This document shows positions 1-64,000 of a DNA stretch of 64,000 nucleotides, one piece after another. Each line of letters opens with the position of its first letter. Positions within the stretch are counted from its first letter, which is position 1. The position numbers and the translations under genes are program-made. Below the pieces are notes generated by a model. It saw only the letters and a list, made by a program, of their open reading frames with translations, did not search any database and was not told where the DNA came from. Source of the stretch: Mycobacterium saskatchewanense. Its GTDB lineage: Bacteria > Actinomycetota > Actinomycetes > Mycobacteriales > Mycobacteriaceae. The stretch is taken from the NCBI RefSeq assembly GCF_010729105.1, contig NZ_AP022573.1, positions 806,001 through 870,000 of the forward strand, in the 5' to 3' direction.

Positions 1-150
1 GGCAATGCGGCGCAGGTCGTCGATGGTGTACGCGGCGTCGAGGCGGCGCTTGGTCGCGTCGAACTCGGGTCGCTTGAAGTGAATCAACGGCGCGAAGTCG
101 CGCACCTTGGGCACTCGTCGTCTAACCGCCGCTGGTTGTCCAAAAGCCAT
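1..150 (-). CDS. lldD2: L-lactate dehydrogenase (cytochrome/FMN type), N-terminal part
   Basis: The minus strand opens with an ATG at 148-150 and runs off the left edge, giving the first 50 residues. They include [19 protein letters not shown] and the [10 protein letters not shown] stretch typical of the start of mycobacterial LldD2, an FMN-dependent alpha-hydroxy-acid dehydrogenase that oxidises L-lactate to pyruvate and feeds electrons to the respiratory chain. Only the segment ahead of the TIM barrel is present, so no catalytic residue is visible. The neighbour on the right is a DUF1810 gene, the same pairing as Rv1872c/Rv1873 in M. tuberculosis, which supports the call. The two start codons are only 36 bp apart. 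Confidence 0.85.
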
Positions 151-186
151 ATGAGGTTTAGAAGTCATATGTGCCACGGTAGTCAC

Positions 187-624
187 ATGGAAAAGGCGGA
201 CGATCCCTTCGATTTGCGGCGCTTCACACAAGCGCAGGCCCCGGTCTACGACCGGGTGGTGGAAGAGTTGCGGGCGGGGCGCAAACGCAGTCACTGGATG
301 TGGTTCGTCTTCCCGCAGCTGCGCGGCCTGGGCAGCAGCCCGACGGCCGAGCGGTACGGCATCTCCTCGCTGGACGAGGCCGGCGCCTACCTACGGCACC
401 CCGTGCTCGGGCCGCGCCTGCACGAGTGCGCGCGCCTGGTCAACGAGGTCCAAGGCCGCTCGATCGGTCAGATCTTCGGGGCGCCGGACGACCTCAAGCT
501 GTGCTCGTCGATGACGTTGTTCGCACGGGCCACGGCCGACAACGCCGACTTCGTCGCGCTGCTCGGCAAGTACTACGGCGGCCGGCAGGATCAGCTGACG
601 CTGAAGCTCCTGACCGGCGCCTAG
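187..624 (+). CDS. DUF1810 family protein (Rv1873-like)
   Basis: The product is 145 residues, the usual length for this family. The start chosen is the ATG at 187, followed by [13 protein letters not shown]; two further in-frame ATGs at 151 and 169 would add SHM-containing extensions and lie against the lldD2 start. The conserved blocks are [15 protein letters not shown], where the aromatic-rich motif defines DUF1810, and [11 protein letters not shown]. The family is small, cytosolic and of unknown biochemical function. The stop codon shares bases with the stop of the convergent amylase gene in a CTAG tetramer at 621-624, so the genes meet with no spacer. Confidence 0.85.
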
Positions 625-1931
625 ACCGGGCGCAGGATCCGCCAGCCGTGCGGCTCGACGGTCACCCTGTCGACGACCTCCGGCGGAGGGGCCGCCGACC
701 CCGCGACGACCTCCGCCCGGCCCGAGCCCACCTTGAAGAGCTGCGGCTCGTCGGCGATGTTGAGCGCGACCAGCAGGGCGTCGTCGCCGCTGCGGGTCTC
801 GTAGAGGTAACCGCGGTTTTCCAGTCGCACGGCGGTGGTGGACGCCCTGTGCAGCCACGGGTGGCGGCGTCGCAGCCCGATCAGATAGCGGTGCAGCTCC
901 CACATCTCGACGCCGAAGGCGTCCAGTTGCATTGGCGGCGAACCGAACTCGGGGCGCACGGCGTCGTCCCCGCCGTACCGCTCCTCTTTCACCCCGCGAA
1001 ACCCCAGCTCGTCGCCGGCGTACACGCTGGGCACCCCGCCGACGGTCAGCAGGATCACCAGCGCGTGCGCGACGTGCTCGGGGCGCGTGAGCTGGCTGGC
1101 GATGCGGGTGACGTCGTGGTTGCCGATGAAGGTCAGGGGAGCGAAGCTGCCGAGGAAGTCGTTGTGCCGCTGCAGCGCCCAGTCGAGCTCGAAGAAGTTG
1201 CCGTCGTTCAGGCTGCTCCAGATCGCCTTCCACAGCTCGTACTGGGTGGCCGAGTCGAATGTGGCCGCCCGGACCACCGCGGCGTAGTCACCGTGGATCA
1301 GCTCGCCGACGAACCAGGCGTCCGGGTGCCGGTCGCGCACCCGCGGCAAGGTCGACGCCCAGAAGGCCTGCGGCACGGCGTAAGCCGCGTCCAGGCGCCA
1401 GCCGTCGGCGCCGCGCTCCAGCCAATGCGCCATCACGTCGACGACGTAGTCGGCGACCTCGGGGTTGTCGTGATTGAGAGTGATCAGGCCTTCGTGGCCC
1501 TCGAACGTGTGAAACCGACCCGGGCGTCCCCGAAACCAGCGGGCGGCGGCCCCGTCGTTCGCGGCGTCCCGGTAACGGGAAAAGTCCGGGCCGACGTGGT
1601 TGAACACGCCGTCGAGCAGGATGCGCAACCCGCGGCGATGCGCCTCGGCGACGACATGGTCGAAGTCGGCGTCGTCCCCGAGGCGGGGATCGATGCGGTA
1701 GTGGTCGGTGGTGTCGTAACCGTGTGTCCGCGAGGCGAATACCGGACCCAGCGCTATCCCCGAGGCGCCGAGTTCGATGGCGTGGTCGAACCAGTCGGCG
1801 AGCCGCCGCAGCCGGTGCTCATCCGGCCGCGGCGGCTCCGCCGCTGGGTATGCGCCGACGAAACCGAGGGGATAGACCTGCCACCAGATCGCGTGTGTGA
1901 TCCAGCCTGGCCCCGGCACCCGGTCCGTCAC
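621..1931 (-). CDS. GH13 alpha-amylase family glycosidase
   Basis: This 436-residue protein acts on alpha-glucans such as maltodextrin or trehalose-related oligomers. All four classical GH13 regions are visible: region I DGVFNHVG (residues 107-114), region II GWRLDAA with the nucleophile Asp181, region III FVGELIH with the acid/base Glu210, and region IV FIGNHD with the transition-state stabiliser Asp273. The N-terminal IWWQVYPLGF is typical of maltogenic or neopullulanase-like members, but the extra N-terminal starch-binding domain of those enzymes is missing, so the protein is a compact single-domain form. The exact substrate cannot be read from sequence. The ahpD stop lies 10 nt upstream, so co-transcription with ahpCD is possible. 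Confidence 0.85.
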   Translation of the reverse strand: MTDRVPGPGWITHAIWWQVYPLGFVGAYPAAEPPRPDEHRLRRLADWFDHAIELGASGIALGPVFASRTHGYDTTDHYRIDPRLGDDADFDHVVAEAHRRGLRILLDGVFNHVGPDFSRYRDAANDGAAARWFRGRPGRFHTFEGHEGLITLNHDNPEVADYVVDVMAHWLERGADGWRLDAAYAVPQAFWASTLPRVRDRHPDAWFVGELIHGDYAAVVRAATFDSATQYELWKAIWSSLNDGNFFELDWALQRHNDFLGSFAPLTFIGNHDVTRIASQLTRPEHVAHALVILLTVGGVPSVYAGDELGFRGVKEERYGGDDAVRPEFGSPPMQLDAFGVEMWELHRYLIGLRRRHPWLHRASTTAVRLENRGYLYETRSGDDALLVALNIADEPQLFKVGSGRAEVVAGSAAPPPEVVDRVTVEPHGWRILRPV

Positions 1932-1941
1932 GGCGTCGCGT

Positions 1942-2478
1942 TCAGCCGACGCCGGCCAGCGTCTGCGAGGCGACCATCGCCTGTGCCACGCCAGCCACGA
2001 TCGCCGCGGCCTTCAGCGCCTCGTTGATCGCCTCCCGGCTTACGCCCGCCTCACGCAGCGTGTGCTCGTGTGCGGCAACGCAGTCCGGGCATCCGTTGAC
2101 CGACGACACGGCGAAACACCACAACTCGAAATTCGCCTTCTCGACGCCGGGGTTGGCGATGATGTTCATCCGCAAGCCCGCTCGCACGTCGTCGTATTTA
2201 CCGTCGAGGAAGCCGCGACCACGGTAGAACACGTTGTTCATGGCCATGATCGACGCGGCACCCAGCGCGGCGTTGTACGCCTCGGCGGACAGGATGTCGG
2301 CCGCCTCGCCGCCAATCTCCGCGAGCACCTGGGTGTTTCGCGTCGCAGCGGCGCTGGCCAGCAGCGTGCCCCACAGCTGCTCCTCGCCCAGCTCGGTGCT
2401 GCGCGCGATCGAGCCGAGGTTGAGCTTCAGGTCCTTGGCGTACTCCGGAAGCGCGCCCTTGAGGTTCTCGATGCCCAT
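1942..2478 (-). CDS. ahpD: Alkyl hydroperoxide reductase AhpD
   Basis: A 178-residue AhpD-fold disulfide reductase that in mycobacteria passes electrons from dihydrolipoamide (Lpd/SucB) to AhpC. Numbering matches the M. tuberculosis protein: Glu118, Cys130, Cys133 and His137 are present in [18 protein letters not shown] and the following AHEHT. One oddity is Asp at 132, where M. tuberculosis has His132 (CSHC becomes CPDC). The start at 2478 gives [20 protein letters not shown], aligning with the known N-terminus; an upstream in-frame ATG would read into ahpC. A G-rich ribosome site precedes it, and only 10 nt separate it from ahpC, so the two form an operon. Confidence 0.97.
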
Positions 2479-2488
2479 CTCGCCCCCC

Positions 2489-3076
2489 CTAAGCCGACTG
2501 CTTGAGCAGCTCGGTGGCGTCGATGGTCGGGTCACCCTTGCGCCAGTTGCAGGCGCACAGCTCGTCGGACTGCAGCGCGTCGAGGACCCGCAGCACCTCG
2601 TCGACGTTGCGGCCCACCGACCCGGCGGTCACCGAGACGAACTGGATCTCGTTGTTGGGGTCGACCAGGAAGGTGGCGCGGTCGGCCACGCCGTCGTCGT
2701 TCAGCACGCCGGTGGCGAGGCACAGTTCGCGCTTGATGTCCGAAAGCATCGGGAACGGCAGCTTCTTGAGGTCCTCGTGCTGCGCGCGCCACTGGAAGTG
2801 CACGAACTCGCTGTCGATCGAAGCCCCGAGGACCTGCGCGTCGCGGTCGGCGAATTCGTCGTTGAGATTGCCGAACGCCGCGATCTCGGTGGGGCACACG
2901 AAGGTGAAGTCCTTCGGCCAGAAGAAGATCACACGCCACTTGCCGGGGTGGTCGTCGCTGGTGATGGTGGTGAAGTAGTCACCGGGCTGCTGGGCGTCGA
3001 CCTTCGACAGGTCGCCGGCGATCAGCGCGGTCAGGTTGTAGGCCGGGAATTGGTCACCGATGGTGAGCAAAGCCAT
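2489..3076 (-). CDS. ahpC: Alkyl hydroperoxide reductase AhpC (2-Cys peroxiredoxin)
   Basis: A 195-residue peroxiredoxin that reduces organic peroxides, H2O2 and peroxynitrite in the cytosol. The peroxidatic Cys61 sits in [14 protein letters not shown] and the C-terminal cysteines in [11 protein letters not shown], as in mycobacterial AhpC. The length is normal. An AAGGAGA ribosome site lies three bases before the ATG. It is divergent from an intact oxyR, with 108 bp between starts, so OxyR control of ahpCD is expected. This differs from M. tuberculosis, where oxyR is a pseudogene. Confidence 0.98.
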
Positions 3077-3184
3077 GTCTCTCCTTTAAGTGCAAGATCC
3101 GTAATCGGTTTGGTGTGTACCCAAATAATGGTGCCTGGCATTTATTGTCAGGTAAAGGTGATATTTGCCACTACACTGATAAGA
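3077..3184. promoter_or_regulatory. Divergent ahpC-oxyR control region
   Basis: This 108-bp AT-richer spacer separates the ahpC and oxyR start codons and must hold both promoters and, by analogy with other mycobacteria, the OxyR site. An inverted pair CTGATA/TATCAG begins just before the oxyR start and ends inside the oxyR coding sequence, and GATAAGA is repeated directly there. The exact OxyR footprint cannot be assigned by eye. Confidence 0.6.
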
Positions 3185-4120
3185 ATGACCGATAAGAGCT
3201 ATCAGCCCACAATCGCCGGCCTCCGCGCGTTCGTGACCGTCGCCGAGAAGCGGCATTTCAGCAGTGCCGCAACGGCTCTCGGCGTGAGCCAGTCGACCCT
3301 CTCCCAGGCGCTGGCAGCGCTGGAGACGGGCCTCGGCATGCCGCTGATCGAGCGATCCACGCGGCGAATGTTCCTGACCACCGAGGGCACGGAATTGTTG
3401 CCGCGCGCCCAGGCCGTCATCGAGGCGGTGGACGAGTTCACCGCGGCGGCCACCGGGTCCGCCGACCCGTTGCGCGCCGGCATCCGGCTGGGGCTCATCC
3501 CCACGGTGGCCCCCTACGTGCTGCCGACGGTGCTGGCCGGACTCACCGAACAGTTCCCGGATCTGACCCTGCGGGTGATCGAGGACCAGACCGAGCGGCT
3601 GCTGACGGTCCTGCGCGAGGGATCGCTGGACGCCGCCCTGATCGCGCTGCCCGCCGAGGCGGCGGGCGTCACCGCGATCCCGATCTACGACGAAGATTTC
3701 GTCCTCGCGCTACCGCCCGGCCACCCGCTGTCGGGCAGGCGCCGGGTGCCGGCGACGGCGCTCGCCGACCTGCCGCTGCTGCTGCTGGACGAGGGCCACT
3801 GCCTGCGCGACCAGGCGCTCGACGTGTGCCACAAGGCCGGTGTGCGGGCCGACCTGGCCAACACGCGTGCGGCGTCGCTGGCGACGGCGGTGCAGTGCGT
3901 CAGCGGCGGCCTGGGGGTGACGCTGATCCCGCAGACCGCGGTGCCGGTCGAGGCGGCGAGGAGCCGCCTGGACCTCGCGCAGTTCGCCGCACCGCGCCCC
4001 GGCCGGCGAATCGGCCTGGTATTTCGCGCGTCCAGCGGCCGCGACGAGTCCTACCGCCGGCTCGCCGACACGATCGGCAGGTTGATCGGCAGCGAACACC
4101 AGGTGCGGCTGGTCAAGTAG
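3185..4120 (+). CDS. oxyR: LysR-type hydrogen peroxide sensor OxyR
   Basis: A 311-residue LysR regulator with an N-terminal winged helix-turn-helix (residues about 8-66, [20 protein letters not shown]) and a periplasmic-binding-like effector domain. Cys206 and Cys215, in [13 protein letters not shown], have the nine-residue spacing of the redox pair Cys199/Cys208 of E. coli OxyR, so peroxide sensing by disulfide formation is likely preserved. The reading frame is intact from ATG to TAG, unlike the multiply mutated oxyR pseudogene of the M. tuberculosis complex. The start at 3185 gives the normal family N-terminus; the open frame extends far upstream but only across ahpC antisense. It probably regulates ahpCD and itself. 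Confidence 0.96.
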
Positions 4121-4147
4121 GGCCCCGGAAGACGTAGGTTCACCCCT

Positions 4148-4849
4148 ATGGAAAAGGTCATCGTGGTGCTCATGCGGCCCGACTCGGACGACAAGTGGTG
4201 CGCCCGCCAGCGCGGGCCGGTCGCCGACGCGCTCCTGGAGCTGGGCGTCCGCGGGCTCGCGGTCAACGTCCGCGACGACGCGGTGCGGCATTCGCTGATG
4301 ACGCTCACCACGCTCGATCCGCCGGTCGGCGCGGTGGTGAGCCTGTGGACGCAGCAGTGCTACGGCGATCAGACCACGGCGGCGCTCGATCTCCTCGCCG
4401 GCGAATGCGAGCGGCTCGCCGCCTACCTGGTGACCGAGTCGGTCCCGCTCGCCGCGCCGGCGGTCCCTCCCGGCGACCGGACGCCCGGGTTGGCCAACAT
4501 CGCGCTGCTGCGCCGCCCCGCCGCCCTCGACCAGGCGACGTGGCTGACCCGATGGCAGCGCGACCACACCCCGGTGGCCATCGAGACGCAGTCGACGTTC
4601 GGCTATGCCCAGAACTGCGTCGTCCGCGCCCTCACCCCGGATGCGCCGGGAATCGCGGGCATCGTCGAGGAGTTGTTCCCGGCGGAGGCGATCACCGACA
4701 TCAAGGCGTTCTTCGGGGCGTCCGATGACAACGAGCTGCAGGACCGCCTCGCCCGAATGGTCGCCAGCACAACCGCATTCGGTGCCAACGAAAACATCGA
4801 CACGGTGCCCACCAGTCGCTACGTCTTCAAGGCGCCGTTCGAACAGTAA
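4148..4849 (+). CDS. EthD-like dimeric alpha-beta barrel protein (Rv1874-like)
   Basis: A 233-residue cytosolic protein of unknown function. Two ferredoxin-like halves are suggested, each opening with a beta strand (EKVIVVLMRP at the start, LANIALLRRP near residue 117). The second half contains WLTRWQRDHTPVAIETQSTFGYAQN, which resembles the EthD motif of dimeric alpha-beta barrels. It lies 9 nt ahead of a flavin/F420-binding split-barrel gene, as Rv1874 and Rv1875 do in M. tuberculosis, so the pair is probably an operon. No catalytic residue can be named. Confidence 0.75.
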   Translation: MEKVIVVLMRPDSDDKWCARQRGPVADALLELGVRGLAVNVRDDAVRHSLMTLTTLDPPVGAVVSLWTQQCYGDQTTAALDLLAGECERLAAYLVTESVPLAAPAVPPGDRTPGLANIALLRRPAALDQATWLTRWQRDHTPVAIETQSTFGYAQNCVVRALTPDAPGIAGIVEELFPAEAITDIKAFFGASDDNELQDRLARMVASTTAFGANENIDTVPTSRYVFKAPFEQ

Positions 4850-4858
4850 GGGAGCCAC

Positions 4859-5302
4859 ATGACAACACTGGGCGAAGCCGTGGCACTGGCGGCGGGGGAG
4901 AACGGCCTGGCGGTGGTCTCGACGGTCCGGGCCGACCACACGGTGCAGGCCTCGCTGGTCAACGTCGGACTGTTGCCGCATCCGGCGACCGGTCAACCGG
5001 TGCTGGGCTTCACCACCTACGGCAAGGTCAAGCTGGCGAACCTGCGGGCCCGCCCGCAGCTCGCCGTCACCTTCCGCGACGGGTGGAGGTGGGCCACCGT
5101 CGAGGGCCGCGCGGAACTGGCGGGACCCGACGACCCGCAACCCTGGCTGGCCGGCGACGACCAGTTGCGGCTCCTGCTTCGCGAGGTCTTCACCGCCGCG
5201 GGCGGAAGCCACGACGACTGGGAAGAATACGACCGCGTCATGGCCCGCGAGCGACGGGCCGTGGTCCTGGTCGCGCCGACCCGCGTCTATAGCAACGGCT
5301 GA
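4859..5302 (+). CDS. Pyridoxamine 5'-phosphate oxidase-family split-barrel protein (Rv1875-like)
   Basis: The 147-residue product shows the split beta-barrel pattern of the PPOX/flavin-deazaflavin oxidoreductase superfamily: GLAVVSTVRADHTVQASLVN, then VKLANLRARPQLAVTF, then WRWATVEGRAEL. Members bind FMN or F420 and reduce small substrates; M. tuberculosis Rv1875 has the same length and neighbour. The cofactor cannot be decided from these motifs alone. An AAGGGAG ribosome site precedes the ATG, and the gene follows the EthD-like gene by 9 nt. Confidence 0.85.
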   Translation: MTTLGEAVALAAGENGLAVVSTVRADHTVQASLVNVGLLPHPATGQPVLGFTTYGKVKLANLRARPQLAVTFRDGWRWATVEGRAELAGPDDPQPWLAGDDQLRLLLREVFTAAGGSHDDWEEYDRVMARERRAVVLVAPTRVYSNG

Positions 5303-5406
5303 CCGTCCGCCCTCACCCAGCGTCGACTCGTTGTCGGCGTTTGGCCGTTTCGGTGCAAACAACTCGACGTTCGTCGACCGCCGCCGCAAAGCTAGGCTGC
5401 AGTCTC

Positions 5407-6159
5407 GTGATATTGCACATCGACGACGACAAGCGCGTGCGCACGCTCACGCTGAACCGGCCCGAGGCGCTGAATGCATTCAACGAAGCCCTCTACGACG
5501 CCACCGCCGAGGCGCTGCTGGCCGCCGCCGACGATCCGCAGGTCGCCGTCGTACTGCTGACCGGCGCCGGCCGCGGCTTTTCCGCCGGCACCGACCTGGC
5601 CGAGATGCAGGCGCGCATCACCGACCCGGGCTTCACCCCCGGGAAGCACGGTTTCCCCGGGCTGATCGATGCCCTCAGCGCGTTTCCCAAGCCGCTGATC
5701 TGTGCGGTCAACGGCGTCGGCGTGGGGATCGGCGCCACCATCCTCGGCTACGCGGACCTGGCGTTCATGTCCTCGACCGCGCGGCTGAAGTGCCCGTTCA
5801 CCAGCCTGGGCGTCGCGCCCGAGGCGGCATCGTCATACCTGCTGCCGCAGCTGGTCGGGCGGCAGAACGCCGCCTGGCTGTTGCTGTCGTCGGAGTGGAT
5901 CGACGCCCAAGAGGCCCTGCGGATGGGGCTGGTGTGGCGGGTCTGCGAACCCGAAGAGTTATTACCCGAGGCTCGGCGGCACGCCGAAATCCTTGCCGCA
6001 CGGCCTATTTCGAGCCTCATGGCCGTCAAGCACACGATGCTGGAACCTGTTCGCCCCGAGATCGCGGCGGCCAGCGCGCGCGAGAACGCTCACTTCGCCG
6101 AGCTGATGGGCGCACAAGCCAACGCCGCCGCCCTGGCGGATTTCAACAACCGGAGCTGA
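5407..6159 (+). CDS. Enoyl-CoA hydratase/isomerase (crotonase) family protein
   Basis: A 250-residue crotonase. The oxyanion-hole segments are GRGFSAGTDLAEMQ and NGVGVGIGATIL, and the active-site region SLGVAPEAASSYLLPQLVG keeps the glutamate equivalent to Glu164 of rat hydratase but not the partner at the Glu144 position. That pattern suggests an isomerase-type or other crotonase reaction rather than classical hydration. The GTG at 5407 (VILHIDDDKRVRTLTLNRPEALNAF) is preferred because conservation begins there; an upstream ATG at 5341 would add 22 unlikely residues. The gene stands alone between the Rv1875-like gene and the bfd-like gene. Confidence 0.85.
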   Translation: MILHIDDDKRVRTLTLNRPEALNAFNEALYDATAEALLAAADDPQVAVVLLTGAGRGFSAGTDLAEMQARITDPGFTPGKHGFPGLIDALSAFPKPLICAVNGVGVGIGATILGYADLAFMSSTARLKCPFTSLGVAPEAASSYLLPQLVGRQNAAWLLLSSEWIDAQEALRMGLVWRVCEPEELLPEARRHAEILAARPISSLMAVKHTMLEPVRPEIAAASARENAHFAELMGAQANAAALADFNNRS

Positions 6160-6171
6160 ACGGATAGGCCG

Positions 6172-6351
6172 CTAGGACGCGGGCTCGAGCTTGCACGAGG
6201 CCGCGATGATCGCCCGCAGCGTGCGTCGACAACGTCCGCAGTCGGCGCCCGCCCCGCACGCGGCGGCGACCTCCTTGGAGGTGGACGCACCCTGCGCCAC
6301 GGCGTCGGACACGGTCTGATTGGTGGCCCCGACACACAGGCACACGTACAT
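6172..6351 (-). CDS. Bacterioferritin-associated ferredoxin (Bfd-like)
   Basis: A 59-residue ORF, MYVCLCVGATNQTVSDAVAQ at its start, carrying the BFD-type [2Fe-2S] cysteine set: Cys4, Cys6, Cys38 and Cys41 (CLC and DCGRC). Bfd delivers electrons to bacterioferritin to reduce and release stored iron. It is divergent from bfrA, with two IdeR-like boxes between them, which ties its expression to iron status. Rv1876A in M. tuberculosis is the likely counterpart. Confidence 0.92.
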   Translation of the reverse strand: MYVCLCVGATNQTVSDAVAQGASTSKEVAAACGAGADCGRCRRTLRAIIAASCKLEPAS

Positions 6352-6472
6352 TCAGCACACCCTTCGCACGCCGACACCATCACCCATGACGAAAGTCCAG
6401 CCCTGCGACCGCGATTCGGGCACGCCCGGCACCGGAATCCCGGACGAACGCGCTGAATCACCTTGCCGCATG

Positions 6473-6491
6473 TTAGTAGAGTCTAACCTAA
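6473..6491. promoter_or_regulatory. IdeR/iron box 1, bfd-bfrA control region
   Basis: TTAGTAGAGTCTAACCTAA matches the mycobacterial IdeR consensus TTAGGTTAGGCTAACCTAA at 15 of 19 positions. Its start lies 24 bp from the start of a second box. In M. tuberculosis IdeR with iron activates bfrA from tandem boxes, and the same arrangement is expected here. The bfd-like gene is the divergent candidate target. Confidence 0.85.
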
Positions 6492-6496
6492 GAAGG

Positions 6497-6515
6497 TTAG
6501 TTGAGTCTAACCTAA
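6497..6515. promoter_or_regulatory. IdeR/iron box 2, bfd-bfrA control region
   Basis: TTAGTTGAGTCTAACCTAA matches the IdeR consensus at 16 of 19 positions and lies 24 bp downstream of box 1. The pair sits about 170 bp ahead of the bfrA start and about 120 bp ahead of the bfd-like start. The remaining 6516-6681 segment is GC-rich and shows no other clear feature. Confidence 0.85.
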
Positions 6516-6681
6516 CCAGCGCCCGACTCCGCGGCTCCCGCCACGCACTCAGCCGAGGCATACCTTCCTGGAAGATTCGATGCCGGCATGGCAAAGTGCT
6601 GCTACGGGCCGCGGACGGGGCGCTTCAGCCCCGCCCTCCCGTCCGCAGCCGAACAAGCCAGTGAACCCGCGAGGAGTGACG

Positions 6682-7161
6682 ATGCAAGGTGACCCCGACG
6701 TTCTGCGCCTGCTCAACGAGCAGCTGACCAGCGAGCTCACCGCCATCAACCAGTACTTCCTGCACTCCAAGATGCAGGACAACTGGGGCTTCACCGAGTT
6801 GGCGAAGCACACCCGCGAAGAGTCCTTCGACGAGATGCGGCACGCCGAGGCGATCACCGATCGCATCCTGCTGCTCGACGGCCTGCCGAACTATCAGCGG
6901 ATCGGCTCGCTGCGCGTCGGGCAGACGCTGCGCGAGCAGTTCGAGGCCGACCTGGCGATCGAGTTCGATGTGTTGAACCGCCTCAAGCCGGGAATCATCA
7001 TGTGCCGGGAGAAGCAAGACACCACCAGCGCCATCCTGCTCGAGAAGATCGTGGCGGACGAGGAACTGCACGTCGACTACCTGCAGACCCAACTGGAGCT
7101 GATGGACAAGCTGGGCGAGGAGCTGTACTCCGCCCAGTGCGTCTCGCGGCCCCCGAGCTGA
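6682..7161 (+). CDS. bfrA: Bacterioferritin BfrA
   Basis: A 159-residue heme-containing ferritin that oxidises Fe(II) and stores ferric iron in a 24-mer shell. The ferroxidase ligands Glu18, Glu51 and His54 and the heme-ligating Met52 are visible in LTSELTAINQYFLHSKM and SFDEMRHAEAITD; the second half keeps ADEELHVDYLQTQLELM. The ATG at 6682 follows a GAGGAG ribosome site. Iron-dependent control through the two upstream boxes is probable, and the divergent ferredoxin is its likely electron donor. Confidence 0.97.
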   Translation: MQGDPDVLRLLNEQLTSELTAINQYFLHSKMQDNWGFTELAKHTREESFDEMRHAEAITDRILLLDGLPNYQRIGSLRVGQTLREQFEADLAIEFDVLNRLKPGIIMCREKQDTTSAILLEKIVADEELHVDYLQTQLELMDKLGEELYSAQCVSRPPS

Positions 7162-7196
7162 CCCGGCGCGGGGACCAGCAGGCCCCGACAGGAAAC

Positions 7197-9284
7197 ATGA
7201 CGAGCCCGAGAGCAGCAGCGACGCCCGCTACCCCGGGCCCCGATCCCGTCCCTGCCCCGGTCCCCGGCAGCGCCGAGATCAGCCCGCAGCGGCGCAACCT
7301 CATCTTCGTCGCGATCGTGCTGGGCATGCTGCTCGCGGCCCTGGACCAGACGATCGTCGCCACCGCGCTGCCGACCATCGTCGCCGACCTCGGCGACGCC
7401 GGCCACCAGTCGTGGGTGGTCACGAGTTACCTGCTGGCCTCCACGATCGTCACCGCCCTGGTCGGCAAGCTCGGCGACCTGTTCGGCCGCAAGCGGGTGT
7501 TCCAGGCCGCGGTGCTGTTCTTCGTCGTCGGGTCGGTGTTGTGCGGGCTCGCCCAGTCGATGGCGATGCTGGTGGGGTCGCGGGCGCTGCAGGGGATCGG
7601 CGGCGGCGGAATCACCGTGACGGCCAGCGCACTCATCGGCGAGGTGGTGCCGCTGCGGCAGCGCGGCCGCTACCAGGGCATCCTGGGCGCGGTCTTCGGC
7701 GTCACCACCGTCGTCGGCCCGCTGCTCGGCGGGTACTTCACCGACTACCTGACGTGGCGGTGGGCGTTCTGGGTCAACGTGCCGGTGTCGGTGGCCGTCA
7801 TCTTCGTCGCGGCCGCGGCGATTCCGGCGCTCACCGCGTCCACCAAGCCCGCCATCGACTACGCCGGCATCGTCCTCGTCGGCCTCGGAGCGGCCGGCCT
7901 GACGCTCGCCACCAGCTGGGGCGGCACCCTTTACCCGTGGGGCTCGCCCACGATCATCGGGTTGTTCGTGGGGGCGCTGGCGGCGCTCGCCGCGTTCGTG
8001 GCGGTCGAAAGCCGCGCCGCCGCGCCGATCCTGCCGACGCGGTTGTTCCGCAGCCCCGTCTTCACGGTGTGCTGCGTGCTGTCGTTCGTGGTGGGCTTCG
8101 CGATGCTGGGCGCCATGACGTTCCTGCCCACCTATATGCAATATGTGGACGGCGTCTCGGCCACCACCTCGGGCCTGCGCACGCTGCCCATGGTGGTCGG
8201 GATGCTGATCACCTCGACGGGCAGCGGCACCATCGTGGGGCGCACCGGCCGCTACAAGATCTTCCCGGTGGCCGGCACCGCGCTGATGGCGCTCGCGTTC
8301 TTCCTGATGTCCCGGATGGACCCGTCCACGTCGGCGTTGCTGCAGTCGGCCTACCTGATCGTCCTGGGGGCCGGCATCGGGTTGTCCATGCAGGTGCTGG
8401 TCCTCATCGTGCAGAACACCTCCGACTTCGAGGACCTCGGCGTCGCCACCTCGGGCGTGACGTTCTTCCGCACGATCGGCAGTTCGTTCGGCGCCGCCAT
8501 CTTCGGGTCGCTGTTCGTGAACTTTCTCAACAGCAGGATCGGCGCGGCCCTGGCGGTCAGCGGCGCACCGCCGAGCGCGGTGAGTTCCCCCGGGGCCCTG
8601 CACCGCCAGCCCCACAACGTCGCGGCGCCCATCGTGGCGGCCTACAGCCAGTCGCTCACCGAAGTCTTCTTGTGGGCGGCGCCGGTCGCCCTCGTCGGCT
8701 TCGTGCTGGCCCTGTTCCTGCGCGAAATTCCCCTGCGCGAGATCCGCGACAGCGCGGTCGATCTCGGCGACGGGTTCGGCATGCCGACCACCGAGACGCC
8801 CGACCAGATGCTGGAGGGCGCGGTCGAACGGATGCTGCGCGGGGCCCCGGGCATGCGGCTGCGCAGCATCGCGATGCGGCCGGACTGCCGGCTCGACGTC
8901 GCCGGGCTCTGGGGAGTGCTGCGTATCAACCGGTACGCCCAGATGTACGGCGCCGCACGGCTGACCGATATCGCCGATTACCTTCGAATACCGTTCGAGG
9001 TGTTGGAGCCGGTCTTCAACCGCCTGGTCACCGCGGGCTACGCGCAGGGCGACGGGGACCAGATGTGGCTGACACCCGCCGGGCATCAGCAGGTCGACTA
9101 CGTGCACTCGCTTCTGGTGGCCTGGCTGGTCGACAAGCTGACCCGGTCGCCGGGCTTCCAGGGCCGCCCGGACAGCCGCGCGGTCCAGGCTGCGCTCGGC
9201 CGGGTGGCGGGACGCGTTCTGGCGCAACGCGAATGGCACGACGAGCCGCCCACCACCAAGATCCCGGTGGGCGCAGGCCGGTAG
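7197..9284 (+). CDS. MFS drug:H+ antiporter, DHA2 family, with C-terminal helix-turn-helix domain (Rv1877-like)
   Basis: A 695-residue inner-membrane transporter. About 14 hydrophobic helices run from NLIFVAIVLGMLLAALDQTI (motif D1, LDQTIVATALPTI) to LVGFVLALFLREIPLR near residue 525; motif A is GKLGDLFGRKRVF. After the last helix comes a soluble region of about 160 residues. It resembles a MarR-like winged helix (LRIPFEVLEPVFNRLVTAGY, MWLTPAGHQQ), the extension typical of Rv1877 and unlike ordinary 14-TM pumps. Export of toxic compounds is the family role; no substrate can be named. It starts 35 nt after bfrA. Confidence 0.9.
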   Translation: MTSPRAAATPATPGPDPVPAPVPGSAEISPQRRNLIFVAIVLGMLLAALDQTIVATALPTIVADLGDAGHQSWVVTSYLLASTIVTALVGKLGDLFGRKRVFQAAVLFFVVGSVLCGLAQSMAMLVGSRALQGIGGGGITVTASALIGEVVPLRQRGRYQGILGAVFGVTTVVGPLLGGYFTDYLTWRWAFWVNVPVSVAVIFVAAAAIPALTASTKPAIDYAGIVLVGLGAAGLTLATSWGGTLYPWGSPTIIGLFVGALAALAAFVAVESRAAAPILPTRLFRSPVFTVCCVLSFVVGFAMLGAMTFLPTYMQYVDGVSATTSGLRTLPMVVGMLITSTGSGTIVGRTGRYKIFPVAGTALMALAFFLMSRMDPSTSALLQSAYLIVLGAGIGLSMQVLVLIVQNTSDFEDLGVATSGVTFFRTIGSSFGAAIFGSLFVNFLNSRIGAALAVSGAPPSAVSSPGALHRQPHNVAAPIVAAYSQSLTEVFLWAAPVALVGFVLALFLREIPLREIRDSAVDLGDGFGMPTTETPDQMLEGAVERMLRGAPGMRLRSIAMRPDCRLDVAGLWGVLRINRYAQMYGAARLTDIADYLRIPFEVLEPVFNRLVTAGYAQGDGDQMWLTPAGHQQVDYVHSLLVAWLVDKLTRSPGFQGRPDSRAVQAALGRVAGRVLAQREWHDEPPTTKIPVGAGR

Positions 9285-9326
9285 CGCGGTCTCCGCAAAT
9301 CAGCGGCCCGGGCGTACCATCACGCC

Positions 9327-9821
9327 ATGAGCCGAATCGGAACATTCGCCGACGACGACATCTACAGCTGGGCCACCAAATCGCCCGACCTCGGCGGCGC
9401 GATCGCCAACTTCAGCCAGGCGGTCTACACCAAGAACCGGCTGCCCCTGCGCACCCGCGAAATCGCCCGGGCCGTGATCGCCCACGACAACGAATGCACC
9501 GTGTGCCTGAACACCCGCGACGCCGACGGCCCCGCCGCGGGCGTGGACGAGGATCTTTACGAGCACGCACTGGAGTGGCGCACCTGGCCCGGGTACAGCG
9601 AGCAGGAGCGCCTGGCCGCCGAGTTCGCCCACCGCTTCGGCACCGAACACACCAAGCTGCGCGATGACGAGGACTTCTGGAGCCGGTGCAGCGAACACTT
9701 CTCCGAAGAACTGCTCGCCGACCTCGCGATGTCCTGTGCCCTGTGGGTCGGGATGGGCCGGATGCTGCGGACGCTCGACATCGGCCAGGCCTGCAAGCTG
9801 ACGCTGCCCAGCCGCGCCTAG
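9327..9821 (+). CDS. Carboxymuconolactone decarboxylase/AhpD-like protein
   Basis: A 164-residue AhpD-fold protein. LPLRTREIARAVIAHDNECTVCLNTR carries the CxxC pair of the family, but the AhpD-type His four residues after the second Cys is replaced, so peroxidase activity is uncertain. Its nearest kin are the carboxymuconolactone decarboxylase-like proteins common in mycobacteria. It follows the Rv1877-like pump by 42 nt on the same strand. The role is unknown; a thiol-redox function is the best inference. Confidence 0.8.
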   Translation: MSRIGTFADDDIYSWATKSPDLGGAIANFSQAVYTKNRLPLRTREIARAVIAHDNECTVCLNTRDADGPAAGVDEDLYEHALEWRTWPGYSEQERLAAEFAHRFGTEHTKLRDDEDFWSRCSEHFSEELLADLAMSCALWVGMGRMLRTLDIGQACKLTLPSRA

Positions 9822-9930
9822 CTGCCGCCAGCGCGCCCCGCGATACCTCGATTGCCGCGAGCGATACACCGAAAAACGGTGCAGCCGTTGATGTTTCGCG
9901 GTCAGATGGGAGGACATGTGAGAGGATCTC

Positions 9931-10812
9931 ATGAAGATTCGCTTCGGCGTCGGGCTCGGCGCTAACACTGCTCCCAACGAGCTCGCCGGCATTGTCGACC
10001 ATCTGGAGAGCAGCGGAGTGGACTCGCTGTGGTTCTCCGAGTTGGTCTACTCCCCGGCCGTGGATCCGGTGGTGGGCATGGCCTACACGCTGGCCCGGAC
10101 CACCCGGCTGAAGGCGGGCACCTCGGTCGCCATCCTCCCGGGGCGCCACCCGGTGCTGGTCGCCAAGCAGCTGGCGTCGCTGGCGGCCGTCGCGCCCAGG
10201 CGCGTGCTCCCCGTGTTCGGCCTGCACTCGGCGATACCGGCCGAGCGGGAGGTGTTCGTGGTTCCTGAGGGTGAACGCGCGGCCGTGTTCGACGAGTCGC
10301 TGCGGGTGCTGCGCGCGGCGCTGACCGACGCGCCGGCATCGTATGCCGGGCGCTATTTCACCGTGACCGGAGCCGCGGTCGCCCCGCGGCCGGACCCGCC
10401 GCTGGACATCTGGCTGGGCGGCTCCGCACCCGCGGCGTTTCGGCGCATCGGCGCGCTCGCCGACGGCTGGCTGGGCAGCTTCCTCACCCCGGCCGAGGCC
10501 AGGGCGGGGCGCGAGGCGATCGAACGGGCCGCCACCGACGCCGGCCGGCGGATCGAGCCGGACCACTTCGGTATCTCGCTCGCCGTCGCCGACGGCGAGC
10601 TGTCCCCGGAATTGGTCGCGGTGGCCCGGCGGCGCCGTCCGGACGTCGATCCGGGCGAGCTGGTGGCCCCCGACTGGGATCGGCTGCACCGGCAGCTCGA
10701 CGCCTACATCGACGCGGGACTGACGAAATTCGTCATCCGGCCGGCGGGGAGCACGCCCGTGGGCGACTTCATCGAAAGGTTCGCCACCGAATTGATCGGC
10801 CGCCAGAACTGA
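9931..10812 (+). CDS. F420-dependent LLM-class oxidoreductase
   Basis: A 293-residue luciferase-like (TIM-barrel) oxidoreductase. The N-terminal FGVGLGANTAPNELAGIVDHL, the TTRLKAGTSVAILPGRHPVLVAKQLASL block and LDIWLGGSAPAAFRRIGALADGWLG are characteristic of F420-binding LLM enzymes of actinobacteria. The substrate is unknown. The gene precedes glnA3 by 42 nt, so it may be co-expressed with glnA3 and the amidohydrolase, which would make it a candidate partner in the same amine pathway. Confidence 0.85.
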   Translation: MKIRFGVGLGANTAPNELAGIVDHLESSGVDSLWFSELVYSPAVDPVVGMAYTLARTTRLKAGTSVAILPGRHPVLVAKQLASLAAVAPRRVLPVFGLHSAIPAEREVFVVPEGERAAVFDESLRVLRAALTDAPASYAGRYFTVTGAAVAPRPDPPLDIWLGGSAPAAFRRIGALADGWLGSFLTPAEARAGREAIERAATDAGRRIEPDHFGISLAVADGELSPELVAVARRRRPDVDPGELVAPDWDRLHRQLDAYIDAGLTKFVIRPAGSTPVGDFIERFATELIGRQN

Positions 10813-10854
10813 TCCGGCGCCAGGCTGCACAATGACTGCCATGACAGGACTGGC

Positions 10855-12219
10855 GTGACGACCACACCGCTGGCCGCCGCGGCGATCGCCCAGCTGGAGG
10901 CCGAGGGCGTCGACACGGTCATCGGCACCGTCGTCAACCCCGCCGGGCTCACCCTGGCCAAGACGGTGCCGATCCGGCGGACCAACGCGTTCGCGGACCC
11001 CGGCCTCGGCGCCAGCCCCTCGTGGCACGCCTTCGCCATCGACCAGAGCGGCATCGCCTTCACCGACACCGTCGGGGTGATCGGCGACCAGCGCCTGCGG
11101 CTCGACCTGTCCGCGCTGCGCATCGTCGGCGACGGGCTGGCCTGGGCGCCCGCCGCGTTCTTCGAGCAGGACGGCACCCCCGTCGCGGCGTGCGCGCGCG
11201 GGACCCTGAGCCGCATCCAGGACGCGCTCCTGGAAGCCGGCATCGAGGCGGCCATCGGCCACGAGATCGAGTTCCTCCTGGTGGCTCCCGACGGCGCCCG
11301 CCTGCCATCGACCCTGTGGGCGCAGTACGGCCTCGCCGGGGTGCTCGAACGCGAGGAGTTCGTCCGCGACGTCACCCGGTCGGCGACGACGGCCGGCATC
11401 TCGATCGAGCAGTTCCACCCCGAGTACGGCGCCAACCAGTTCGAGATCTCCCTGGCGCCGCAACCCCCGCAGGCCGCCGCCGACCAGCTGGTGCTGATGC
11501 GGCTCATCATCGGCCGGGTCGCCCGCCGCCACGGGCTGCGCATCAGCCTTTCCCCGACGCCCTTCGCCGGCAGCGTGGGATCGGGGGCCCACCAACACTT
11601 TTCGCTCACACGGGTCGAAGGAGAGCCGGGGGGTCCGCTGTTCACCGACGGCACCGCCGCCGACGGCATGAGCCCTGCGGGAGAGAGCGCGGTGGCGGGT
11701 GTCCTTCGCGGCCTGCCGCAGGCCCAGGCCGTCCTGTGCGGGTCGGTCGTGTCCGGTCTGCGGATGCGGCCGGGCAACTGGTCCGGGGCCTACGCCTGCT
11801 GGGGCACCGAAAACCGCGAGGCGGCCGTGCGGTTCATCAGGGGCGGGCCCGCCAACCCGCGCGGCGGCAACGTCGAGGTCAAGGTCGTCGATCCATCGGC
11901 CAACCCGTACCTGGCGACCGCGGCGATCCTCGGGCTCGCGCTCGACGGGATCACGCGCCGGGCGACGTTGCCGCCGGAAACCACCGTCGATCCGGCACTG
12001 CTGTCCGACGCCGAGCGGGATCGCGCCGGCATCACGCTGCTCCCGGCGGCGCAGGCCGACGCCATCGCGGCGCTCGACGGCTCGGAGCTGCTGCGCGGCA
12101 TCCTGGGCGACCCCGCGGTCGACATGGTGGTCGCGGTTCGGCGCCTGGAACAGGAGCGCTACGGCGACCTCGACCCGGAGCCGCTGGCGGACAAGTTCCG
12201 GATGGCCTGGAGCGTGTGA
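10855..12219 (+). CDS. glnA3: Glutamine synthetase-like protein GlnA3
   Basis: A 454-residue type I glutamine synthetase fold. The N-terminal beta-grasp region is followed by the catalytic domain with GHEIEFLLVAPDG (metal-binding glutamate), GSVGSGAHQHFSL and GNVEVKVVDPSANPYL (glutamate-binding flap region). In actinobacteria GlnA3-type enzymes are gamma-glutamylpolyamine or gamma-glutamylamide synthetases rather than the housekeeping GS, and the adenylylation site of GlnA1 is not evident here. The GTG at 10855 is used; nearby ATGs are out of frame. The amidohydrolase starts 6 nt downstream, forming a two-gene unit like the fused FluG proteins of fungi and plants. Confidence 0.92.
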   Translation: MTTTPLAAAAIAQLEAEGVDTVIGTVVNPAGLTLAKTVPIRRTNAFADPGLGASPSWHAFAIDQSGIAFTDTVGVIGDQRLRLDLSALRIVGDGLAWAPAAFFEQDGTPVAACARGTLSRIQDALLEAGIEAAIGHEIEFLLVAPDGARLPSTLWAQYGLAGVLEREEFVRDVTRSATTAGISIEQFHPEYGANQFEISLAPQPPQAAADQLVLMRLIIGRVARRHGLRISLSPTPFAGSVGSGAHQHFSLTRVEGEPGGPLFTDGTAADGMSPAGESAVAGVLRGLPQAQAVLCGSVVSGLRMRPGNWSGAYACWGTENREAAVRFIRGGPANPRGGNVEVKVVDPSANPYLATAAILGLALDGITRRATLPPETTVDPALLSDAERDRAGITLLPAAQADAIAALDGSELLRGILGDPAVDMVVAVRRLEQERYGDLDPEPLADKFRMAWSV

Positions 12220-12225
12220 GCGCCC

Positions 12226-13320
12226 GTGACCGACCTGGCGCGGCACGTCGACGGCGTGGCCCTGATCGACCAGCACGTCCACGGGTGCTGGGTGGAAGCG
12301 GGGGATCGGCGGCGGTTCGAGAACGCGCTGAACGAGGCGAACACCGAGCCGCTGACGGGCTCGGGCTTCGACTCCCAGCTCGGGTTCGCCGTCCGCGCCC
12401 ACTGCGGCCCGGTGCTCGGACTGCCGAAACACGTTGATCTCGAAGCGTATTGGGAGCGCCGCAGCCAGTTCGACGAGCGGGAGTTGGCCCGCCTGTTCCT
12501 GCCGGGCGCCGGAGTGAGCGACTGGCTGGTGGACACCGGCACCCCCGGCGTGGCCGACGTGGCCGACGTGGCGGCGCTGTCGGGCGGCCGCGCGCACGAG
12601 ATCGTGCGTCTGGAACAGGTGGCCGAAGAGGCCGCGCGGGCACCGGGCGACTACGCGGCGGCGTTCGGGGAGATCCTGCACCGGCGCGCTGCCTCCGCGG
12701 CAGGCACCAAGTCGATCCTGGCCTACCGGGGCGGGTTCGAGGGTGACCTGAGCGAGCCGTCGCCACGGGAGGTCGCCGAGGCCGCCCGCCGGTGGCGCGA
12801 CTGCGGCGGTGTCCGCCTCGAGGATCGGGTGTTGCTGCGCTTCGGCCTGCACCAGGCGCTGGGGCTGGGCAAGCCCCTGCAGTTCCACGTCGGGTTCGGC
12901 GACCGGGACTGCGACCTGCTGAAGGCGAATCCGTTGTTGCTGCTCGACTTCGTGCGCCAGTCCGCCGGCACGCCGATCGTGCTGCTGCACTGCTATCCCT
13001 ACGAGCGGGAGGCCGGTTACCTGGCGCAGGCGTTCAACAACGTCTACGTCGACGGCGGGTTGAGCGTGAACCATCTCGGGGCGCGCGCGCCCGCCTTCCT
13101 CGCCCGTCTGCTGGAGATGGCGCCCTTCGGCAAGGTCCTGTACTCGTCGGACGGCTTCGGCCCGGCCGAGTTACACTTCCTGGGAGCGGCGCTGTGGCGC
13201 AAGGGGATTCGCCACGCCGTCGGCGAATTCGTCGCCAGCGGGGACTGGAGCGAGGGCGACGCCATGCGGGTCGTCGACCTGATCGCCCGCGGCAACGCGG
13301 CGCGCCTCTACCAGGTTTGA
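12226..13320 (+). CDS. Amidohydrolase 2 family protein (Rv1879-like)
   Basis: A 364-residue metal-dependent hydrolase of the TIM-barrel amidohydrolase_2 type. The metal motif is LIDQHVHGCW (HxH) near residue 15, with further candidate ligands in LQFHVGFGDRDCD, VLLHCYPYERE and the C-terminal YSSDGFGPAE. The start is GTG 12226, 6 nt after glnA3, so the genes are coupled. The pairing mirrors FluG/nodulin-type fusions of an amidohydrolase and a GS-like domain, suggesting hydrolysis of a gamma-glutamyl or related amide that GlnA3 makes, or the reverse. That role is inference. Confidence 0.88.
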   Translation: MTDLARHVDGVALIDQHVHGCWVEAGDRRRFENALNEANTEPLTGSGFDSQLGFAVRAHCGPVLGLPKHVDLEAYWERRSQFDERELARLFLPGAGVSDWLVDTGTPGVADVADVAALSGGRAHEIVRLEQVAEEAARAPGDYAAAFGEILHRRAASAAGTKSILAYRGGFEGDLSEPSPREVAEAARRWRDCGGVRLEDRVLLRFGLHQALGLGKPLQFHVGFGDRDCDLLKANPLLLLDFVRQSAGTPIVLLHCYPYEREAGYLAQAFNNVYVDGGLSVNHLGARAPAFLARLLEMAPFGKVLYSSDGFGPAELHFLGAALWRKGIRHAVGEFVASGDWSEGDAMRVVDLIARGNAARLYQV

Positions 13321-13351
13321 CGTGCGTCGACGCGGGGGTATACCCGCGGCT

Positions 13352-14194
13352 ATGGCGACCATGGCGGACGTCCTGGACTGGGCTCGCAAGCAGGTCGTGT
13401 CGCGGGTCCCGAAAGCCGATCTCGATCAGCGCGACCCCGATTACATCCGCGACCAGCTGCCCGGAACGTGGCTGTTGGCGTCGTTCTACTTCCGCGCCGA
13501 CGTGCGGCACCTGGACCGGATTCCCGCCGAGGGGCCGGTCTTGCTGGTCGGCAATCACAGCGGCGGCAACGTCCCGCCCGACACGTTCGTCTTCACGCTG
13601 GCGTTCTGTTCGTACTTCGGCGTCGAGCGGCCGTTCTATCAGCTGGCCCACAACCTCGTCGTCTCGGCACCGCCGCTGGGCTGGCTGCGCAAGTTCGGCA
13701 CCGTCGCCGCCAACCCCGAGAACGCCCGGCTGGCCCTGGACTCCGGGGCGGCGCTGCTGGTCTACCCCGGCGGGGACTACGAGGTCTTCCGGCCGTCCTG
13801 GGAACGCCACAAGGTCGACTTCGGCGGTCGCATGGGCTACGTGCGGCTGGCCCGCGAGGCGGGCGTGCCGATCGTTCCCGTCGCCAGCGTCGGCGGGCAG
13901 GAGAGCGCGCTGTTCCTCAACCGCGGGCAATGGCTGGCCAAGCTGTTGATGGCCGACAAACTGTTGCGGCTCAAGAGCATTCCGATCTCACTGGCGCTGC
14001 CGTGGGGCTTGAACATCAGCGACCTGGCGGGCCACATCCCGCTGCCGACCAAGATCGTCATCGAGGTCCAGGAGCCGATCGAGGTCGGTGGCTCGGAGTT
14101 GGAGGATCAGGCGGTGCACGACAAGGTGATGGCCAGCCTCCAGGGCGGCGTCGACCGCCTGGCCGCCGAACGCCGATTCCCGGTGATCGGCTGA
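13352..14194 (+). CDS. Lysophospholipid acyltransferase (PlsC-like) family protein
   Basis: A 280-residue membrane-associated acyltransferase. The catalytic HX4D-like block is degenerate: LLVGNHSGGNVPPDTFVF contains NHSGGN, with the Asp five residues past the usual spot. The second motif is VYPGGDYEVFRPSWERHKV, followed by EAGVPIVPVASVGGQES. This diacylglycerol-acyltransferase-like variant occurs in mycobacteria next to SRPBCC genes. ATG 13352 is chosen; ATG 13361 is also possible. The stop overlaps the next start by one base (TGATG), so the two are translationally coupled. Transfer of an acyl chain to a lipid acceptor is probable, substrate unknown. Confidence 0.8.
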   Translation: MATMADVLDWARKQVVSRVPKADLDQRDPDYIRDQLPGTWLLASFYFRADVRHLDRIPAEGPVLLVGNHSGGNVPPDTFVFTLAFCSYFGVERPFYQLAHNLVVSAPPLGWLRKFGTVAANPENARLALDSGAALLVYPGGDYEVFRPSWERHKVDFGGRMGYVRLAREAGVPIVPVASVGGQESALFLNRGQWLAKLLMADKLLRLKSIPISLALPWGLNISDLAGHIPLPTKIVIEVQEPIEVGGSELEDQAVHDKVMASLQGGVDRLAAERRFPVIG

Positions 14195-14628
14195 TGCGCG
14201 TCGAACGCCGGTGCGTCATCGACGCCGACCGCGACACCGTGTGGAAGATCGTCGGCGAGCCGGATTGCTACCCGTCCTTCATGTCGAACCTTGAACGCTG
14301 GGAGCCGTCCGGCGACAAGCGCGCCGGCGTCGGGGCGCGCTACACCGTGCACTGGAAGATCGGTTCGGTGCCGGTGGGCGGCCTGATCGAGGTGGTCGAG
14401 TACGACGACAGGCGCGATGTCGCCTTCGTGGGCATCACCGGCATCACGGTGCGCGGCCGGATCCGGCTGCGGGACTGCGGCGAGGGACGAACGAAGGTGG
14501 TGTTCCGGCTTTCGTATCAGGCGCCGGGAGGGCTGATCGCCTATATCGCCGACCGCATCGCCGTGCGCCAGGTGGGACGCAACCTGTCCGCGACGCTCAA
14601 GCGGCTCAAGGAGTTTGCGGAGTCGTGA
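14194..14628 (+). CDS. SRPBCC (polyketide cyclase/START-like) family protein
   Basis: A 144-residue helix-grip protein starting MRVERRCVIDADRDTVWKIV, with the usual pattern of a first strand, a WxIV helix and a final amphipathic helix (VGRNLSATLKRLKEFAES). Such proteins bind hydrophobic ligands; no catalytic residues are evident. The one-base overlap with the upstream acyltransferase suggests the two work on the same lipid. Confidence 0.82.
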   Translation: MRVERRCVIDADRDTVWKIVGEPDCYPSFMSNLERWEPSGDKRAGVGARYTVHWKIGSVPVGGLIEVVEYDDRRDVAFVGITGITVRGRIRLRDCGEGRTKVVFRLSYQAPGGLIAYIADRIAVRQVGRNLSATLKRLKEFAES

Positions 14629-14656
14629 CGGCGTCCCGGGATCGCGCCCACAACCG

Positions 14657-14721
14657 GCGGTGGACTGAACACCGGCAACCTGATCTCGGGCTTCTTCGGC
14701 CTGAGCAACCTGTTCAAGTAG
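14657..14721 (+). pseudogene. Possible C-terminal remnant of a PPE/MPTR-type gene
   Basis: An open frame without a start codon reads a Gly/Asn-rich tail ending GLNTGNLISGFFGLSNLFK and then TAG. Such GxxNxG phasing is typical of the ends of MPTR-class PPE proteins. It lies in the short spacer between two converging genes and has an in-frame stop just upstream, so it cannot be a gene on its own. It could also be chance. Confidence 0.35.
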
Positions 14722-14725
14722 CCGG

Positions 14726-15184
14726 TCAGACCAGCCCGGTCGCGTCGAACACCCAGCTGGTGTCGGCGTTCGCGAGGTTCTCGAAGTGGTTCGGGGGAGC
14801 GAACGCCACCAGGCTATTGAAGTCCCAATAGTCTTTCCAGACCGTCACTTTCCCGTCGACGACCTTGTGCACGGTGACGAACCTCAGCACGCCGCGCTCG
14901 CCGGTGGCGAAGGTCCAGGTCTCCGAGTGCTCGTAGATGGCGTCGGGTCCGTTGGACACCAGCAGACCGTCGTGGTTTTCGTAACCGGCCAGCGGCTCGA
15001 GCCCCATCTTGAGCCGCTTCACGATGTTCTCGGGACCGTGCGCCGACAGCGCGGGGACCGGCATGTCCGCGTAGAGGCAGTCGTCGGAGAGAAATGTCTT
15101 GACGGCCGGCCAGTCCCGGCGGGAAAGCGCCCGCCACAGCCCGAGCACCACGTCGTCGACGGCGATCGTAGAGGCCCCTGTCAT
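14726..15184 (-). CDS. SnoaL-like / limonene-1,2-epoxide hydrolase family protein
   Basis: A 152-residue cystatin-like (NTF2) fold protein beginning MTGASTIAVDDVVLGLWRALSRRDW. The helix and strand order, the GPENIVKRLKMGLEPLAGYE block and the C-terminal VHKVVDGKVTVWKDYWDFNSL resemble limonene-1,2-epoxide hydrolases such as EphG. The catalytic Asp-Arg-Asp triad appears altered: DYWD keeps an Asp but the usual Arg position reads Lys, so hydrolase activity is not certain. The start at 15184 is internal to a longer frame; upstream residues look non-coding. Confidence 0.75.
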   Translation of the reverse strand: MTGASTIAVDDVVLGLWRALSRRDWPAVKTFLSDDCLYADMPVPALSAHGPENIVKRLKMGLEPLAGYENHDGLLVSNGPDAIYEHSETWTFATGERGVLRFVTVHKVVDGKVTVWKDYWDFNSLVAFAPPNHFENLANADTSWVFDATGLV

Positions 15185-15216
15185 AGCGGCAAATAAACTC
15201 GGTGACCGAACAGGTG

Positions 15217-15777
15217 TCAACCACTCCCCGGTTGCCGCGGGTGCCAGTCGCGTCGGCGTGACAGCGTCAGCCACGTCCGGCGCGGTTTGGCCGCCCGAAC
15301 CTCGCGGATCTGCGGGTAGCGCGCCTGCACGGCGCGGGCCACCAGATCGCTCATGGTCCGCTCGCCCGCCGAACATCCGTGGCACGCCCCGGCCAGCGTC
15401 ACCGTGAGCACCCCGTCGTGCACCGAGTGCACGGCGACGGCGCCACCGTGTGAGTCCGCGACGGGCGCGACGTCGCGCCGCAGGATTTCCTCGATCCGCA
15501 GCCGCAGCTCGTCATCCCCGAGGTCGGCGGAGTCGTCGAGGGACGACAACGCGTCGAACAGCGCCGACCGTACCCGCGGACCGTCGACGGCCCAGGACCT
15601 GTCGTCGGCCAACCAGGTTCGCGCTTCGCCGGGTCCGATCCGGATGCGTTCCAGCACGCCCTCGTCGATCAAGGCGGTCAGCTGCGGGGGTCGGTCGGGC
15701 AGCTGGCGCGCACCGGTTGCCCACCGCAACTCGCGGGGGTCGCCGGTGCTCTCGGGGTGCAGGGGCGGGATCGACAT
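15217..15777 (-). CDS. NifU-domain protein of the feo operon
   Basis: A 186-residue protein whose C-terminal half is a NifU-like [Fe-S] scaffold domain: LRLRIEEILRRDVAPVADSHGGAVAVHSVHDG, then the CxxC motif GACHGCSAGERTMSDLVARAVQARYP. The N-terminal 95 residues are unique to this actinobacterial type. It starts 2 nt after the feoB stop, so it is the third gene of feoA-feoB. A role in handling imported ferrous iron, for example cluster assembly or a FeoC-like accessory role, is likely but inferred. Confidence 0.85.
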   Translation of the reverse strand: MSIPPLHPESTGDPRELRWATGARQLPDRPPQLTALIDEGVLERIRIGPGEARTWLADDRSWAVDGPRVRSALFDALSSLDDSADLGDDELRLRIEEILRRDVAPVADSHGGAVAVHSVHDGVLTVTLAGACHGCSAGERTMSDLVARAVQARYPQIREVRAAKPRRTWLTLSRRRDWHPRQPGSG

Positions 15778-15779
15778 GG

Positions 15780-17713
<1,934 letters not shown>

Positions 17714-17717
<4 letters not shown>

Positions 17718-17986
17718 GAATCTTCGGCTATCTGGATGTACGCGGCTTCGTGGCGGCGCAGGCAGGTGTCGTATCCGAGCAGCCGGTACACGGAAGGGTC
17801 GCCCAGCGGGGCGGTGCGAACCTTGGCGACCCGGCAACCGGTCCGAAACCCAAGGTGGCGCAACCGCATCAGCACGTCCGCGGGCGCAGCGGAATCCAAC
17901 GCGACGATTTCGCCCGGGGCCCCCTCGGGCAGGTCGGCGAGCGTGCGCGGGCGCCTGACGACCTGCTTATCGCCTGACCGTGCCAC
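17714..17986 (-). CDS. feoA: Ferrous iron transport protein FeoA
   Basis: A 90-residue SH3-like FeoA-domain protein with TLADLPEGAPGEIVALD, VLMRLRHLGFRTGCRVAKV and PSVYRLLGYDTCLRRHEAAYI. FeoA is a small cytosolic partner of FeoB. Its GTG start at 17986 follows a purine-rich GAAGGGTGGG stretch. The overlap with feoB indicates translational coupling, and an IdeR-like box 16 bp upstream of the start suggests repression when iron is replete. Confidence 0.92.
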
Positions 17987-18001
17987 CTGCCCACCCTTCT
18001 G

Positions 18002-18020
18002 TTTGGTTAGGCAAAGCTTA
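18002..18020. promoter_or_regulatory. IdeR/iron box upstream of feoA
   Basis: TTTGGTTAGGCAAAGCTTA matches the IdeR consensus TTAGGTTAGGCTAACCTAA at 15 of 19 positions, keeping the central GGTTAGGC. It lies 15 bp upstream of the feoA start, a repressing position. Iron-dependent repression of feoAB-NifU is the inference. Confidence 0.75.
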
Positions 18021-18117
18021 GTTCGTTGCGCGCACCGCGGGCCAGACCGTCACCCGAGGTCGGGACCTTCGCCCGTGGCCGGAAGGCTTCGGTCGCCCGA
18101 GTTGTGGTCGAACGGCC

Positions 18118-19458
18118 CTAGCGTGAGCTATCGACCGACGCCAGCGACCGCGCCGGTCCCAGGGTCACCGGGAGCGTCGACCAGCCCCGCAGCACCCGGG
18201 TGTCCCGCCTGCTGCCGTTACCGGCCGAACGCACCTCGGGGAACCGGTCGAAGAACGTCCGCAACCCGACTTCCCCCTCGGCGCGCGCGAGGGCGGCGCC
18301 CAGGCAGAAGTGGCGACCTCCGGAGAACGCGAGATGCCTTCCCGCGTTGGTCCTTTCGATGTCGAAGCGGTGCGGGTCGTCGAACACCGACGGGTCCCGG
18401 TTGGCGGCCGCCAGGTAGATCACCACCAGGTCGCCACCCCCAATCCGCATGCCCGCCACCACGACATCGCGCAGCGCTACCCGCGCCGTCAGCTGCACCG
18501 GCGAATCCAGCCGCAGGATCTCCTCGACGGCGTTGGGCCACAACTCGGGACGACGGCGCAAGGTGTCCAGATGCTGGGGCTCGTCCAGCAGCATGCGAAT
18601 ACCGTTGCCCAACAGGTTCACCGTGGTTTCGAACCCCGCCGCCAGGACCAACCCGGCGATCGCCTGCAGTTCGGCCTCGTCCAGACGTGTTTCCGCCGAA
18701 CCGCTTTCGGCCATCTGGATGAGCTGGCTCATCAGGTTGTCGCTGGGGTTGCGCCGCAACCGGCCCAGGTGCTCGGCCAGCCACAAGTTGAAGCCGGCGA
18801 TACCCCGTTGGACGCTTCGGTACTGCCGCCAGGGCAGCCCGACGTCCAGGCTCGGGGCGGCCAGCTCGCCGAACTCGAGGACGCGCCGCCGATCCTGCTC
18901 GGGCACCCCGAGGATGTCGCTGATGATGGCGACCGGGAGTTGCGAGCAGTACCTGCCCACGATGTCGACCACGCCGGACTGGTCGGCCAACCCGTCCAGG
19001 AGCTTGCCCGCGGTCTGCTCGACACCGTCGCGCAGGGCGGCGACCGCCCTCGGGGTGAACACCGCCGACACGGTCTTCCGGTAGCGGGTGTGGTCGGGCG
19101 GCTCCACGGCCAGGAGCGCCGGCGCGCGCAGCGGATGCAGCAGATCGTCGCGGGTCCGCCCCTCGAGCCAGCGCAGCGGCGCCGGCAGGTTGGAGCCCAT
19201 GTTCACCACGCGAAAGTCGTCCGAGCGCAACAAGTCGTGGGCGAGCGCGTGGTCGGTGGTCAGGTAGTTGACGTGGCCCCTGACCAGCGGCCCCAGGGCG
19301 CGAAGTTGTTCGTAGAACGGCACGGGGTCGGCGGCCACCGTGGGATCGGCGATCAGCCGGGCCTGCAGGTCGCCCCGCCGGACCCCGATCGCGGCGACGC
19401 CCCGCATGAACCCGTGCATGGCCAGCCAGTGCAGTCTTTCCTTCACGCGGTCCTCCAT
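18118..19458 (-). CDS. cyp140: Cytochrome P450 (CYP140 family)
   Basis: A 446-residue soluble bacterial P450. The I-helix oxygen-activation motif is LAAGFETTVNLLGNG, the K-helix ExxR is EEILR, and the heme loop FSGGRHFCLGAALARAEGE holds the thiolate cysteine. The sequence and the position before lppE and the Rv1882c-like SDR match M. tuberculosis cyp140 (Rv1880c). The substrate is unknown. All genes from here to the chorismate mutase lie on the minus strand, so it is the last of a run that may be partly co-transcribed. Confidence 0.93.
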   Translation of the reverse strand: MEDRVKERLHWLAMHGFMRGVAAIGVRRGDLQARLIADPTVAADPVPFYEQLRALGPLVRGHVNYLTTDHALAHDLLRSDDFRVVNMGSNLPAPLRWLEGRTRDDLLHPLRAPALLAVEPPDHTRYRKTVSAVFTPRAVAALRDGVEQTAGKLLDGLADQSGVVDIVGRYCSQLPVAIISDILGVPEQDRRRVLEFGELAAPSLDVGLPWRQYRSVQRGIAGFNLWLAEHLGRLRRNPSDNLMSQLIQMAESGSAETRLDEAELQAIAGLVLAAGFETTVNLLGNGIRMLLDEPQHLDTLRRRPELWPNAVEEILRLDSPVQLTARVALRDVVVAGMRIGGGDLVVIYLAAANRDPSVFDDPHRFDIERTNAGRHLAFSGGRHFCLGAALARAEGEVGLRTFFDRFPEVRSAGNGSRRDTRVLRGWSTLPVTLGPARSLASVDSSR

Positions 19459-19483
19459 GGTTCAGGCCGGTCCTCAGCCGGGC

Positions 19484-19906
19484 TCAGCACTCGGCGGTGA
19501 GCTTGAAGTCGGTCGTCACAACCTTGTCGGGATTGTTGCTGTTGATGCCGTAGGCGCTGCCGCTGATCGTGTAGACGCTGTTGGTGACGTCCGCGCGGGC
19601 GCTGCCCACCCCGCCTTCCCAGAAGCTCCCGGTGAACCCGTCGATGTTGCGGATCTTGACCCATTGCGGGATGGCCCGGTAACCGGACAACAGAACGACC
19701 GCTTCCACCTGCCCGTCGCGGTCGCGCAGGTCGATGGTCCGGTACGACTGGTCCTGGCTACAGGCGGGGGGACGGGTGGTGTGCGTCGCGCCGTCGAGGG
19801 TGAGGTGGGCGGCCTTGCGGGGCATCGTCTCCGGCTGACCGCACGCCACGACGCACGCGGCCCCGGCCGTCAGGACGAAAGCAATTGCGGGCAAGCGGTT
19901 TCGCAC
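19484..19906 (-). CDS. lppE: Lipoprotein LppE
   Basis: The 140-residue product begins with a signal sequence (RNRLPAIAFVLTAGAACVVAC) whose lipobox VVAC places the acylated Cys at residue 22, so it is anchored to the outer face of the membrane. The mature part has the LpqH-like phrasing with AHLTLDGATHTT and DKVVTTDFKLTAEC and a Cys pair, as in the 19-kDa lipoprotein family. The start is the ATG at 19906, 10 nt after the SDR gene. The function is unknown. Confidence 0.88.
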   Translation of the reverse strand: MRNRLPAIAFVLTAGAACVVACGQPETMPRKAAHLTLDGATHTTRPPACSQDQSYRTIDLRDRDGQVEAVVLLSGYRAIPQWVKIRNIDGFTGSFWEGGVGSARADVTNSVYTISGSAYGINSNNPDKVVTTDFKLTAEC

Positions 19907-19916
19907 CAGTCCTCCT

Positions 19917-20750
19917 TCACTGCCGCTTCGACGTCAGGGCGGGCAGGGTCTTGACGATGCGGCCCCGCACGAATTCCGGGCTCAGGCCCTTGAGTACGTC
20001 GATCACGCGGATGCTCCTGGGCACGTACCAATGCAAGCGTGTCGGGTGGTGGTAGGCCCGCCACGCCACCTCGGCGACGGCCGTCGCGGGCATCAGCCGG
20101 AACATGCCCCTGCGGGGGGCGCGGGCGCGCAGTTCCTCGGCGGAGGCCGGTGCCGCGCCGTCGCGGGAGTGGTTCGTGGTGCTGGTCAGGATGGCGGTGT
20201 CGATCAGCCCGGGCAGTACGTCGGCGACGCGCACCCCGTGGCGCTGCCACTCCACGCTCAGCGCCTCGGTCAACCCTTTGACCGCGTGCTTGGTCGACGA
20301 GTACACCGCGAGGCGCGGCATCCCATACGTTCCCGACGACGACGACGTCGAGAACATCAGGCTGCCGGGCGCCTTCCCGAGGTAGGGGAGGGCACCGTAG
20401 GCGCCGGTGAGGACCGCCTTGTAGTTCACGTCGACCAACCGCATCGCGGCGTCGTAGGGCACGTCCTCGAACCAGCCGGACTCGCCGACGCCGGCGTTGT
20501 TCCACATCATGTCCAGGCCGCCGCCGGGGTTGCCGCCACAGAAGTCGGCCAGGGCACCGTCCAGCGCCGCCTTGTCCGTCACGTCCACGGTGCGGGTCCA
20601 CAGCCGATCGTCACCCAACTCGCGCCGCAACGCCGCCAGGCCGTCCTCGCTGCGGTCCACCGCGCCGACCCGCCAGCCCCTGCCATGGAAGAGCTTCGCC
20701 CCCTCGCGGCCCATGCCGCTGCCCGCGCCCGTGATGAAGACCGACTTCAC
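19917..20750 (-). CDS. Short-chain dehydrogenase/reductase (Rv1882c-like)
   Basis: A 277-residue Rossmann-fold oxidoreductase. The dinucleotide motif is TGAGSGMGREGAKLF near residue 7, NNAG appears as MMWNNAGVGES, and the catalytic pair is in YSSTKHAVKGLTEAL. The start is GTG 20750, six bases after the SRPBCC gene stop, so the two are in one operon. The reductase substrate is unknown; neighbours Rv1883c-like and RpfC give no direct clue. Confidence 0.9.
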   Translation of the reverse strand: MKSVFITGAGSGMGREGAKLFHGRGWRVGAVDRSEDGLAALRRELGDDRLWTRTVDVTDKAALDGALADFCGGNPGGGLDMMWNNAGVGESGWFEDVPYDAAMRLVDVNYKAVLTGAYGALPYLGKAPGSLMFSTSSSSGTYGMPRLAVYSSTKHAVKGLTEALSVEWQRHGVRVADVLPGLIDTAILTSTTNHSRDGAAPASAEELRARAPRRGMFRLMPATAVAEVAWRAYHHPTRLHWYVPRSIRVIDVLKGLSPEFVRGRIVKTLPALTSKRQ

Positions 20751-20756
20751 GTCCGG

Positions 20757-21212
20757 TCAGCCCGCCTCGACGACATCTTTGATGCGGTTGAGCGTCTTGG
20801 TCATGTCCCGGACGTTGCGGCGTTTGCGCAGGAAGCCGCCGAACAACCAGTACACCCCGAGCCACGGCGCCGGGTTGAGGCGGAACGATTCCGTGACGTC
20901 CGTGCCGCCGCCCATGGGTGCCAGCCGGTAGTGCCAGTTGTTCACCACCCGGTCGCCGAGCAGCACGGCAAATCCGAACTCGCGTCCCGGCTCACATGCG
21001 GTCACCTGGCACGTCGTCCAATACACCGGGCCGATTTCATTACGCCGAACGTGCCCACGGAACTTGGCGCCGAGCTCCGGCCCGGTCGCATCACCAAGCC
21101 ACTCCGCCTCGAATACTTCGGGAGAAAACTTGCCGGTGTTACGGACATCCGCGATCAGGTTCCAGATCTTGTCCGCGGGCGCCACCATGTGGACCGTGGC
21201 CGAACCTTCCAT
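20757..21212 (-). CDS. SRPBCC family protein (Rv1883c-like)
   Basis: A 151-residue START/helix-grip protein: MEGSATVHMVAPADKIWNLIADVRNTGKFSPEVFEAEWLG at the N-terminus, RNEIGPVYWTTCQVTACEPGREFGF in the middle. It binds a hydrophobic ligand by family analogy. ATG 21212 matches the expected N-terminus; an ATG at 21230 would add MCLDQA. It is immediately upstream of the SDR gene. Confidence 0.85.
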   Translation of the reverse strand: MEGSATVHMVAPADKIWNLIADVRNTGKFSPEVFEAEWLGDATGPELGAKFRGHVRRNEIGPVYWTTCQVTACEPGREFGFAVLLGDRVVNNWHYRLAPMGGGTDVTESFRLNPAPWLGVYWLFGGFLRKRRNVRDMTKTLNRIKDVVEAG

Positions 21213-21265
21213 GGCCTGATCCAAGCACATGGCGGCACCGCGTCATAGCCCGCGGACGCGGCCGA

Positions 21266-21676
21266 TCAGTGCGGGACCGCCGCCTGGATGAGGCCGTTGA
21301 TGATCTGCTTGATGCCCTGGGCGGGGTGCGAATACCAGGCGATCGGCAGGCCCGAGTTGGCACCACACTTCGGCCAGGCCTCGATGCCCTGATCGGCGAA
21401 AACCCGGTTGGCGACGGCGATCTGCTGCTCGCGCGACGCGGTCGCCGGGTTGCCGACGCCGCCGTACTGGGACCAGGTGCCCGGCTTGAACTGCAGGCCG
21501 CCGTACTCGCCGTTGCCGGTGTTCGCGTGCCAGTTGCCACCCGACTCACACTGCGCGATCGCGTCCCAGTTGGGAGTGGGCGCGGCGGTGGCCTCGATGG
21601 CGGATGACGTCAGCGACGCTGCAACGAACCCGCCGATCACCGCTGACTTGACGAAGGACTTGCAGAGCTTTCTCAT
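21266..21676 (-). CDS. rpfC: Resuscitation-promoting factor RpfC
   Basis: A 136-residue secreted muralytic protein. A signal peptide ([20 protein letters not shown]) ends near ATAAP, and the lysozyme-like Rpf domain follows: [13 protein letters not shown] with the catalytic Glu, then [18 protein letters not shown] and the disulfide Cys in WPKCGANSG. Rpf proteins cleave peptidoglycan and help dormant cells resume growth. ATG 21676 is preferred; a TTG at 21703 would extend it by nine residues. The order with Rv1883c and chorismate mutase neighbours matches M. tuberculosis rpfC. Confidence 0.93.
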
Positions 21677-21806
21677 GCCAGGGATTTCGGCGACCGTGTT
21701 CAAAGCGTTACCGATTTGAAAATGGCGCGATATTGGCCCTCTATCGGCGGAAATGAGTCGACTGCGGCCGAATTGCCGATTTAGAAATCAATGAGAAATG
21801 GTTAAA

Positions 21807-22385
21807 TCAACCCTCACAATACGACCGGGTCGCCGCCTGCAACGCCCGCTCATGAAGCCCGTCGAGCCCGCGCTCCGCAACGACCTCCCCGCGGGCCGCG
21901 TCGAGTTGCGCGGCGCAGGCCGGCGCATGCAACGCGTCCCGGTCGGCCGCGATCTGCGCGAGCATCGTCCGGTTGAGGCGGTCGATCGCCGACCTCGACG
22001 TCGACAGGTCCGGCGGCGCGGCGGGCACCGCGGCGGGGTTCAGCTTCCACTCCGCGAAGAGGCCGTATTCGATCGCTTCCGTGGCGTCGATCTGATCGCC
22101 GAAGAGGCGGGTGACGTAGCCGGGGTCGAGGTGCTGCGCGGCGGCGGCCGCGCTCAGCTCGCTCAACTCGTCCCGGACGCGGCCGGGGTCTTCGACGGCG
22201 CCGTGCGTGTGCCACTTGACGGCCGCCACCGGGTCGGCGGTCTGCAATCGTTGCGCGGCGGCGTCGACCAGCGGGGTCAGCGGGCTGATGTCGGCTCGCG
22301 CGTGCGGTGCGGGCGCGGTGGTGAGCATCGCCGCCGCGAGCGCGGCCGCGGCCCCGCCGAGGTATCGCCTGCGGGCACGGCTCAT
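21807..22385 (-). CDS. Secreted chorismate mutase (AroQ-gamma type)
   Basis: A 192-residue secreted enzyme converting chorismate to prephenate. After the signal peptide (RRRYLGGAAAALAAAML, cleavage near ARADIS) comes the all-helical AroQ-gamma fold: LVDAAAQRLQTADPVAAVKWHT, then VEDPGRVRDELSELSAAAA and LFGDQIDATEAIEYGLFAEWK. A cysteine pair (ACAAQLDAA and SYCEG at the C-terminus) fits the known disulfide of the Rv1885c protein. ATG 22385 is chosen because it opens the signal sequence; longer frames upstream are unlikely. Export removes it from the shikimate pathway, so its role outside the cytosol is unclear. Confidence 0.92.
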   Translation of the reverse strand: MSRARRRYLGGAAAALAAAMLTTAPAPHARADISPLTPLVDAAAQRLQTADPVAAVKWHTHGAVEDPGRVRDELSELSAAAAAQHLDPGYVTRLFGDQIDATEAIEYGLFAEWKLNPAAVPAAPPDLSTSRSAIDRLNRTMLAQIAADRDALHAPACAAQLDAARGEVVAERGLDGLHERALQAATRSYCEG

Positions 22386-22462
22386 GGCGACAATTCTGGC
22401 GTGCCCGTCGAGCCGATCACCGTCCGCCACCCCGGCCGACGCGGGGTTAGCCTGGCTGCTTG

Positions 22463-23101
22463 ATGTCCGACGCACCCGCTGCCGCCGATGACCCGCCCGT
22501 CGGCCGTGTTCCCGCAGGAAATGGCCGCAGGCCGCCGGAATCCTTGCGTTCGAACGGCATTCGGGCGCTCATCGGCGCCTCGCTGGCGGTCTCGCTGGTG
22601 ATGGGCGGGGCCCTGGTCTCGGTGGACCGGCTCCGCTCGACGCCCGCCGACGTCCTCGAACACCCCGCCAGCCCGGTCACCGACCAACAGAGCAAGGACC
22701 AGGTCGTCGAGCCGGCCCGCCGAATCGCCGCGCTCACCGGGCTGCGGACGGCGTCGGCGGGCTACCTGTTGATGTCCTGCAAGAACCGGGACGACCCGCC
22801 CTACCAGGGCGCCGTCTACCTGACCTTCACGCTGCCCGCGGACCAACGGGCCGACACCTACCTCCAAACCCTCGCGTCCACGCTGCGAACGCACGGCTGG
22901 TCGGAGGGCCCGCCGCCCAACAACCACGTGTTCGCGCGGATCTTCTCGCAGGACGCGGTCACGACGACGGTGTATCGCGATGACGACAACCCCGGCGCCG
23001 GCGTCCTGCGCCTCTACGGCCAGTGCCGCAACATGAACGACCACCGCCAGGATGCGACCGGGTGGACCGACATCACCGCCGAACTCGCCGCACCTCGCTG
23101 A
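22463..23101 (+). CDS. Membrane-anchored hypothetical protein
   Basis: A 212-residue protein I do not recognise by function. A Pro-rich cytosolic N-terminus precedes one transmembrane helix (ALIGASLAVSLVMGGALVSV, about residues 36-55). The rest is an extracytoplasmic domain with two cysteines (LLMSCKNRD, RLYGQCRNM) and YQGAVYLTFTLP. It converges on fbpB and shares a 14-bp hairpin with it downstream. The start is the ATG at 22463, one codon after a TTG. Confidence 0.75.
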   Translation: MSDAPAAADDPPVGRVPAGNGRRPPESLRSNGIRALIGASLAVSLVMGGALVSVDRLRSTPADVLEHPASPVTDQQSKDQVVEPARRIAALTGLRTASAGYLLMSCKNRDDPPYQGAVYLTFTLPADQRADTYLQTLASTLRTHGWSEGPPPNNHVFARIFSQDAVTTTVYRDDDNPGAGVLRLYGQCRNMNDHRQDATGWTDITAELAAPR

Positions 23102-23115
23102 TCACCCATAACGCA

Positions 23116-23148
23116 CTGCTGCGCCTGACTTTCGGTCAGGCGCAGCAG
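23116..23148. terminator. Bidirectional hairpin between converging genes
   Basis: A perfect 14-bp inverted repeat (CTGCTGCGCCTGAC and its complement) flanks a TTTCG loop. It lies between the stop of the membrane-anchored gene and the stop of fbpB, so it could end both transcripts. No U-run follows on either strand, as is usual for mycobacterial hairpins. Confidence 0.75.
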
Positions 23149-23172
23149 CCGACGTCGGGAAAGCCGGTTGGG

Positions 23173-24706
<1,534 letters not shown>

Positions 24707-25828
24707 TTGGATACGGTACTAGGGCTATCAGTCACGCCAACCGCCGTCGGTTGGGTCCTCGCAGAGGGGCACGGCGCCGACGGCACGATCCTGGACCACC
24801 GGCAGATGCCGTTGCACGCCGGACGCGGCGTCCAGGCGGTGAACACCGCGGAACAGGTGGCGGACGAGGTCCTGCGGGTCGACGCGCAGGCGGCCGAGAC
24901 CGATCACCATGTCCGTGTCGTCGGCGTCACCTGGAACGACGACGCGACCGCGCAGGCGGCGCTGGTGCTGGAGACCCTGACGGACGCGGGTTTCGACAAC
25001 GTCGTGCCCGTCCGGTTGCTCGAGGCGGTGGACACGCTGGCGCGCGCCATCGCGCCGGTGATCGGCTACGAACAGACCGCGGTCTGCATCCTCGAACACG
25101 AGTGGTCGACCGTCGTCATGGTCGACACCCGGGACGGCGAGACGCAGACGGCGACGAAGCAGGTGCCCGGCGGCTTCGACGGGCTGACCGCCTGGCTGAC
25201 CGGGATGTTCGACCGCGACGGCTGGCGACCGGGCGGCGTGGTGGTCGTCGGCGCTGATAGCGAGATCAACGGCCTGTCGTGGCAACTCGAGAAGGCTTTG
25301 CCGGTACCGGTTTTCGCGCAGACGATGGCGCAGGTGACCGTGGCCCGGGGCGCGGCGCTCGCCGCGGCCCGCAGCACCGAGTTCACCGATGAGCGACTCG
25401 TGACCCCCGGGAGCGCACCCGCGTCCGCCCCCGCGCGATCCCGCCGGTGGTCGTACACCGGGGCGGTCACCGCGTTGGCCGCCGGGGCCATCACGTTCGT
25501 CACCTCACTGTCGGTCGCGGTGGGCATCGAGCTCGCTCCCACCGGTGCGCCCGCCACACCGAAGCACCCCGCGCACGCGCCGACGCCCCAGGTGGCCGCG
25601 GCCGTCGCTCCCGCCGCCGCGCCGCCGCCCCAGCCCGCCCGGCCCACCGCGCAGGCGCCCGACGGCGCACCGGCCGGGCAGCCGGTGGAGCAGGAGGCCG
25701 CTCCGGCGGAGCAGCAGCCGGACGCCAGCGGCCGGCAGCCTTACCTGACGCGGGTGCTCGAGCACATCCCCGGCGACGCCGGCGATGCGGCGGCCAACCC
25801 GGAGCCGCAGGCACCGGCGCAGCCGTGA
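24707..25828 (+). CDS. DUF7159 family membrane protein (Rv1887-like)
   Basis: A 373-residue protein with an N-terminal actin/Hsp70-like domain opening DTVLGLSVTPTAVGWVLAEG, one transmembrane helix (GAVTALAAGAITFVTSLSVA, about residues 246-270) and a long Pro/Ala-rich tail. The family is common in mycobacteria and its function is unknown. TTG 24707 has a GAGGTG ribosome site 6 bp upstream and begins exactly where conservation begins; an upstream ATG at 24668 would add 13 residues. It occupies the position of Rv1887 after fbpB. Confidence 0.78.
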   Translation: MDTVLGLSVTPTAVGWVLAEGHGADGTILDHRQMPLHAGRGVQAVNTAEQVADEVLRVDAQAAETDHHVRVVGVTWNDDATAQAALVLETLTDAGFDNVVPVRLLEAVDTLARAIAPVIGYEQTAVCILEHEWSTVVMVDTRDGETQTATKQVPGGFDGLTAWLTGMFDRDGWRPGGVVVVGADSEINGLSWQLEKALPVPVFAQTMAQVTVARGAALAAARSTEFTDERLVTPGSAPASAPARSRRWSYTGAVTALAAGAITFVTSLSVAVGIELAPTGAPATPKHPAHAPTPQVAAAVAPAAAPPPQPARPTAQAPDGAPAGQPVEQEAAPAEQQPDASGRQPYLTRVLEHIPGDAGDAAANPEPQAPAQP

Positions 25829-25844
25829 CTTCCGTCAGCGGAAC

Positions 25845-26777
25845 CTAGCCGCGGCGGACCGCCGTGCAGTAGTAGTTCTCGGCGAACGCCGCGCCGGCGG
25901 CCGTGTGCGGAATCTCCGGCAGACCGTGCTGCGCCAGCAGTTCGTTCAGCTTGGTCGAATCGGCTTGCCAGCCATGGCCGTCCAGGTACGTGGCGACGTC
26001 ATTGCGATCGACGTCGTAGCGCAGGTCGGAGAGCTCGATGTCGAACCCGTGCTCCCGCCACCGCTCGCTGGCGGTCTGCAGCAGATCGGGCGCCTGGTCC
26101 CCGTTCGCGTCCGGCGGATTGACGAAGATCTCGGCGGCGAGTCGGCTGCCCGGGGCGCTGAGCTGGGTGATGTTGTCCAGCAGGCGATCCTGGGCGTCCG
26201 GCGGCAGGAACGCGAGGAGGCCTTCGGCGATCCACGCACTGGGCCGTTCGGCGTCGAAACCGGCTTCCCGCAAGGCGGTTGGCCAGTCGTGCCGCAGGTC
26301 CATGGGCACCGCGCGCAGATCGGCTGTCGGTCGCGCGCCCAGACCCTCCAGCGTCGTCGCCTTGAACTCGATGACGAGCGGCTGGTCGATCTCGAAAACG
26401 GTCATTCCGTCGGGCCAGGACAACCGGTAGCCGCGGGCGTCGAGGCCGGACGCCAGGATCACGGCCTGGCGGATGCCGGCCGCCACCGCGTCGCGGAAGA
26501 ACGCGTCGAAGTACCGGGTCCGGGCGCCCATCAGGTCCGCCATCCGCTGCAGGCCCCAGACGTCGTCGGGCCCGTCGACGTCGGCGGCGGCGATGTCCCC
26601 GTTGACCCAGCGGGCGAAGAACTCGACGCCCACCGCCCGCACCAGCGGCTCGGCGAACGGGTCGTCGATCAGGGGCGAGTCACCCTTCGACGCGACGGCC
26701 CGGGCGGCGGCCACCATGGTGGCGGTCGCCCCGACGCTCGTCGCCAAATCCCAGGAATCATTCTCTGTGCGCGCCAA
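25845..26777 (-). CDS. Class I SAM-dependent methyltransferase (TIGR00027 family)
   Basis: A 310-residue protein of the large mycobacterial S-adenosylmethionine-dependent methyltransferase family. It begins with the typical [22 protein letters not shown]; the central motif is [16 protein letters not shown], followed by [13 protein letters not shown] and [20 protein letters not shown]. These enzymes are believed to methylate small molecules or lipids but none has a firm substrate. It is paralogous to the gene at 37102-38049. A 93-nt spacer separates it from the YceI gene. Confidence 0.88.
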
Positions 26778-26870
26778 CGCAACCCCCTCGGTTTCGGGCT
26801 AATAGGTACTTAGCGGAATTAAGGATCCCAATCCGAGGGTACGCGCGCCGACGTTAACGGCTGCGTGCGA

Positions 26871-27419
26871 TCAGTCGTCCTTGGCGTGAACCGCGGTGAA
26901 AGAGACCGCCACCTCGTCGGCCACCCGCACCGAACCCATCAGCAGCGAGTACGGCTTGACCCCGTAGTCGGATTGGCGGACGAGGGATTCGGCCGACATC
27001 CGCCACGAATCGCCCAGATCCTCGGTGCGGACGTCGACGACGTGATCCCGCGACTTCCCATGGATCTGCAGGGCCCCGGTCAGGCGGTAGCCGCCGTCGT
27101 TCTTTGCGATGTCCGTTGCGGCGTAGCGGATCTCGGGATAGCGGCCGGCGTCCAGCGACTTCATCGCGTTCGACTTCGCCATGACCTTCTCCGGCCCGGA
27201 CAGGCCCTTGACGCCCCCCTCGCCGCGGAGCACCTCGAACGACTCGGTCTCGGCGACCAGTTCCACGCCGACGGGCTCGGTGCCGGCCCAGTTCACCGTC
27301 GCGCGCCACCGCGTGACGGCGATGGTGAGCCGATGACCCATGCGGGCTGCCCGGCCCGTCACGCCGGTGTGGACCACCAGCTCACCGTCGGATGCGTCGA
27401 ACGCCCATTTGTCGGTCAC
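26871..27419 (-). CDS. YceI family protein
   Basis: A 182-residue lipocalin-like YceI-domain protein: KWAFDASDGELVVHTGVTGRAARMGHRLTI at the N-terminus, MAKSNAMKSLDAGRYPEIRY and YRLTGALQIHGKSRDHVVDV in the core. The family binds polyisoprenoid-type lipids. No signal peptide is present, so it is likely cytosolic. It starts 13 nt after the alcohol dehydrogenase and probably ends the P450-ADH operon, where it might carry a lipid intermediate (inference). Confidence 0.85.
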   Translation of the reverse strand: MTDKWAFDASDGELVVHTGVTGRAARMGHRLTIAVTRWRATVNWAGTEPVGVELVAETESFEVLRGEGGVKGLSGPEKVMAKSNAMKSLDAGRYPEIRYAATDIAKNDGGYRLTGALQIHGKSRDHVVDVRTEDLGDSWRMSAESLVRQSDYGVKPYSLLMGSVRVADEVAVSFTAVHAKDD

Positions 27420-27432
27420 AGGCCGATGGTAG

Positions 27433-28446
27433 TCACATCGTCAGGACGGTGCGGTAGTGTGCGCGACCCCGCTCCAGCGCCGCGTAACCTTCGGCCGCCT
27501 GCGATAGCGGCAGCTCCTCGATCCAGGCCCGCACCCCGGACAGGACGGCGAAATGCATTGTGTCCTCGACCTCTTTGGACGTGCCGGAGGCGTGGCCGAC
27601 GATGCGGACCCCCGGCGTGATCAGTTGCACGGGGCTGATGGGCAGCGGGTCGGCGGTCACGCCGATTGTCACCAACTCTCCTTGCGGCGCAAGCCCGCCG
27701 ACCGTGCCGGCCATGGCCTGGGAGTTGCCGACGGTGCCCAGGACGACCGTCGCCCCGCCCAGGGCCTGCAGAGCTTGGGAGACGTCACCGCTGGAGGAGT
27801 CGATGTAATGGTGCGCGCCCAATTTCTTCGCGTCTTCGGCCTTGCCGGCGCCGCGCGCGATCGCAATGGTCTCGAAACCCATTGCGCGAGCGAACTGCAC
27901 GCCGAGGTGGCCGAGCCCGCCGACACCGAGGATCGCCACCCGGTCCCCGGGCAGCGCCTTGGTGTGGCGCAGCGCGTTGTATGTCGTGACCCCGGCGCAG
28001 CCCAAGGGGGCGGCCTCCACATCCGTGAGCCCCGAGGGAATCCGGGCCAGCGCATTGGCCGGCACGGTCACCGATTCCGCGTAGCCGCCGGGGTAGTGCC
28101 AGCTGGGCACCTTGCCGTCCACGCAGTTGATGAACATGCCTTTGCGGCACGGGTCGCAGTGGTAGCAGCAGCCGCCGAACCACCCGACCGCGACGCGGTC
28201 GCCGACCTTGAACTCTTCGACGCCGTCGCCGAGTTCGGCTATCCGCCCGGCGATTTCGTGCCCCGGGGTCAGCGGCCAGGACATGTTCGGAAAGCCACCG
28301 TTGACGAATTCGCGATCGGTGCCGCATATCCCGCATGCGGTGACCGCGATCCGCACCTCGTCACGACCGGGCGGCTGTGTTTCGACGTCGACGAGTTCCA
28401 AGGGGCCAGCTGCGGATTGCACCCGGACGGCTTGATGCGTTGGCAT
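27433..28446 (-). CDS. Zinc-dependent alcohol dehydrogenase
   Basis: A 337-residue medium-chain dehydrogenase. The catalytic zinc ligands are in ACGICGTDREFVNGG and LTPGHEIAGR; a structural-zinc cysteine set is in CCYHCDPCRKGMFINC. The NAD(P) site is AILGVGGLGHLGVQFA. It starts 9 nt after a CYP125-like P450, so a primary alcohol produced by that P450 is the attractive substrate; this is inference. The product would be the matching aldehyde. Confidence 0.88.
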   Translation of the reverse strand: MPTHQAVRVQSAAGPLELVDVETQPPGRDEVRIAVTACGICGTDREFVNGGFPNMSWPLTPGHEIAGRIAELGDGVEEFKVGDRVAVGWFGGCCYHCDPCRKGMFINCVDGKVPSWHYPGGYAESVTVPANALARIPSGLTDVEAAPLGCAGVTTYNALRHTKALPGDRVAILGVGGLGHLGVQFARAMGFETIAIARGAGKAEDAKKLGAHHYIDSSSGDVSQALQALGGATVVLGTVGNSQAMAGTVGGLAPQGELVTIGVTADPLPISPVQLITPGVRIVGHASGTSKEVEDTMHFAVLSGVRAWIEELPLSQAAEGYAALERGRAHYRTVLTM

Positions 28447-28455
28447 TCGCTCAGC

Positions 28456-29727
28456 CTAATGCGCCACAGGGCATTTCGCGGCCCCGTAGTCGACCTGCCA
28501 GTGCTTGATCCCGTTCAGCCAGCCCGAGCGCAGACGTTCCGGCGTGCCCACCGACCGGAGGTCGGGCATGACGTCGGCGATCGCGTTGAACATGAGGTCG
28601 ATCGTCATCCGGGCCAGGTTGGCACCGATGCAGTAGTGCGCGCCCGTGCCCCCGAACCCGACGTGCGGGTTGGGATCACGCAAGATGTTGAACGTGTAGG
28701 GGTCGTCGAACACGTCCTCGTCGAAGTTGGCGGACCGGTAGAACATCACGACCCGCTGGCCCTTCTTGATCTGCACCCCGGACAGCTCATAGTCCTCCAG
28801 CGCCGTCCGCTGGAACGAGGTGACCGGGGTGGCCCACCGCACGATCTCGTCGGCCGCGGTGACGGGCCGCTCGCGCTTGAAAAGCTCCCACTGGTCGGGA
28901 AATTCGGTGAATGCCATCATGCCCTGGGTGATGGAGTTGCGGGTGGTCTCATTGCCCGCGACCGCCAGCAGGATGACGAAGAAGCCGAACTCGTCGTCGG
29001 AGAGCTTGTGGCCGTCGATGTCGGCTTCCACCAGCTTGGTGACGAGGTCCTCGCCGGGGTTCTTCGCCCGGTCCGCGGCCATCTGCATGCCGTACATGAT
29101 CAGCTCGACGGACGCGGTGATGGCGTCGTTGCTCGCGAATTCGGGATCCTGGTCGCCGACCATCTCGTTGGACCAGTGGAACAGCTTCTTGCGGTCTTCC
29201 TGTGGCACGCCCATCAACCCGGCGATGGCCTGCAGCGGCAGTTCGCAGGACACCTGTTCGACGAAGTCGCCCGAACCCTCGGCGGCGGCCGTCTCGACGA
29301 TGCGGCGCGCGCGCTCACAGAGATCGTCGCGCAGGCGCTCGACGGACCGGGGCGTGAAGGCCCGCGAGACGATCTTGCGCAGCCGCGTGTGCTGCGGCGC
29401 GTCCATGTTCAGCAGGACGAACTTGCCCCGCTCAACCTGCTCGGCGACCGTGCCGTCCTTGTACCGCGGCAGGGCGGTCTTCTGAAGGCTGGAGAAGACG
29501 TCGCTGCGCAGGGAGATCTCCTTGACGTCCTTGTGCTTGGTCACCACCCAGAAGCCGCCGTCGTCGAACCCTCCGGCGCCGAGCGGTTGTTCGTTCCACC
29601 AGATCGGCGCGACCTTGCGCATCTCGGCCAGTTCTTCGACCGGAAGCCGCTCCGCGTAGATGTCGGGATCGGTGAAGTCGAACCCGGGCGGCAGGTTGGG
29701 GACAGGTGTGGCGGTCTGCTCTGACAA
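28456..29727 (-). CDS. Cytochrome P450, CYP125-like (sterol C26/C27 hydroxylase type)
   Basis: A 423-residue P450 very like M. tuberculosis CYP125, which hydroxylates the terminal side-chain carbon of cholesterol. Shared blocks include PNLPPGFDFTDPDIYAERLP, the I-helix FFVILLAVAGNETTRNS, and the heme loop GFGGTGAHYCIGANLAR. True cyp125 sits elsewhere in M. tuberculosis (Rv3545c), so this is a paralog. TTG 29727 is chosen because it has an AAGGAG ribosome site six bases upstream; an ATG at 29811 would add 28 non-family residues. A KstR-like site lies about 100 bp upstream. It heads an operon with the ADH and YceI genes. Confidence 0.88.
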   Translation of the reverse strand: MSEQTATPVPNLPPGFDFTDPDIYAERLPVEELAEMRKVAPIWWNEQPLGAGGFDDGGFWVVTKHKDVKEISLRSDVFSSLQKTALPRYKDGTVAEQVERGKFVLLNMDAPQHTRLRKIVSRAFTPRSVERLRDDLCERARRIVETAAAEGSGDFVEQVSCELPLQAIAGLMGVPQEDRKKLFHWSNEMVGDQDPEFASNDAITASVELIMYGMQMAADRAKNPGEDLVTKLVEADIDGHKLSDDEFGFFVILLAVAGNETTRNSITQGMMAFTEFPDQWELFKRERPVTAADEIVRWATPVTSFQRTALEDYELSGVQIKKGQRVVMFYRSANFDEDVFDDPYTFNILRDPNPHVGFGGTGAHYCIGANLARMTIDLMFNAIADVMPDLRSVGTPERLRSGWLNGIKHWQVDYGAAKCPVAH

Positions 29728-29828
29728 GGCCCACTCCTTGAAACGAAGTCGTCTAGTCCTTCTTGTGCAAATAAACCATTGCCACACCACGGATGGGAAG
29801 CGTCCGGGCAAGATCGCCGCGCTGAAAT

Positions 29829-29842
29829 TGCAACGTGTTCAG
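29829..29842. promoter_or_regulatory. KstR-like operator upstream of the CYP125-like gene
   Basis: TGCAACGTGTTCAG fits the KstR consensus TnnAACnnGTTnnA in its AAC-GT-GTT core and first base, missing only the last A. It sits about 100 bp ahead of the CYP125-like start in a 302-bp divergent spacer (29728-30029) that holds nothing else recognisable. KstR represses sterol catabolism genes until 3-oxo-cholestenoyl-CoA accumulates. Confidence 0.65.
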
Positions 29843-30029
29843 TTGCGGTGAGTTGCGGGGCCGCGGCGCACCCCGAACCCCAGTTGAAGTGGGGCCCGCG
29901 GCACGCCCCGGCCCGGTCGGAAAGGATCTTGTGGCCCGCAGCCCACTCGATATGCTTTGGTGCAGGTCACAGGCGGCTGTTTGCAGCCGGCACTCGGGGC
30001 AAAGGTGACATCGAGGCGAAGGGTGGACC

Positions 30030-30434
30030 ATGATTCGCGAACTTCTCGCCACCGCGGCGGTGGCCGGCGGCGCGATCGGCCTGGCGCCGGGCGCGGCGGC
30101 CGACCCGCACTACGACGGCGATGTGCCCGGCATGAACTACCAAGCGTCGCTGGGCGCCCCGTGCGACAACTACGAGCACTTCATCTTCGGCCGCGGTCCC
30201 AGCGGCCAGGCCGAGGCCTGCCACTTCCCGCCCCCCAACCAGTTCCCCGCGGCCACCACGGGCTATTGGGTGATGTCGTACCCGCTCTACGGCGTGCAGC
30301 AGGCGGGTGCCAAGTGCCCGGGCCCGCAGACGGCGGCGCAGTCGGACGCCGGGCTGCCCATGCTCTGCCTCGGCGATCGCGGCTGGCAGGAGGGCTGGTT
30401 CACCGGCGCCGGCTTCTTCCCCCCGGCCGGATGA
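30030..30434 (+). CDS. Secreted protein, Rv1891-like
   Basis: A 134-residue exported protein with a short signal peptide (IRELLATAAVAGGAIGL, cleaved near GAAADPHYDG). The mature part has several cysteines (GAPCDNYEHF, AEACHFPPPN, GAKCPGPQ, PMLCLGD) likely forming disulfides, and ends GWFTGAGFFPPAG. The family is mycobacterial and of unknown function. A short 11-nt spacer precedes the next gene, so the two are probably one operon. Confidence 0.85.
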   Translation: MIRELLATAAVAGGAIGLAPGAAADPHYDGDVPGMNYQASLGAPCDNYEHFIFGRGPSGQAEACHFPPPNQFPAATTGYWVMSYPLYGVQQAGAKCPGPQTAAQSDAGLPMLCLGDRGWQEGWFTGAGFFPPAG

Positions 30435-30445
30435 CCGGCTGAGCC

Positions 30446-30736
30446 ATGACCGGCCGTCAGCCCGCCGAGGCCTTGGTCCCGCGCTGGCTGCACTTCGTCC
30501 TGGCCTCCGACCGGGCCGGGTCGGCCTGGTACGTCGGGATGGGGTTCTTCTTCGCGCCGGCGCTCGCCGTGCTGTCGCCGTGGCCGGTGGTGACGGCCGC
30601 TCTGTGGGTCGTCATCGGCCTGGCCGGGCTCTGGCTTGGCCTGCTCGGCATCGCGATGGCCGTTGGGTTGGCGCGGATCCTGCGGTCGGGCGCCGAAATC
30701 CCCGAGGACTACTGGCGCAGTTTGGTCAATTACTGA
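30446..30736 (+). CDS. Small membrane protein, Rv1892-like
   Basis: A 96-residue protein with two transmembrane helices: WYVGMGFFFAPALAVLSPWP and VIGLAGLWLGLLGIAMAVGLA. The N-terminal RWLHFVLASDRAG is cytosolic or peripheral. The function is unknown. The placement between Rv1891-like and Rv1893-like genes matches M. tuberculosis. Confidence 0.8.
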   Translation: MTGRQPAEALVPRWLHFVLASDRAGSAWYVGMGFFFAPALAVLSPWPVVTAALWVVIGLAGLWLGLLGIAMAVGLARILRSGAEIPEDYWRSLVNY

Positions 30737-30792
30737 GTGATCGCCGCGTCTAGAGTCGTACCAAACGACCGTGCAACCAAAAGGAGAGTGCG

Positions 30793-31017
30793 ATGGGCTT
30801 CAACCCGAAAGACGCAGTCGACGCCGCCCGAGACATCGCAACCAATGCGGTCGAGAAGGCCTCGGACATCGTCGAACATGCCAGCGACATCATCCGGGGT
30901 GATATCGCCGGCGGCGCCAGCGGCATCGTCCAGAACTCGATTGACATCGGCACCTACGCGGTGGACCGCACGAAAGAGGTCTTCACCGGCAAGGGCGAGG
31001 ACGAGGACGACGTCTAG
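30793..31017 (+). CDS. Small acidic protein, Rv1893-like
   Basis: A 74-residue protein with a good AAAAGGAGAG ribosome site. It starts MGFNPKDAVDAARDIATNAV and continues in an amphipathic alpha-helical pattern with repeated EKASDIVEHASDII units, ending in an acidic EDEDDV. The function is unknown. Its size and neighbours match Rv1893. Confidence 0.8.
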   Translation: MGFNPKDAVDAARDIATNAVEKASDIVEHASDIIRGDIAGGASGIVQNSIDIGTYAVDRTKEVFTGKGEDEDDV

Positions 31018-31023
31018 CGGCCG

Positions 31024-32154
31024 TCAGACGGCGGCGGCCTCGTTGAGCTCGTCGAGCCTGTTGGTCGCCTCGAGGTACTCCTGCACCCACCGCTCGATGA
31101 CGGTCGCCGTCTTCTCCACCTTGGTGAACTGACCGACAACCTGCCCGACCGGGTTGAACGCGACGTCGACGGACTCGTTGGGGTACCGGTTGGTCGCGCG
31201 CACCGCCATGCCGGAAACCATGTATTGCAACGGCATTCCGAGCGGCTTCGGGTTGTTCGGCTGCTCCCAGGCTTCGGTCCAGTCGTTACGCAGCATGCGG
31301 GCCGGCTTGCCGGTGAACGAGCGGCTGCGGACTGTGTCGCGGCTGCCCGCCTTGACGTAAGCCTGTTGCTGCACCGGCGTGTTCGAGGACTCCTCGACCA
31401 TCAGCCACTGCGAGCCCGTCCACGCCCCCTGGGCGCCCAACGCCAGCGCCGCTGCGATCTGCTGGCCGCTGCCGATACCGCCCGCCGCCAACACCGGCAC
31501 CGGGGCGACCTCCTTGACGACCTGCGGCCACAACACGATCGAGCCAACCTCGCCGCAGTGACCGCCCGCCTCGCCGCCCTGGGCGATGATGATGTCCACG
31601 CCGGCGTCGGCGTGCTTGCGGGCCTGCGACGGGGAGCCGCAGAGCGCGGCCACCTTGAGTCCGGCCTCGTGGATGTGCTTGATCATGTCGGCCGGCGGGG
31701 TGCCCAGCGCGTTGGCGATCATCTTCACCTTGGGGTGCTTGAGCGCCACCTCGACCTGGGGCGTGGCGGTCGCCTCGGTCCAACCGAGCAGCTGCAGGCT
31801 GTCACCGTCGCTGTCCTCGATCGGCACGCCGTGGTCGGCGAGGATCTTCTTGCCGAAGTCCAGGTGCTCTTGGGGCACCATCTTGCGCAGCGTTTCGGCC
31901 AGCTCCTCGGCGGACAGGTGAGAGTCCATCCCCTCGTACTTGTTGGGAATGACGATGTCGACCCCGTACGGGTGGTCGCCGATGTTCTCGTCGATCCAGT
32001 TGAGCTCGATCTCCAGCTGCTCGGGGGTGAAGCCGACCGCGCCGAGCACGCCGAACCCCCCGGCCTTGCTGACCGCGACCACGACATCGCGGCAGTGGGT
32101 AAACGCGAAGATGGGGAACTCGATACCAAGCTCATCGCAGATCGCGGTGTGCAT
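31024..32154 (-). CDS. Nitronate monooxygenase / 2-nitropropane dioxygenase family (Rv1894c-like)
   Basis: A 376-residue FMN TIM-barrel enzyme. IFAFTHCRDVVVAVSKAGGFGVLGAVG is the N-terminal signature; VDIIIAQGGEAGGHCGEVGS is the conserved active-site region with the catalytic His, and APVPVLAAGGIGSGQQIAAALALGA follows. It is the counterpart of Rv1894c, which belongs to the KstR (cholesterol) regulon in M. tuberculosis as I recall it. A perfect KstR-like site lies 27 bp upstream of the start, supporting a role in sterol use rather than only detoxification of nitronates. Confidence 0.9.
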   Translation of the reverse strand: MHTAICDELGIEFPIFAFTHCRDVVVAVSKAGGFGVLGAVGFTPEQLEIELNWIDENIGDHPYGVDIVIPNKYEGMDSHLSAEELAETLRKMVPQEHLDFGKKILADHGVPIEDSDGDSLQLLGWTEATATPQVEVALKHPKVKMIANALGTPPADMIKHIHEAGLKVAALCGSPSQARKHADAGVDIIIAQGGEAGGHCGEVGSIVLWPQVVKEVAPVPVLAAGGIGSGQQIAAALALGAQGAWTGSQWLMVEESSNTPVQQQAYVKAGSRDTVRSRSFTGKPARMLRNDWTEAWEQPNNPKPLGMPLQYMVSGMAVRATNRYPNESVDVAFNPVGQVVGQFTKVEKTATVIERWVQEYLEATNRLDELNEAAAV

Positions 32155-32180
32155 GCCTACTCCTGGGACGGTCGCAGAAT

Positions 32181-32194
32181 TGAAACGTGTTCTA
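32181..32194. promoter_or_regulatory. KstR operator upstream of nitronate monooxygenase
   Basis: TGAAACGTGTTCTA matches the KstR consensus TnnAACnnGTTnnA at every defined base. It lies 27 bp from the start codon of the Rv1894c-like gene, a typical repressing position. Confidence 0.85.
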
Positions 32195-32252
32195 GTTTAG
32201 TACGCGCCCCGTTGACGTGGCCAGCCCGCCCTCGGCTGCGTGTCGGCACTAC

Positions 32253-32312
32253 GAAGTGTCAGATGGCGAAGTGTCAGATGGCGAAGTGTCAGATGGCGAA
32301 GTGTCAGATGGC
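32253..32312. repeat. Four perfect 15-bp tandem repeats
   Basis: The unit GAAGTGTCAGATGGC occurs four times without a mismatch. The stop codon of the downstream membrane protein lies inside the last copy. The copy number may vary between strains, so it is a candidate VNTR locus. Confidence 0.95.
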
Positions 32313-32768
32313 GATGAGGCGCATCAGCCACACGACCAGGAACGCCAGCATGCAGGCGAAAGACACCACATGGTCCCGGCAGATGGATCGCGCCAGACGG
32401 CTCTGCTCGGCCAAGCCGTCGGTCCGGCGCCCGAGCCGCACGGCGCGGGGAACCGTCCGCGTCAAGGCCAGCAGCATCGGGAAACCCGCGAGCGCCGCCG
32501 ACGTCGCCAACAGCCATCCGGGGTCGCGCCCGCGCTCTGCCTCGAACCCCAGCGCGGCCGACAAGACGAGCATTGCCACGGCGATGAGCCGGCTCATCGG
32601 CCGTGATGTGGTCGTCGCCCGGTGGTAGTAATCCGCGATGGAAGCCAGCACGGTATCGGGCAATTCCCGGACGTCCCTTCGAGCTTGCAGAACCTGGACG
32701 TCGAATATCAGATCCATCCACAAGACTGCGAGCAGAAAGCCACTGCAAGCCATGAGTAGCGGCGCCAC
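32304..32768 (-). CDS. Conserved membrane protein
   Basis: A 154-residue protein with about four helices: LLMACSGFLLAVLWMDLIFD, LIAVAMLVLSAALGF, LLATSAALAGFPMLLAL and VSFACMLAFLVVWLMRLIAI. I do not recognise a function. The GTG at 32768 (VAPLLMACSGF) is used; an ATG at 32753 is an alternative. Its 3' end falls in a 15-bp tandem array, so its last codons may differ between strains. Confidence 0.7.
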   Translation of the reverse strand: MAPLLMACSGFLLAVLWMDLIFDVQVLQARRDVRELPDTVLASIADYYHRATTTSRPMSRLIAVAMLVLSAALGFEAERGRDPGWLLATSAALAGFPMLLALTRTVPRAVRLGRRTDGLAEQSRLARSICRDHVVSFACMLAFLVVWLMRLIAI

Positions 32769-32832
32769 GACGCCGATTATCTCCGGTTCTTCCGGGCGCC
32801 AGTGTGGCGGCTTGGTCAGCCGCTACGGGTGC

Positions 32833-32991
32833 GGACGCGATCGCGGTCGATACTTCATCGCGAGCGGCCGCCAGCACTCCGGTGGTGGGGGCCGCAGCCG
32901 CGGCGTTGGCCGCGCTCAGCGATGTGCCGATACCTGCGACATTCGCTGCCGCCTTAGCGACCAGGTCCGGCACTGCAACCACAACTGACAC
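32833..32991 (-). pseudogene. Truncated PE-family gene, N-terminal domain only
   Basis: From a GTG at 32991 the frame reads SVVVAVPDLVAKAAANVAGI, then GTSLSAANAAAAAPTTG and VLAAARDEVSTAIAS. This is a clear PE domain, but it stops matching at about residue 53 where a full domain needs about 95-110. The frame then runs on through unrelated sequence to 32197 across the membrane-protein gene, which is not credible. A PE_PGRS-like tail lies just to the right on the other strand. Confidence 0.75.
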
Positions 32992-33035
32992 CCGAATACC
33001 TCCAATGATTGGCTCGGTGCCTCTTCATGCGATGA

Positions 33036-33197
33036 GCGAGGGACGGCGCCGCCGGCGCTGCCGGCGGGACGGGCGGCGCCGCGAGCGGCATCGGGGGCGG
33101 CGGCGGCCACGTCGGCAACGGTGGCAACGGCGTGAACGGCAGCACCGGCGGCCAGGCCGGCAGCCACGGCGGCACGCCGGGAAAGCCCGGATCGTAG
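33036..33197 (+). pseudogene. PE_PGRS C-terminal fragment
   Basis: A 53-codon frame with no start reads Gly/Ala/Asn-rich sequence typical of PGRS repeats (GAAGAAGGTGGAASGIGGGG, then HVGNGGNGVNGSTGGQAG) and ends in TAG after GKPGS. An in-frame TGA lies just upstream. It is adjacent to, but on the opposite strand from, the PE head. Confidence 0.75.
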
Positions 33198-33258
33198 GGT
33201 CGTGATCCTCGGCGCGCCCCTTGATCCCCCGCAACGGCAGCGGGTAGCGTGGTGCTGC

Positions 33259-33287
33259 CAATTACGGAACCGCTAGTAGCGTAATTG
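33259..33287. promoter_or_regulatory. Inverted-repeat operator candidate upstream of the BVMO gene
   Basis: CAATTACG and its perfect complement CGTAATTG are separated by 13 bp. The element ends 32 bp before the Baeyer-Villiger monooxygenase start codon, in otherwise GC-rich DNA, as expected for a repressor site. No regulator gene is adjacent. Confidence 0.6.
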
Positions 33288-33319
33288 CTGCTCCTGGCCC
33301 CACCGAAAGGATCGGCTCG

Positions 33320-35278
33320 ATGCGCAGCCCGTATGCCGGCCGTCCGTTCACCACCTCGACCGACGAGATCGCCGCCGCGCTCGAGGATGTCAGCATTCCG
33401 ACGCTCCTGCTCTCGCTCGTTCACATCACCGGCGATCCACGGTTCATCCGCGACTTCAAGCCCATGGGCATCTTCCTCAACGAAGTTCAAGGGTTCATGT
33501 CGGAGGAGGACAAGGCCCGGGCCCGCGCGACGGCGTTGCCGGTGATCGCGGAGTACCGCGACCGCGGTTGCCCGGAGCCAACGCCGTTGAGGCCCGAGCT
33601 CATCGGGGAAATGATGGACTGGGCCGCCTGCGAACACGTCACCGACGAGTACCTCCCCCTGATCCTGGAGGAGATGGACCTCGACGGTGTCGACCCCCGC
33701 CGCCCCACGGCCGTGCCCACCGAGTGCGCGGCTAAGCTACCCGTCCTCGTCGTCGGGTGCGGCGAATCCGGCATCCTGGCCGGAATCCGCCTCAAGCAGG
33801 CCAACATTCCGTTCACGATCGTCGAGAAGAATGCCGGTCCCGGCGGAACGTGGTGGGAGAACCGGTATCCCGGCGCCCGCGTCGACGTCGCGAACCACTT
33901 CTATTGCTACAGCTTCGAACCCAACAACGACTGGACGCACTACTTCGCCGAGCAGCACGAACTGCAGGACTACTTCATCCGGGTCATGGGCAAGCACGAC
34001 CTGGCCGAGCATGTGCGTTGGCGGACCGAGGCCCTGTCGGCCGAGTGGGACGACAACGACGGGATGTGGAGCGTTTCCCTGCGCTCCGCCGACGGGCAGA
34101 TCGGAACGGTGCGCGCCCGAGCCCTCATCACCGCGGTCGGTCAGCTCAGTCGGCCCTATGTCCCCGAATTCGACGGCGCCGACACCTTCGCGGGACCGTC
34201 GTTTCACTCGGCGGCATGGAACCACTCCGTCGACCTCACCGGCAAGCGGGTCGCGCTCGTCGGCGCCGGCGCCAGTGGCTTTCAGATCGCACCCGCGATC
34301 GCCGACCGCGTCGAACACCTCACCGTCTTCCAGCGGACCGCGCAGTGGATGTTCCCCAACGCGATGTATCACGACGAGGTCGGCGACGGGATGCGTTGGG
34401 CCATGAAGCATCTGCCTTACTACGGCAGGTGGTACCGGTTCCTCGTCCTGTGGCCGGGCGCGGACAAGGGGCTCGACGCCGCGCGCGGCGACCCGAACTA
34501 CGCGGATCGCGCCGACGCCGATCGCGACTATGCCGTCAGCGACATCAACGCCGCCGCCCGAATGATGTTCAGCCAGTGGATCACCAGCCAGATCGGCGAG
34601 GGCAGCGATCTGCTGGACAAGGTCATGCCCGACTATCCCGCGACCGGCAAACGCACGCTGCAGGACAACGGCAGCTGGCTACAGACCCTGCAGCGCGACA
34701 ACGTCGACCTGGTGCGCACGCCGATCAAGACGATCACCCCGCGCGGCGTCGTCACCGAAGACGGCGTCACGCACGGCGTCGACGTCATCGTCTACGCGAC
34801 CGGGTTTCGTCATTCCGACGTGCTGTGGCCTCTGAAGATCACCGGTCGCGACGGGACCGACCTGCACGAGATGTGGGGACGGCGGCCGTACGCGTACCTC
34901 GGCATCACGGTTCCACGGTTCCCCAACCTGTTCATCATTTACGGGCCGGGCACACACCTCGCCCACGGCGGCAGCCTGATCTTCCAGTCCGAACTCCAGA
35001 TGCGTTACATCGACCAGTGTCTGAAGCACCTGGCCGAGGCGCAACTGCATTCGCTGGAACCGACCGCCGAGGCGGCCGGCGAATGGCATCGACGCACGCA
35101 AGCGGAGATCAAGAACATGGTGTGGTCGCACCCGGCCGTCAAGCATTCCTACTTCAAGAACGCCGACGGCGAGATCCACACCGTCAGCCCGTGGCGGCTC
35201 CCCGAGTACTGGGCCGCCGTCCGCGAGCCCGATTGGTCTCAATTCGTTCTGCGACAAGGAAAGACATGCGCACCGTAG
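33320..35278 (+). CDS. Type I Baeyer-Villiger flavin monooxygenase with N-terminal extension
   Basis: A 652-residue FAD/NADPH enzyme that inserts oxygen next to ketones. After an N-terminal extension of about 140 residues, the FAD Rossmann motif reads LPVLVVGCGESGILAG, followed by GGTWWENRYPGARVD. The BVMO fingerprint FxGxxxHxxxW is FAGPSFHSAAW and the NADPH motif is VALVGAGASGFQIAP. The long N-terminal extension resembles 4-hydroxyacetophenone-type BVMOs. The start is ATG 33320 after a GAAAGG ribosome site. It overlaps the next gene by 13 nt, so the ADH is co-translated; together they could convert a secondary alcohol to an ester. Confidence 0.9.
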   Translation: MRSPYAGRPFTTSTDEIAAALEDVSIPTLLLSLVHITGDPRFIRDFKPMGIFLNEVQGFMSEEDKARARATALPVIAEYRDRGCPEPTPLRPELIGEMMDWAACEHVTDEYLPLILEEMDLDGVDPRRPTAVPTECAAKLPVLVVGCGESGILAGIRLKQANIPFTIVEKNAGPGGTWWENRYPGARVDVANHFYCYSFEPNNDWTHYFAEQHELQDYFIRVMGKHDLAEHVRWRTEALSAEWDDNDGMWSVSLRSADGQIGTVRARALITAVGQLSRPYVPEFDGADTFAGPSFHSAAWNHSVDLTGKRVALVGAGASGFQIAPAIADRVEHLTVFQRTAQWMFPNAMYHDEVGDGMRWAMKHLPYYGRWYRFLVLWPGADKGLDAARGDPNYADRADADRDYAVSDINAAARMMFSQWITSQIGEGSDLLDKVMPDYPATGKRTLQDNGSWLQTLQRDNVDLVRTPIKTITPRGVVTEDGVTHGVDVIVYATGFRHSDVLWPLKITGRDGTDLHEMWGRRPYAYLGITVPRFPNLFIIYGPGTHLAHGGSLIFQSELQMRYIDQCLKHLAEAQLHSLEPTAEAAGEWHRRTQAEIKNMVWSHPAVKHSYFKNADGEIHTVSPWRLPEYWAAVREPDWSQFVLRQGKTCAP

Positions 35279-36291
35279 TCGTCGACGGCCCCTACAGCGT
35301 CCGCGTCGACACCCGCCCCGACCCGGGGCTGCCCGGGCCCGACGGTGCCATCGTTCAGGTGATCGCGGCCGGCATCTGCGGATCGGACCTGCATTTCTAC
35401 GAGGGTGATTTTCCCCTCGGCGACCCGCTGCCGCTCGGTCACGAGGCGGTCGGGACGGTCGCCGAGATCGGTCCGGACGTGCGCACGGTCGCGGTCGGCG
35501 ATCAGGTGCTGGTGTCGTCGGTGACGGGCTGCGGCGCCTGCCCCGGCTGCGCCACCCGCGACCCGGTCATGTGCCACAACGGTTTTCAGATCTTCGGCGG
35601 CGGTGTGCTGGACGGTGCGCAGGCCGACCTGCTCGGCGTGCCGGCGGCCGATTTCCAATTGCTCAAGATCCCCGAGGGAATCAGCACGGAGCAGGCGCTG
35701 CTGCTCACCGATAACCTCGCCACCGGGTGGGCGGGCGCTCAGCGTGCCGACATCCCGCTCGGCGGCACGGTGGCGGTGATCGGACTGGGAGCGGTCGGCC
35801 TTTGCGCGGTGCGCAGCGCGCTCGTTCAGGGCGCCGCACAGGTCTTCGCCGTCGATCGGGTCGACGGCCGGCTGGCGCGGGCAGCCCGCTGGGGAGCCAA
35901 CCCGGTCAAGCCGCCGGCGGTCGAGGCGATCCTGGCCGCCACCGGCGGGCGCGGGGCCGACGCCGTGATCGATGCCGTCGCCACCGACGCGTCCATGACC
36001 GACGCCCTCAACGCGGTGCGGGCCGGCGGGACGGTGTCGGTCGTCGGCGTGCACGACCTGCAGCCGTTCCCGCTTCCCGCGCTGGGCTGCCTGATCCGCA
36101 GCATCACCCTGCGGATGACCACGGCGCCGGTGCAACGCACCTGGCCGGAGTTGATACCGCTGCTTCAGTCGGGCCGGCTCGATGTCGACGGAATCTTCAC
36201 CACCACACTGCCCCTGGACGAGGCGGCGAAGGGCTATGCGACGGCGGCGTCGCGGTCCGGCGACGACGTGAAGATCCTGCTCACGCCCTAG
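35266..36291 (+). CDS. Zinc-type alcohol dehydrogenase (Rv1895-like)
   Basis: A 341-residue medium-chain dehydrogenase. Catalytic zinc: AAGICGSDLHFYEGD and PLGHEAVG. Structural zinc: GCGACPGCATRDPVMC. Cofactor site: VAVIGLGAVGLCAVRSA. The gene overlaps the BVMO by 13 nt and lies where Rv1895 does. A BVMO-ADH pair typically oxidises an alcohol to a ketone and then to an ester or lactone; the substrate is unknown. Confidence 0.9.
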   Translation: MRTVVVDGPYSVRVDTRPDPGLPGPDGAIVQVIAAGICGSDLHFYEGDFPLGDPLPLGHEAVGTVAEIGPDVRTVAVGDQVLVSSVTGCGACPGCATRDPVMCHNGFQIFGGGVLDGAQADLLGVPAADFQLLKIPEGISTEQALLLTDNLATGWAGAQRADIPLGGTVAVIGLGAVGLCAVRSALVQGAAQVFAVDRVDGRLARAARWGANPVKPPAVEAILAATGGRGADAVIDAVATDASMTDALNAVRAGGTVSVVGVHDLQPFPLPALGCLIRSITLRMTTAPVQRTWPELIPLLQSGRLDVDGIFTTTLPLDEAAKGYATAASRSGDDVKILLTP

Positions 36292-36307
36292 CCGCCACTA
36301 GACGCGC

Positions 36308-37105
36308 CTAGACGCCCCGCTCTTCGCTCCGGACGTGCCTGGCCAACGATCGCACCCTCCTGACCGGGCCATGCCGGCCGGAGGCCAGGCACATCACGGG
36401 CCAGCCGTGCGCGGCGGCCGCCGCGGCCAGCCCGGCGCGCGGGTTCACCGGTCGCGGGAACCCGACGAGCGCCATCGACGCCGCGTCCTCGTCTCCGTCG
36501 GCATAGAAGTAACTCTGCTGCACCGCAACGACTCTGTCGGCACAGAACTGTCGCACAGCGGCGGCCTTGGTCGTGCCCCACACGATCGGCCTGACGATTC
36601 CGCCCGTCAGGCGCCCGTCCCCGTCGAGCTCGAAGTGGTTGCATTGCACGTTGGTGATCCCGAGGAAGCGTGCGACGGGCAGCGCTTGGATGGACAGCGC
36701 CGACGAACTCAGCACGACGGTGTGACCGCGCCGCTGATGCGCCTGCACGATCTCATGCATGTGCGCATACAGCCGCGAGGCCACCCGCTCCACGAAGAGC
36801 CGTTCACCCAACTCGTCGAGATCCGCCAGGCTTTCGCCCCGTAGGTAACCGGCGGCACGGACGATGAGGCGCTCGAACTCGAGGCGGCCGAATCGATACC
36901 GCAGCGCGGCGTCGAACACGCCCAGCAGCTCCCCGATGCCGGCCTGGCGCCGCCTGATTCGATCACCGACGTGGATGGCCGCCGTGAAGCCCTCGACCAG
37001 GGTGCCGTCGAGGTCGAAGAATGCACCGATCCCTGGCCCGGCTGGGCTTGCCGCGATCTCCGCCAGGGCGTCGGCGGGGGAGAGCCTGGTGATCGACGGC
37101 GTCAT
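36308..37105 (-). CDS. HAD-IB family hydrolase (phosphoserine phosphatase-like)
   Basis: A 265-residue HAD-superfamily phosphatase. Motif I is [13 protein letters not shown], motif [14 protein letters not shown], motif [16 protein letters not shown] with the conserved Lys, and motif [15 protein letters not shown]. The HAD-IB subclass includes SerB1-type and acyltransferase-fused phosphatases. The ATG overlaps the stop of the upstream methyltransferase by four bases (ATGA), so the two are coupled. A phosphate monoester linked to the methyltransferase product is possible but inferred. Confidence 0.88.
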
Positions 37106-38049
37106 CGCGTTGCCGTGATGTACTGCGAATGCATGAAGCTGTCGATTTTGACGTCGACCTCCGGCGGGGTCAGGCCGTATCCTGCCTGCAACTCGAGCGT
37201 GTTGCGGACGGGTTCGACGGTCCAGCCGTGCGCGGCGAGCCGTTCGGCGGGCTCGGTCTCCGGCTCGTAGGTCAACGCGGAGAAGTCGACGTCGCCCGAC
37301 ACGTTCACGCCGGGATGATCGGCTTCCAGAGCGGCGAGCTGGTCGTGGTCCAGGCGTGATCCCAACGCGCCGATCGCGATCCGGCTGCCCGGCGCGCTGA
37401 GGCCGCTGATCCGGGTGAAGAGCGTGTTCTGGGCGTCGTCGGTGAGGTAGGGGAGCACTCCCTCCACCGACCAGGCGCTGGGGCGTTCCACGTCGAAGCC
37501 GGCGGCTTCCAGCGCCCGCGACCAGTCGGTGCGCAGGTCGGCGCCGACCTCGACCCTGCGGGCCTTCGGCTCGGCACCGTGCTCGCCGAGCACGCGGGCC
37601 TTGAATTCCAGGACTTGGGGCAGGTCGACTTCGAAAACCGTTGTGCCCGAAGGCCAATCGAGGCGATAGGCGCGGGAATCCAGCCCGGCCGCGACGATCA
37701 CCGCCTGCCGGATGCCCGCATCGCCGGCGGAGATGAAGAAGTCGTCGAAGAACCGGGTCTGCACGCCGTAAAGGCGCGGGAACGCTGTTTCACCCTCGGA
37801 CGTCCCCGGGTTGGCCAGCACGCCCTCCAGGTACGGGTCCTGCGCCGCGGCGATGAAAACCTTGGCGTAATCGTCACGGACGAGCGGCTGTGAGCTCGCG
37901 GCGTACAGCGCGCGCCACCCCGCCACGAGCAGGGCCGTGTAGCCGACGCTGCTGACGATGTCCCACGTGTCGTCGTCGGACCGTAGCGACCCGAACTCAG
38001 GTGTGGCGCTCAAATCGGCCCCTCCCGTTACCGTCACCGATAGCACCAA
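37102..38049 (-). CDS. Class I SAM-dependent methyltransferase (Rv1896c-like)
   Basis: A 315-residue member of the mycobacterial TIGR00027 methyltransferase family: [22 protein letters not shown], then [18 protein letters not shown] (SAM motif), [17 protein letters not shown] and [20 protein letters not shown]. It is paralogous to the gene at 25845-26777. Its stop overlaps the HAD phosphatase start. The N-terminal extension ([21 protein letters not shown], 21 residues) may be shorter in life. Confidence 0.87.
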
Positions 38050-38068
38050 GGTACCCGCGGCGGGGCGC

Positions 38069-38500
38069 TCACACCTCGAGAAACACCGTCACCGGTCCGT
38101 CGTTGACCAGCTCGACCTGCATATTCGCGCCGAAGACGCCGGTCTGCACCTCGGCTCCCAGGTCCCGCAGCGCGTCCGCGAACGCGGACACCAGCGGCTC
38201 GGCCACCGCGCCGGGAGCCGCGGCATTCCAGGACGGCCGGCGACCCTTCGCGGTGTCGGCGTACAGCGTGAACTGGCTGACCACCAGGATCGGCGCGTGC
38301 ACATCCGCCGCGGACCGCTCGTCCGCGAGAATCCGCAAGTACCAGAGCTTTTCGGCGAGCCGGCGGGCCTTCGCGGGATCGTCGCTGTGCGTGACCCCGA
38401 CGAAGGCGAGTAGACCCTGCCCGTTCGGCCGAATCGCGCCCACCTCCCGGCCGTCCACCGAGACCGCCGCCGACGACACCCGCTGCACCAGAACCCGCAT
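38069..38500 (-). CDS. dtd: D-aminoacyl-tRNA deacylase
   Basis: A 143-residue enzyme that removes D-amino acids, and glycine from tRNA-Ala, from mischarged tRNAs. The two signature motifs are [11 protein letters not shown] and the cross-subunit Gly-Pro loop [11 protein letters not shown] at the C-terminus. The length is standard. The start [17 protein letters not shown] at 38500 matches the family. It is divergent from the MTH1187 gene by 40 bp. Confidence 0.96.
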
Positions 38501-38540
38501 GGCCCTCGATGCTGCCAGGACCGCTGGGTACGCTCGTCGG

Positions 38541-38852
38541 GTGTCTGTGCTTGTCGCGTTTTCCGTCACCCCGCTGGGCATAGGCGAGGGGGTGGGCGAG
38601 ATCGTCGCCGAAGCGGTTCGGGTGGTTCGCGCTTCCGGCCTGCCGAACAAGACCGGGTCGATGTTCACCGAGATCGAGGGCGAGACCTGGGACGAGGTGA
38701 TGGCCGTCGTGCAGCGTGCGGTCGAGGCCGTGGCCGCCCGGGCTCCGAGAGTCAGCACGGTGATCAAGGTGGACCAGCGGGCCGGGACCCACGACGCCAT
38801 CACGCGGAAGGTGGCGTCCGTCGAGCGCTATCTGTCCGAGCGCGAGGCGTGA
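38541..38852 (+). CDS. MTH1187 family thiamine-binding protein (Rv1898-like)
   Basis: A 103-residue ferredoxin-like protein with [26 protein letters not shown] and [23 protein letters not shown]. Members of PF01910 bind thiamine or a related ligand as tetramers; the cellular role is unclear. The GTG at 38541 is used. The cinA gene begins 34 nt downstream, so lppD and lipJ, which sit between these genes in M. tuberculosis, are absent here. Confidence 0.88.
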
Positions 38853-38886
38853 ACCGCGTCCAGAAGCGCCCAGTAGGCTCGTCCCG

Positions 38887-40164
38887 GTGAGCGCACGCGC
38901 AGGCATCGTCGTCACCGGAACCGAGGTCCTCACCGGACGCGTTCGAGACGCCAACGGCCCCTGGATCGCCGACCGCCTTCTGGAGCTGGGCATCGAGCTG
39001 GCGCACATCACCATCTGCGGCGACCGTCCCGCAGACATCGAGGCGCAGCTGCGGTTCCTGGCCGACGAAGGGGTGGACCTGATCGTCACCAGCGGCGGCC
39101 TGGGACCCACCGCCGACGACATGACCGTTGAGGTCGTCGCCCGGTTCTGCGGCCGCGAGCTCGTCTTGGACGCCGCCACCGAGGACAAGATCGCGAACAT
39201 CCTCAGGAAACTGATGGCCCGCAACCCGGCCTTCAGCGCGGGCGACTTCGACGCCGTCCGCGCCGCCAACCGCAAGCAGGCGATGGTCCCGGCGGGGGCC
39301 GAAGTGCTCGACCCGGTCGGCACCGCGCCGGGCGTCGTGGTTGCGGGCACGCCGACCGTCATCGTGCTTCCGGGGCCGCCGCGCGAGCTGCAGCCCATGT
39401 GGCACACGGCGATCCAGACGGAGGCGGCGCAGCGGGCGATCGCCGGCCGAACGGTCTACGAGCAGAAGATGATTCGCATGTTCGGCCTGCCCGAGTCGGG
39501 CTTGGCCGAGACGCTGCGCGACGCCGAGCGGGCCATTCCCGGCTTCGAGCGGCTCGAGATCACCACCTGCCTGCGGCGCGGCGAGGTCGAGATCGTGACG
39601 CGCTACGAGCCCGACGCCGCCGACGCCTATGCACGGCTGACGCAGCTCCTGCGCGACAAGCACGGCCACCAGATCTTCTCCGAGGACGGTTCCAGCATCG
39701 ACGACCTGGTCGCGGGGCTGCTGGACGGCCGGCGCATCGCGACGGCCGAATCCTGCACCGCGGGGCTGGTGGCGGCGCGCCTGACCGACCGCGCCGGTTC
39801 TTCCGCCTACGTGGCGGGCGGCGTGGTGGCCTATTCCAACGAGGCAAAGGCCGAGCTGCTCGGGGTCGACGCGGACCTCATCGAACGGCACGGCGCGGTG
39901 TCCGAGCCGGTCGCCGAGGCGATGGCCGAGGGCGCGCTGCGGCGCTTCGGCGCGGACACCGCCGTCGCGATCACTGGCATCGCCGGCCCCGGCGGCGGGA
40001 CACCCGAAAAGCCGGTGGGCACGGTATGTTTCACGGTCGGGCTCGCCGACGGCCGCCGCGACACGCGGACGCTGCGCCTGCCCGGCAACCGGTCCGACGT
40101 GCGGGAGCGCTCGACCACGGTGGCCATGCACCTACTGCGGCGGATCCTGAGCGGCGCCGAGTAG
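38887..40164 (+). CDS. cinA: CinA-like protein (ADP-ribose pyrophosphatase / nicotinamide nucleotide amidase)
   Basis: A 425-residue two-domain protein. The N-terminal COG1058 domain (MoaB-like) has [23 protein letters not shown] and [13 protein letters not shown]. The C-terminal CinA domain has [22 protein letters not shown] and [21 protein letters not shown]. It recycles pyridine nucleotide breakdown products; mycobacterial CinA has also been linked to drug tolerance. The GTG start at 38887 opens directly at [12 protein letters not shown]. Confidence 0.95.
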
Positions 40165-40166
40165 CG

Positions 40167-41471
40167 TCACTTGGCCGCGGTTGGCAGAAAAGCGCTTTCG
40201 TCAGTGCCGAAGCGAATTCCGGTGGCGTCCTTGCCGATCAGAGTCAAGAAGGCCACGGCGATCAGCACCGGCACGATCGTCGCCGTCAGCGCGAAGGGAT
40301 AGCCGTGCGACTCGGCGAGGCGTTCCTGGATGGGCAGGTTGAACGCCGCCAGCAGGTTGCCCAATTGATATGTCACACCGGGGTAGAGGCCGCGGATGGC
40401 GTCCGGGGACATCTCGGTCAGGTGCGCGGGGATCACGCCCCAGGCGCCCTGCACGCACAGCTGCATCAAGAACGAGCCCAGGCACAGCATCGCGGCGGTG
40501 CGCGAGTAGGCGAACAGCGGCACGATCGGCAGGCCGAGCACGGCGCAGAAGATGATCGTGTACCGGCGGCTGAATCGCTGCGACAGTGTGCCGAAGAACA
40601 GGCCGCCGGCGATGGCGCCCAGGTTGTAGACGATGACGATCCACTTCACGGTGGCACTGGACAGGCCCGCGCCGTGGTTGGCGGTCGACGTCAGGAAGGT
40701 CGGGTAGACGTCTTGGGTGCCATGGCTCATCCAGTTGAAGGCCGTCATCAGCAGCACCAGGTAGACGAACCGGCGGATGATCTTCGCGTCGCGCAGCACG
40801 TCGCGAATCCTGGTGCTGGTGAGCTTCATCTGGTCCTGGGCGGCCTCCCACACCTCGGACTCCTCCACCCGGTATCGGATGATCAGGCTGATCAGGGCCG
40901 GGACGATGCTCAGGGCGAATAACCAGCGCCACGACAGCCCGAGCCAGTTCATCACCACCAGCGACGCGACGCTCGCCAACAGGTAGCCGAAGGCGTACCC
41001 CTCCTGCAGCAGCCCGGAGAAGAATCCGCGTCGCTCGACGGGGACCTTCTCCATCGCGAGCGCGGCGCCCAACCCCCACTCGCCGCCCATGCCAATGCCG
41101 TACAGCAGCCGCAGGATCACCAACACCGTGAAGTTGGGCGCGAACGCGCAGAGGAACCCGACGACGGAGTAGAACATGACGTCGACCATCAGCGGCAGGC
41201 GCCGGCCGACGCGGTCGGCCCAGAGCCCGAACAGGAGCGCGCCGACGGGCCGCATGATCAGCGTGGCCGTCGTGACGAAGGCGACCTCGGCCTTGCTGTG
41301 GTGGAACGTTTTCGCGATGTCGGCGTAGACGAGCACCACGATGAAGTAATCGAAGGCGTCCATCGTCCAGCCCAACAACGCGGCGACAAACGAGTTGCGC
41401 TGATCGGCGTTCAACCTCTGTCTGGGGCTTGGATTCTTTCCAGGACTCTTCCCCGGGCTCTGAGTAGTCAC
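40167..41471 (-). CDS. nanT: MFS sugar/organic acid transporter (NanT-like)
   Basis: A 434-residue membrane carrier with 12 helices. [16 protein letters not shown] leads into helix 1, the cytosolic loop motif is [18 protein letters not shown], and [20 protein letters not shown] lies mid-protein. It is the Rv1902c counterpart, annotated as a sialic acid transporter by distant similarity; no sialic-acid catabolic genes are nearby, so the true substrate is uncertain. It converges on cinA with a 2-nt gap. Confidence 0.85.
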
Positions 41472-41524
41472 GTCAGCATCGTTGCAGTACCGAGCGCGGT
41501 GGCGCGAGAGTAAGTTCCGGATAC

Positions 41525-42589
41525 ATGCGAATCATCGACGCGGATGGGCATGTCGCCGAGAATCCCTCGCTCGCGACCGAAGCGATCAAACGCTGGCCGC
41601 AACACATCAAGCCCGCCGCCGACGGCAGCCGGTTGACGTTCGAGGGTCGCAGTTATCCGGAGGACCGCGGCCCGGGCGCGGGCTGTCCTCCCCAGCACGG
41701 CATCAGCAAGGCGCCGGGCATTCAATGCCGTTCGACCGACGGGGTGCTCGCGGACGCCGACCGCGACCACATCGACACCATGGTGCTCTATCCCAGCCTC
41801 GGACTGTGCACGCCGACGCTCGAGGATCCGGAGTTCGCCGCTGGATTCGCCCGGCTCTACAACCAGTGGATCGCCGATTACTGCGCCTCGTCGGGCGGCC
41901 GGCTGCGCGGCGTCGCGGTCACCCCGATCGAGCACGGCCGGGCGGCCGTCGACGTCATGACCGAGGCCAAGGAGCTCGGCCTGGTCGCGACGCTGGTGCC
42001 GCCGGCGCTGAAGACCCGCAACCTGGACCATCCCGACCTCGACCCGTTTTACGCCGCCGCGGTCGACCTCGGGATGCCGCTGGGCGTCCACGGCGCGCCG
42101 GGCATCCACCTGCCGAAGATCGGCGTCGACCGCTTCACCAACTACATCCAGGTGCACTGCATCAGCTTCCCGTTCGACCAGATGACGGCCATGACCGCGC
42201 TGGTCTCCGGCGGCGTCTTCGAACGGCATCCGCAGTTGCGCGTCGCGTTCCTGGAGGCCGGGGCGGGCTGGGTCCCGTTCTTCATCGACCGCCTGCACGA
42301 GCATTACGAAAAACGCGGGGACTGGGTCGAACACGGCTGGCGGCGCGACCCGCACGAGTACCTCGGCGCGGGCAACATCTGGGTGACGTGCGAACCGGAG
42401 GAACCGATCCTGCCCGGCGTGATCGACGTCCTCGGCGCCGACTTCATCATGTTCGCCAGCGACTACCCGCACTGGGACGGCGAATGGCCGGAGAGCACCA
42501 AGCACCTGCGCACCCGCGCCGACATCAGCGAGGACGCCCGCGAGAAGATCGGCGGGCGCAACGCGCAGCGCTTCTACAACCTGAACTGA
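41525..42589 (+). CDS. Amidohydrolase 2 family protein
   Basis: A 354-residue metal-dependent hydrolase or decarboxylase. The N-terminal metal motif is degenerate: [13 protein letters not shown] has DxDxH rather than HxH. A later His is in [15 protein letters not shown] and a C-terminal Asp in [16 protein letters not shown], the phrase typical of the amidohydrolase_2 family used in aromatic or steroid ring degradation. It is divergent from nanT. The substrate cannot be named. Confidence 0.85.
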
Positions 42590-42635
42590 GCGCGACTCTC
42601 ACCTCAACGCGATCCGAGTGGCAGGATCTTCCGAC

Positions 42636-43028
42636 ATGGGCCCTTTTCTGATCCGCGCCGCATTGACCGGCTTCGCGCTGTGGTTGGTCACACTCTTCGT
42701 GCACGGCATGAGCTTCGTGGGCGGCGACACGAAGCTACAGAGGGTCGGCATCATCTTCGTCGTGGCCGTCATCTTCGGGCTGGTCAACGCGTTTATCAAG
42801 CCGGTGGTCCAGCTCCTGTCGATCCCGCTCTACATCCTGACCCTGGGCCTGTTCCACGTTGTCGTCAACGCGCTGATGTTGTGGATCACCGCCTGGATCA
42901 CGACTCACACCACCCACTGGGGGTTGCAGATCGACCACTTCTGGTGGACCGCCATCTGGGCCGCGATCGTCTTGTCGATCGTGAGCTGGGTGCTGTCGCT
43001 GATCGTCCGCGACGTCAGCCGCCGCTAG
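42636..43028 (+). CDS. Phage holin family 4-like membrane protein (Rv1903-like)
   Basis: A 130-residue protein with four helices: FLIRAALTGFALWLVTLFVH, VGIIFVVAVIFGLVNAFIKP, LSIPLYILTLGLFHVVVNAL and FWWTAIWAAIVLSIVSWVLS. PF04020-type proteins are widespread and not truly holins; the function is unknown. ATG 42636 (MGPFLIRAA) has a weak AGGA site; a GTG at 42618 would add six residues. Its stop lies inside the end of the convergent aao gene, a 14-bp overlap. Confidence 0.8.
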   Translation: MGPFLIRAALTGFALWLVTLFVHGMSFVGGDTKLQRVGIIFVVAVIFGLVNAFIKPVVQLLSIPLYILTLGLFHVVVNALMLWITAWITTHTTHWGLQIDHFWWTAIWAAIVLSIVSWVLSLIVRDVSRR

Positions 43029-43986
43029 CGGGCCGTTCTTCGACGAGCCGCGCCACGTAGCGGGCGCAGCCCCACGACAAGGTGACGCCGTTGCTGCCGT
43101 GTCCGTAGTTGTGGACGCACCAGGCCGGCCCGAGCGGCTCCGCCTCCACCCGCACCGACGGACGGTCCGGGCGCAACCCCGTGATCGTCTCGATCGTGTC
43201 GGCGTCGCCGAGACGGGGCTCGATCCGCCGGCACCGTTGCAGGATCCGCTCGCTGATGTCGGGGTCCGGGGTGGTGTCCCAGCGGCCGGGAATGCCGATC
43301 CCGCCGCACACCACGCGCTGGGGGTGGGGGAAGTAGCAGACCCATTCGGAGCCGTGGTGCATCTCCAGGCACAGTTGCCGCAGGCCGGGATTGGTCAGGA
43401 CCACGTGCTGGCCGAAGACGGGCCGCAGCGTGCGATCACCCGTGAGCGCGCGGGCGCCGAGGCCTGCGCAGTTGACCACGACGAGCGCAGCGGCGGCGGC
43501 CTCCTCCAGCGACCGCACCTCGTGCGGCTCGATCTCGCATCCCGCCGCGGCCAGCCGCCGCGTCAGGTAGCCGAGGTACTGCGGCATGTCGATCATGGGC
43601 AGGGTGGCGCGATGCGCGCCGTCGAAGCCCTCGGGTATGTCGGCCGGGTCGGCCGGGCGCAAGTCGGGGATCAGGTCGGCCCCGGACCATTTCGCCTCGG
43701 CCCCGAGCAATCCGCCGGCAATCAACGCCGGGGCCATCCGCACGCCGGTGCCGGGGTCGTCGGCCAGCTCGCCGAAGACCCGCAGGGAGTGCTCACTCCA
43801 CTCGAGCGTCTTTGCGGAGCCCGGACGCGGGGGTGCCCACACCGCGCCTGCCACCGCAGAGGTGGTCCGCGAGCCGACGGCCGCGGACCACACCCGCACT
43901 GGCCGGCCCGCCTCGGCCAGACAGACGGCCGACGTCAAGCCGCTGACGCCGGCGCCGACCACGACGACCTGTTGCGCAGCGGGCAC
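43015..43986 (-). CDS. aao: D-amino-acid oxidase
   Basis: A 323-residue FAD enzyme that oxidises D-amino acids to keto acids with H2O2 production. The FAD motif is QQVVVVGAGVSGLTSAVCLAEAG, the core has TLPMIDMPQYLGYLTRRL and FGQHVVLTNPGLRQL, and the C-terminal signature is YGHGSNGVTLSWGCAR. The GTG at 43986 matches the family N-terminus; an ATG at 44040 lies inside the neighbouring gene. It corresponds to Rv1905c. Confidence 0.93.
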   Translation of the reverse strand: MPAAQQVVVVGAGVSGLTSAVCLAEAGRPVRVWSAAVGSRTTSAVAGAVWAPPRPGSAKTLEWSEHSLRVFGELADDPGTGVRMAPALIAGGLLGAEAKWSGADLIPDLRPADPADIPEGFDGAHRATLPMIDMPQYLGYLTRRLAAAGCEIEPHEVRSLEEAAAAALVVVNCAGLGARALTGDRTLRPVFGQHVVLTNPGLRQLCLEMHHGSEWVCYFPHPQRVVCGGIGIPGRWDTTPDPDISERILQRCRRIEPRLGDADTIETITGLRPDRPSVRVEAEPLGPAWCVHNYGHGSNGVTLSWGCARYVARLVEERPASGG

Positions 43987-44002
43987 GAGGGCGGGGCTCC
44001 CG

Positions 44003-44464
44003 TCAGGAGTGGGGCGGTTGCTGGCCGTTCTGGCCGCCAAGCAGCCCGTTGAGGATGCCGAGGGTGCCCTGCACGCCCGGCGGCGGTGTGGTGGACGGCG
44101 GAACGGCGTCGGGGGTCAGCTGCCAGGGCTGGCAGCCCGAAGTCTTGAAGGATTTGTCGGTCGCCTCGATCTGCACCACCTGCGACTTCTTCGTCATGGC
44201 GTTGTCGATGAGGTTTCCGTCGGGGTTGCCGAGCCGCTTCCAGTAGCAGGTGCCGGTGCCGGCCGGCCCCGCCGTGCTGTAGATGCCGGGCGCGATGTCG
44301 GTACCCACCGCGAAGGTGCCGTCGTGGTCGATGGTCGTCTTCGGGGCGTCCGGCGCCGGCGAGGGTTCCGGATCCGCACCGGCCACGCCCGCCGCCCCGG
44401 CCCAGACCGCGACGATCGCCCCCGCGACGGCCACTCTTGCCGCCAGCACTGCCCTCGACCACAT
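44003..44464 (-). CDS. Secreted protein, Rv1906c-like
   Basis: A 153-residue exported protein. The signal peptide WSRAVLAARVAVAGAIVAVW is cleaved near GAAGVAGADPEPS. The mature domain carries a beta-rich core, GTFAVGTDIAPGIYSTAGPA with a Cys pair (TCYWKRLGN, SGCQPWQL), and ends in a Pro/Gly/Gln-rich tail. The function is unknown; the family is mycobacterial. It sits 16 nt upstream of aao. Confidence 0.82.
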   Translation of the reverse strand: MWSRAVLAARVAVAGAIVAVWAGAAGVAGADPEPSPAPDAPKTTIDHDGTFAVGTDIAPGIYSTAGPAGTGTCYWKRLGNPDGNLIDNAMTKKSQVVQIEATDKSFKTSGCQPWQLTPDAVPPSTTPPPGVQGTLGILNGLLGGQNGQQPPHS

Positions 44465-44586
44465 AAAACATCAGCGTACCGGGGTGGAGCGGCTCGGTGC
44501 ACCCTCGCTTCGGGGAGCGGCAGCGACGGCGCATCGAGCGAGGGTCGCGCGGTTTCCGCTCACCGGCCGGCGGGTATTTCAGCGCA

Positions 44587-44898
44587 ATGTTGTGGCTGGC
44601 CGTGGTGCTCGCCGTCGTCGGCGCGGGATTGTTCGTCGTCGGGTGGGTCGCCTACGCGAACGGCGCCGGGGTCGCCCCGCAGCGTCGCACCAAAGACGAC
44701 CCCACCGGGATCAAACGGGCCGGCTCCCGGGTCGCATGGTCGGACGTCTTCCGTGGGATGCCGCGCATCGCGGGCGTCATGCTCGACAAGGAGGCCAGTC
44801 GCGACGACCGGCTCACCGCGCTCGGGTCGCTGTGCGTGCTCGCCGCGGTGGTGGCGGGCGTCGGCGCCGTAGTGGCCCTGCTGGCCGCGCTCGCCTGA
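44587..44898 (+). CDS. Small two-helix membrane protein
   Basis: A 103-residue protein with N- and C-terminal helices (WLAVVLAVVGAGLFVVGWVA and LCVLAAVVAGVGAVVALLAAL) flanking a basic cytosolic loop. I do not recognise a function. It occupies the place where katG and Rv1907c stand in M. tuberculosis, and it converges on furA with a 15-bp gap. Confidence 0.7.
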   Translation: MLWLAVVLAVVGAGLFVVGWVAYANGAGVAPQRRTKDDPTGIKRAGSRVAWSDVFRGMPRIAGVMLDKEASRDDRLTALGSLCVLAAVVAGVGAVVALLAALA

Positions 44899-44913
44899 GC
44901 GCGCGCGAGCAAC

Positions 44914-45654
44914 TCATGTCACATCAACATCGCCCCAGCGCGGAGTGGAGGGCTCGGTGTGGGGCGCTTTACCGGCCACGGTCGGGTCGGCGATGTCGTA
45001 GCGAGCCCACCCGGCGTTGGCTCCCAGCCCGCCGGTACCAATTCCCGCCGCCTTCAAAACGGTGATGGCTGCGAGTGGGACGGGGGAATGCCATCCCTCC
45101 GGCGCAGCCGGTGACGTCGGGAGCGAATGGCCGTTGCGGTGCGGCGCGGGGCGGTTGTCGGCCGGGCACGAGACTTCTTCATGAAGTTGCGTGAGGGCAT
45201 CGGGGGCGCCGTTGGCTCGCGACCCGTCGGAAGCCCCACAGCCCGGACAGCGGCCCCAAAAAGTGACCTCGGCCTCATCGACCTCGAAGCCGTTCGCCGC
45301 GCAAGCGGTCAGGCAGGGCGCCTCACCGGCGGTACAGTCGACATCCGCAATCGCCCCACACGTACGGCAGACCACGTGATGGTGGTTGTCACCCACTCGG
45401 GTCTCGTAACGCCCGGCCGAACCCGAGGGCTGGACCCGGCGAAGCAAACCCACACTGGTCAGCGCATTCAGCACGTCGTACACGGCTTGCCGGGACACGT
45501 CCGGCAGCCCGTCGCGCACCAGCCGGATGACCGTTTCGGTGTCGGAGTGCGGATGCGTGTGTACCGCGTGCAGCACTGCGATTCGCGGGCGGGTTACGCG
45601 GAGGTCGGCGGTGCGCAACCGTGCTGAGTAATCCGCGACCGAGGACGCCTGCAC
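44914..45654 (-). CDS. furA: Fur-family regulator FurA with abnormal C-terminal extension
   Basis: The first 145 residues or so are a normal FurA: LRTADLRVTRPRIAVLHAVH, the DNA-binding LPDVSRQAVYDVLNALTSVG, RVGDNHHHVVCRTCGAIADV with its metal His and CxxC, and WGRCPGCGASDGS. Conventional mycobacterial FurA ends here at about 150 residues. This one runs on for about 100 more residues of unmatched sequence, starting at GAPDALTQLHEE. katG, normally co-transcribed just downstream, is missing, so the tail is probably read-through after a deletion. The start is uncertain: GTG 45654 agrees with family N-termini; TTG 45684 has the best ribosome site, and ATG 45705 is the longest. Confidence 0.85.
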   Translation of the reverse strand: MQASSVADYSARLRTADLRVTRPRIAVLHAVHTHPHSDTETVIRLVRDGLPDVSRQAVYDVLNALTSVGLLRRVQPSGSAGRYETRVGDNHHHVVCRTCGAIADVDCTAGEAPCLTACAANGFEVDEAEVTFWGRCPGCGASDGSRANGAPDALTQLHEEVSCPADNRPAPHRNGHSLPTSPAAPEGWHSPVPLAAITVLKAAGIGTGGLGANAGWARYDIADPTVAGKAPHTEPSTPRWGDVDVT

Positions 45655-45702
45655 GAAAGCCCAATCTTTTCTGGAGCCGGTCAAAGCTACGTCCCCTTCC
45701 TT

Positions 45703-45730
45703 CATGTCATGGAATGCATGTCATGGAACG
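45703..45730. repeat. 14-bp tandem duplication upstream of furA
   Basis: CATGTCATGGAATG is followed directly by CATGTCATGGAACG, one base different. The repeat covers the longest possible furA start codon and creates several extra ATGs on the furA strand. An AT-rich stretch at about 45755-45780 just beyond it is the likely furA promoter or FurA box. The remainder to 45973 shows no gene. Confidence 0.85.
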
Positions 45731-45973
45731 CGCCGGCGCTGCCGCAGGCATGAGAATCATACGAAGAAAATAGTTTTATGGCGCAGCCAAGGCTAGGGCC
45801 GATCGACTCTGGCCGTTGCACTTTCACTGAAATAGCTTCGGGTTTTACGCACCCGTCAAATGACCGCCGGTCATAACACCCCTGACCGGGTCCACGGCCC
45901 TTACGCCGTGTCGAGCGGCAGGGGCCGCGGCGCGTCTGGCGGACTAGCGAAACACATTGCCAGCCAACAAGAC

Positions 45974-46468
45974 TCAGGTCAGCCGCCGTACCCGGCCAGC
46001 GTAACCGAGCGCGTGCTCGTACGTTTCGAGGTTGTCGCGGGAGATCTTGGCGTGCACGGGGCGTTCGAGGAAGAAGCGCAGCACCGGGTTGTAGGCGTGG
46101 TAGGTCTCATGGAAGGTGAGCACGGTGGTTCCGTCTGCCTGCTCCTCCAGCTCGTGGTAGCCCTCCGCCCGCGACCACAGCGGCGCACCGACCGCCACGT
46201 ACCGCGATAGCCTGTTGATCTGGGCCTCTGTCACCGTCTCCCACGACCGGGCCCTCCCGCGGGACAACAGGTACTTGGGCACTTCGAAGACGCAGGTCCG
46301 CACCAGGCCCTCACCGGCTTCGTTACCCTCGTTGAGGATCTCCATGCTGCCGGTGGGCCAGGTGAGGACCCGCGGCCGCGGCGCGTTCGGCGGCGCGGGC
46401 GGATGAAGCACCCGCCACACCCTCTTCGGCGGGGCGTCGACGTGAAATCGCACGGTATACGACTGCAT
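45974..46468 (-). CDS. SRPBCC family protein
   Basis: A 164-residue START-like protein, MQSYTVRFHVDAPPKRVWRVLHPP at the N-terminus and EGYHELEEQADGTTVLTFHETYHAYN mid-way. The insertion APPNAPRPRVLTWPTGSMEI is an unusual Pro-rich loop. Its start overlaps the stop of the nitroreductase gene by one base (TGATG), so the two are coupled. Ligand unknown. Confidence 0.8.
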   Translation of the reverse strand: MQSYTVRFHVDAPPKRVWRVLHPPAPPNAPRPRVLTWPTGSMEILNEGNEAGEGLVRTCVFEVPKYLLSRGRARSWETVTEAQINRLSRYVAVGAPLWSRAEGYHELEEQADGTTVLTFHETYHAYNPVLRFFLERPVHAKISRDNLETYEHALGYAGRVRRLT

Positions 46469-47109
46469 CAGCTATCTCCGACGGGTTGTTCCCAGGTATC
46501 CCAATAGGTGACAGTCTCCGCGGGCGGCCTCGCGGCCGGCCGGAAGTCGGTGCCGACCGTGTACGCCACCGGGAACAGCGCGGCCTGGGTGACGGTGGCC
46601 GGGATGCCCAGCAGCTCGGCCACCTCACGCTCCTTGGCCAAATGCATTGTCGTCCAAACGGATCCCAACCCGCGCGAGCGCAACGCGAGCATGAAGCTCC
46701 AGCCGGCCGGGATGATGGACGCCCAGGCCGACGCGGCGGTCAGCAGGTTGGAGTTGTCGATGCGCGTCGTCAGGCAGGGGATCACGTGCACGGGGACCCG
46801 GCCCAGCGTGTCGGTTAGGCCGAAGGCGCTGGCGTAGACGCGCCGGGTCTGCGGATCGGACGCCTCTTCGGCGGCGTGGGCCAGGTACTGGGCACCGAGA
46901 CGGCGGTAGACATCGCCGATCGCGGCGCGCTTGTCAGCGTCGGTGATCACCAGCCACCGCCAGTCCTGCGCGTTGCTCGCGGTCGGCGCCTGCATCGCCA
47001 GCCGGATGCACTCGAGTATCACCTCGCGACCGACGGGGCGGTCCAGGTCGAGGCGTTTGCGCACCGCGCGGGTGGTGGTCAGCAGTTCGTCGACCGAGGC
47101 GATGTCCAT
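46468..47109 (-). CDS. Nitroreductase family protein
   Basis: A 213-residue FMN flavoprotein: LLTTTRAVRKRLDLDRPVGREVILECI is the N-terminal signature, AMQAPTASNAQDWRWLVIT the FMN-binding block, and RSRGLGSVWTTMHLAKEREVAELLGIP the C-terminal one. Nitroreductases reduce nitro or quinone groups or modify cofactors. ATG 47109 (MDIASVDEL) is preferred; ATG 47136 would add nine residues. It heads a two-gene unit with the SRPBCC protein. Confidence 0.85.
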   Translation of the reverse strand: MDIASVDELLTTTRAVRKRLDLDRPVGREVILECIRLAMQAPTASNAQDWRWLVITDADKRAAIGDVYRRLGAQYLAHAAEEASDPQTRRVYASAFGLTDTLGRVPVHVIPCLTTRIDNSNLLTAASAWASIIPAGWSFMLALRSRGLGSVWTTMHLAKEREVAELLGIPATVTQAALFPVAYTVGTDFRPAARPPAETVTYWDTWEQPVGDS

Positions 47110-47369
47110 CAGCGTCCGTCCGATCCTCTTCCGCATCGAGGAAACCAGATGGTCAGCGCCGGTGTCCAGGTCGACCTGCCAGCCCGACGTTCGCCGGCTC
47201 CCAATGCGCGACAGAGTCATCCTTCGTGGCGCGAGTGGAACGGCTCGTGCTGCGCGCCCAGCGCGCTGATCTACAGGACGTGCCGGTCGACGACGTCCCT
47301 GTCGACGGCGGGAGCACGACAACAGCCGGCGGTTGCGCATCTCCGCGGGGCACCCCTGTGGTAGAGCCC

Positions 47370-48329
47370 CTACCAGCGGGGCGAGAGGATGGCTTCGGCC
47401 TGGCCGACCATGTCGGCGAGGATGTCCGCTGCGGGGCGGACGTCACGGACGCGGCCCACCCCTTCGCCGAGAAGGATTGCGGCGGCGTCGAAATCCTCTG
47501 CCAGCACAGCCTTCTCGTAGGCGGCCACGGCGTCCGGCAGCGCCGCGAGCAGTCCGTCCTCGTTGCCGTGCCAGGTCGCCAAGAAGGCGTTGCCCACCGC
47601 CCGCTCATTGAACTCGATGGGCCAATCCAGTTGCCGCACAACGTCATACACGCGGGTGCGGAGCGTGTCGTCGCCGCTGGCACGGATCGCCCGTTCTTGC
47701 GCCCGCGGCGACACCAGCGCTTCGTGCGACGCCCAGAACCGGGTGCCTACCACGGCACCGTCGGCCCCGAGCGCGAGCGCCGCGGCCAGCCCGCGGCCGT
47801 CGGCCACACCGCCGGCGGCGAGCACCAACGTGTCCGGCGAGCGCTCGGCGACGATGTCGACGACTTCGGGAACCAACGTGAAGGTGGACCGGACGTTCAT
47901 CCCGTGCCCGCCCGCCTCGCCGCCCTGGGCGACGAGGATGTCGGCACCGGCGTCCAGGGCCTGGCGGGCGTGATCGAGATTCTGCACCTGGGCCGTCACC
48001 GGCACGCCGGCCGCGTGGATGCGGTCGGCGAAGGGCCGCAGGTCCCCGAACGACAGCATGACCGTCGCCGGTTGCCGCGCCAGTGCCTGATCGAGCAGGG
48101 CGGGCTGCCGGGCGAGGCTCCAGGTGATGAACCCGACCCCGACCCCCGCGCCCGCCGCCTGGTCGAATTCGCGCCGCAGCCAGTCGGCGTCGCCATAGCC
48201 GCCGCCGATCAGCCCCAGCCCGCCGGCCGACGTGACCGCCGCCGCGAGCCGGCCCCCCGATGCCAGGGCCATGGGCGCCGACACGACGGGATGCTCGATG
48301 CCGAAGAACTCCGTGAGGCGGGTCTTCAC
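47370..48329 (-). CDS. Nitronate monooxygenase family protein
   Basis: A 319-residue FMN barrel enzyme: FFGIEHPVVSAPMALASGGRLAAAVTSAGG at the N-terminus, ADILVAQGGEAGGHGMNV at the active site with its His, and LVLAAGGVADGRGLAAALALGADG. It is a different branch from the Rv1894c-like gene at 31024. The start overlaps the tautomerase stop by four bases (ATGA), so they form an operon facing a LysR gene. Confidence 0.88.
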   Translation of the reverse strand: MKTRLTEFFGIEHPVVSAPMALASGGRLAAAVTSAGGLGLIGGGYGDADWLRREFDQAAGAGVGVGFITWSLARQPALLDQALARQPATVMLSFGDLRPFADRIHAAGVPVTAQVQNLDHARQALDAGADILVAQGGEAGGHGMNVRSTFTLVPEVVDIVAERSPDTLVLAAGGVADGRGLAAALALGADGAVVGTRFWASHEALVSPRAQERAIRASGDDTLRTRVYDVVRQLDWPIEFNERAVGNAFLATWHGNEDGLLAALPDAVAAYEKAVLAEDFDAAAILLGEGVGRVRDVRPAADILADMVGQAEAILSPRW

Positions 48330-48718
48330 TTCAACTCACCGGTGAGGAACTGCGCCCGGCCTTCGCCGAAAGACCAATCCTCGTCGCCGTTTTCGGTGAT
48401 CGAGACGATCAGGTCGGCCGAGTCGAGGCCGCAGCGGTCGGCGAGGTTGGCCGCGAGCAGCTTGAAGAACTGCTCCTTCATGACGCGGGTGCGGCGCCGG
48501 CTCACCACGTGGACGATCACCAGCCGCGGTGAGCGGGTGAGCCCCAGACCGGTGTCCAGCGCGGCGATCTCGTGCGCCGGGTGGGTGCGCACCACCTGGT
48601 AGCGGTCGCGCGGCGGGACCCTGAACGCCTCGACGACGGCGTCGTGAATCGCGTCCAGCAGCTCCTGGACCTCCGACGGTGTTCGGCCCTCGATGAGGTC
48701 GACGTACAAAAGCGGCAT
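48326..48718 (-). CDS. Tautomerase family protein
   Basis: A 130-residue tautomerase-superfamily protein. The catalytic Pro follows the initiator Met (MPLLYVDLIEGRTPSEVQELLDAIHDAV), and the second beta-alpha-beta unit is RLVIVHVVSRRRTRVMKEQFFKLLAANL. Members isomerise or dehalogenate unsaturated acids. The ATG at 48718 has a strong GGAGGAG site. Coupled to the nitronate monooxygenase, it may act on the same compound. Confidence 0.85.
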   Translation of the reverse strand: MPLLYVDLIEGRTPSEVQELLDAIHDAVVEAFRVPPRDRYQVVRTHPAHEIAALDTGLGLTRSPRLVIVHVVSRRRTRVMKEQFFKLLAANLADRCGLDSADLIVSITENGDEDWSFGEGRAQFLTGELK

Positions 48719-48811
48719 TTCTCCTCCGAACTTCGTGTGCTTGCCTACCACGCTAGGTCCGCGCAAACCGGGTGTGAAATGCCCGCTTCGGTGGATCTAT
48801 GCTTCCCAGGC

Positions 48812-49693
48812 ATGGGAGGCGAGGCGGCCGGCGGGCGGGTCGAGTTGCGGCACCTGCGGGCGTTCGAGGCGGTGGCGCGGCTGGCGTCGTTCACTCACGC
48901 CGCCACCGAGCTCAGCATCACCCAACCCGCCCTGAGTCGCACCATCCGGCAACTCGAGGATGCGCTCGGGGTGACGCTGCTCGACCGGAGTTCGCGCCAC
49001 GTCGAGACGACCGCGGCCGGGCGCGCGTTCCTCGACCACGCCGAACGCGTCCTCGCCGAGTTCGAGCGCGGGCTCGCCGCCGTGCGCCGACAATCGAGCA
49101 TCCGGCTCGGGTTCAGCTGGCTGCTGCCCGACCCGTGGGCGCAGGACACGGTGGCCCGGTTCGAGCGGGCCACCGGCACCACCGTCATGCTGGTCCGCAC
49201 AGACGACGCGCTGGGCGCCGTGCTGCAGGGAAAGGTCGACGTCGCGGTGGTGCGCGGCCGGGTACGGTCGACCGAGGTGCGGGTCGTGCACCTCTTCGAG
49301 GAGTCACGGGTGGCCGTCTGCGCCGTCCATTCGCCCCTGGCACAGAGAGCGGAACTGGACTGGTCGGAAGTCCCGCGGTGGCCGCTCGTCGTCAACACCA
49401 CCAGCGGCACCACCGGACCGTGGTCGTGGGCCGCCGGCGCCGGACCCGAAACAATTGTTCCCACAGCGAATTTCGACGAGTGGATCGAATCCGTCGCCGC
49501 CGACCGCGGCATCGGCGTCATCCCCGACGTCGCCATCCGGCGCAACATTCACCCGGGCGTGCGGTTCATCGCGTTGCGCGGGGCGCCCGACAGCCCCGTC
49601 GCCCTGGCTTCCCTGCGACGCCCCCGCAATGCAGTGCTTCGTCGTTTCATCGAGGCCGCCCTCGCCAGCGCTGCGGACCTCCGTTCGGTGTGA
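48812..49693 (+). CDS. LysR-family transcriptional regulator
   Basis: A 293-residue LysR regulator: helix-turn-helix ELRHLRAFEAVARLASFTHAATELSITQPALSRTIRQLEDALG, then a type 2 periplasmic-binding domain from about residue 85. It is divergent from the tautomerase-nitronate monooxygenase pair by 93 bp, the standard layout for a LysR regulator and its target. The ATG at 48812 is chosen; ATG 48779 would add 11 residues. Confidence 0.88.
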   Translation: MGGEAAGGRVELRHLRAFEAVARLASFTHAATELSITQPALSRTIRQLEDALGVTLLDRSSRHVETTAAGRAFLDHAERVLAEFERGLAAVRRQSSIRLGFSWLLPDPWAQDTVARFERATGTTVMLVRTDDALGAVLQGKVDVAVVRGRVRSTEVRVVHLFEESRVAVCAVHSPLAQRAELDWSEVPRWPLVVNTTSGTTGPWSWAAGAGPETIVPTANFDEWIESVAADRGIGVIPDVAIRRNIHPGVRFIALRGAPDSPVALASLRRPRNAVLRRFIEAALASAADLRSV

Positions 49694-49717
49694 TCGTGCG
49701 CGTTGGGCGCCGCGGCG

Positions 49718-50311
49718 TCAGTCTCCGAAGGTGCCCGTGTATTGAGCCTGCGCGGCGGTGGCGCCGGTGATTGCCTGCACCGCCTGAGGGCCGGCGAGTC
49801 CCGGCGGAAGCCGGAACGTTGCGGGCAGCTGGTAGAGCGTGAACCGGTAATGGTGCACCCCGGTGCCGGCGGGCGGGCACGGACCGCTGTAGCCCGCCCG
49901 TCCCGCCGAGTTGGGCAGGCTGGTCGCGCCGGCGGGGGTCTGGCCGTCCGCGGTGCTTCCCGGGCCCGGGGGGATCCCCACCACGATCCAGTGGACGAAG
50001 GTGCCGTGGACGGCGTCCGGGTCGTCGACGACGAGTGCCGCGCCCAACGGCGTCGACCATGTCAGCGGGGGAGATATGTTGGCGCCCTTGCAGGTGTATT
50101 GCCCGGGGATCGGCGCGCCGTCGGCGAAGGCGGGGCTGCTGATCGCCAACGGTGCGTCGGGCGGCGCCTGCGCCATGATCCGCCCGAGCGTCGTCACCTT
50201 CGGGGTGAGCGGCGCCGTCAGGTGACCGCTACCGCCGCCGCCGCAGCCGGCCAGCCCCAGTGCCAGAGCCAGGCCACCGACGGCGCATGCCCGAGCCATC
50301 GAGGATTCCAT
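49718..50311 (-). CDS. lppC: Lipoprotein with PEBP/Raf-kinase-inhibitor-like domain (LppC-like)
   Basis: A 197-residue membrane-anchored lipoprotein. The signal sequence is [18 protein letters not shown] with lipobox LAGC. The mature part is a phosphatidylethanolamine-binding-like (YbhB) domain: [47 protein letters not shown], and [11 protein letters not shown]. Family members bind anionic lipids or nucleotides; the role here is unknown. ATG 50311 or 50299 could be used. The location near fadB5 matches Rv1910c/Rv1911c. Confidence 0.82.
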
Positions 50312-50361
50312 GCGAAAAGTGTCGCCGACCGCGACGGAAGATGGAAGGCCGGGCCGGGTCC

Positions 50362-50805
50362 TCAGCCGCGCTTCTTGACCTCCAGCACCCGCTTGCGCAA
50401 CCCCTTGGTGGCCGTGTCCATCAGGCTCTTCGCGCCCCTTTTGACCAGGAACCCCGGGACCGGCATCAGCAGGTCCACGGTGAGCTCGAAACGGACGCGC
50501 GTGCCGTCGCCCGCGGGCGTCAACGTGTACCGACCCTCCTGGGCGCGTTGCTGTTTGGCGTGATCGAGCGTCCAGCTCACCCCGTCGTCGTGAACGGTGT
50601 AGCACAGCACCTGCTCGTCGCTGACCCCCACGAGTTTGACCACCTGGCGAGACTTGCTGGGGTGGCCCTCGGCGTCGCGTTCGAGGATCTCGACCTCTTG
50701 GTGCACCGAGGACCACTGCGGCAGCGACTCGAGGTCGAACAGCACGTCCATGACCTCGGCGGGCGTCGCCTCGATCTGGATCTCGCGGGACTCGGTGACA
50801 GCCAT
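50362..50805 (-). CDS. SRPBCC family protein
   Basis: A 147-residue START-like protein: [31 protein letters not shown] and the final amphipathic helix [20 protein letters not shown]. The [20 protein letters not shown] block is typical of the Rv0910-like branch. It lies between fadB5 and lppC on the same strand. The start at 50805 is clear; the longer frame upstream crosses a tandem repeat. Confidence 0.82.
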
Positions 50806-50830
50806 GGGATGAAGATAACCGTTGGGGCTC

Positions 50831-50866
50831 GGCTCGAAACGAGGCTCGAAACGAGGCTCGAAACGA
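50831..50866. repeat. Three 12-bp tandem repeats between fadB5 and the SRPBCC gene
   Basis: GGCTCGAAACGA occurs three times perfectly between the fadB5 stop and the SRPBCC start. The array sits in the only spacer (73 bp) of this minus-strand run, so it may affect promoter spacing for the SRPBCC gene. Confidence 0.9.
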
Positions 50867-50878
50867 GGTGCGGGACCG

Positions 50879-51886
50879 CTACGGCACCAGCACGACCTTG
50901 CCGACGTTCTCCCGGGCGGCCAGGATGCGGTGCGCCTCGGCCGCCTCGGCGTACGGCACCGCCGCATGGACAACCGGGCGGACCGTCCCGACGTGCAACG
51001 CCTCGGTCAACGGCGCGATCCACGGCTCGAGCGTGCCCCGGTCGTCCCACAGCCGCAGCATGTTGAGCCCGATCACGGCCTTCGACTCCGACAGTTGGTC
51101 CATCAGATTGAAGCCGCGCAGCATCGCCAGAGCCTGCGGGGCGGCCGTGCGCAGCGAGCGCTTCTCACCCTGCTGGAGGTTCGAAATACCGTATGCCACA
51201 AGCCTTCCGCCGGGCCGCAACAGGGCGTAAGACCGCCGCAGCGACGTCCCGCCGAGGGCGTCGAGCACGATGTCGTACGGGCTCGAATCTTTCAGGCCCT
51301 GCCACCAGCCGTCGCGGCGGTAGTCGATCGCCCGGTCCACGCCCAACTCGGCCAGTTTCCGGTGCTTGCCCGGTGACGCGGTGCCGTGCACCTCCGCCCC
51401 GGCGGCTTTGGCGAACTGGATGGCCGCGACGCCTACGCCTCCGGCGTGCACCAGCACCCGCTCGCCGGCCCGGAGCGACCCGTAGCCGTGCAGCGCGGCC
51501 CACGCGGTGGCGTAGTTGACCGGCACGGCAGCACCCTGCTCGAAGCTCAGCGCGTCGGGAAGTGGCACGGAATCGGTCGCCGCGACGTTGACCGTTTCCG
51601 CGTAGCCGCCGAATCGGGTGCCGGCGAGGACGCGCTCCCCGACGCGGGTGGCGTCGATGCCGTCGCCGACGGCCACGACGGTCCCGGCGACCTCGTAGCC
51701 GACCACCGCCGGAAGCTTCGGCGCGTCCGGATAAAGGCCTACGCGCGCCAGATGGTCGGCGAAGTTCACGCCCGCGGCGCGGACGGCGACTTGCAGCTGG
51801 CCCGGGCCCGGCGGCGGAGGTTCCGGTCGCTCCTGCACCTGCAGGACCGACGGGTCGCCGTGCTTGGTGATGACGACTGCGCGCAC
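50879..51886 (-). CDS. fadB5: Quinone oxidoreductase-like medium-chain dehydrogenase FadB5
   Basis: A 335-residue NADPH-dependent MDR protein without zinc ligands: RAVVITKHGDPSVLQVQERPEPP, then NYATAWAALHGYGSLRAGERVLVHAGGVGVAAIQFAKAAG (cofactor site) and SPYDIVLDALGGTSLRRSYALLRPGG. It is annotated as an oxidoreductase in M. tuberculosis (Rv1912c); the true substrate is unknown. GTG 51886 has a GGAGGAG site. It is divergent from the metallo-beta-lactamase gene. Confidence 0.9.
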   Translation of the reverse strand: MRAVVITKHGDPSVLQVQERPEPPPPGPGQLQVAVRAAGVNFADHLARVGLYPDAPKLPAVVGYEVAGTVVAVGDGIDATRVGERVLAGTRFGGYAETVNVAATDSVPLPDALSFEQGAAVPVNYATAWAALHGYGSLRAGERVLVHAGGVGVAAIQFAKAAGAEVHGTASPGKHRKLAELGVDRAIDYRRDGWWQGLKDSSPYDIVLDALGGTSLRRSYALLRPGGRLVAYGISNLQQGEKRSLRTAAPQALAMLRGFNLMDQLSESKAVIGLNMLRLWDDRGTLEPWIAPLTEALHVGTVRPVVHAAVPYAEAAEAHRILAARENVGKVVLVP

Positions 51887-51981
51887 TGTTGGCTCCTCCG
51901 CGGCGAGCGGGACTATCCGTCGATGGTTCCAGACCCCGCGGCGGGGGAGCACCCGGCACGTCGGGCGGTTAGGTTCCTCTG

Positions 51982-52761
51982 GTGCAGTTCTCCTGGGAAC
52001 AACCGGCCCGCGGCGTGCACCGCTGCCGGTTGCCGTTCTGCGACGTCACGGTCGGGCTGGTGCGGGGGAGCGCCGGGGCGCTGCTCGTCGACGCGGGCAC
52101 CACCCTGGAGGAAGCGGCCGCGATCGACGCCGACGCCCGCCGCATCGCCGGCGGACCGATCACACGAGTTGTACTGACCCACAAGCACTTCGATCATGTG
52201 CTCGGATCCTCGACGTTCGCCGGGGCGGAGGTGTACTGTGCGCCCGAGGTCGTCTCCTACCTGGCGTCGGAGACCGATCGGCTCCGTGCCGACGCGCTGA
52301 GCCACGGCGCCGACGCCGCGGAGATCGACCGCGCGATCGCGGCCCTGCGCACCCCGCGGAACGCCGTTTTGGACGCCGTCGTCGACCTCGGTGACCGCGC
52401 CGTCACGATCGCCCACCCGGGCCGGGGCCATACCGGGTCGGATCTCGTCGTGGTGGTGCCCCCGGCGGACGACGCGAACCCGGTCGTCGTGTTCACGGGT
52501 GATCTCGTCGAAGAGTCCGGCGATCCGGTCATCGACGCGGACTCGGACGTGGCCGCCTGGCCCGCGACGCTCGACCGGGTATTGGCGATCGGCGGCCCCG
52601 AGGCAGTCTACGTGCCGGGGCACGGACGCATAGTGGACGCCGGTTTCGTTCTCCGACAGCGGGATTGGCTTCTCAGCGCGGGCCGCTGGCGGGCCCCGTC
52701 GCCGGAAGAGGCCAGGACAACGGTTCGGTCTCGGGACCAGTTCGGGACTATTGACCCCTGA
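51982..52761 (+). CDS. Metallo-beta-lactamase fold hydrolase (Rv1913-like)
   Basis: A 259-residue MBL-fold protein. The metal motif HxHxDH is VVLTHKHFDHVLGSS; further ligands are in TIAHPGRGHTGSD and VVFTGDLVEES, and YVPGHGRIVDAG provides the last His. Such hydrolases act on thioesters, lactones or lactams; the substrate is unknown. It precedes aceA by 67 nt and corresponds to Rv1913. Confidence 0.87.
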   Translation: MQFSWEQPARGVHRCRLPFCDVTVGLVRGSAGALLVDAGTTLEEAAAIDADARRIAGGPITRVVLTHKHFDHVLGSSTFAGAEVYCAPEVVSYLASETDRLRADALSHGADAAEIDRAIAALRTPRNAVLDAVVDLGDRAVTIAHPGRGHTGSDLVVVVPPADDANPVVVFTGDLVEESGDPVIDADSDVAAWPATLDRVLAIGGPEAVYVPGHGRIVDAGFVLRQRDWLLSAGRWRAPSPEEARTTVRSRDQFGTIDP

Positions 52762-52828
52762 TTGAACCGTCGTTCCCGGGGATAGACTCACGAGCAGCGA
52801 ATTCGCGCCGAAAGAGGAGCCCAATCCC

Positions 52829-55117
52829 ATGGCCATCATCGACACGGACACCGAGGTCCGTACATCGTTTCAAGACGAGGTTGCCGCCACGCAGCGGTAC
52901 TTCGAGGGCCCGCGCTTTGACAGCATCACGCGCCTCTACACGGCACGCCAGGTGGTGGAACAGCGTGGCACCATTCCCACCGACTACACGGTCGCGCGCG
53001 ACGCGGCGGCCGCGTTCTACGACCGGTTGCGCGAACTGTTCGCCGCGAAGAAAAGCATCACGACCTTTGGCCCCTACTCGCCCGGCCAGGCGGTGAGCAT
53101 GAAGCGGATGGGCATTGAGGGCATCTACCTCGGCGGTTGGGCGACCTCGGCGAAGGGCTCCACCACCGAGGACCCCGGGCCCGACCTGGCCAGCTACCCG
53201 CTCAGCCAGGTGCCCGACGACGCCGCGGTCCTGGTGCGCGCCCTGCTCACGGCCGACCGCAATCAACACTTCCAGCGGCTGCACATGAGCGAACAGCAGC
53301 GCGCGACGACTCCGGCCTACGACTACCGGCCGTTCATCATCGCCGACGCCGACACCGGGCACGGCGGCGACCCGCACGTGCGCAACCTGGTCCGGCGCTT
53401 CGTCGAGGTGGGCGTCCCCGGTTACCACATCGAGGACCAGCGACCCGGCACCAAGAAATGCGGTCACCAGGGCGGCAAGGTGCTGGTGCCGTCGGACGAA
53501 CAGATCAAACGCCTCAACGCCGCCCGGTTCCAGCTCGACGTCATGCGGGTGCCCGGCATCATCGTCGCGCGGACCGATGCCGAGGCGGCCAACCTGATCG
53601 ACAGCCGCGCCGACGAACGCGACCAGCCGTTCCTCCTCGGCGCCACCAACCTCAACATTCCGTCGTACAAGGCGTGCTTCCTCGCCCTGGTTCGGCGCTT
53701 CTACGAGCTGGGCGTCAAGGAACTCAACGGCCACCTGCTGTATGCGATGGCCGACTCCGAGTACGCCGCCGCCACGGCCTGGCTTGAGCGCCAGGGGATC
53801 CAGGGCCTCATCTCCGACGCCGTCAACGCGTGGCGGGAGAACGGGCAGGCGTCCATCGACGACCTCTTCGACCAGGTCGAGTCGCGGTTCGTGGCGGCCT
53901 GGGAGGACGACGCCGGGCTGATGACCTACGGCGAGGCCGTGGCCGAGGTGCTCGCCTTCGGCGAGAGCGAGGAAGAGCCGGTCGCAATGAGCCCCGAGGA
54001 GTGGCGGGCCTTCGCCGCCACGGCGTCCCTCTACGTCGCACGGGAGAAGGCTAAGGACCTGGGCGTCAATCCCGGCTGGGACTGCGAGCTGGCGAAGACG
54101 CCGGAAGGCTACTACCAGATCCGCGGCGGCATTCCCTACGCGATCGCCAAGTCGCTGGCGGCGGCGCCGTTCGCCGACATTCTCTGGATGGAGACCAAGA
54201 CCGCCGATCTCGCCGACGCCCGGCAGTTCGCCGAGGCCGTCCACGCGAAGTTCCCCAACCAGATGCTGGCCTACAACCTCTCGCCGTCGTTCAACTGGGA
54301 CACCACCGGCATGACCGACGAGGAGATGCGGCGCTTCCCCGAAGAGCTCGGCAAGATGGGCTTCGTCTTCAACTTCATCACCTACGGCGGACACCAGATC
54401 GATGGTGTCGCGGCCGAGGAGTTCGCCACCGCGCTGCGGCAGGACGGCATGCTCGCGCTGGCGCGCCTGCAGCGCAAGATGCGCCTCGTCGAGTCCCCGT
54501 ACCGGACACCGCAGACCCTGGTCGGCGGGCCGCGCAGCGACGCCGCGCTGGCCGCGTCCTCCGGGCGCACGGCGACCACCAAGGCCATGGGCAAGGGTTC
54601 GACCCAGCACCAGCACCTCGTGCAGACCGAGGTGCCGAAGAAGCTGCTGGAGGAGTGGCTGACGCTGTGGAGCGAGCACTACCACTTGGGCGAGAAGCTG
54701 CGCGTGCAGCTGCGGCCGCGGCGGGCCGGCTCCGACGTGCTGGTACTCGGCATCTACGGCAAGGGCGACGAGCAGCTGGCCAACGTCGTGTTCGACCCGA
54801 TCCTGGACCGGCACGGCCGCAGCATCCTCACGGTGCGCGACCAGAACACGTTTGCTGAGAAGCTGCGCCAGAAGCGGCTGATGACACTCATCCACCTCTG
54901 GCTGGTGCACCGCTTCAAGGCCGACGCGGTGTACTACGTCACGCCCACCGAGGACAACCTGTACCAGACCTCGAAGATGAAGTCGCACGGCATCTTCAGT
55001 GAGGTCAACCAGGAGGTTGGCGAGATCATCGTCGCCGAGGTCAACCGGCCGCGCATCGAGGAGCTGCTGAAGCCCGACCGCGTCGCGCTGCGGAAGTTGA
55101 TCACCAAGGAGGGGTAG
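52829..55117 (+). CDS. aceA: Isocitrate lyase 2 (long form)
   Basis: A 762-residue isocitrate lyase of the glyoxylate shunt and methylcitrate cycle, needed for growth on fatty acids and propionyl-CoA. The catalytic Cys211 is in [11 protein letters not shown], the metal-binding region is [16 protein letters not shown], and [19 protein letters not shown] lies in the barrel. The C-terminal extension (from about residue 560) contains [18 protein letters not shown] and a regulatory-like domain. The gene is intact, whereas M. tuberculosis H37Rv has it split into Rv1915 and Rv1916. A GAGGAG site precedes the ATG. Confidence 0.95.
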
Positions 55118-55212
55118 ATAGGTAGCCCGCCCGGCCGCCCCGGGCCGCGTCCCTTCGTCCACCGGTTCGCCGGCCGCATTTCCGGCGAAAACTGCGGAAC
55201 CGTGCCACCCGC

Positions 55213-55244
55213 GATGGCCCGTCACCACGAGGTGATGGGCCATC
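55213..55244. terminator. Hairpin downstream of aceA
   Basis: GATGGCCCGTCACC and GGTGATGGGCCATC pair over 14 bp with one mismatch around an ACGA loop, about 95 bp after the aceA stop. A short T-rich stretch follows. It fits an intrinsic terminator of mycobacterial type. Confidence 0.65.
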
Positions 55245-55342
55245 GGCATCTTTGGCGCGGAATCCCGCGACGGCTTTGTGTTTGTGGGTGCTGACGCCGG
55301 GGTAAGGAACAGCAGGACTGCGAGCGGAGAGCGGGGTTTGCG

Positions 55343-55750
55343 ATGAGGCACGAACTGAGGACTGCGGTCGCGATTTTCGGCGGCGGGGCCATGCTGATCC
55401 TGGCCGTCGGATGCGGTGGCGGTAACAAGGGTCCCGGCAGCAGCAGCACAACGCCGACGACTACGACGACTCCATCGTCGAGCGTGGCGCCGTCCACCAC
55501 ACCGGGCGGGGGCGGCAGCGTTCCCGGCGGCCCGACCGGTGGCGGCGGACCCGGCGGCGGGGGCGGCAGCGTTCCCGGCGGCCCGACCGGTGGCGGCGGA
55601 CCCGGCGGTGGCGGCGGCAGCGTTCCCGGCGGCCCGACCGGTGGCGGCGGACCCGGCGGTGGCGGCGGCAGCATCCCCGGGGTCGGCGGGGGTGGCGGCG
55701 GACCGGGCGGTGGCGGCGGCTGCGTCGGCAACGTCTGCGGCGGTTTCTAG
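55343..55750 (+). CDS. Gly/Pro-rich repeat lipoprotein
   Basis: A 135-residue exported lipoprotein of unknown function. The signal sequence RHELRTAVAIFGGGAMLILA ends in lipobox LAVGC, followed by a Thr/Ser linker. The body is almost only Gly, Pro, Ser and Val: a 17-residue unit GSVPGGPTGGGGPGGGG repeats three times and once more in degenerate form. It ends CVGNVCGGF with a Cys pair. The length could vary with repeat number. Low complexity prevents any functional call; a cell-envelope structural role is one possibility. Confidence 0.75.
   Translation: MRHELRTAVAIFGGGAMLILAVGCGGGNKGPGSSSTTPTTTTTPSSSVAPSTTPGGGGSVPGGPTGGGGPGGGGGSVPGGPTGGGGPGGGGGSVPGGPTGGGGPGGGGGSIPGVGGGGGGPGGGGGCVGNVCGGF
55514..55666. 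repeat. Three 51-bp tandem repeats in the lipoprotein gene
   Basis: Copies begin at 55514, 55565 and 55616 with a partial fourth at 55667. They are nearly identical and encode 17 residues each, so copy changes stay in frame. Confidence 0.9.
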
Positions 55751-55783
55751 AGCCTGACGGCGCGAAAGACTTGCTCCCCTAGT

Positions 55784-55813
55784 CGGTGGGGCCGGGATAC
55801 CCCGGCCCCATCG
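55784..55813. terminator. Hairpin downstream of the lipoprotein gene
   Basis: TGGGGCCGGG and CCCGGCCCCA pair perfectly around an ATAC loop; the stem extends to 13 bp with one G-U. It is 34 bp after the lipoprotein stop and about 100 bp before the next gene. Confidence 0.7.
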
Positions 55814-55913
55814 GCTGAGCAGGAACAGACATCGGCCATTGCCGGCCGATGGCCTAGGGCGGACCGGGGCATCCGAGTTATGGTTCTCCGCAACTCGGAC
55901 GCAAGGGATCCCC

Positions 55914-57077
55914 ATGGCGAAACTCAGGTTCGGATACTTCATCGCCCCGTTTCATCGCGCGGGCACCAACCCCACTCTCGCCCTGCAGCGCGACCTGGAA
56001 TTCATCGAACACCTCGACGCCCTCGGCTTCGACGAAGTGTGGTTGGGCGAGCACCACTCGGCGGGCAGCGAGATCATCAGCTCGCCGGAGGTCTTCATCG
56101 CCGCCGCGGCGCAGCGCGCCAAGCGGATCCGGTTCGGAACCGGAGTCATCTCGCTCGCATATCACAACCCGCTGTGGGTCGCCGACCGGCTGATGCTGCT
56201 CGACCACCTCACCCACGGTCGGGTGATCGGCGGGATGGGTCCCGGCTCGTTACCCACCGACTCGGCGATGATCGGGTTGACCCCCACCGACACCCGCGAA
56301 CTCCTCGAGACGAACCTCGACATCGTCGTCCGCCTGCTCGCCGGGGAAACCGTCTCGGCGAAAACCGCCACGCACCAGCTGTTCGACGCGAAGTTGCAGC
56401 TGGCCCCGTACTCCGACGGCGGCATCCCGCTCGCGGTTGCGGCGGTCGCCTCGCCCACCGGCGCGCGGCTGGCCGGCAAGCACGGGATCGGCCTGCTGTC
56501 GATCGGGGCGACACTGACGGTCGAGGGGTTCAACGCGCTGTCCTACCACTGGGACATCGTCGAGGAACGCGCGGCGGCCTTCGGCAGCCGGGTGGACCGC
56601 AAGCACTGGAGCCTAGTCGGGTTGTTCCATTTGGCGGAGACCGAAGAGCAGGCCCGTGAAGAGGTGAAGTTCGGCATCGAGCCCTGGTTCCGCTACTTCC
56701 AGAAGGTGGCCGCCTTCCCGCAGATGACCATGCCGGGCGAGCAACTCGACGAGATGATCGATGTCATCAACGAGAACGGGGCCGGCGTGATCGGCACGCC
56801 CGAACGGGCGCGGGCCCAGGTGCAGCGGCTCTGGGATCAATCCGGCGGGTTTGGCTGCATGCTGCAGATGGGACACGAGTGGGCCAACCCGGCCGCCACC
56901 AAGCGGTCCGCGGAATTGTTCGCCGCCGAGGTGATGCCGCACTTCCAGGGGCAGGCGCAGCCGACGCTGGACGCTGCCGCCCGCGCGGGTCAGGCCCGCG
57001 AAGGCCTCGCGCAATCGCAGCTGGACGCGGTGGCCCACATGACCAAGAAGTATCAGGACGAGGTCAGTTCGACGTAG
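55914..57077 (+). CDS. LLM-class flavin-dependent monooxygenase
   Basis: A 387-residue luciferase-like enzyme: KLRFGYFIAPFHRAGTNPTLALQRDLEFIEHLDALGFDEVWLGEHHSAGSEI at the N-terminus, RFGTGVISLAYHNPLWVADRLMLLDHLTHGR in the barrel, and VAAVASPTGARLAGKHGIGLLSIG. It resembles limonene/alkane-type FMNH2- or F420-dependent monooxygenases; the cofactor is not certain. ATG 55914 is chosen. It converges on the FAD monooxygenase with a 14-bp overlap. Confidence 0.88.
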   Translation: MAKLRFGYFIAPFHRAGTNPTLALQRDLEFIEHLDALGFDEVWLGEHHSAGSEIISSPEVFIAAAAQRAKRIRFGTGVISLAYHNPLWVADRLMLLDHLTHGRVIGGMGPGSLPTDSAMIGLTPTDTRELLETNLDIVVRLLAGETVSAKTATHQLFDAKLQLAPYSDGGIPLAVAAVASPTGARLAGKHGIGLLSIGATLTVEGFNALSYHWDIVEERAAAFGSRVDRKHWSLVGLFHLAETEEQAREEVKFGIEPWFRYFQKVAAFPQMTMPGEQLDEMIDVINENGAGVIGTPERARAQVQRLWDQSGGFGCMLQMGHEWANPAATKRSAELFAAEVMPHFQGQAQPTLDAAARAGQAREGLAQSQLDAVAHMTKKYQDEVSST

Positions 57078-58641
57078 CGGTTCTTCCGATGCCGAACCAT
57101 CGCGCGAGAGCGGCACGCAGCTCCCGCAATTCGTCCGCATCGGGCGTGGCCGCCGACGTTGCCCACGCCACGTAACCGTCGGGGCGCACCAGCACGGCGG
57201 TCGCGGCGATCTCCCCGACGGCGCGACCCGTGGCGACCGTCAACTGGTCGCCGGGGACCGCGGCCGCCACGGTCGCGCCCTCGGTGAGGTCGACGAGGAG
57301 CGGCCGCCCGCTGCGGGCGAGTTCGGCGATCCGCCGCGTGCCGTCGACGGTCCCGACCCCGAAGTCGGGCACCCAGTAGCCGACCAGCGGATGGCCGAAT
57401 GGCCCGGCGCCGTAGCGGTTTTCGGCCCCCGAGATCAGGTCTCCGAGGCGGCGGGCGATGTTCGGATCGGTGACCAGCTCGGAGAACAGTTGGCGCAGGG
57501 CGGTGACCTCGGGTCCGGGCCGGACGAGCGCGAGCTGGGCCCGACTGTGCATGATGACGCGCTCCGCGGCGGGCCGGCGCTCGGCCTCGTAGCTGTCGAG
57601 TAGGGTCGGCGCGACGCGGCCGTTGAGGACCACGGCGAGTTTCCAGCCGAGGTTCACCGCGTCCTGCAGACCCAGGTTGAGTCCCGGCCCGCCCATGGGG
57701 GAATGGACGTGGGCCGCGTCGCCGACGAGGATGACCCGGCCCAGCTGGTAGCGGGACGCGATACGTGAGTTGATCCCGGAGAACCGACGCAGGTCCAGGG
57801 GGGTGTCCGGATATGCCGGTCGCAGCGGCACGTCGGCGCCCAGGACCCGTTTGACGCTGACCTCCAGCTCGGCGAGGCTCATGGGCTCGAAGTGGACGTC
57901 ATCGTCGCGGGGGTACTCGCGCGGCGCGTCGTCCAACTCGAAGACGATCATCGCCGCACGTCCCCCGAGAGCGCCGTAAGCGACGACGCCATGATCGGCC
58001 CGGTGAAACTGCAGCGGCGGGATGTGGCCGTACCCGGGGATGTCCAGACCGCCCCTGAGCGGGTCGACCCAGTCCTGCGGCGGCAGGACGTCGAATCCCA
58101 TCCGCACGACGACGTCGTGCGACGACATCCCGGGAAAATCGATGCCCGCCAGCTTCCGGGTCGCGCTCCGGCCACCGTCGGCCCCGACCAGATACTCGGC
58201 GTCCAGATCGTAGGCCCCGTCCGGGCCCGCGACGTGCACGGTGACGCCGCCGGCGTGCTGGTCGAAGCCGGTCATGGCGTGGCCCCAGCGGATGTCGGCC
58301 CCGTGCTCGGCTGCGCGGTCGGCGAGCACCCGAACCAGTGTGGGCTGTTGCACCGGCAGGAGGAACAGCTGCGGATCGGGCACCAGCGTGAGATCCAACG
58401 GGAACGCCGCGAACATCGCGCGCGGATTGAGCCGAGGCGGCTCGGTTGTCTCGGCGAGCGTGCCGTAGAGGCCGCGGTGGTCCAAAATCCGAACCCCTTG
58501 ACCGATAACGCCGTTGGCCCGCCGCTCCGGATTCGGACCCGGCATCGGATCCAGCACCACGGGCTTGATCCCGCCCAACCCCAGCTCCCCGGCGAGCATC
58601 AACCCGTTCGGACCCGCGCCCGCCACTACGACGTCAACCAC
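57064..58641 (-). CDS. FAD-dependent aromatic-ring monooxygenase (PHBH-like)
   Basis: A 525-residue class A flavin monooxygenase. GxGxxG is VVVAGAGPNGLMLAGELG, the second FAD motif is YLVGADGGRSATRKLAG (DG fingerprint), and the third is VILVGDAAHVHSPMGGPGLN. A C-terminal thioredoxin-like domain follows. Homologs hydroxylate phenols, polyketides or rifamycin-like antibiotics. The substrate is unknown; the 3' overlap with the LLM gene is only a convergent junction. Confidence 0.9.
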   Translation of the reverse strand: MVDVVVAGAGPNGLMLAGELGLGGIKPVVLDPMPGPNPERRANGVIGQGVRILDHRGLYGTLAETTEPPRLNPRAMFAAFPLDLTLVPDPQLFLLPVQQPTLVRVLADRAAEHGADIRWGHAMTGFDQHAGGVTVHVAGPDGAYDLDAEYLVGADGGRSATRKLAGIDFPGMSSHDVVVRMGFDVLPPQDWVDPLRGGLDIPGYGHIPPLQFHRADHGVVAYGALGGRAAMIVFELDDAPREYPRDDDVHFEPMSLAELEVSVKRVLGADVPLRPAYPDTPLDLRRFSGINSRIASRYQLGRVILVGDAAHVHSPMGGPGLNLGLQDAVNLGWKLAVVLNGRVAPTLLDSYEAERRPAAERVIMHSRAQLALVRPGPEVTALRQLFSELVTDPNIARRLGDLISGAENRYGAGPFGHPLVGYWVPDFGVGTVDGTRRIAELARSGRPLLVDLTEGATVAAAVPGDQLTVATGRAVGEIAATAVLVRPDGYVAWATSAATPDADELRELRAALARWFGIGRTATSN

Positions 58642-58729
58642 TTAGCCCAGCTTAAGGACTTCGGGGGCGGCCCGCCAACGGACCCGGGCCTACTGACATT
58701 GAAAGGGCTTGGCAGCCAACCGGTCTGCG

Positions 58730-59188
58730 CTATCGCCCCGACTCGCGCTCGGCCGCCTTCACCAGCCGGCCCGCGAAGTACCGCACCGCGCCACCCAGCG
58801 CCGCCTGGAACGCAGGGCCGGTCCCGGGAACCCTCTCGACGAACGAGCCGGTCCAGCGGATGTCCGTGCCGCCCGCGAGGTTGGGGGTGAAGACCACCTC
58901 GGCGAAGTAGTCGTCGACCGGGGTGCGGCCGACCATCTTGTAGGCGTGGCGGCGATCCTTCTCGTACGCGACGGTCTCCTCCTGCACGAGGACGGGCCAC
59001 ATCCCGAGCTTGCGGATCGCGCCCACCCCGTCGGGCGGGGGGTCGCCCTGGCGGGCCCAGCTGGATTGCACCACGATCGGCTTTCCCCACTTCGACCAGT
59101 TCGCCCCGTCGGCCACGAGCCGGAACAGCGTCGCCGCCGGCGCGGCGCTGGTGCGGTTGATCTCGAACGAGAATTTCCGGCCCGACAT
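58730..59188 (-). CDS. SRPBCC family protein
   Basis: A 152-residue START-like protein: RKFSFEINRTSAAPAATLFRLVADGANWSKWGKP at the N-terminus and WTGSFVERVPGTGPAFQAALGGAVRYFAGRL near the C-terminus. It is one of five SRPBCC genes in this window. The ligand is unknown. It stands between the FAD monooxygenase and the fatty acid transporter on the minus strand. Confidence 0.82.
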   Translation of the reverse strand: MSGRKFSFEINRTSAAPAATLFRLVADGANWSKWGKPIVVQSSWARQGDPPPDGVGAIRKLGMWPVLVQEETVAYEKDRRHAYKMVGRTPVDDYFAEVVFTPNLAGGTDIRWTGSFVERVPGTGPAFQAALGGAVRYFAGRLVKAAERESGR

Positions 59189-59293
59189 GCCCGCCTCCCG
59201 GTGATAACGGCTCGCGGCCGCTGACTGGAACTGGCGCGTACGCTACCTCCCGCCGGCGCGGGCACGCCGTCGGGCTCGTCCGGGCGGGCCCGC

Positions 59294-59449
59294 TCACCGG
59301 CGGCCGCCGGCCATCAGGCCCACGGCGGTGCGGCCGCCCCCGACGTCGATGTTGTCCTTCACGGCGACGAGCCGGCCGGCCTCGGCGATCTTGCGGTAGG
59401 CGGCCCCGACCCGCGCGACGGGTGACGGGGCCACGCCGTTGCCCGTCAC
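59294..59449 (-). CDS. 51-residue ORF coupled to atoE
   Basis: A GTG-initiated frame of 51 residues starts inside the end of the AtoE-like gene (GTGA overlap). It contains LVAVKDNIDVGGGRTAVG, which recalls the VxVKDNIDV entry segment of amidase-signature enzymes, and ends GLMAGGRR. I do not recognise a full family. It could be a real small gene, a remnant of an amidase, or chance. Confidence 0.4.
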   Translation of the reverse strand: MTGNGVAPSPVARVGAAYRKIAEAGRLVAVKDNIDVGGGRTAVGLMAGGRR

Positions 59450-60852
59450 AGGAAGTGGGGTGCGAGTAGGACCGCAGTGCTGGACACCGCGAAGCCGATC
59501 AGAAAGGCGATGACGGTGAATCCCATCACCTGGCGGACATTGAGCTTCGCGATGGCGAGAACCGGCAGTAGCCAGAAAGGCTGAATCATGTTGGCGACCG
59601 CCTCCCCGTCGCCGACGGACATCGAGATCAGCCCGAGGTAGGTGGGCGAATGTTGACCGATCGCCAGCGCCGAATCGACGGCGATGGGGCCCTGCACCGC
59701 CCAGTGTCCGCCGCCCGACGGCACGAATAGGGAGATCACCACCGAGCCGAGGAACGTCAGGAAGGGGAGCGTGTACTGATCGGCTCCGCGCACCAGCGCC
59801 TCGGCGAGAACCGCCTGCAGCGCCTTTCCCGAGCCCGCGGGCAGGTACCCCAACAGCCCGACGATGCCGCCGTACAACGGGTATTGCAGCAGCAGGGGCC
59901 CGGACACCTTCGCCGCGCCGGAGAACGCGCGGATGAAGCGGATCGGCGTGCCGTGCAGCAACGCGCTGGTGACCGTGAACAGCATGATCATCGACGAGAT
60001 GTTCAGCGCGAAGCCGCTCAGCACGAAGTAGGTGATCCCGGCCGCGAATACGACGACGTTGAGGATCCAGAGGTTCTCCAGCCACTCCGCGAACGTCCGC
60101 TTGCCGGTGGGCGCCGGCGGTTCGGGTTCCTCGTCGAAGACCGCCGGATCGGGTTGCAGGACCTCCTTGGGTTCCATGCGCCAGATCGCGATGCCGACGA
60201 GCACGATCACGGCGATGACGGCCATCCAGTTGTAGGGCTGAAAGACGGTCAGGCTCAGCGGGACCGTCATGCCGGTGATCTTGTGGATCACGTTGATCGG
60301 GCTGGTGCCGTCGGTGTTGGCCAGCGCGATCGACGACGACAGACCCTGCGTCCAGACGATGTAGCCCATGAACCCGGTCGCGGTCAGGTAGCCGAAATGC
60401 GAGTCGGTGAAGCGTTTGGCGACCTGGCGCGCCAGCAGTGCGCCCGCCACCAGGCCGAGTCCCCAGTTCAGCAGCGAAAGCGCGGCGCTGACCCCGAAGC
60501 ACAACAAGGCCCCCTGCACTTGGTTCTTGGGCTTGCCGGCGACATGGACGATGCCCCGCTTCACCGCGGGCGCCTCGGCGAGCGTGTACCCCGTCACCAG
60601 GATGAGCACCATCTGGAAGGCGAAGGTGAAGATGTTCTGCGGCCCCCACACCCCGCCGTACCACGCCTTGAGCACGCCGGTGGGCGTCGCGCCCCGGACC
60701 AGCAGCGCGACGAGGGCGACGACGATCGCCGTGAGGATGACCGCGAACAGGTACGGGTCCGGCATGAAGCGTTCGACATACCGGACGCATACGGAGGTCA
60801 GGGCCTGGACGAAGCCGCGACGTTCGACCCGCCGCTCCGCTGTCGCCGTCAT
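59446..60852 (-). CDS. atoE: Short-chain fatty acid transporter (AtoE family)
   Basis: A 468-residue membrane carrier with about 12 helices. Typical AtoE segments are VWGPQNIFTFAFQMVLILVTGYTLAEAP, ALSLLNWGLGLVAGALLAR, and GDGEAVANMIQPFWLLPVLAI near the C-terminus. It probably imports acetoacetate, butyrate or similar acids. The ATG at 60852 (MTATAERRVERRGFVQAL) is chosen; a longer frame upstream has no family match. FadD31 starts 242 bp away on the other strand. Confidence 0.88.
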   Translation of the reverse strand: MTATAERRVERRGFVQALTSVCVRYVERFMPDPYLFAVILTAIVVALVALLVRGATPTGVLKAWYGGVWGPQNIFTFAFQMVLILVTGYTLAEAPAVKRGIVHVAGKPKNQVQGALLCFGVSAALSLLNWGLGLVAGALLARQVAKRFTDSHFGYLTATGFMGYIVWTQGLSSSIALANTDGTSPINVIHKITGMTVPLSLTVFQPYNWMAVIAVIVLVGIAIWRMEPKEVLQPDPAVFDEEPEPPAPTGKRTFAEWLENLWILNVVVFAAGITYFVLSGFALNISSMIMLFTVTSALLHGTPIRFIRAFSGAAKVSGPLLLQYPLYGGIVGLLGYLPAGSGKALQAVLAEALVRGADQYTLPFLTFLGSVVISLFVPSGGGHWAVQGPIAVDSALAIGQHSPTYLGLISMSVGDGEAVANMIQPFWLLPVLAIAKLNVRQVMGFTVIAFLIGFAVSSTAVLLAPHFL

Positions 60853-61094
60853 CGGTCTCCTTGGTTTCGTCGTTCGGATGGCGGTCCCACCGGACCGCCG
60901 AAGTCCCGACTCAGGCAACTCCAAACGTGTTGCCAAAAGGTGAATTCGGGAACGCTCGCGGTTGGTGACAATCACGATTGTCACGGCGACGGCAGGTTGG
61001 CCGGTGAGGATCGACACACGGGACACCGGACCCGCCGAGGTGGCGGCCCCGGGGAAGCCGGGTTCGCTGCTGCCCGCCACTTAGACTGCGCTCT

Positions 61095-62924
61095 ATGGAT
61101 CGGCAGAATTCGACGGCCGTCCCCGGCCTGCTTCAGATCGAGGACTGTGTAGACGCCAACGGTGGCGTCGCGCTGCCGCCGGGCGTCACGCTGATATCGC
61201 TGATCGACCGCAACATCGCCAACGTGGGCGAGGCCGTGGCGTATCGCTTCCTGGACTACAGCCGCGGGGTCGACGGGCAGGCCGCCGAGGTGACCTGGAC
61301 CCAGTTCGGTGCCCGATTGCAGGCGATCGGCGCGCGCGTGCAGCGGGTGGCGGACCGCGGCGAGCGGGTCGCGGTCCTCGCGCCCCAGGGCATCGACTAC
61401 GTCGCGGGCTTCTACGCCGCGATCAAGGCCGGCGCGATCGCCGTGCCGCTGTTCGCCCCGGAGCTGCCCGGGCACGCCGAACGCCTCGACACGGCGCTGC
61501 GCGATTCGGAGCCCACGGCGGTGCTCACGACGACGGCGGCACGCGACGGGGTGGAGAAGTTCCTGGCCACCCTGCCGACTGGGGCGCGGCCGGACGTCGT
61601 CGTCATCGACGAGATTCCCGATTCCGAGGGCGAACACTTCGCGCCGACCGAGCTGGGGATGGACGACGTCTCCCACCTGCAGTACACCTCGGGCTCGACG
61701 CGACCCCCGGTCGGCGTGGAGATCACGCACCGCGCGGTCGGCACCAACCTCGTGCAGATGATCCTGTCGATCGACCTGCTGGACCGCAACACCCACGGCG
61801 TCAGCTGGTTGCCCCTCTACCACGACATGGGGCTGTCGATGATCGGCTTTCCCGCGGTATACGGCGGGCATTCCACGCTGATGGCGCCGACCGCGTTCGT
61901 GCGCCGGCCGCTGCGGTGGATCCAGGCGCTGTCGGCCGGGTCGCGGCAGGGCCGCGTGGTCACCGCGGCGCCGAACTTCGCCTACGAGTGGGCCGCCCAG
62001 CGGGGCCTGCCCGGCCCCGGCGACGACATCGACCTGAGCAACGTGGTGATGATCATCGGGTCCGAGCCGGTCAGCATCGACGCGATCAATACGTTCACCC
62101 GGGCGTTCGGCGGTTACGGGCTGCCGCGCACGGCGTTCAAGCCGTCGTACGGCATCGCGGAGGCCACGTTGTTCGTGGCGACCATCGACCCGGCCGCGGT
62201 GCCGTCGGTCGTCCACCTCGACCGCGAGCAGTTGGGCGCCGGCCGCGCGGTGCCCGTCGCGGCCGAGGCCCCCAACGCAGTGGCGCAGGTGTCGTGCGGC
62301 CGGGTCGCGCGCAGCCTCTGGGCGGTGATCGTCGACCCCGACACCGAGACGGAACTGCCCGACGGCCGTGTCGGTGAGATCTGGCTGCAGGGCGACAACG
62401 TCGGCCGCGGCTACTGGGGCCTGCCGGAGGAGACGCAGCTGGCGTTCGGCGCGAAGCTGCAAGCGAGGCTCGAGCGGGGGAGCCACGCGGAGGGGTCGGC
62501 CGTCGCGCGCACCTGGCTGCGGACCGGGGATCTGGGCTTCTATCTCGACGGTCAGCTCTACGTGGCCGGCCGCGTCGCGGACCTGGTGACGATCGAGGGC
62601 CGCAACCACTACCCACAGGACATCGAGGCCACCGCGGCGCAGGCGTCACCGATGGTGCGGCGCGGCTACGTGACCGCGTTCACCGCGCCGACCGCCGCCG
62701 GCGAGGGCCTGGTCGTCGTCGCCGAGCGCGCGGCGGGCACCAGTCGCGACGACCCGGCGCCTGCGATCGAGGCGATCCGTGCCGCGGTGGCGGGGCGCCA
62801 CGGCGTGCCGGTCAGCGACGTCCTATTCCTGCCGGCCGGTGCCATCCCGCGCACCACCAGCGGCAAGCTCGCCCGACGGGCGTGCCGTGCCCAGTACCTC
62901 GCCGGCACGCTGGGCGTGCACTGA
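61095..62924 (+). CDS. fadD31: Fatty-acyl-AMP/CoA ligase FadD31
   Basis: A 609-residue adenylating enzyme of the FAAL branch. The AMP site is LQYTSGSTRPPVGVEITHRA, A5 is PSYGIAEATLFVATID, A7 is WLRTGDLGFYLDGQLYVAGR, and the C-terminal catalytic Lys region is IPRTTSGKLARRACR. FAAL enzymes pass fatty acyl-adenylates to polyketide synthases; no PKS is in this window. It corresponds to Rv1925, though the neighbours differ. Confidence 0.9.
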   Translation: MDRQNSTAVPGLLQIEDCVDANGGVALPPGVTLISLIDRNIANVGEAVAYRFLDYSRGVDGQAAEVTWTQFGARLQAIGARVQRVADRGERVAVLAPQGIDYVAGFYAAIKAGAIAVPLFAPELPGHAERLDTALRDSEPTAVLTTTAARDGVEKFLATLPTGARPDVVVIDEIPDSEGEHFAPTELGMDDVSHLQYTSGSTRPPVGVEITHRAVGTNLVQMILSIDLLDRNTHGVSWLPLYHDMGLSMIGFPAVYGGHSTLMAPTAFVRRPLRWIQALSAGSRQGRVVTAAPNFAYEWAAQRGLPGPGDDIDLSNVVMIIGSEPVSIDAINTFTRAFGGYGLPRTAFKPSYGIAEATLFVATIDPAAVPSVVHLDREQLGAGRAVPVAAEAPNAVAQVSCGRVARSLWAVIVDPDTETELPDGRVGEIWLQGDNVGRGYWGLPEETQLAFGAKLQARLERGSHAEGSAVARTWLRTGDLGFYLDGQLYVAGRVADLVTIEGRNHYPQDIEATAAQASPMVRRGYVTAFTAPTAAGEGLVVVAERAAGTSRDDPAPAIEAIRAAVAGRHGVPVSDVLFLPAGAIPRTTSGKLARRACRAQYLAGTLGVH

Positions 62925-62935
62925 GCTCCCGGGGG

Positions 62936-63001
62936 GCGCCGAGCGTGGGCCCTGCGCACGCGATACGCCCGGCATTCCTACGCAGGCCCCACGCTCGGCG
63001 C
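62936..63001. terminator. Large inverted repeat downstream of fadD31
   Basis: A 21-bp left arm (62936-62956) and right arm (62981-63001) match at 20 of 21 positions, with a 24-nt loop. Core: GCGCCGAGCGTGGG. It starts 12 bp after the fadD31 stop. It could be a terminator, a dispersed mycobacterial repeat, or both. Confidence 0.75.
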
Positions 63002-63036
63002 GGCGGATCTCGCGCCGGTGATGGCATCCTGGCCGT

Positions 63037-63702
63037 ATGGGCCTGGTGTTCCGCTTGCTCGAGCTACTGATCGTGCTCCTGCCGCTGGCGGGTGTGATCA
63101 TGGCAGCGGTGAAGGCGTTCGCCACTCACCGGCGGCGCGCCGACGAGCCGGACCGGCTCGATCCCCCGCAGGTTGCCGACACCCCGCGCCCCGCCAACAA
63201 CCAGGCGGCGCAATGGAGGTCGCTGCGGCGGGTCATCGAGGAGCACAGCCGCACCGACGCGCGGTGGCTCGACTACGAGCTCGATGTCGCCAAGCTGCTC
63301 GACTTTCCGCTCATGACCGACATGCGCGACCCCCTCACGATCGCCTTTCACAAGGCCAAGCTGCGAGCCGACTTCCTGCGTCCCGTCAAAGCCGAGGACC
63401 TCGTCGACGACCCGGAGTCCGCCGCGCAGTATCGGACGGCAGTGGAGGACTACGTGACCGCGTTCACCGTCGCCGAGTCCGAAGCGGTCCGCCGGCGCCG
63501 CAACGACTTCTCCCGGGCGGATCAGCAGCGGATTGCACGCGCCCAGAGCCTCTTGCGGGTGGCATCGGATTCCGCGGCGGCGCCCCAGGAACGTCAGAGT
63601 GCGTACGACCGGGCCCGCAAGGAACTCGAGGGGCTCGTCGTTCTGCCGGCCACCACCCAGGCCGGCATCGAGCGGGGGATCTTTGGCGAACTGGAAGGCT
63701 AG
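63037..63702 (+). CDS. Membrane-anchored coiled protein of unknown function
   Basis: A 221-residue protein with an N-terminal helix (GLVFRLLELLIVLLPLAGVI) and a charged helical body: RRVIEEHSRTDARWLDYELDV, FTVAESEAVRRRRNDFSRADQQRIARAQSLL and ATTQAGIERGIFGELEG. Glutamate- and arginine-rich heptads suggest coiled coil. No function is known to me. It precedes the DUF2071 gene by 33 nt. Confidence 0.75.
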   Translation: MGLVFRLLELLIVLLPLAGVIMAAVKAFATHRRRADEPDRLDPPQVADTPRPANNQAAQWRSLRRVIEEHSRTDARWLDYELDVAKLLDFPLMTDMRDPLTIAFHKAKLRADFLRPVKAEDLVDDPESAAQYRTAVEDYVTAFTVAESEAVRRRRNDFSRADQQRIARAQSLLRVASDSAAAPQERQSAYDRARKELEGLVVLPATTQAGIERGIFGELEG

Positions 63703-63735
63703 GTGTGCCGCCGGGTGAACTGCCACCATGAGCGG

Positions 63736-64000
63736 GTGACCGGCGCGGCACCCAGCGACCCCAGCGGGGAACCCCTGCTCGCGGGATACCCCGTCACCGC
63801 CCCGCCTCTTCCCGGTCCCACGACCTTCGACCAGCGCTGGTGCGACGTGACCTTCGTCCACTGGCCGGTGCGGCCCGAGAGCGTCGAGGACCTGTTCCCG
63901 CCGGGGACCCGGCCCGACGTCTTCGCCGGCGCCACGTATGTCGGGTTGGTCCCGTTCGCGATGAGGAGCACCAAAGTCGGCTCGGCGGTGGGGATTCCGT
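63736..64000 (+). CDS. DUF2071 (YqjF-like) family protein, N-terminal part
   Basis: From GTG 63736 the frame runs off the right edge. It reads TFDQRWCDVTFVHWPVRPESVEDLFPPGTRPDVFAG and TYVGLVPFAMR, the DUF2071 signature. The M. tuberculosis counterpart is probably Rv1927. The function is unknown. The nearby ATG at 63728 is out of frame and stops at once. Confidence 0.8.
   Translation, partial: MTGAAPSDPSGEPLLAGYPVTAPPLPGPTTFDQRWCDVTFVHWPVRPESVEDLFPPGTRPDVFAGATYVGLVPFAMRSTKVGSAVGIP

Follow-up and report, generated by a model that had tools for sequence, protein, structure and literature searches.

The FurA regulators encoded in mycobacterial furA-katG operons are the closest described relatives of the protein studied here. 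According to the consulted excerpts of PMC12713383, furA1 of M. smegmatis gives rise to a leaderless transcript with a GTG start, and a FurA site overlaps its promoter; these excerpts also report that the three FurA paralogues of this species are redundant in repressing katG1 and ahpC. For M. tuberculosis and BCG, an excerpt of PMC2358910 cites work in which the 5' end of furA coincides with the initiation codon. Here, we describe a furA gene of Mycobacterium saskatchewanense, located in a stretch of 64,000 nucleotides that we refer to as the window, which differs from these genes in its neighbours, its C-terminus and its start region.

Setting of the tailed furA gene

The gene, whose product we term FurA-T, lies on the minus strand within a single uninterrupted frame of 263 codons (44914-45705). 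Upstream of it stands an SRPBCC gene (Polyketide_cyc2, PF10604; 45974..46468, minus strand), placed also by synteny. Behind it follow a small membrane-protein ORF on the plus strand (44497..44898), convergent with FurA-T, a Rv1906c-like gene (44003..44464, minus strand; NF053833, E 1.8e-29) and an aao-like gene. Family searches gave neither the membrane ORF nor the aao-like gene a match, and both labels are our own. ORFs similar to the small membrane ORF also adjoin Rv1906c in the genomes G091, G010 and G113. The initial annotation had described katG as absent beside furA, with a small membrane gene and then Rv1906c in its place, and this description holds: KatG had no match in the 64-kb window, and the downstream genes stand in the order given, with the membrane ORF on the opposite strand.

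The further suggestion that KatG might be lost from the organism was refuted by a katG search of the whole source genome (6,008,916 bases, one contig). This search revealed a single copy at G000:C1:896941-899076, which scores 1120 bits against a cut-off of 770 and contains no internal stop. The intact katG stands behind a furA of its own that encodes a FurA of normal length (152 residues; FurA2), and the tailed furA lies 45 kb away. Because katG is intact elsewhere, isoniazid activation and peroxide defence need not be altered, and the alarming reading of the locus gives way to that of a katG-less site holding a tailed FurA paralogue. One katG over the cut-off was found in each tailed genome examined, i.e., in 8 of 8 (G000 included) and in 6 of 6 more, amounting to 14 of 14. 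In six of the eight, katG is embedded in the order L,D-transpeptidase-like gene, furA, katG and DUF1906-like gene, the first and last of these names being our labels from sequence. The katG locus of G120 reads furA, katG, DUF1906-like gene; in G139, no furA was found beside katG.

Fur domain and C-terminal tail

The Fur domain of FurA-T (PF01475; 45262..45609, minus strand; E 2.2e-18) spans residues 33-148 in the numbering of the 263-residue frame and scores 67 bits against a cut-off of 23.1. NCBIfam returned Fur-family models only, all of them within residues 22-163. Alignment to B. subtilis PerR (PDB 2fe3) places H53, H108, H110 and D121 at His37, His91, His93 and Asp104, and the four zinc cysteines (C113, C116, C153 and C156 in the same numbering) all align as well. 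The position of PerR Asp85 is occupied by Glu101 in FurA-T, and FurA2 has Glu at the same place; in the available part of PMC2630230, whose own alignment covers M. tuberculosis FurA, all five regulatory residues are counted as conserved, Asp85 included. Moreover, the recognition region SRQAVYDVLNAL is identical in FurA-T and FurA2. The best reading of these features is that FurA-T would be a PerR-like regulator uncoupled from katG.

Past its CPGC motif, FurA-T continues for 107 residues (44917..45237, minus strand). The initial annotation had noted such a long unmatched tail, and indeed no Pfam family matched it up to an E-value of 10. Of 190 candidates from a search with residues 160-263 alone, 16 proteins reached an E-value of 1 or lower, among them proteins attributed to M. 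bohemicum, M. alsense and M. terramassiliense. All 16 are listed with PF01475, and in the protein database the tail matched only proteins with this domain. Among short proteins, the tail search yielded two pieces of 99 and 48 residues that resemble fragments of tailed FurA, and a motif search of the source genome gave two weak matches (E 0.002 and 0.26), both on the linker part. No description of a tailed FurA was found in the literature searched, most subscription journals being outside its reach.

In alignments, the tail divides into a variable proline-rich linker, a near-invariant core of 17 residues, AGIGTGGLGANAGWARY (44998..45048, minus strand), and a variable end. Across 10 loci, the core had a dN/dS of 0.047 (43 pairs) and the N-terminal extension one of 0.53 (44 pairs); for the Fur domain, the linker and the end, with 45 pairs each, the values were 0.19, 0.73 and 0.64, respectively. 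The pairs are not independent of each other; a comparison of three sequences gave the same picture. Synonymous changes do occur in the core (dS of 0.34, compared to 0.64 in the Fur domain), and the constraint on it thus acts mainly at the protein level. G058, G120 and G358 have a degenerate motif, which indicates that some lineages can dispense with it. The linker is predicted to be disordered, and an AlphaFold2 model is compatible with this, but no more: built on a shallow alignment of 17 sequences, it reached a mean pLDDT of 45 (~22-28 in the tail) and was too poor for a fold search, so that disorder stays at the level of a prediction.

What this tail represents can be read in several ways. 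The initial annotation had suggested scraps of katG, as RYDI near the end of the tail and EGGGN in another frame resemble short stretches of the KatG C- and N-terminus, respectively, although it called both weak. This candidate was rejected after comparing all six frames of 44900-45250 with the KatG of the genome. The best alignment between tail and KatG was equalled by 262 of 1000 shuffles. The best other frame, an antisense one, reached a score of 49 and surpassed all 300 of its own shuffles; however, this score is no evidence, because it is attained too by the best frame of 32 out of 400 pieces of 351 bp drawn at random from the window. RYDI turned out to be part of the motif conserved in other tailed FurA proteins, and EGGGN is a shifted reading of the codons around K-A-A-G-I, which in M. 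interjectum would give EGGRN. Remnants of KatG in the tail are therefore barely credible. We also consider it very improbable that FurA-T is decaying and that its tail is 3' sequence read through after the old stop codon was lost. The nearly free evolution of linker and end and the three lineages with a degenerate motif would suit such a decay, but the low dN/dS values of the core and the Fur domain and a frame that is open in all 15 tailed loci contradict it. Conservation of the core as DNA or RNA, be it an operator for the downstream genes or an RNA element, would fit its lower dS and the G runs in which this stretch is rich. This reading is nevertheless improbable, as changes in the core are mostly synonymous among the 10 loci, as the divergent copy of G139 uses another codon for 8 of the 11 core residues that it has in common with the window, and as Rfam gave no match at the gathering threshold.

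Start codon and upstream DNA

Loci of the katG type display the layout TTGACT, a TTCCAG(A/T)(A/T)AAG-like element, a -10 and then GTG or ATG. In the tailed loci, the old -35 contributes an in-frame TTG that lies 84 nt before the RVT codon (81 and 102 nt in two loci of changed length). All 15 tailed loci have a start codon where the old -35 was; in one of them it is GTG instead of TTG, by which the start is kept and the hexamer ruined. In the window, the former -35 hexamer and FurA operator, TTGACC..CTCCAGAAAAG (45666..45684, minus strand), would now provide the start codon and N-terminal codons, and a purine-rich, ribosome-binding-like sequence, AAGGAAGGGG (45693..45702, minus strand), precedes the TTG. 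We calculated the energy of the duplex between the 16S tail and the sequence before the TTG, which gave a median of -9.4 kcal/mol for the tailed loci versus -3.0 kcal/mol for a katG-type set (n=60; the other 36 of the 96 short-tailed rows were omitted because no -35 was located in them); only one of the 60 katG-type sites is as low as the tailed median. Judging from the start aligned in all 15 tailed loci and the AAGGAAGGGG in front of it, the TTG at 45684 is most likely the start of FurA-T, giving a protein of 256 residues (44914..45684, minus strand), and replaces the GTG at 45654 assumed in the initial annotation. Besides this downstream GTG, an in-frame ATG at 45705 upstream is the other alternative.

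Among the tailed loci, L144 (another name for L083) offers no alternative ATG, GTG or TTG start, and L083, L088 and L100 have no alternative start codon between -60 and -30; in L088 (L154) and L100 (L156), such codons are present at -63 and -66. The 12 other tailed loci do have start codons between -60 and -30, and in most tailed loci translation might thus still begin at a downstream GTG or ATG.

Three further counts separate the two kinds of loci, whose rows share ancestry, so that the contrasts are not independent trials. NANNNT at -10 spacing is found in none of the 15 tailed loci compared to 53 of 60 katG-type loci, and the frame is open from the TTG in 15/15 compared to 27/60; neither count is built in by the way the katG-type set was selected. 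Exact TTGACT occurs in 0/15 versus 59/60, a contrast that is partly built in because the -35/operator pattern served to select the katG-type set. The stricter TAnnnT test does not discriminate (0/15 and 0/60). The -35 hexamer and operator of an ancestral leaderless furA hence appear to have become coding sequence of FurA-T. With AGA changed to AGC or GGC in several tailed loci, the operator remnant may be mere coding sequence by now.

The operator of the katG-linked furA (L001, upstream of furA2) is in this group mostly TTCCAGATAAG or TTCCAAATAAG and not the common TTCCAGAAAAG. In the source genome, the TAA of the furA2 operator would terminate the frame used by FurA-T.

Within one mismatch, the furA-type operator pattern has two sites in the genome, one in front of furA2-katG (no mismatch) and one at 45666-45684 (one mismatch). 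A regulon defined by this operator was rejected, the 17 sites within three mismatches being no more than the 21 of a reversed control. Further upstream of FurA-T lies a conserved DNA block, CCTAGCCTTGGCTGCGCCA (45779..45797, minus strand), which may be part of a new promoter or operator. As judged by eye, a block near CCTAGCCTTGGCTGCGCCG can be recognised in 10 of the 15 distinct upstream regions among 17 rows, and even at another locus in G358. The block at 45779-45797 is the only site in the genome within one mismatch of its pattern; here too a regulon was rejected, as the pattern had 15 matches in all, compared to 36 in the reversed control. Directly upstream of the ribosome-binding-like sequence, 45703-45730 consist of two direct copies of a 14-nt unit, CATGTCATGGAATG, a repeat not seen in the other tailed loci whose upstream regions were aligned.

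Distribution, origin and proposed role of FurA-T

The initial annotation had named close relatives with the same tail as a finding that would refute its reading. Relatives including M. interjectum and Mycobacterium sp. E3198 do carry the same tail at the same place. A profile built from seven tails matched at least 20 of 396 genomes of the genus at E up to 0.01, a lower bound for which 14 first-look candidates were scored per genome. At E 1e-8 or better, at least 12 of the 396 were matched (G000, G017, G051, G097, G134, G139, G200, G248, G258, G271, G326 and G358); in G326, the tail alone was seen. The weak match in G058 belongs to a tailed FurA whose motif is degenerate, and the profile missed the long-tailed FurA of G120. 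Weak matches in G068, G147, G153, G184, G205, G255 and G351 had no Fur domain and were judged to be due to chance. Two tailed copies each are present in G134, G200 and G248, the second at another locus. At L147 of G134, the duplication reaches into the start of the Rv1906c-like gene that lies downstream, and a run of N comes next. G139 carries a divergent tail form, RIGSGGLGASVGWARH, at another locus. A second tail form, of which only the T-G-x-G-x-x-N-(E/G)-like end is recognisable, is found in G120 and G358 (L154 7564-7782 and L172); the two forms are linked by the short metagenome piece P0018, which holds both the core and such an end. A tree built from 147 columns of 112 Fur domains unites all 16 tailed rows, defined by a tail of more than 35 residues, in one clade (100/99) with no short-tailed row inside. 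Judged by this tree, FurA-T is a distinct FurA lineage, and by the genomes searched it is retained by a minority of mycobacteria, which have a katG elsewhere as well.

With regard to its origin, FurA-T might be a relict. An ancestral furA-katG-Rv1906c order, which we take to be that of M. tuberculosis, would have stood here, katG would have been deleted once the katG of the other locus sufficed, and the leftover furA would have diverged and gained its tail. Rv1906c and aao are indeed common to the FurA-T locus and to G105 and G026, where the order is furA-katG-Rv1906c-aao, presumably as in M. tuberculosis. In a 51-row tree, one clade of FurA-T with the FurA of G105 and G026 was not rejected (AU p 0.133); however, the best tree lacks this grouping, and a grouping of FurA-T with all 14 FurA rows of the other katG locus was equally not rejected (AU p 0.154). 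The genomic context argues against a relict. Three of 20 chosen Rv1906c loci have furA-katG beside Rv1906c, whereas 17 have no Fur domain, and in 11 of these 17 an SRPBCC gene lies near Rv1906c (two with a membrane ORF between the two genes and one with 1.3 kb between them). Moreover, FurA-T of G120 and G139 stands at other loci, and the Rv1906c loci of these genomes are without it. By context and not by the tree, we lean slightly towards a later arrival or an old duplication and regard the relict as doubtful. The SRPBCC gene was matched in 3 of 13 genomes searched, and none was found in the five genomes with Rv1906c a few kb from furA (G105, G026, G071, G094 and G013). At G029:C1:1995044-1995537, the SRPBCC gene near Rv1906c contains an in-frame TAA and is split.

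For the function of FurA-T, we favour, with a probability of about 0.5, that it would be a katG-less FurA/PerR-like paralogue, translated from a leadered mRNA, that represses furA2-katG and docks a partner through its tail core. Its mRNA would start further upstream, and the classical feedback at the old promoter would be broken by this leadered start. FurA-T would still bind the furA-type operator via the recognition region that it has in common with FurA2, and its targets would be the one clean copy at the furA2-katG promoter and the copy inside its own 5' end. Bound in this way, it would act as a second repressor on furA2-katG; such cross-repression is the simplest assumption because the operator sites, the recognition region and the metal residues match. 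The tail core would dock a partner, either another protein or the dimer itself, and thereby alter the activity or stability of FurA-T. More tentatively, we suggest that promoter capture freed the regulator from its own feedback and that, with a glycine-rich docking peptide gained on a disordered tether, it may have become a tethered peroxide/iron regulator.

This family is unusual in two respects: a Fur protein bears a peptide motif that hardly varies, and a former promoter apparently serves as coding sequence, a takeover that goes in step with an apparent change from a leaderless to a leadered gene. If true, this would be a case of an autoregulated gene uncoupled from its own operator, for which the katG-linked FurA of related loci offers a natural control.

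Among known systems, CatR and FurS of Streptomyces are Fur-family peroxide or redox sensors and are likened to FurA-T by description alone. Also by description, FurA3 of M. smegmatis (MSMEG_6253) is comparable as another FurA paralogue that is encoded apart from the two furA-katG operons, and the excerpts of PMC12713383 mention no tail for it. B. subtilis PerR resembles FurA-T in its regulatory histidines, the Asp104 position and the four cysteines, but comprises 145 residues in PDB 2fe3 and is without a tail like the 107 residues of FurA-T. The FurA proteins of furA-katG operons (M. tuberculosis Rv1909c and M. smegmatis FurA1) have the Fur domain, the metal-sensing and zinc residues and, as compared with FurA2 of the same genome, the recognition region in common with FurA-T, which also retains a remnant of their -35/operator sequence. 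Unlike these, FurA-T has no katG directly downstream, the gene being 45 kb off, and seems to lack the leaderless -35/operator/-10 promoter that abuts their start codon and has been replaced here; it carries a 107-residue tail with a conserved core and belongs to a separate clade.
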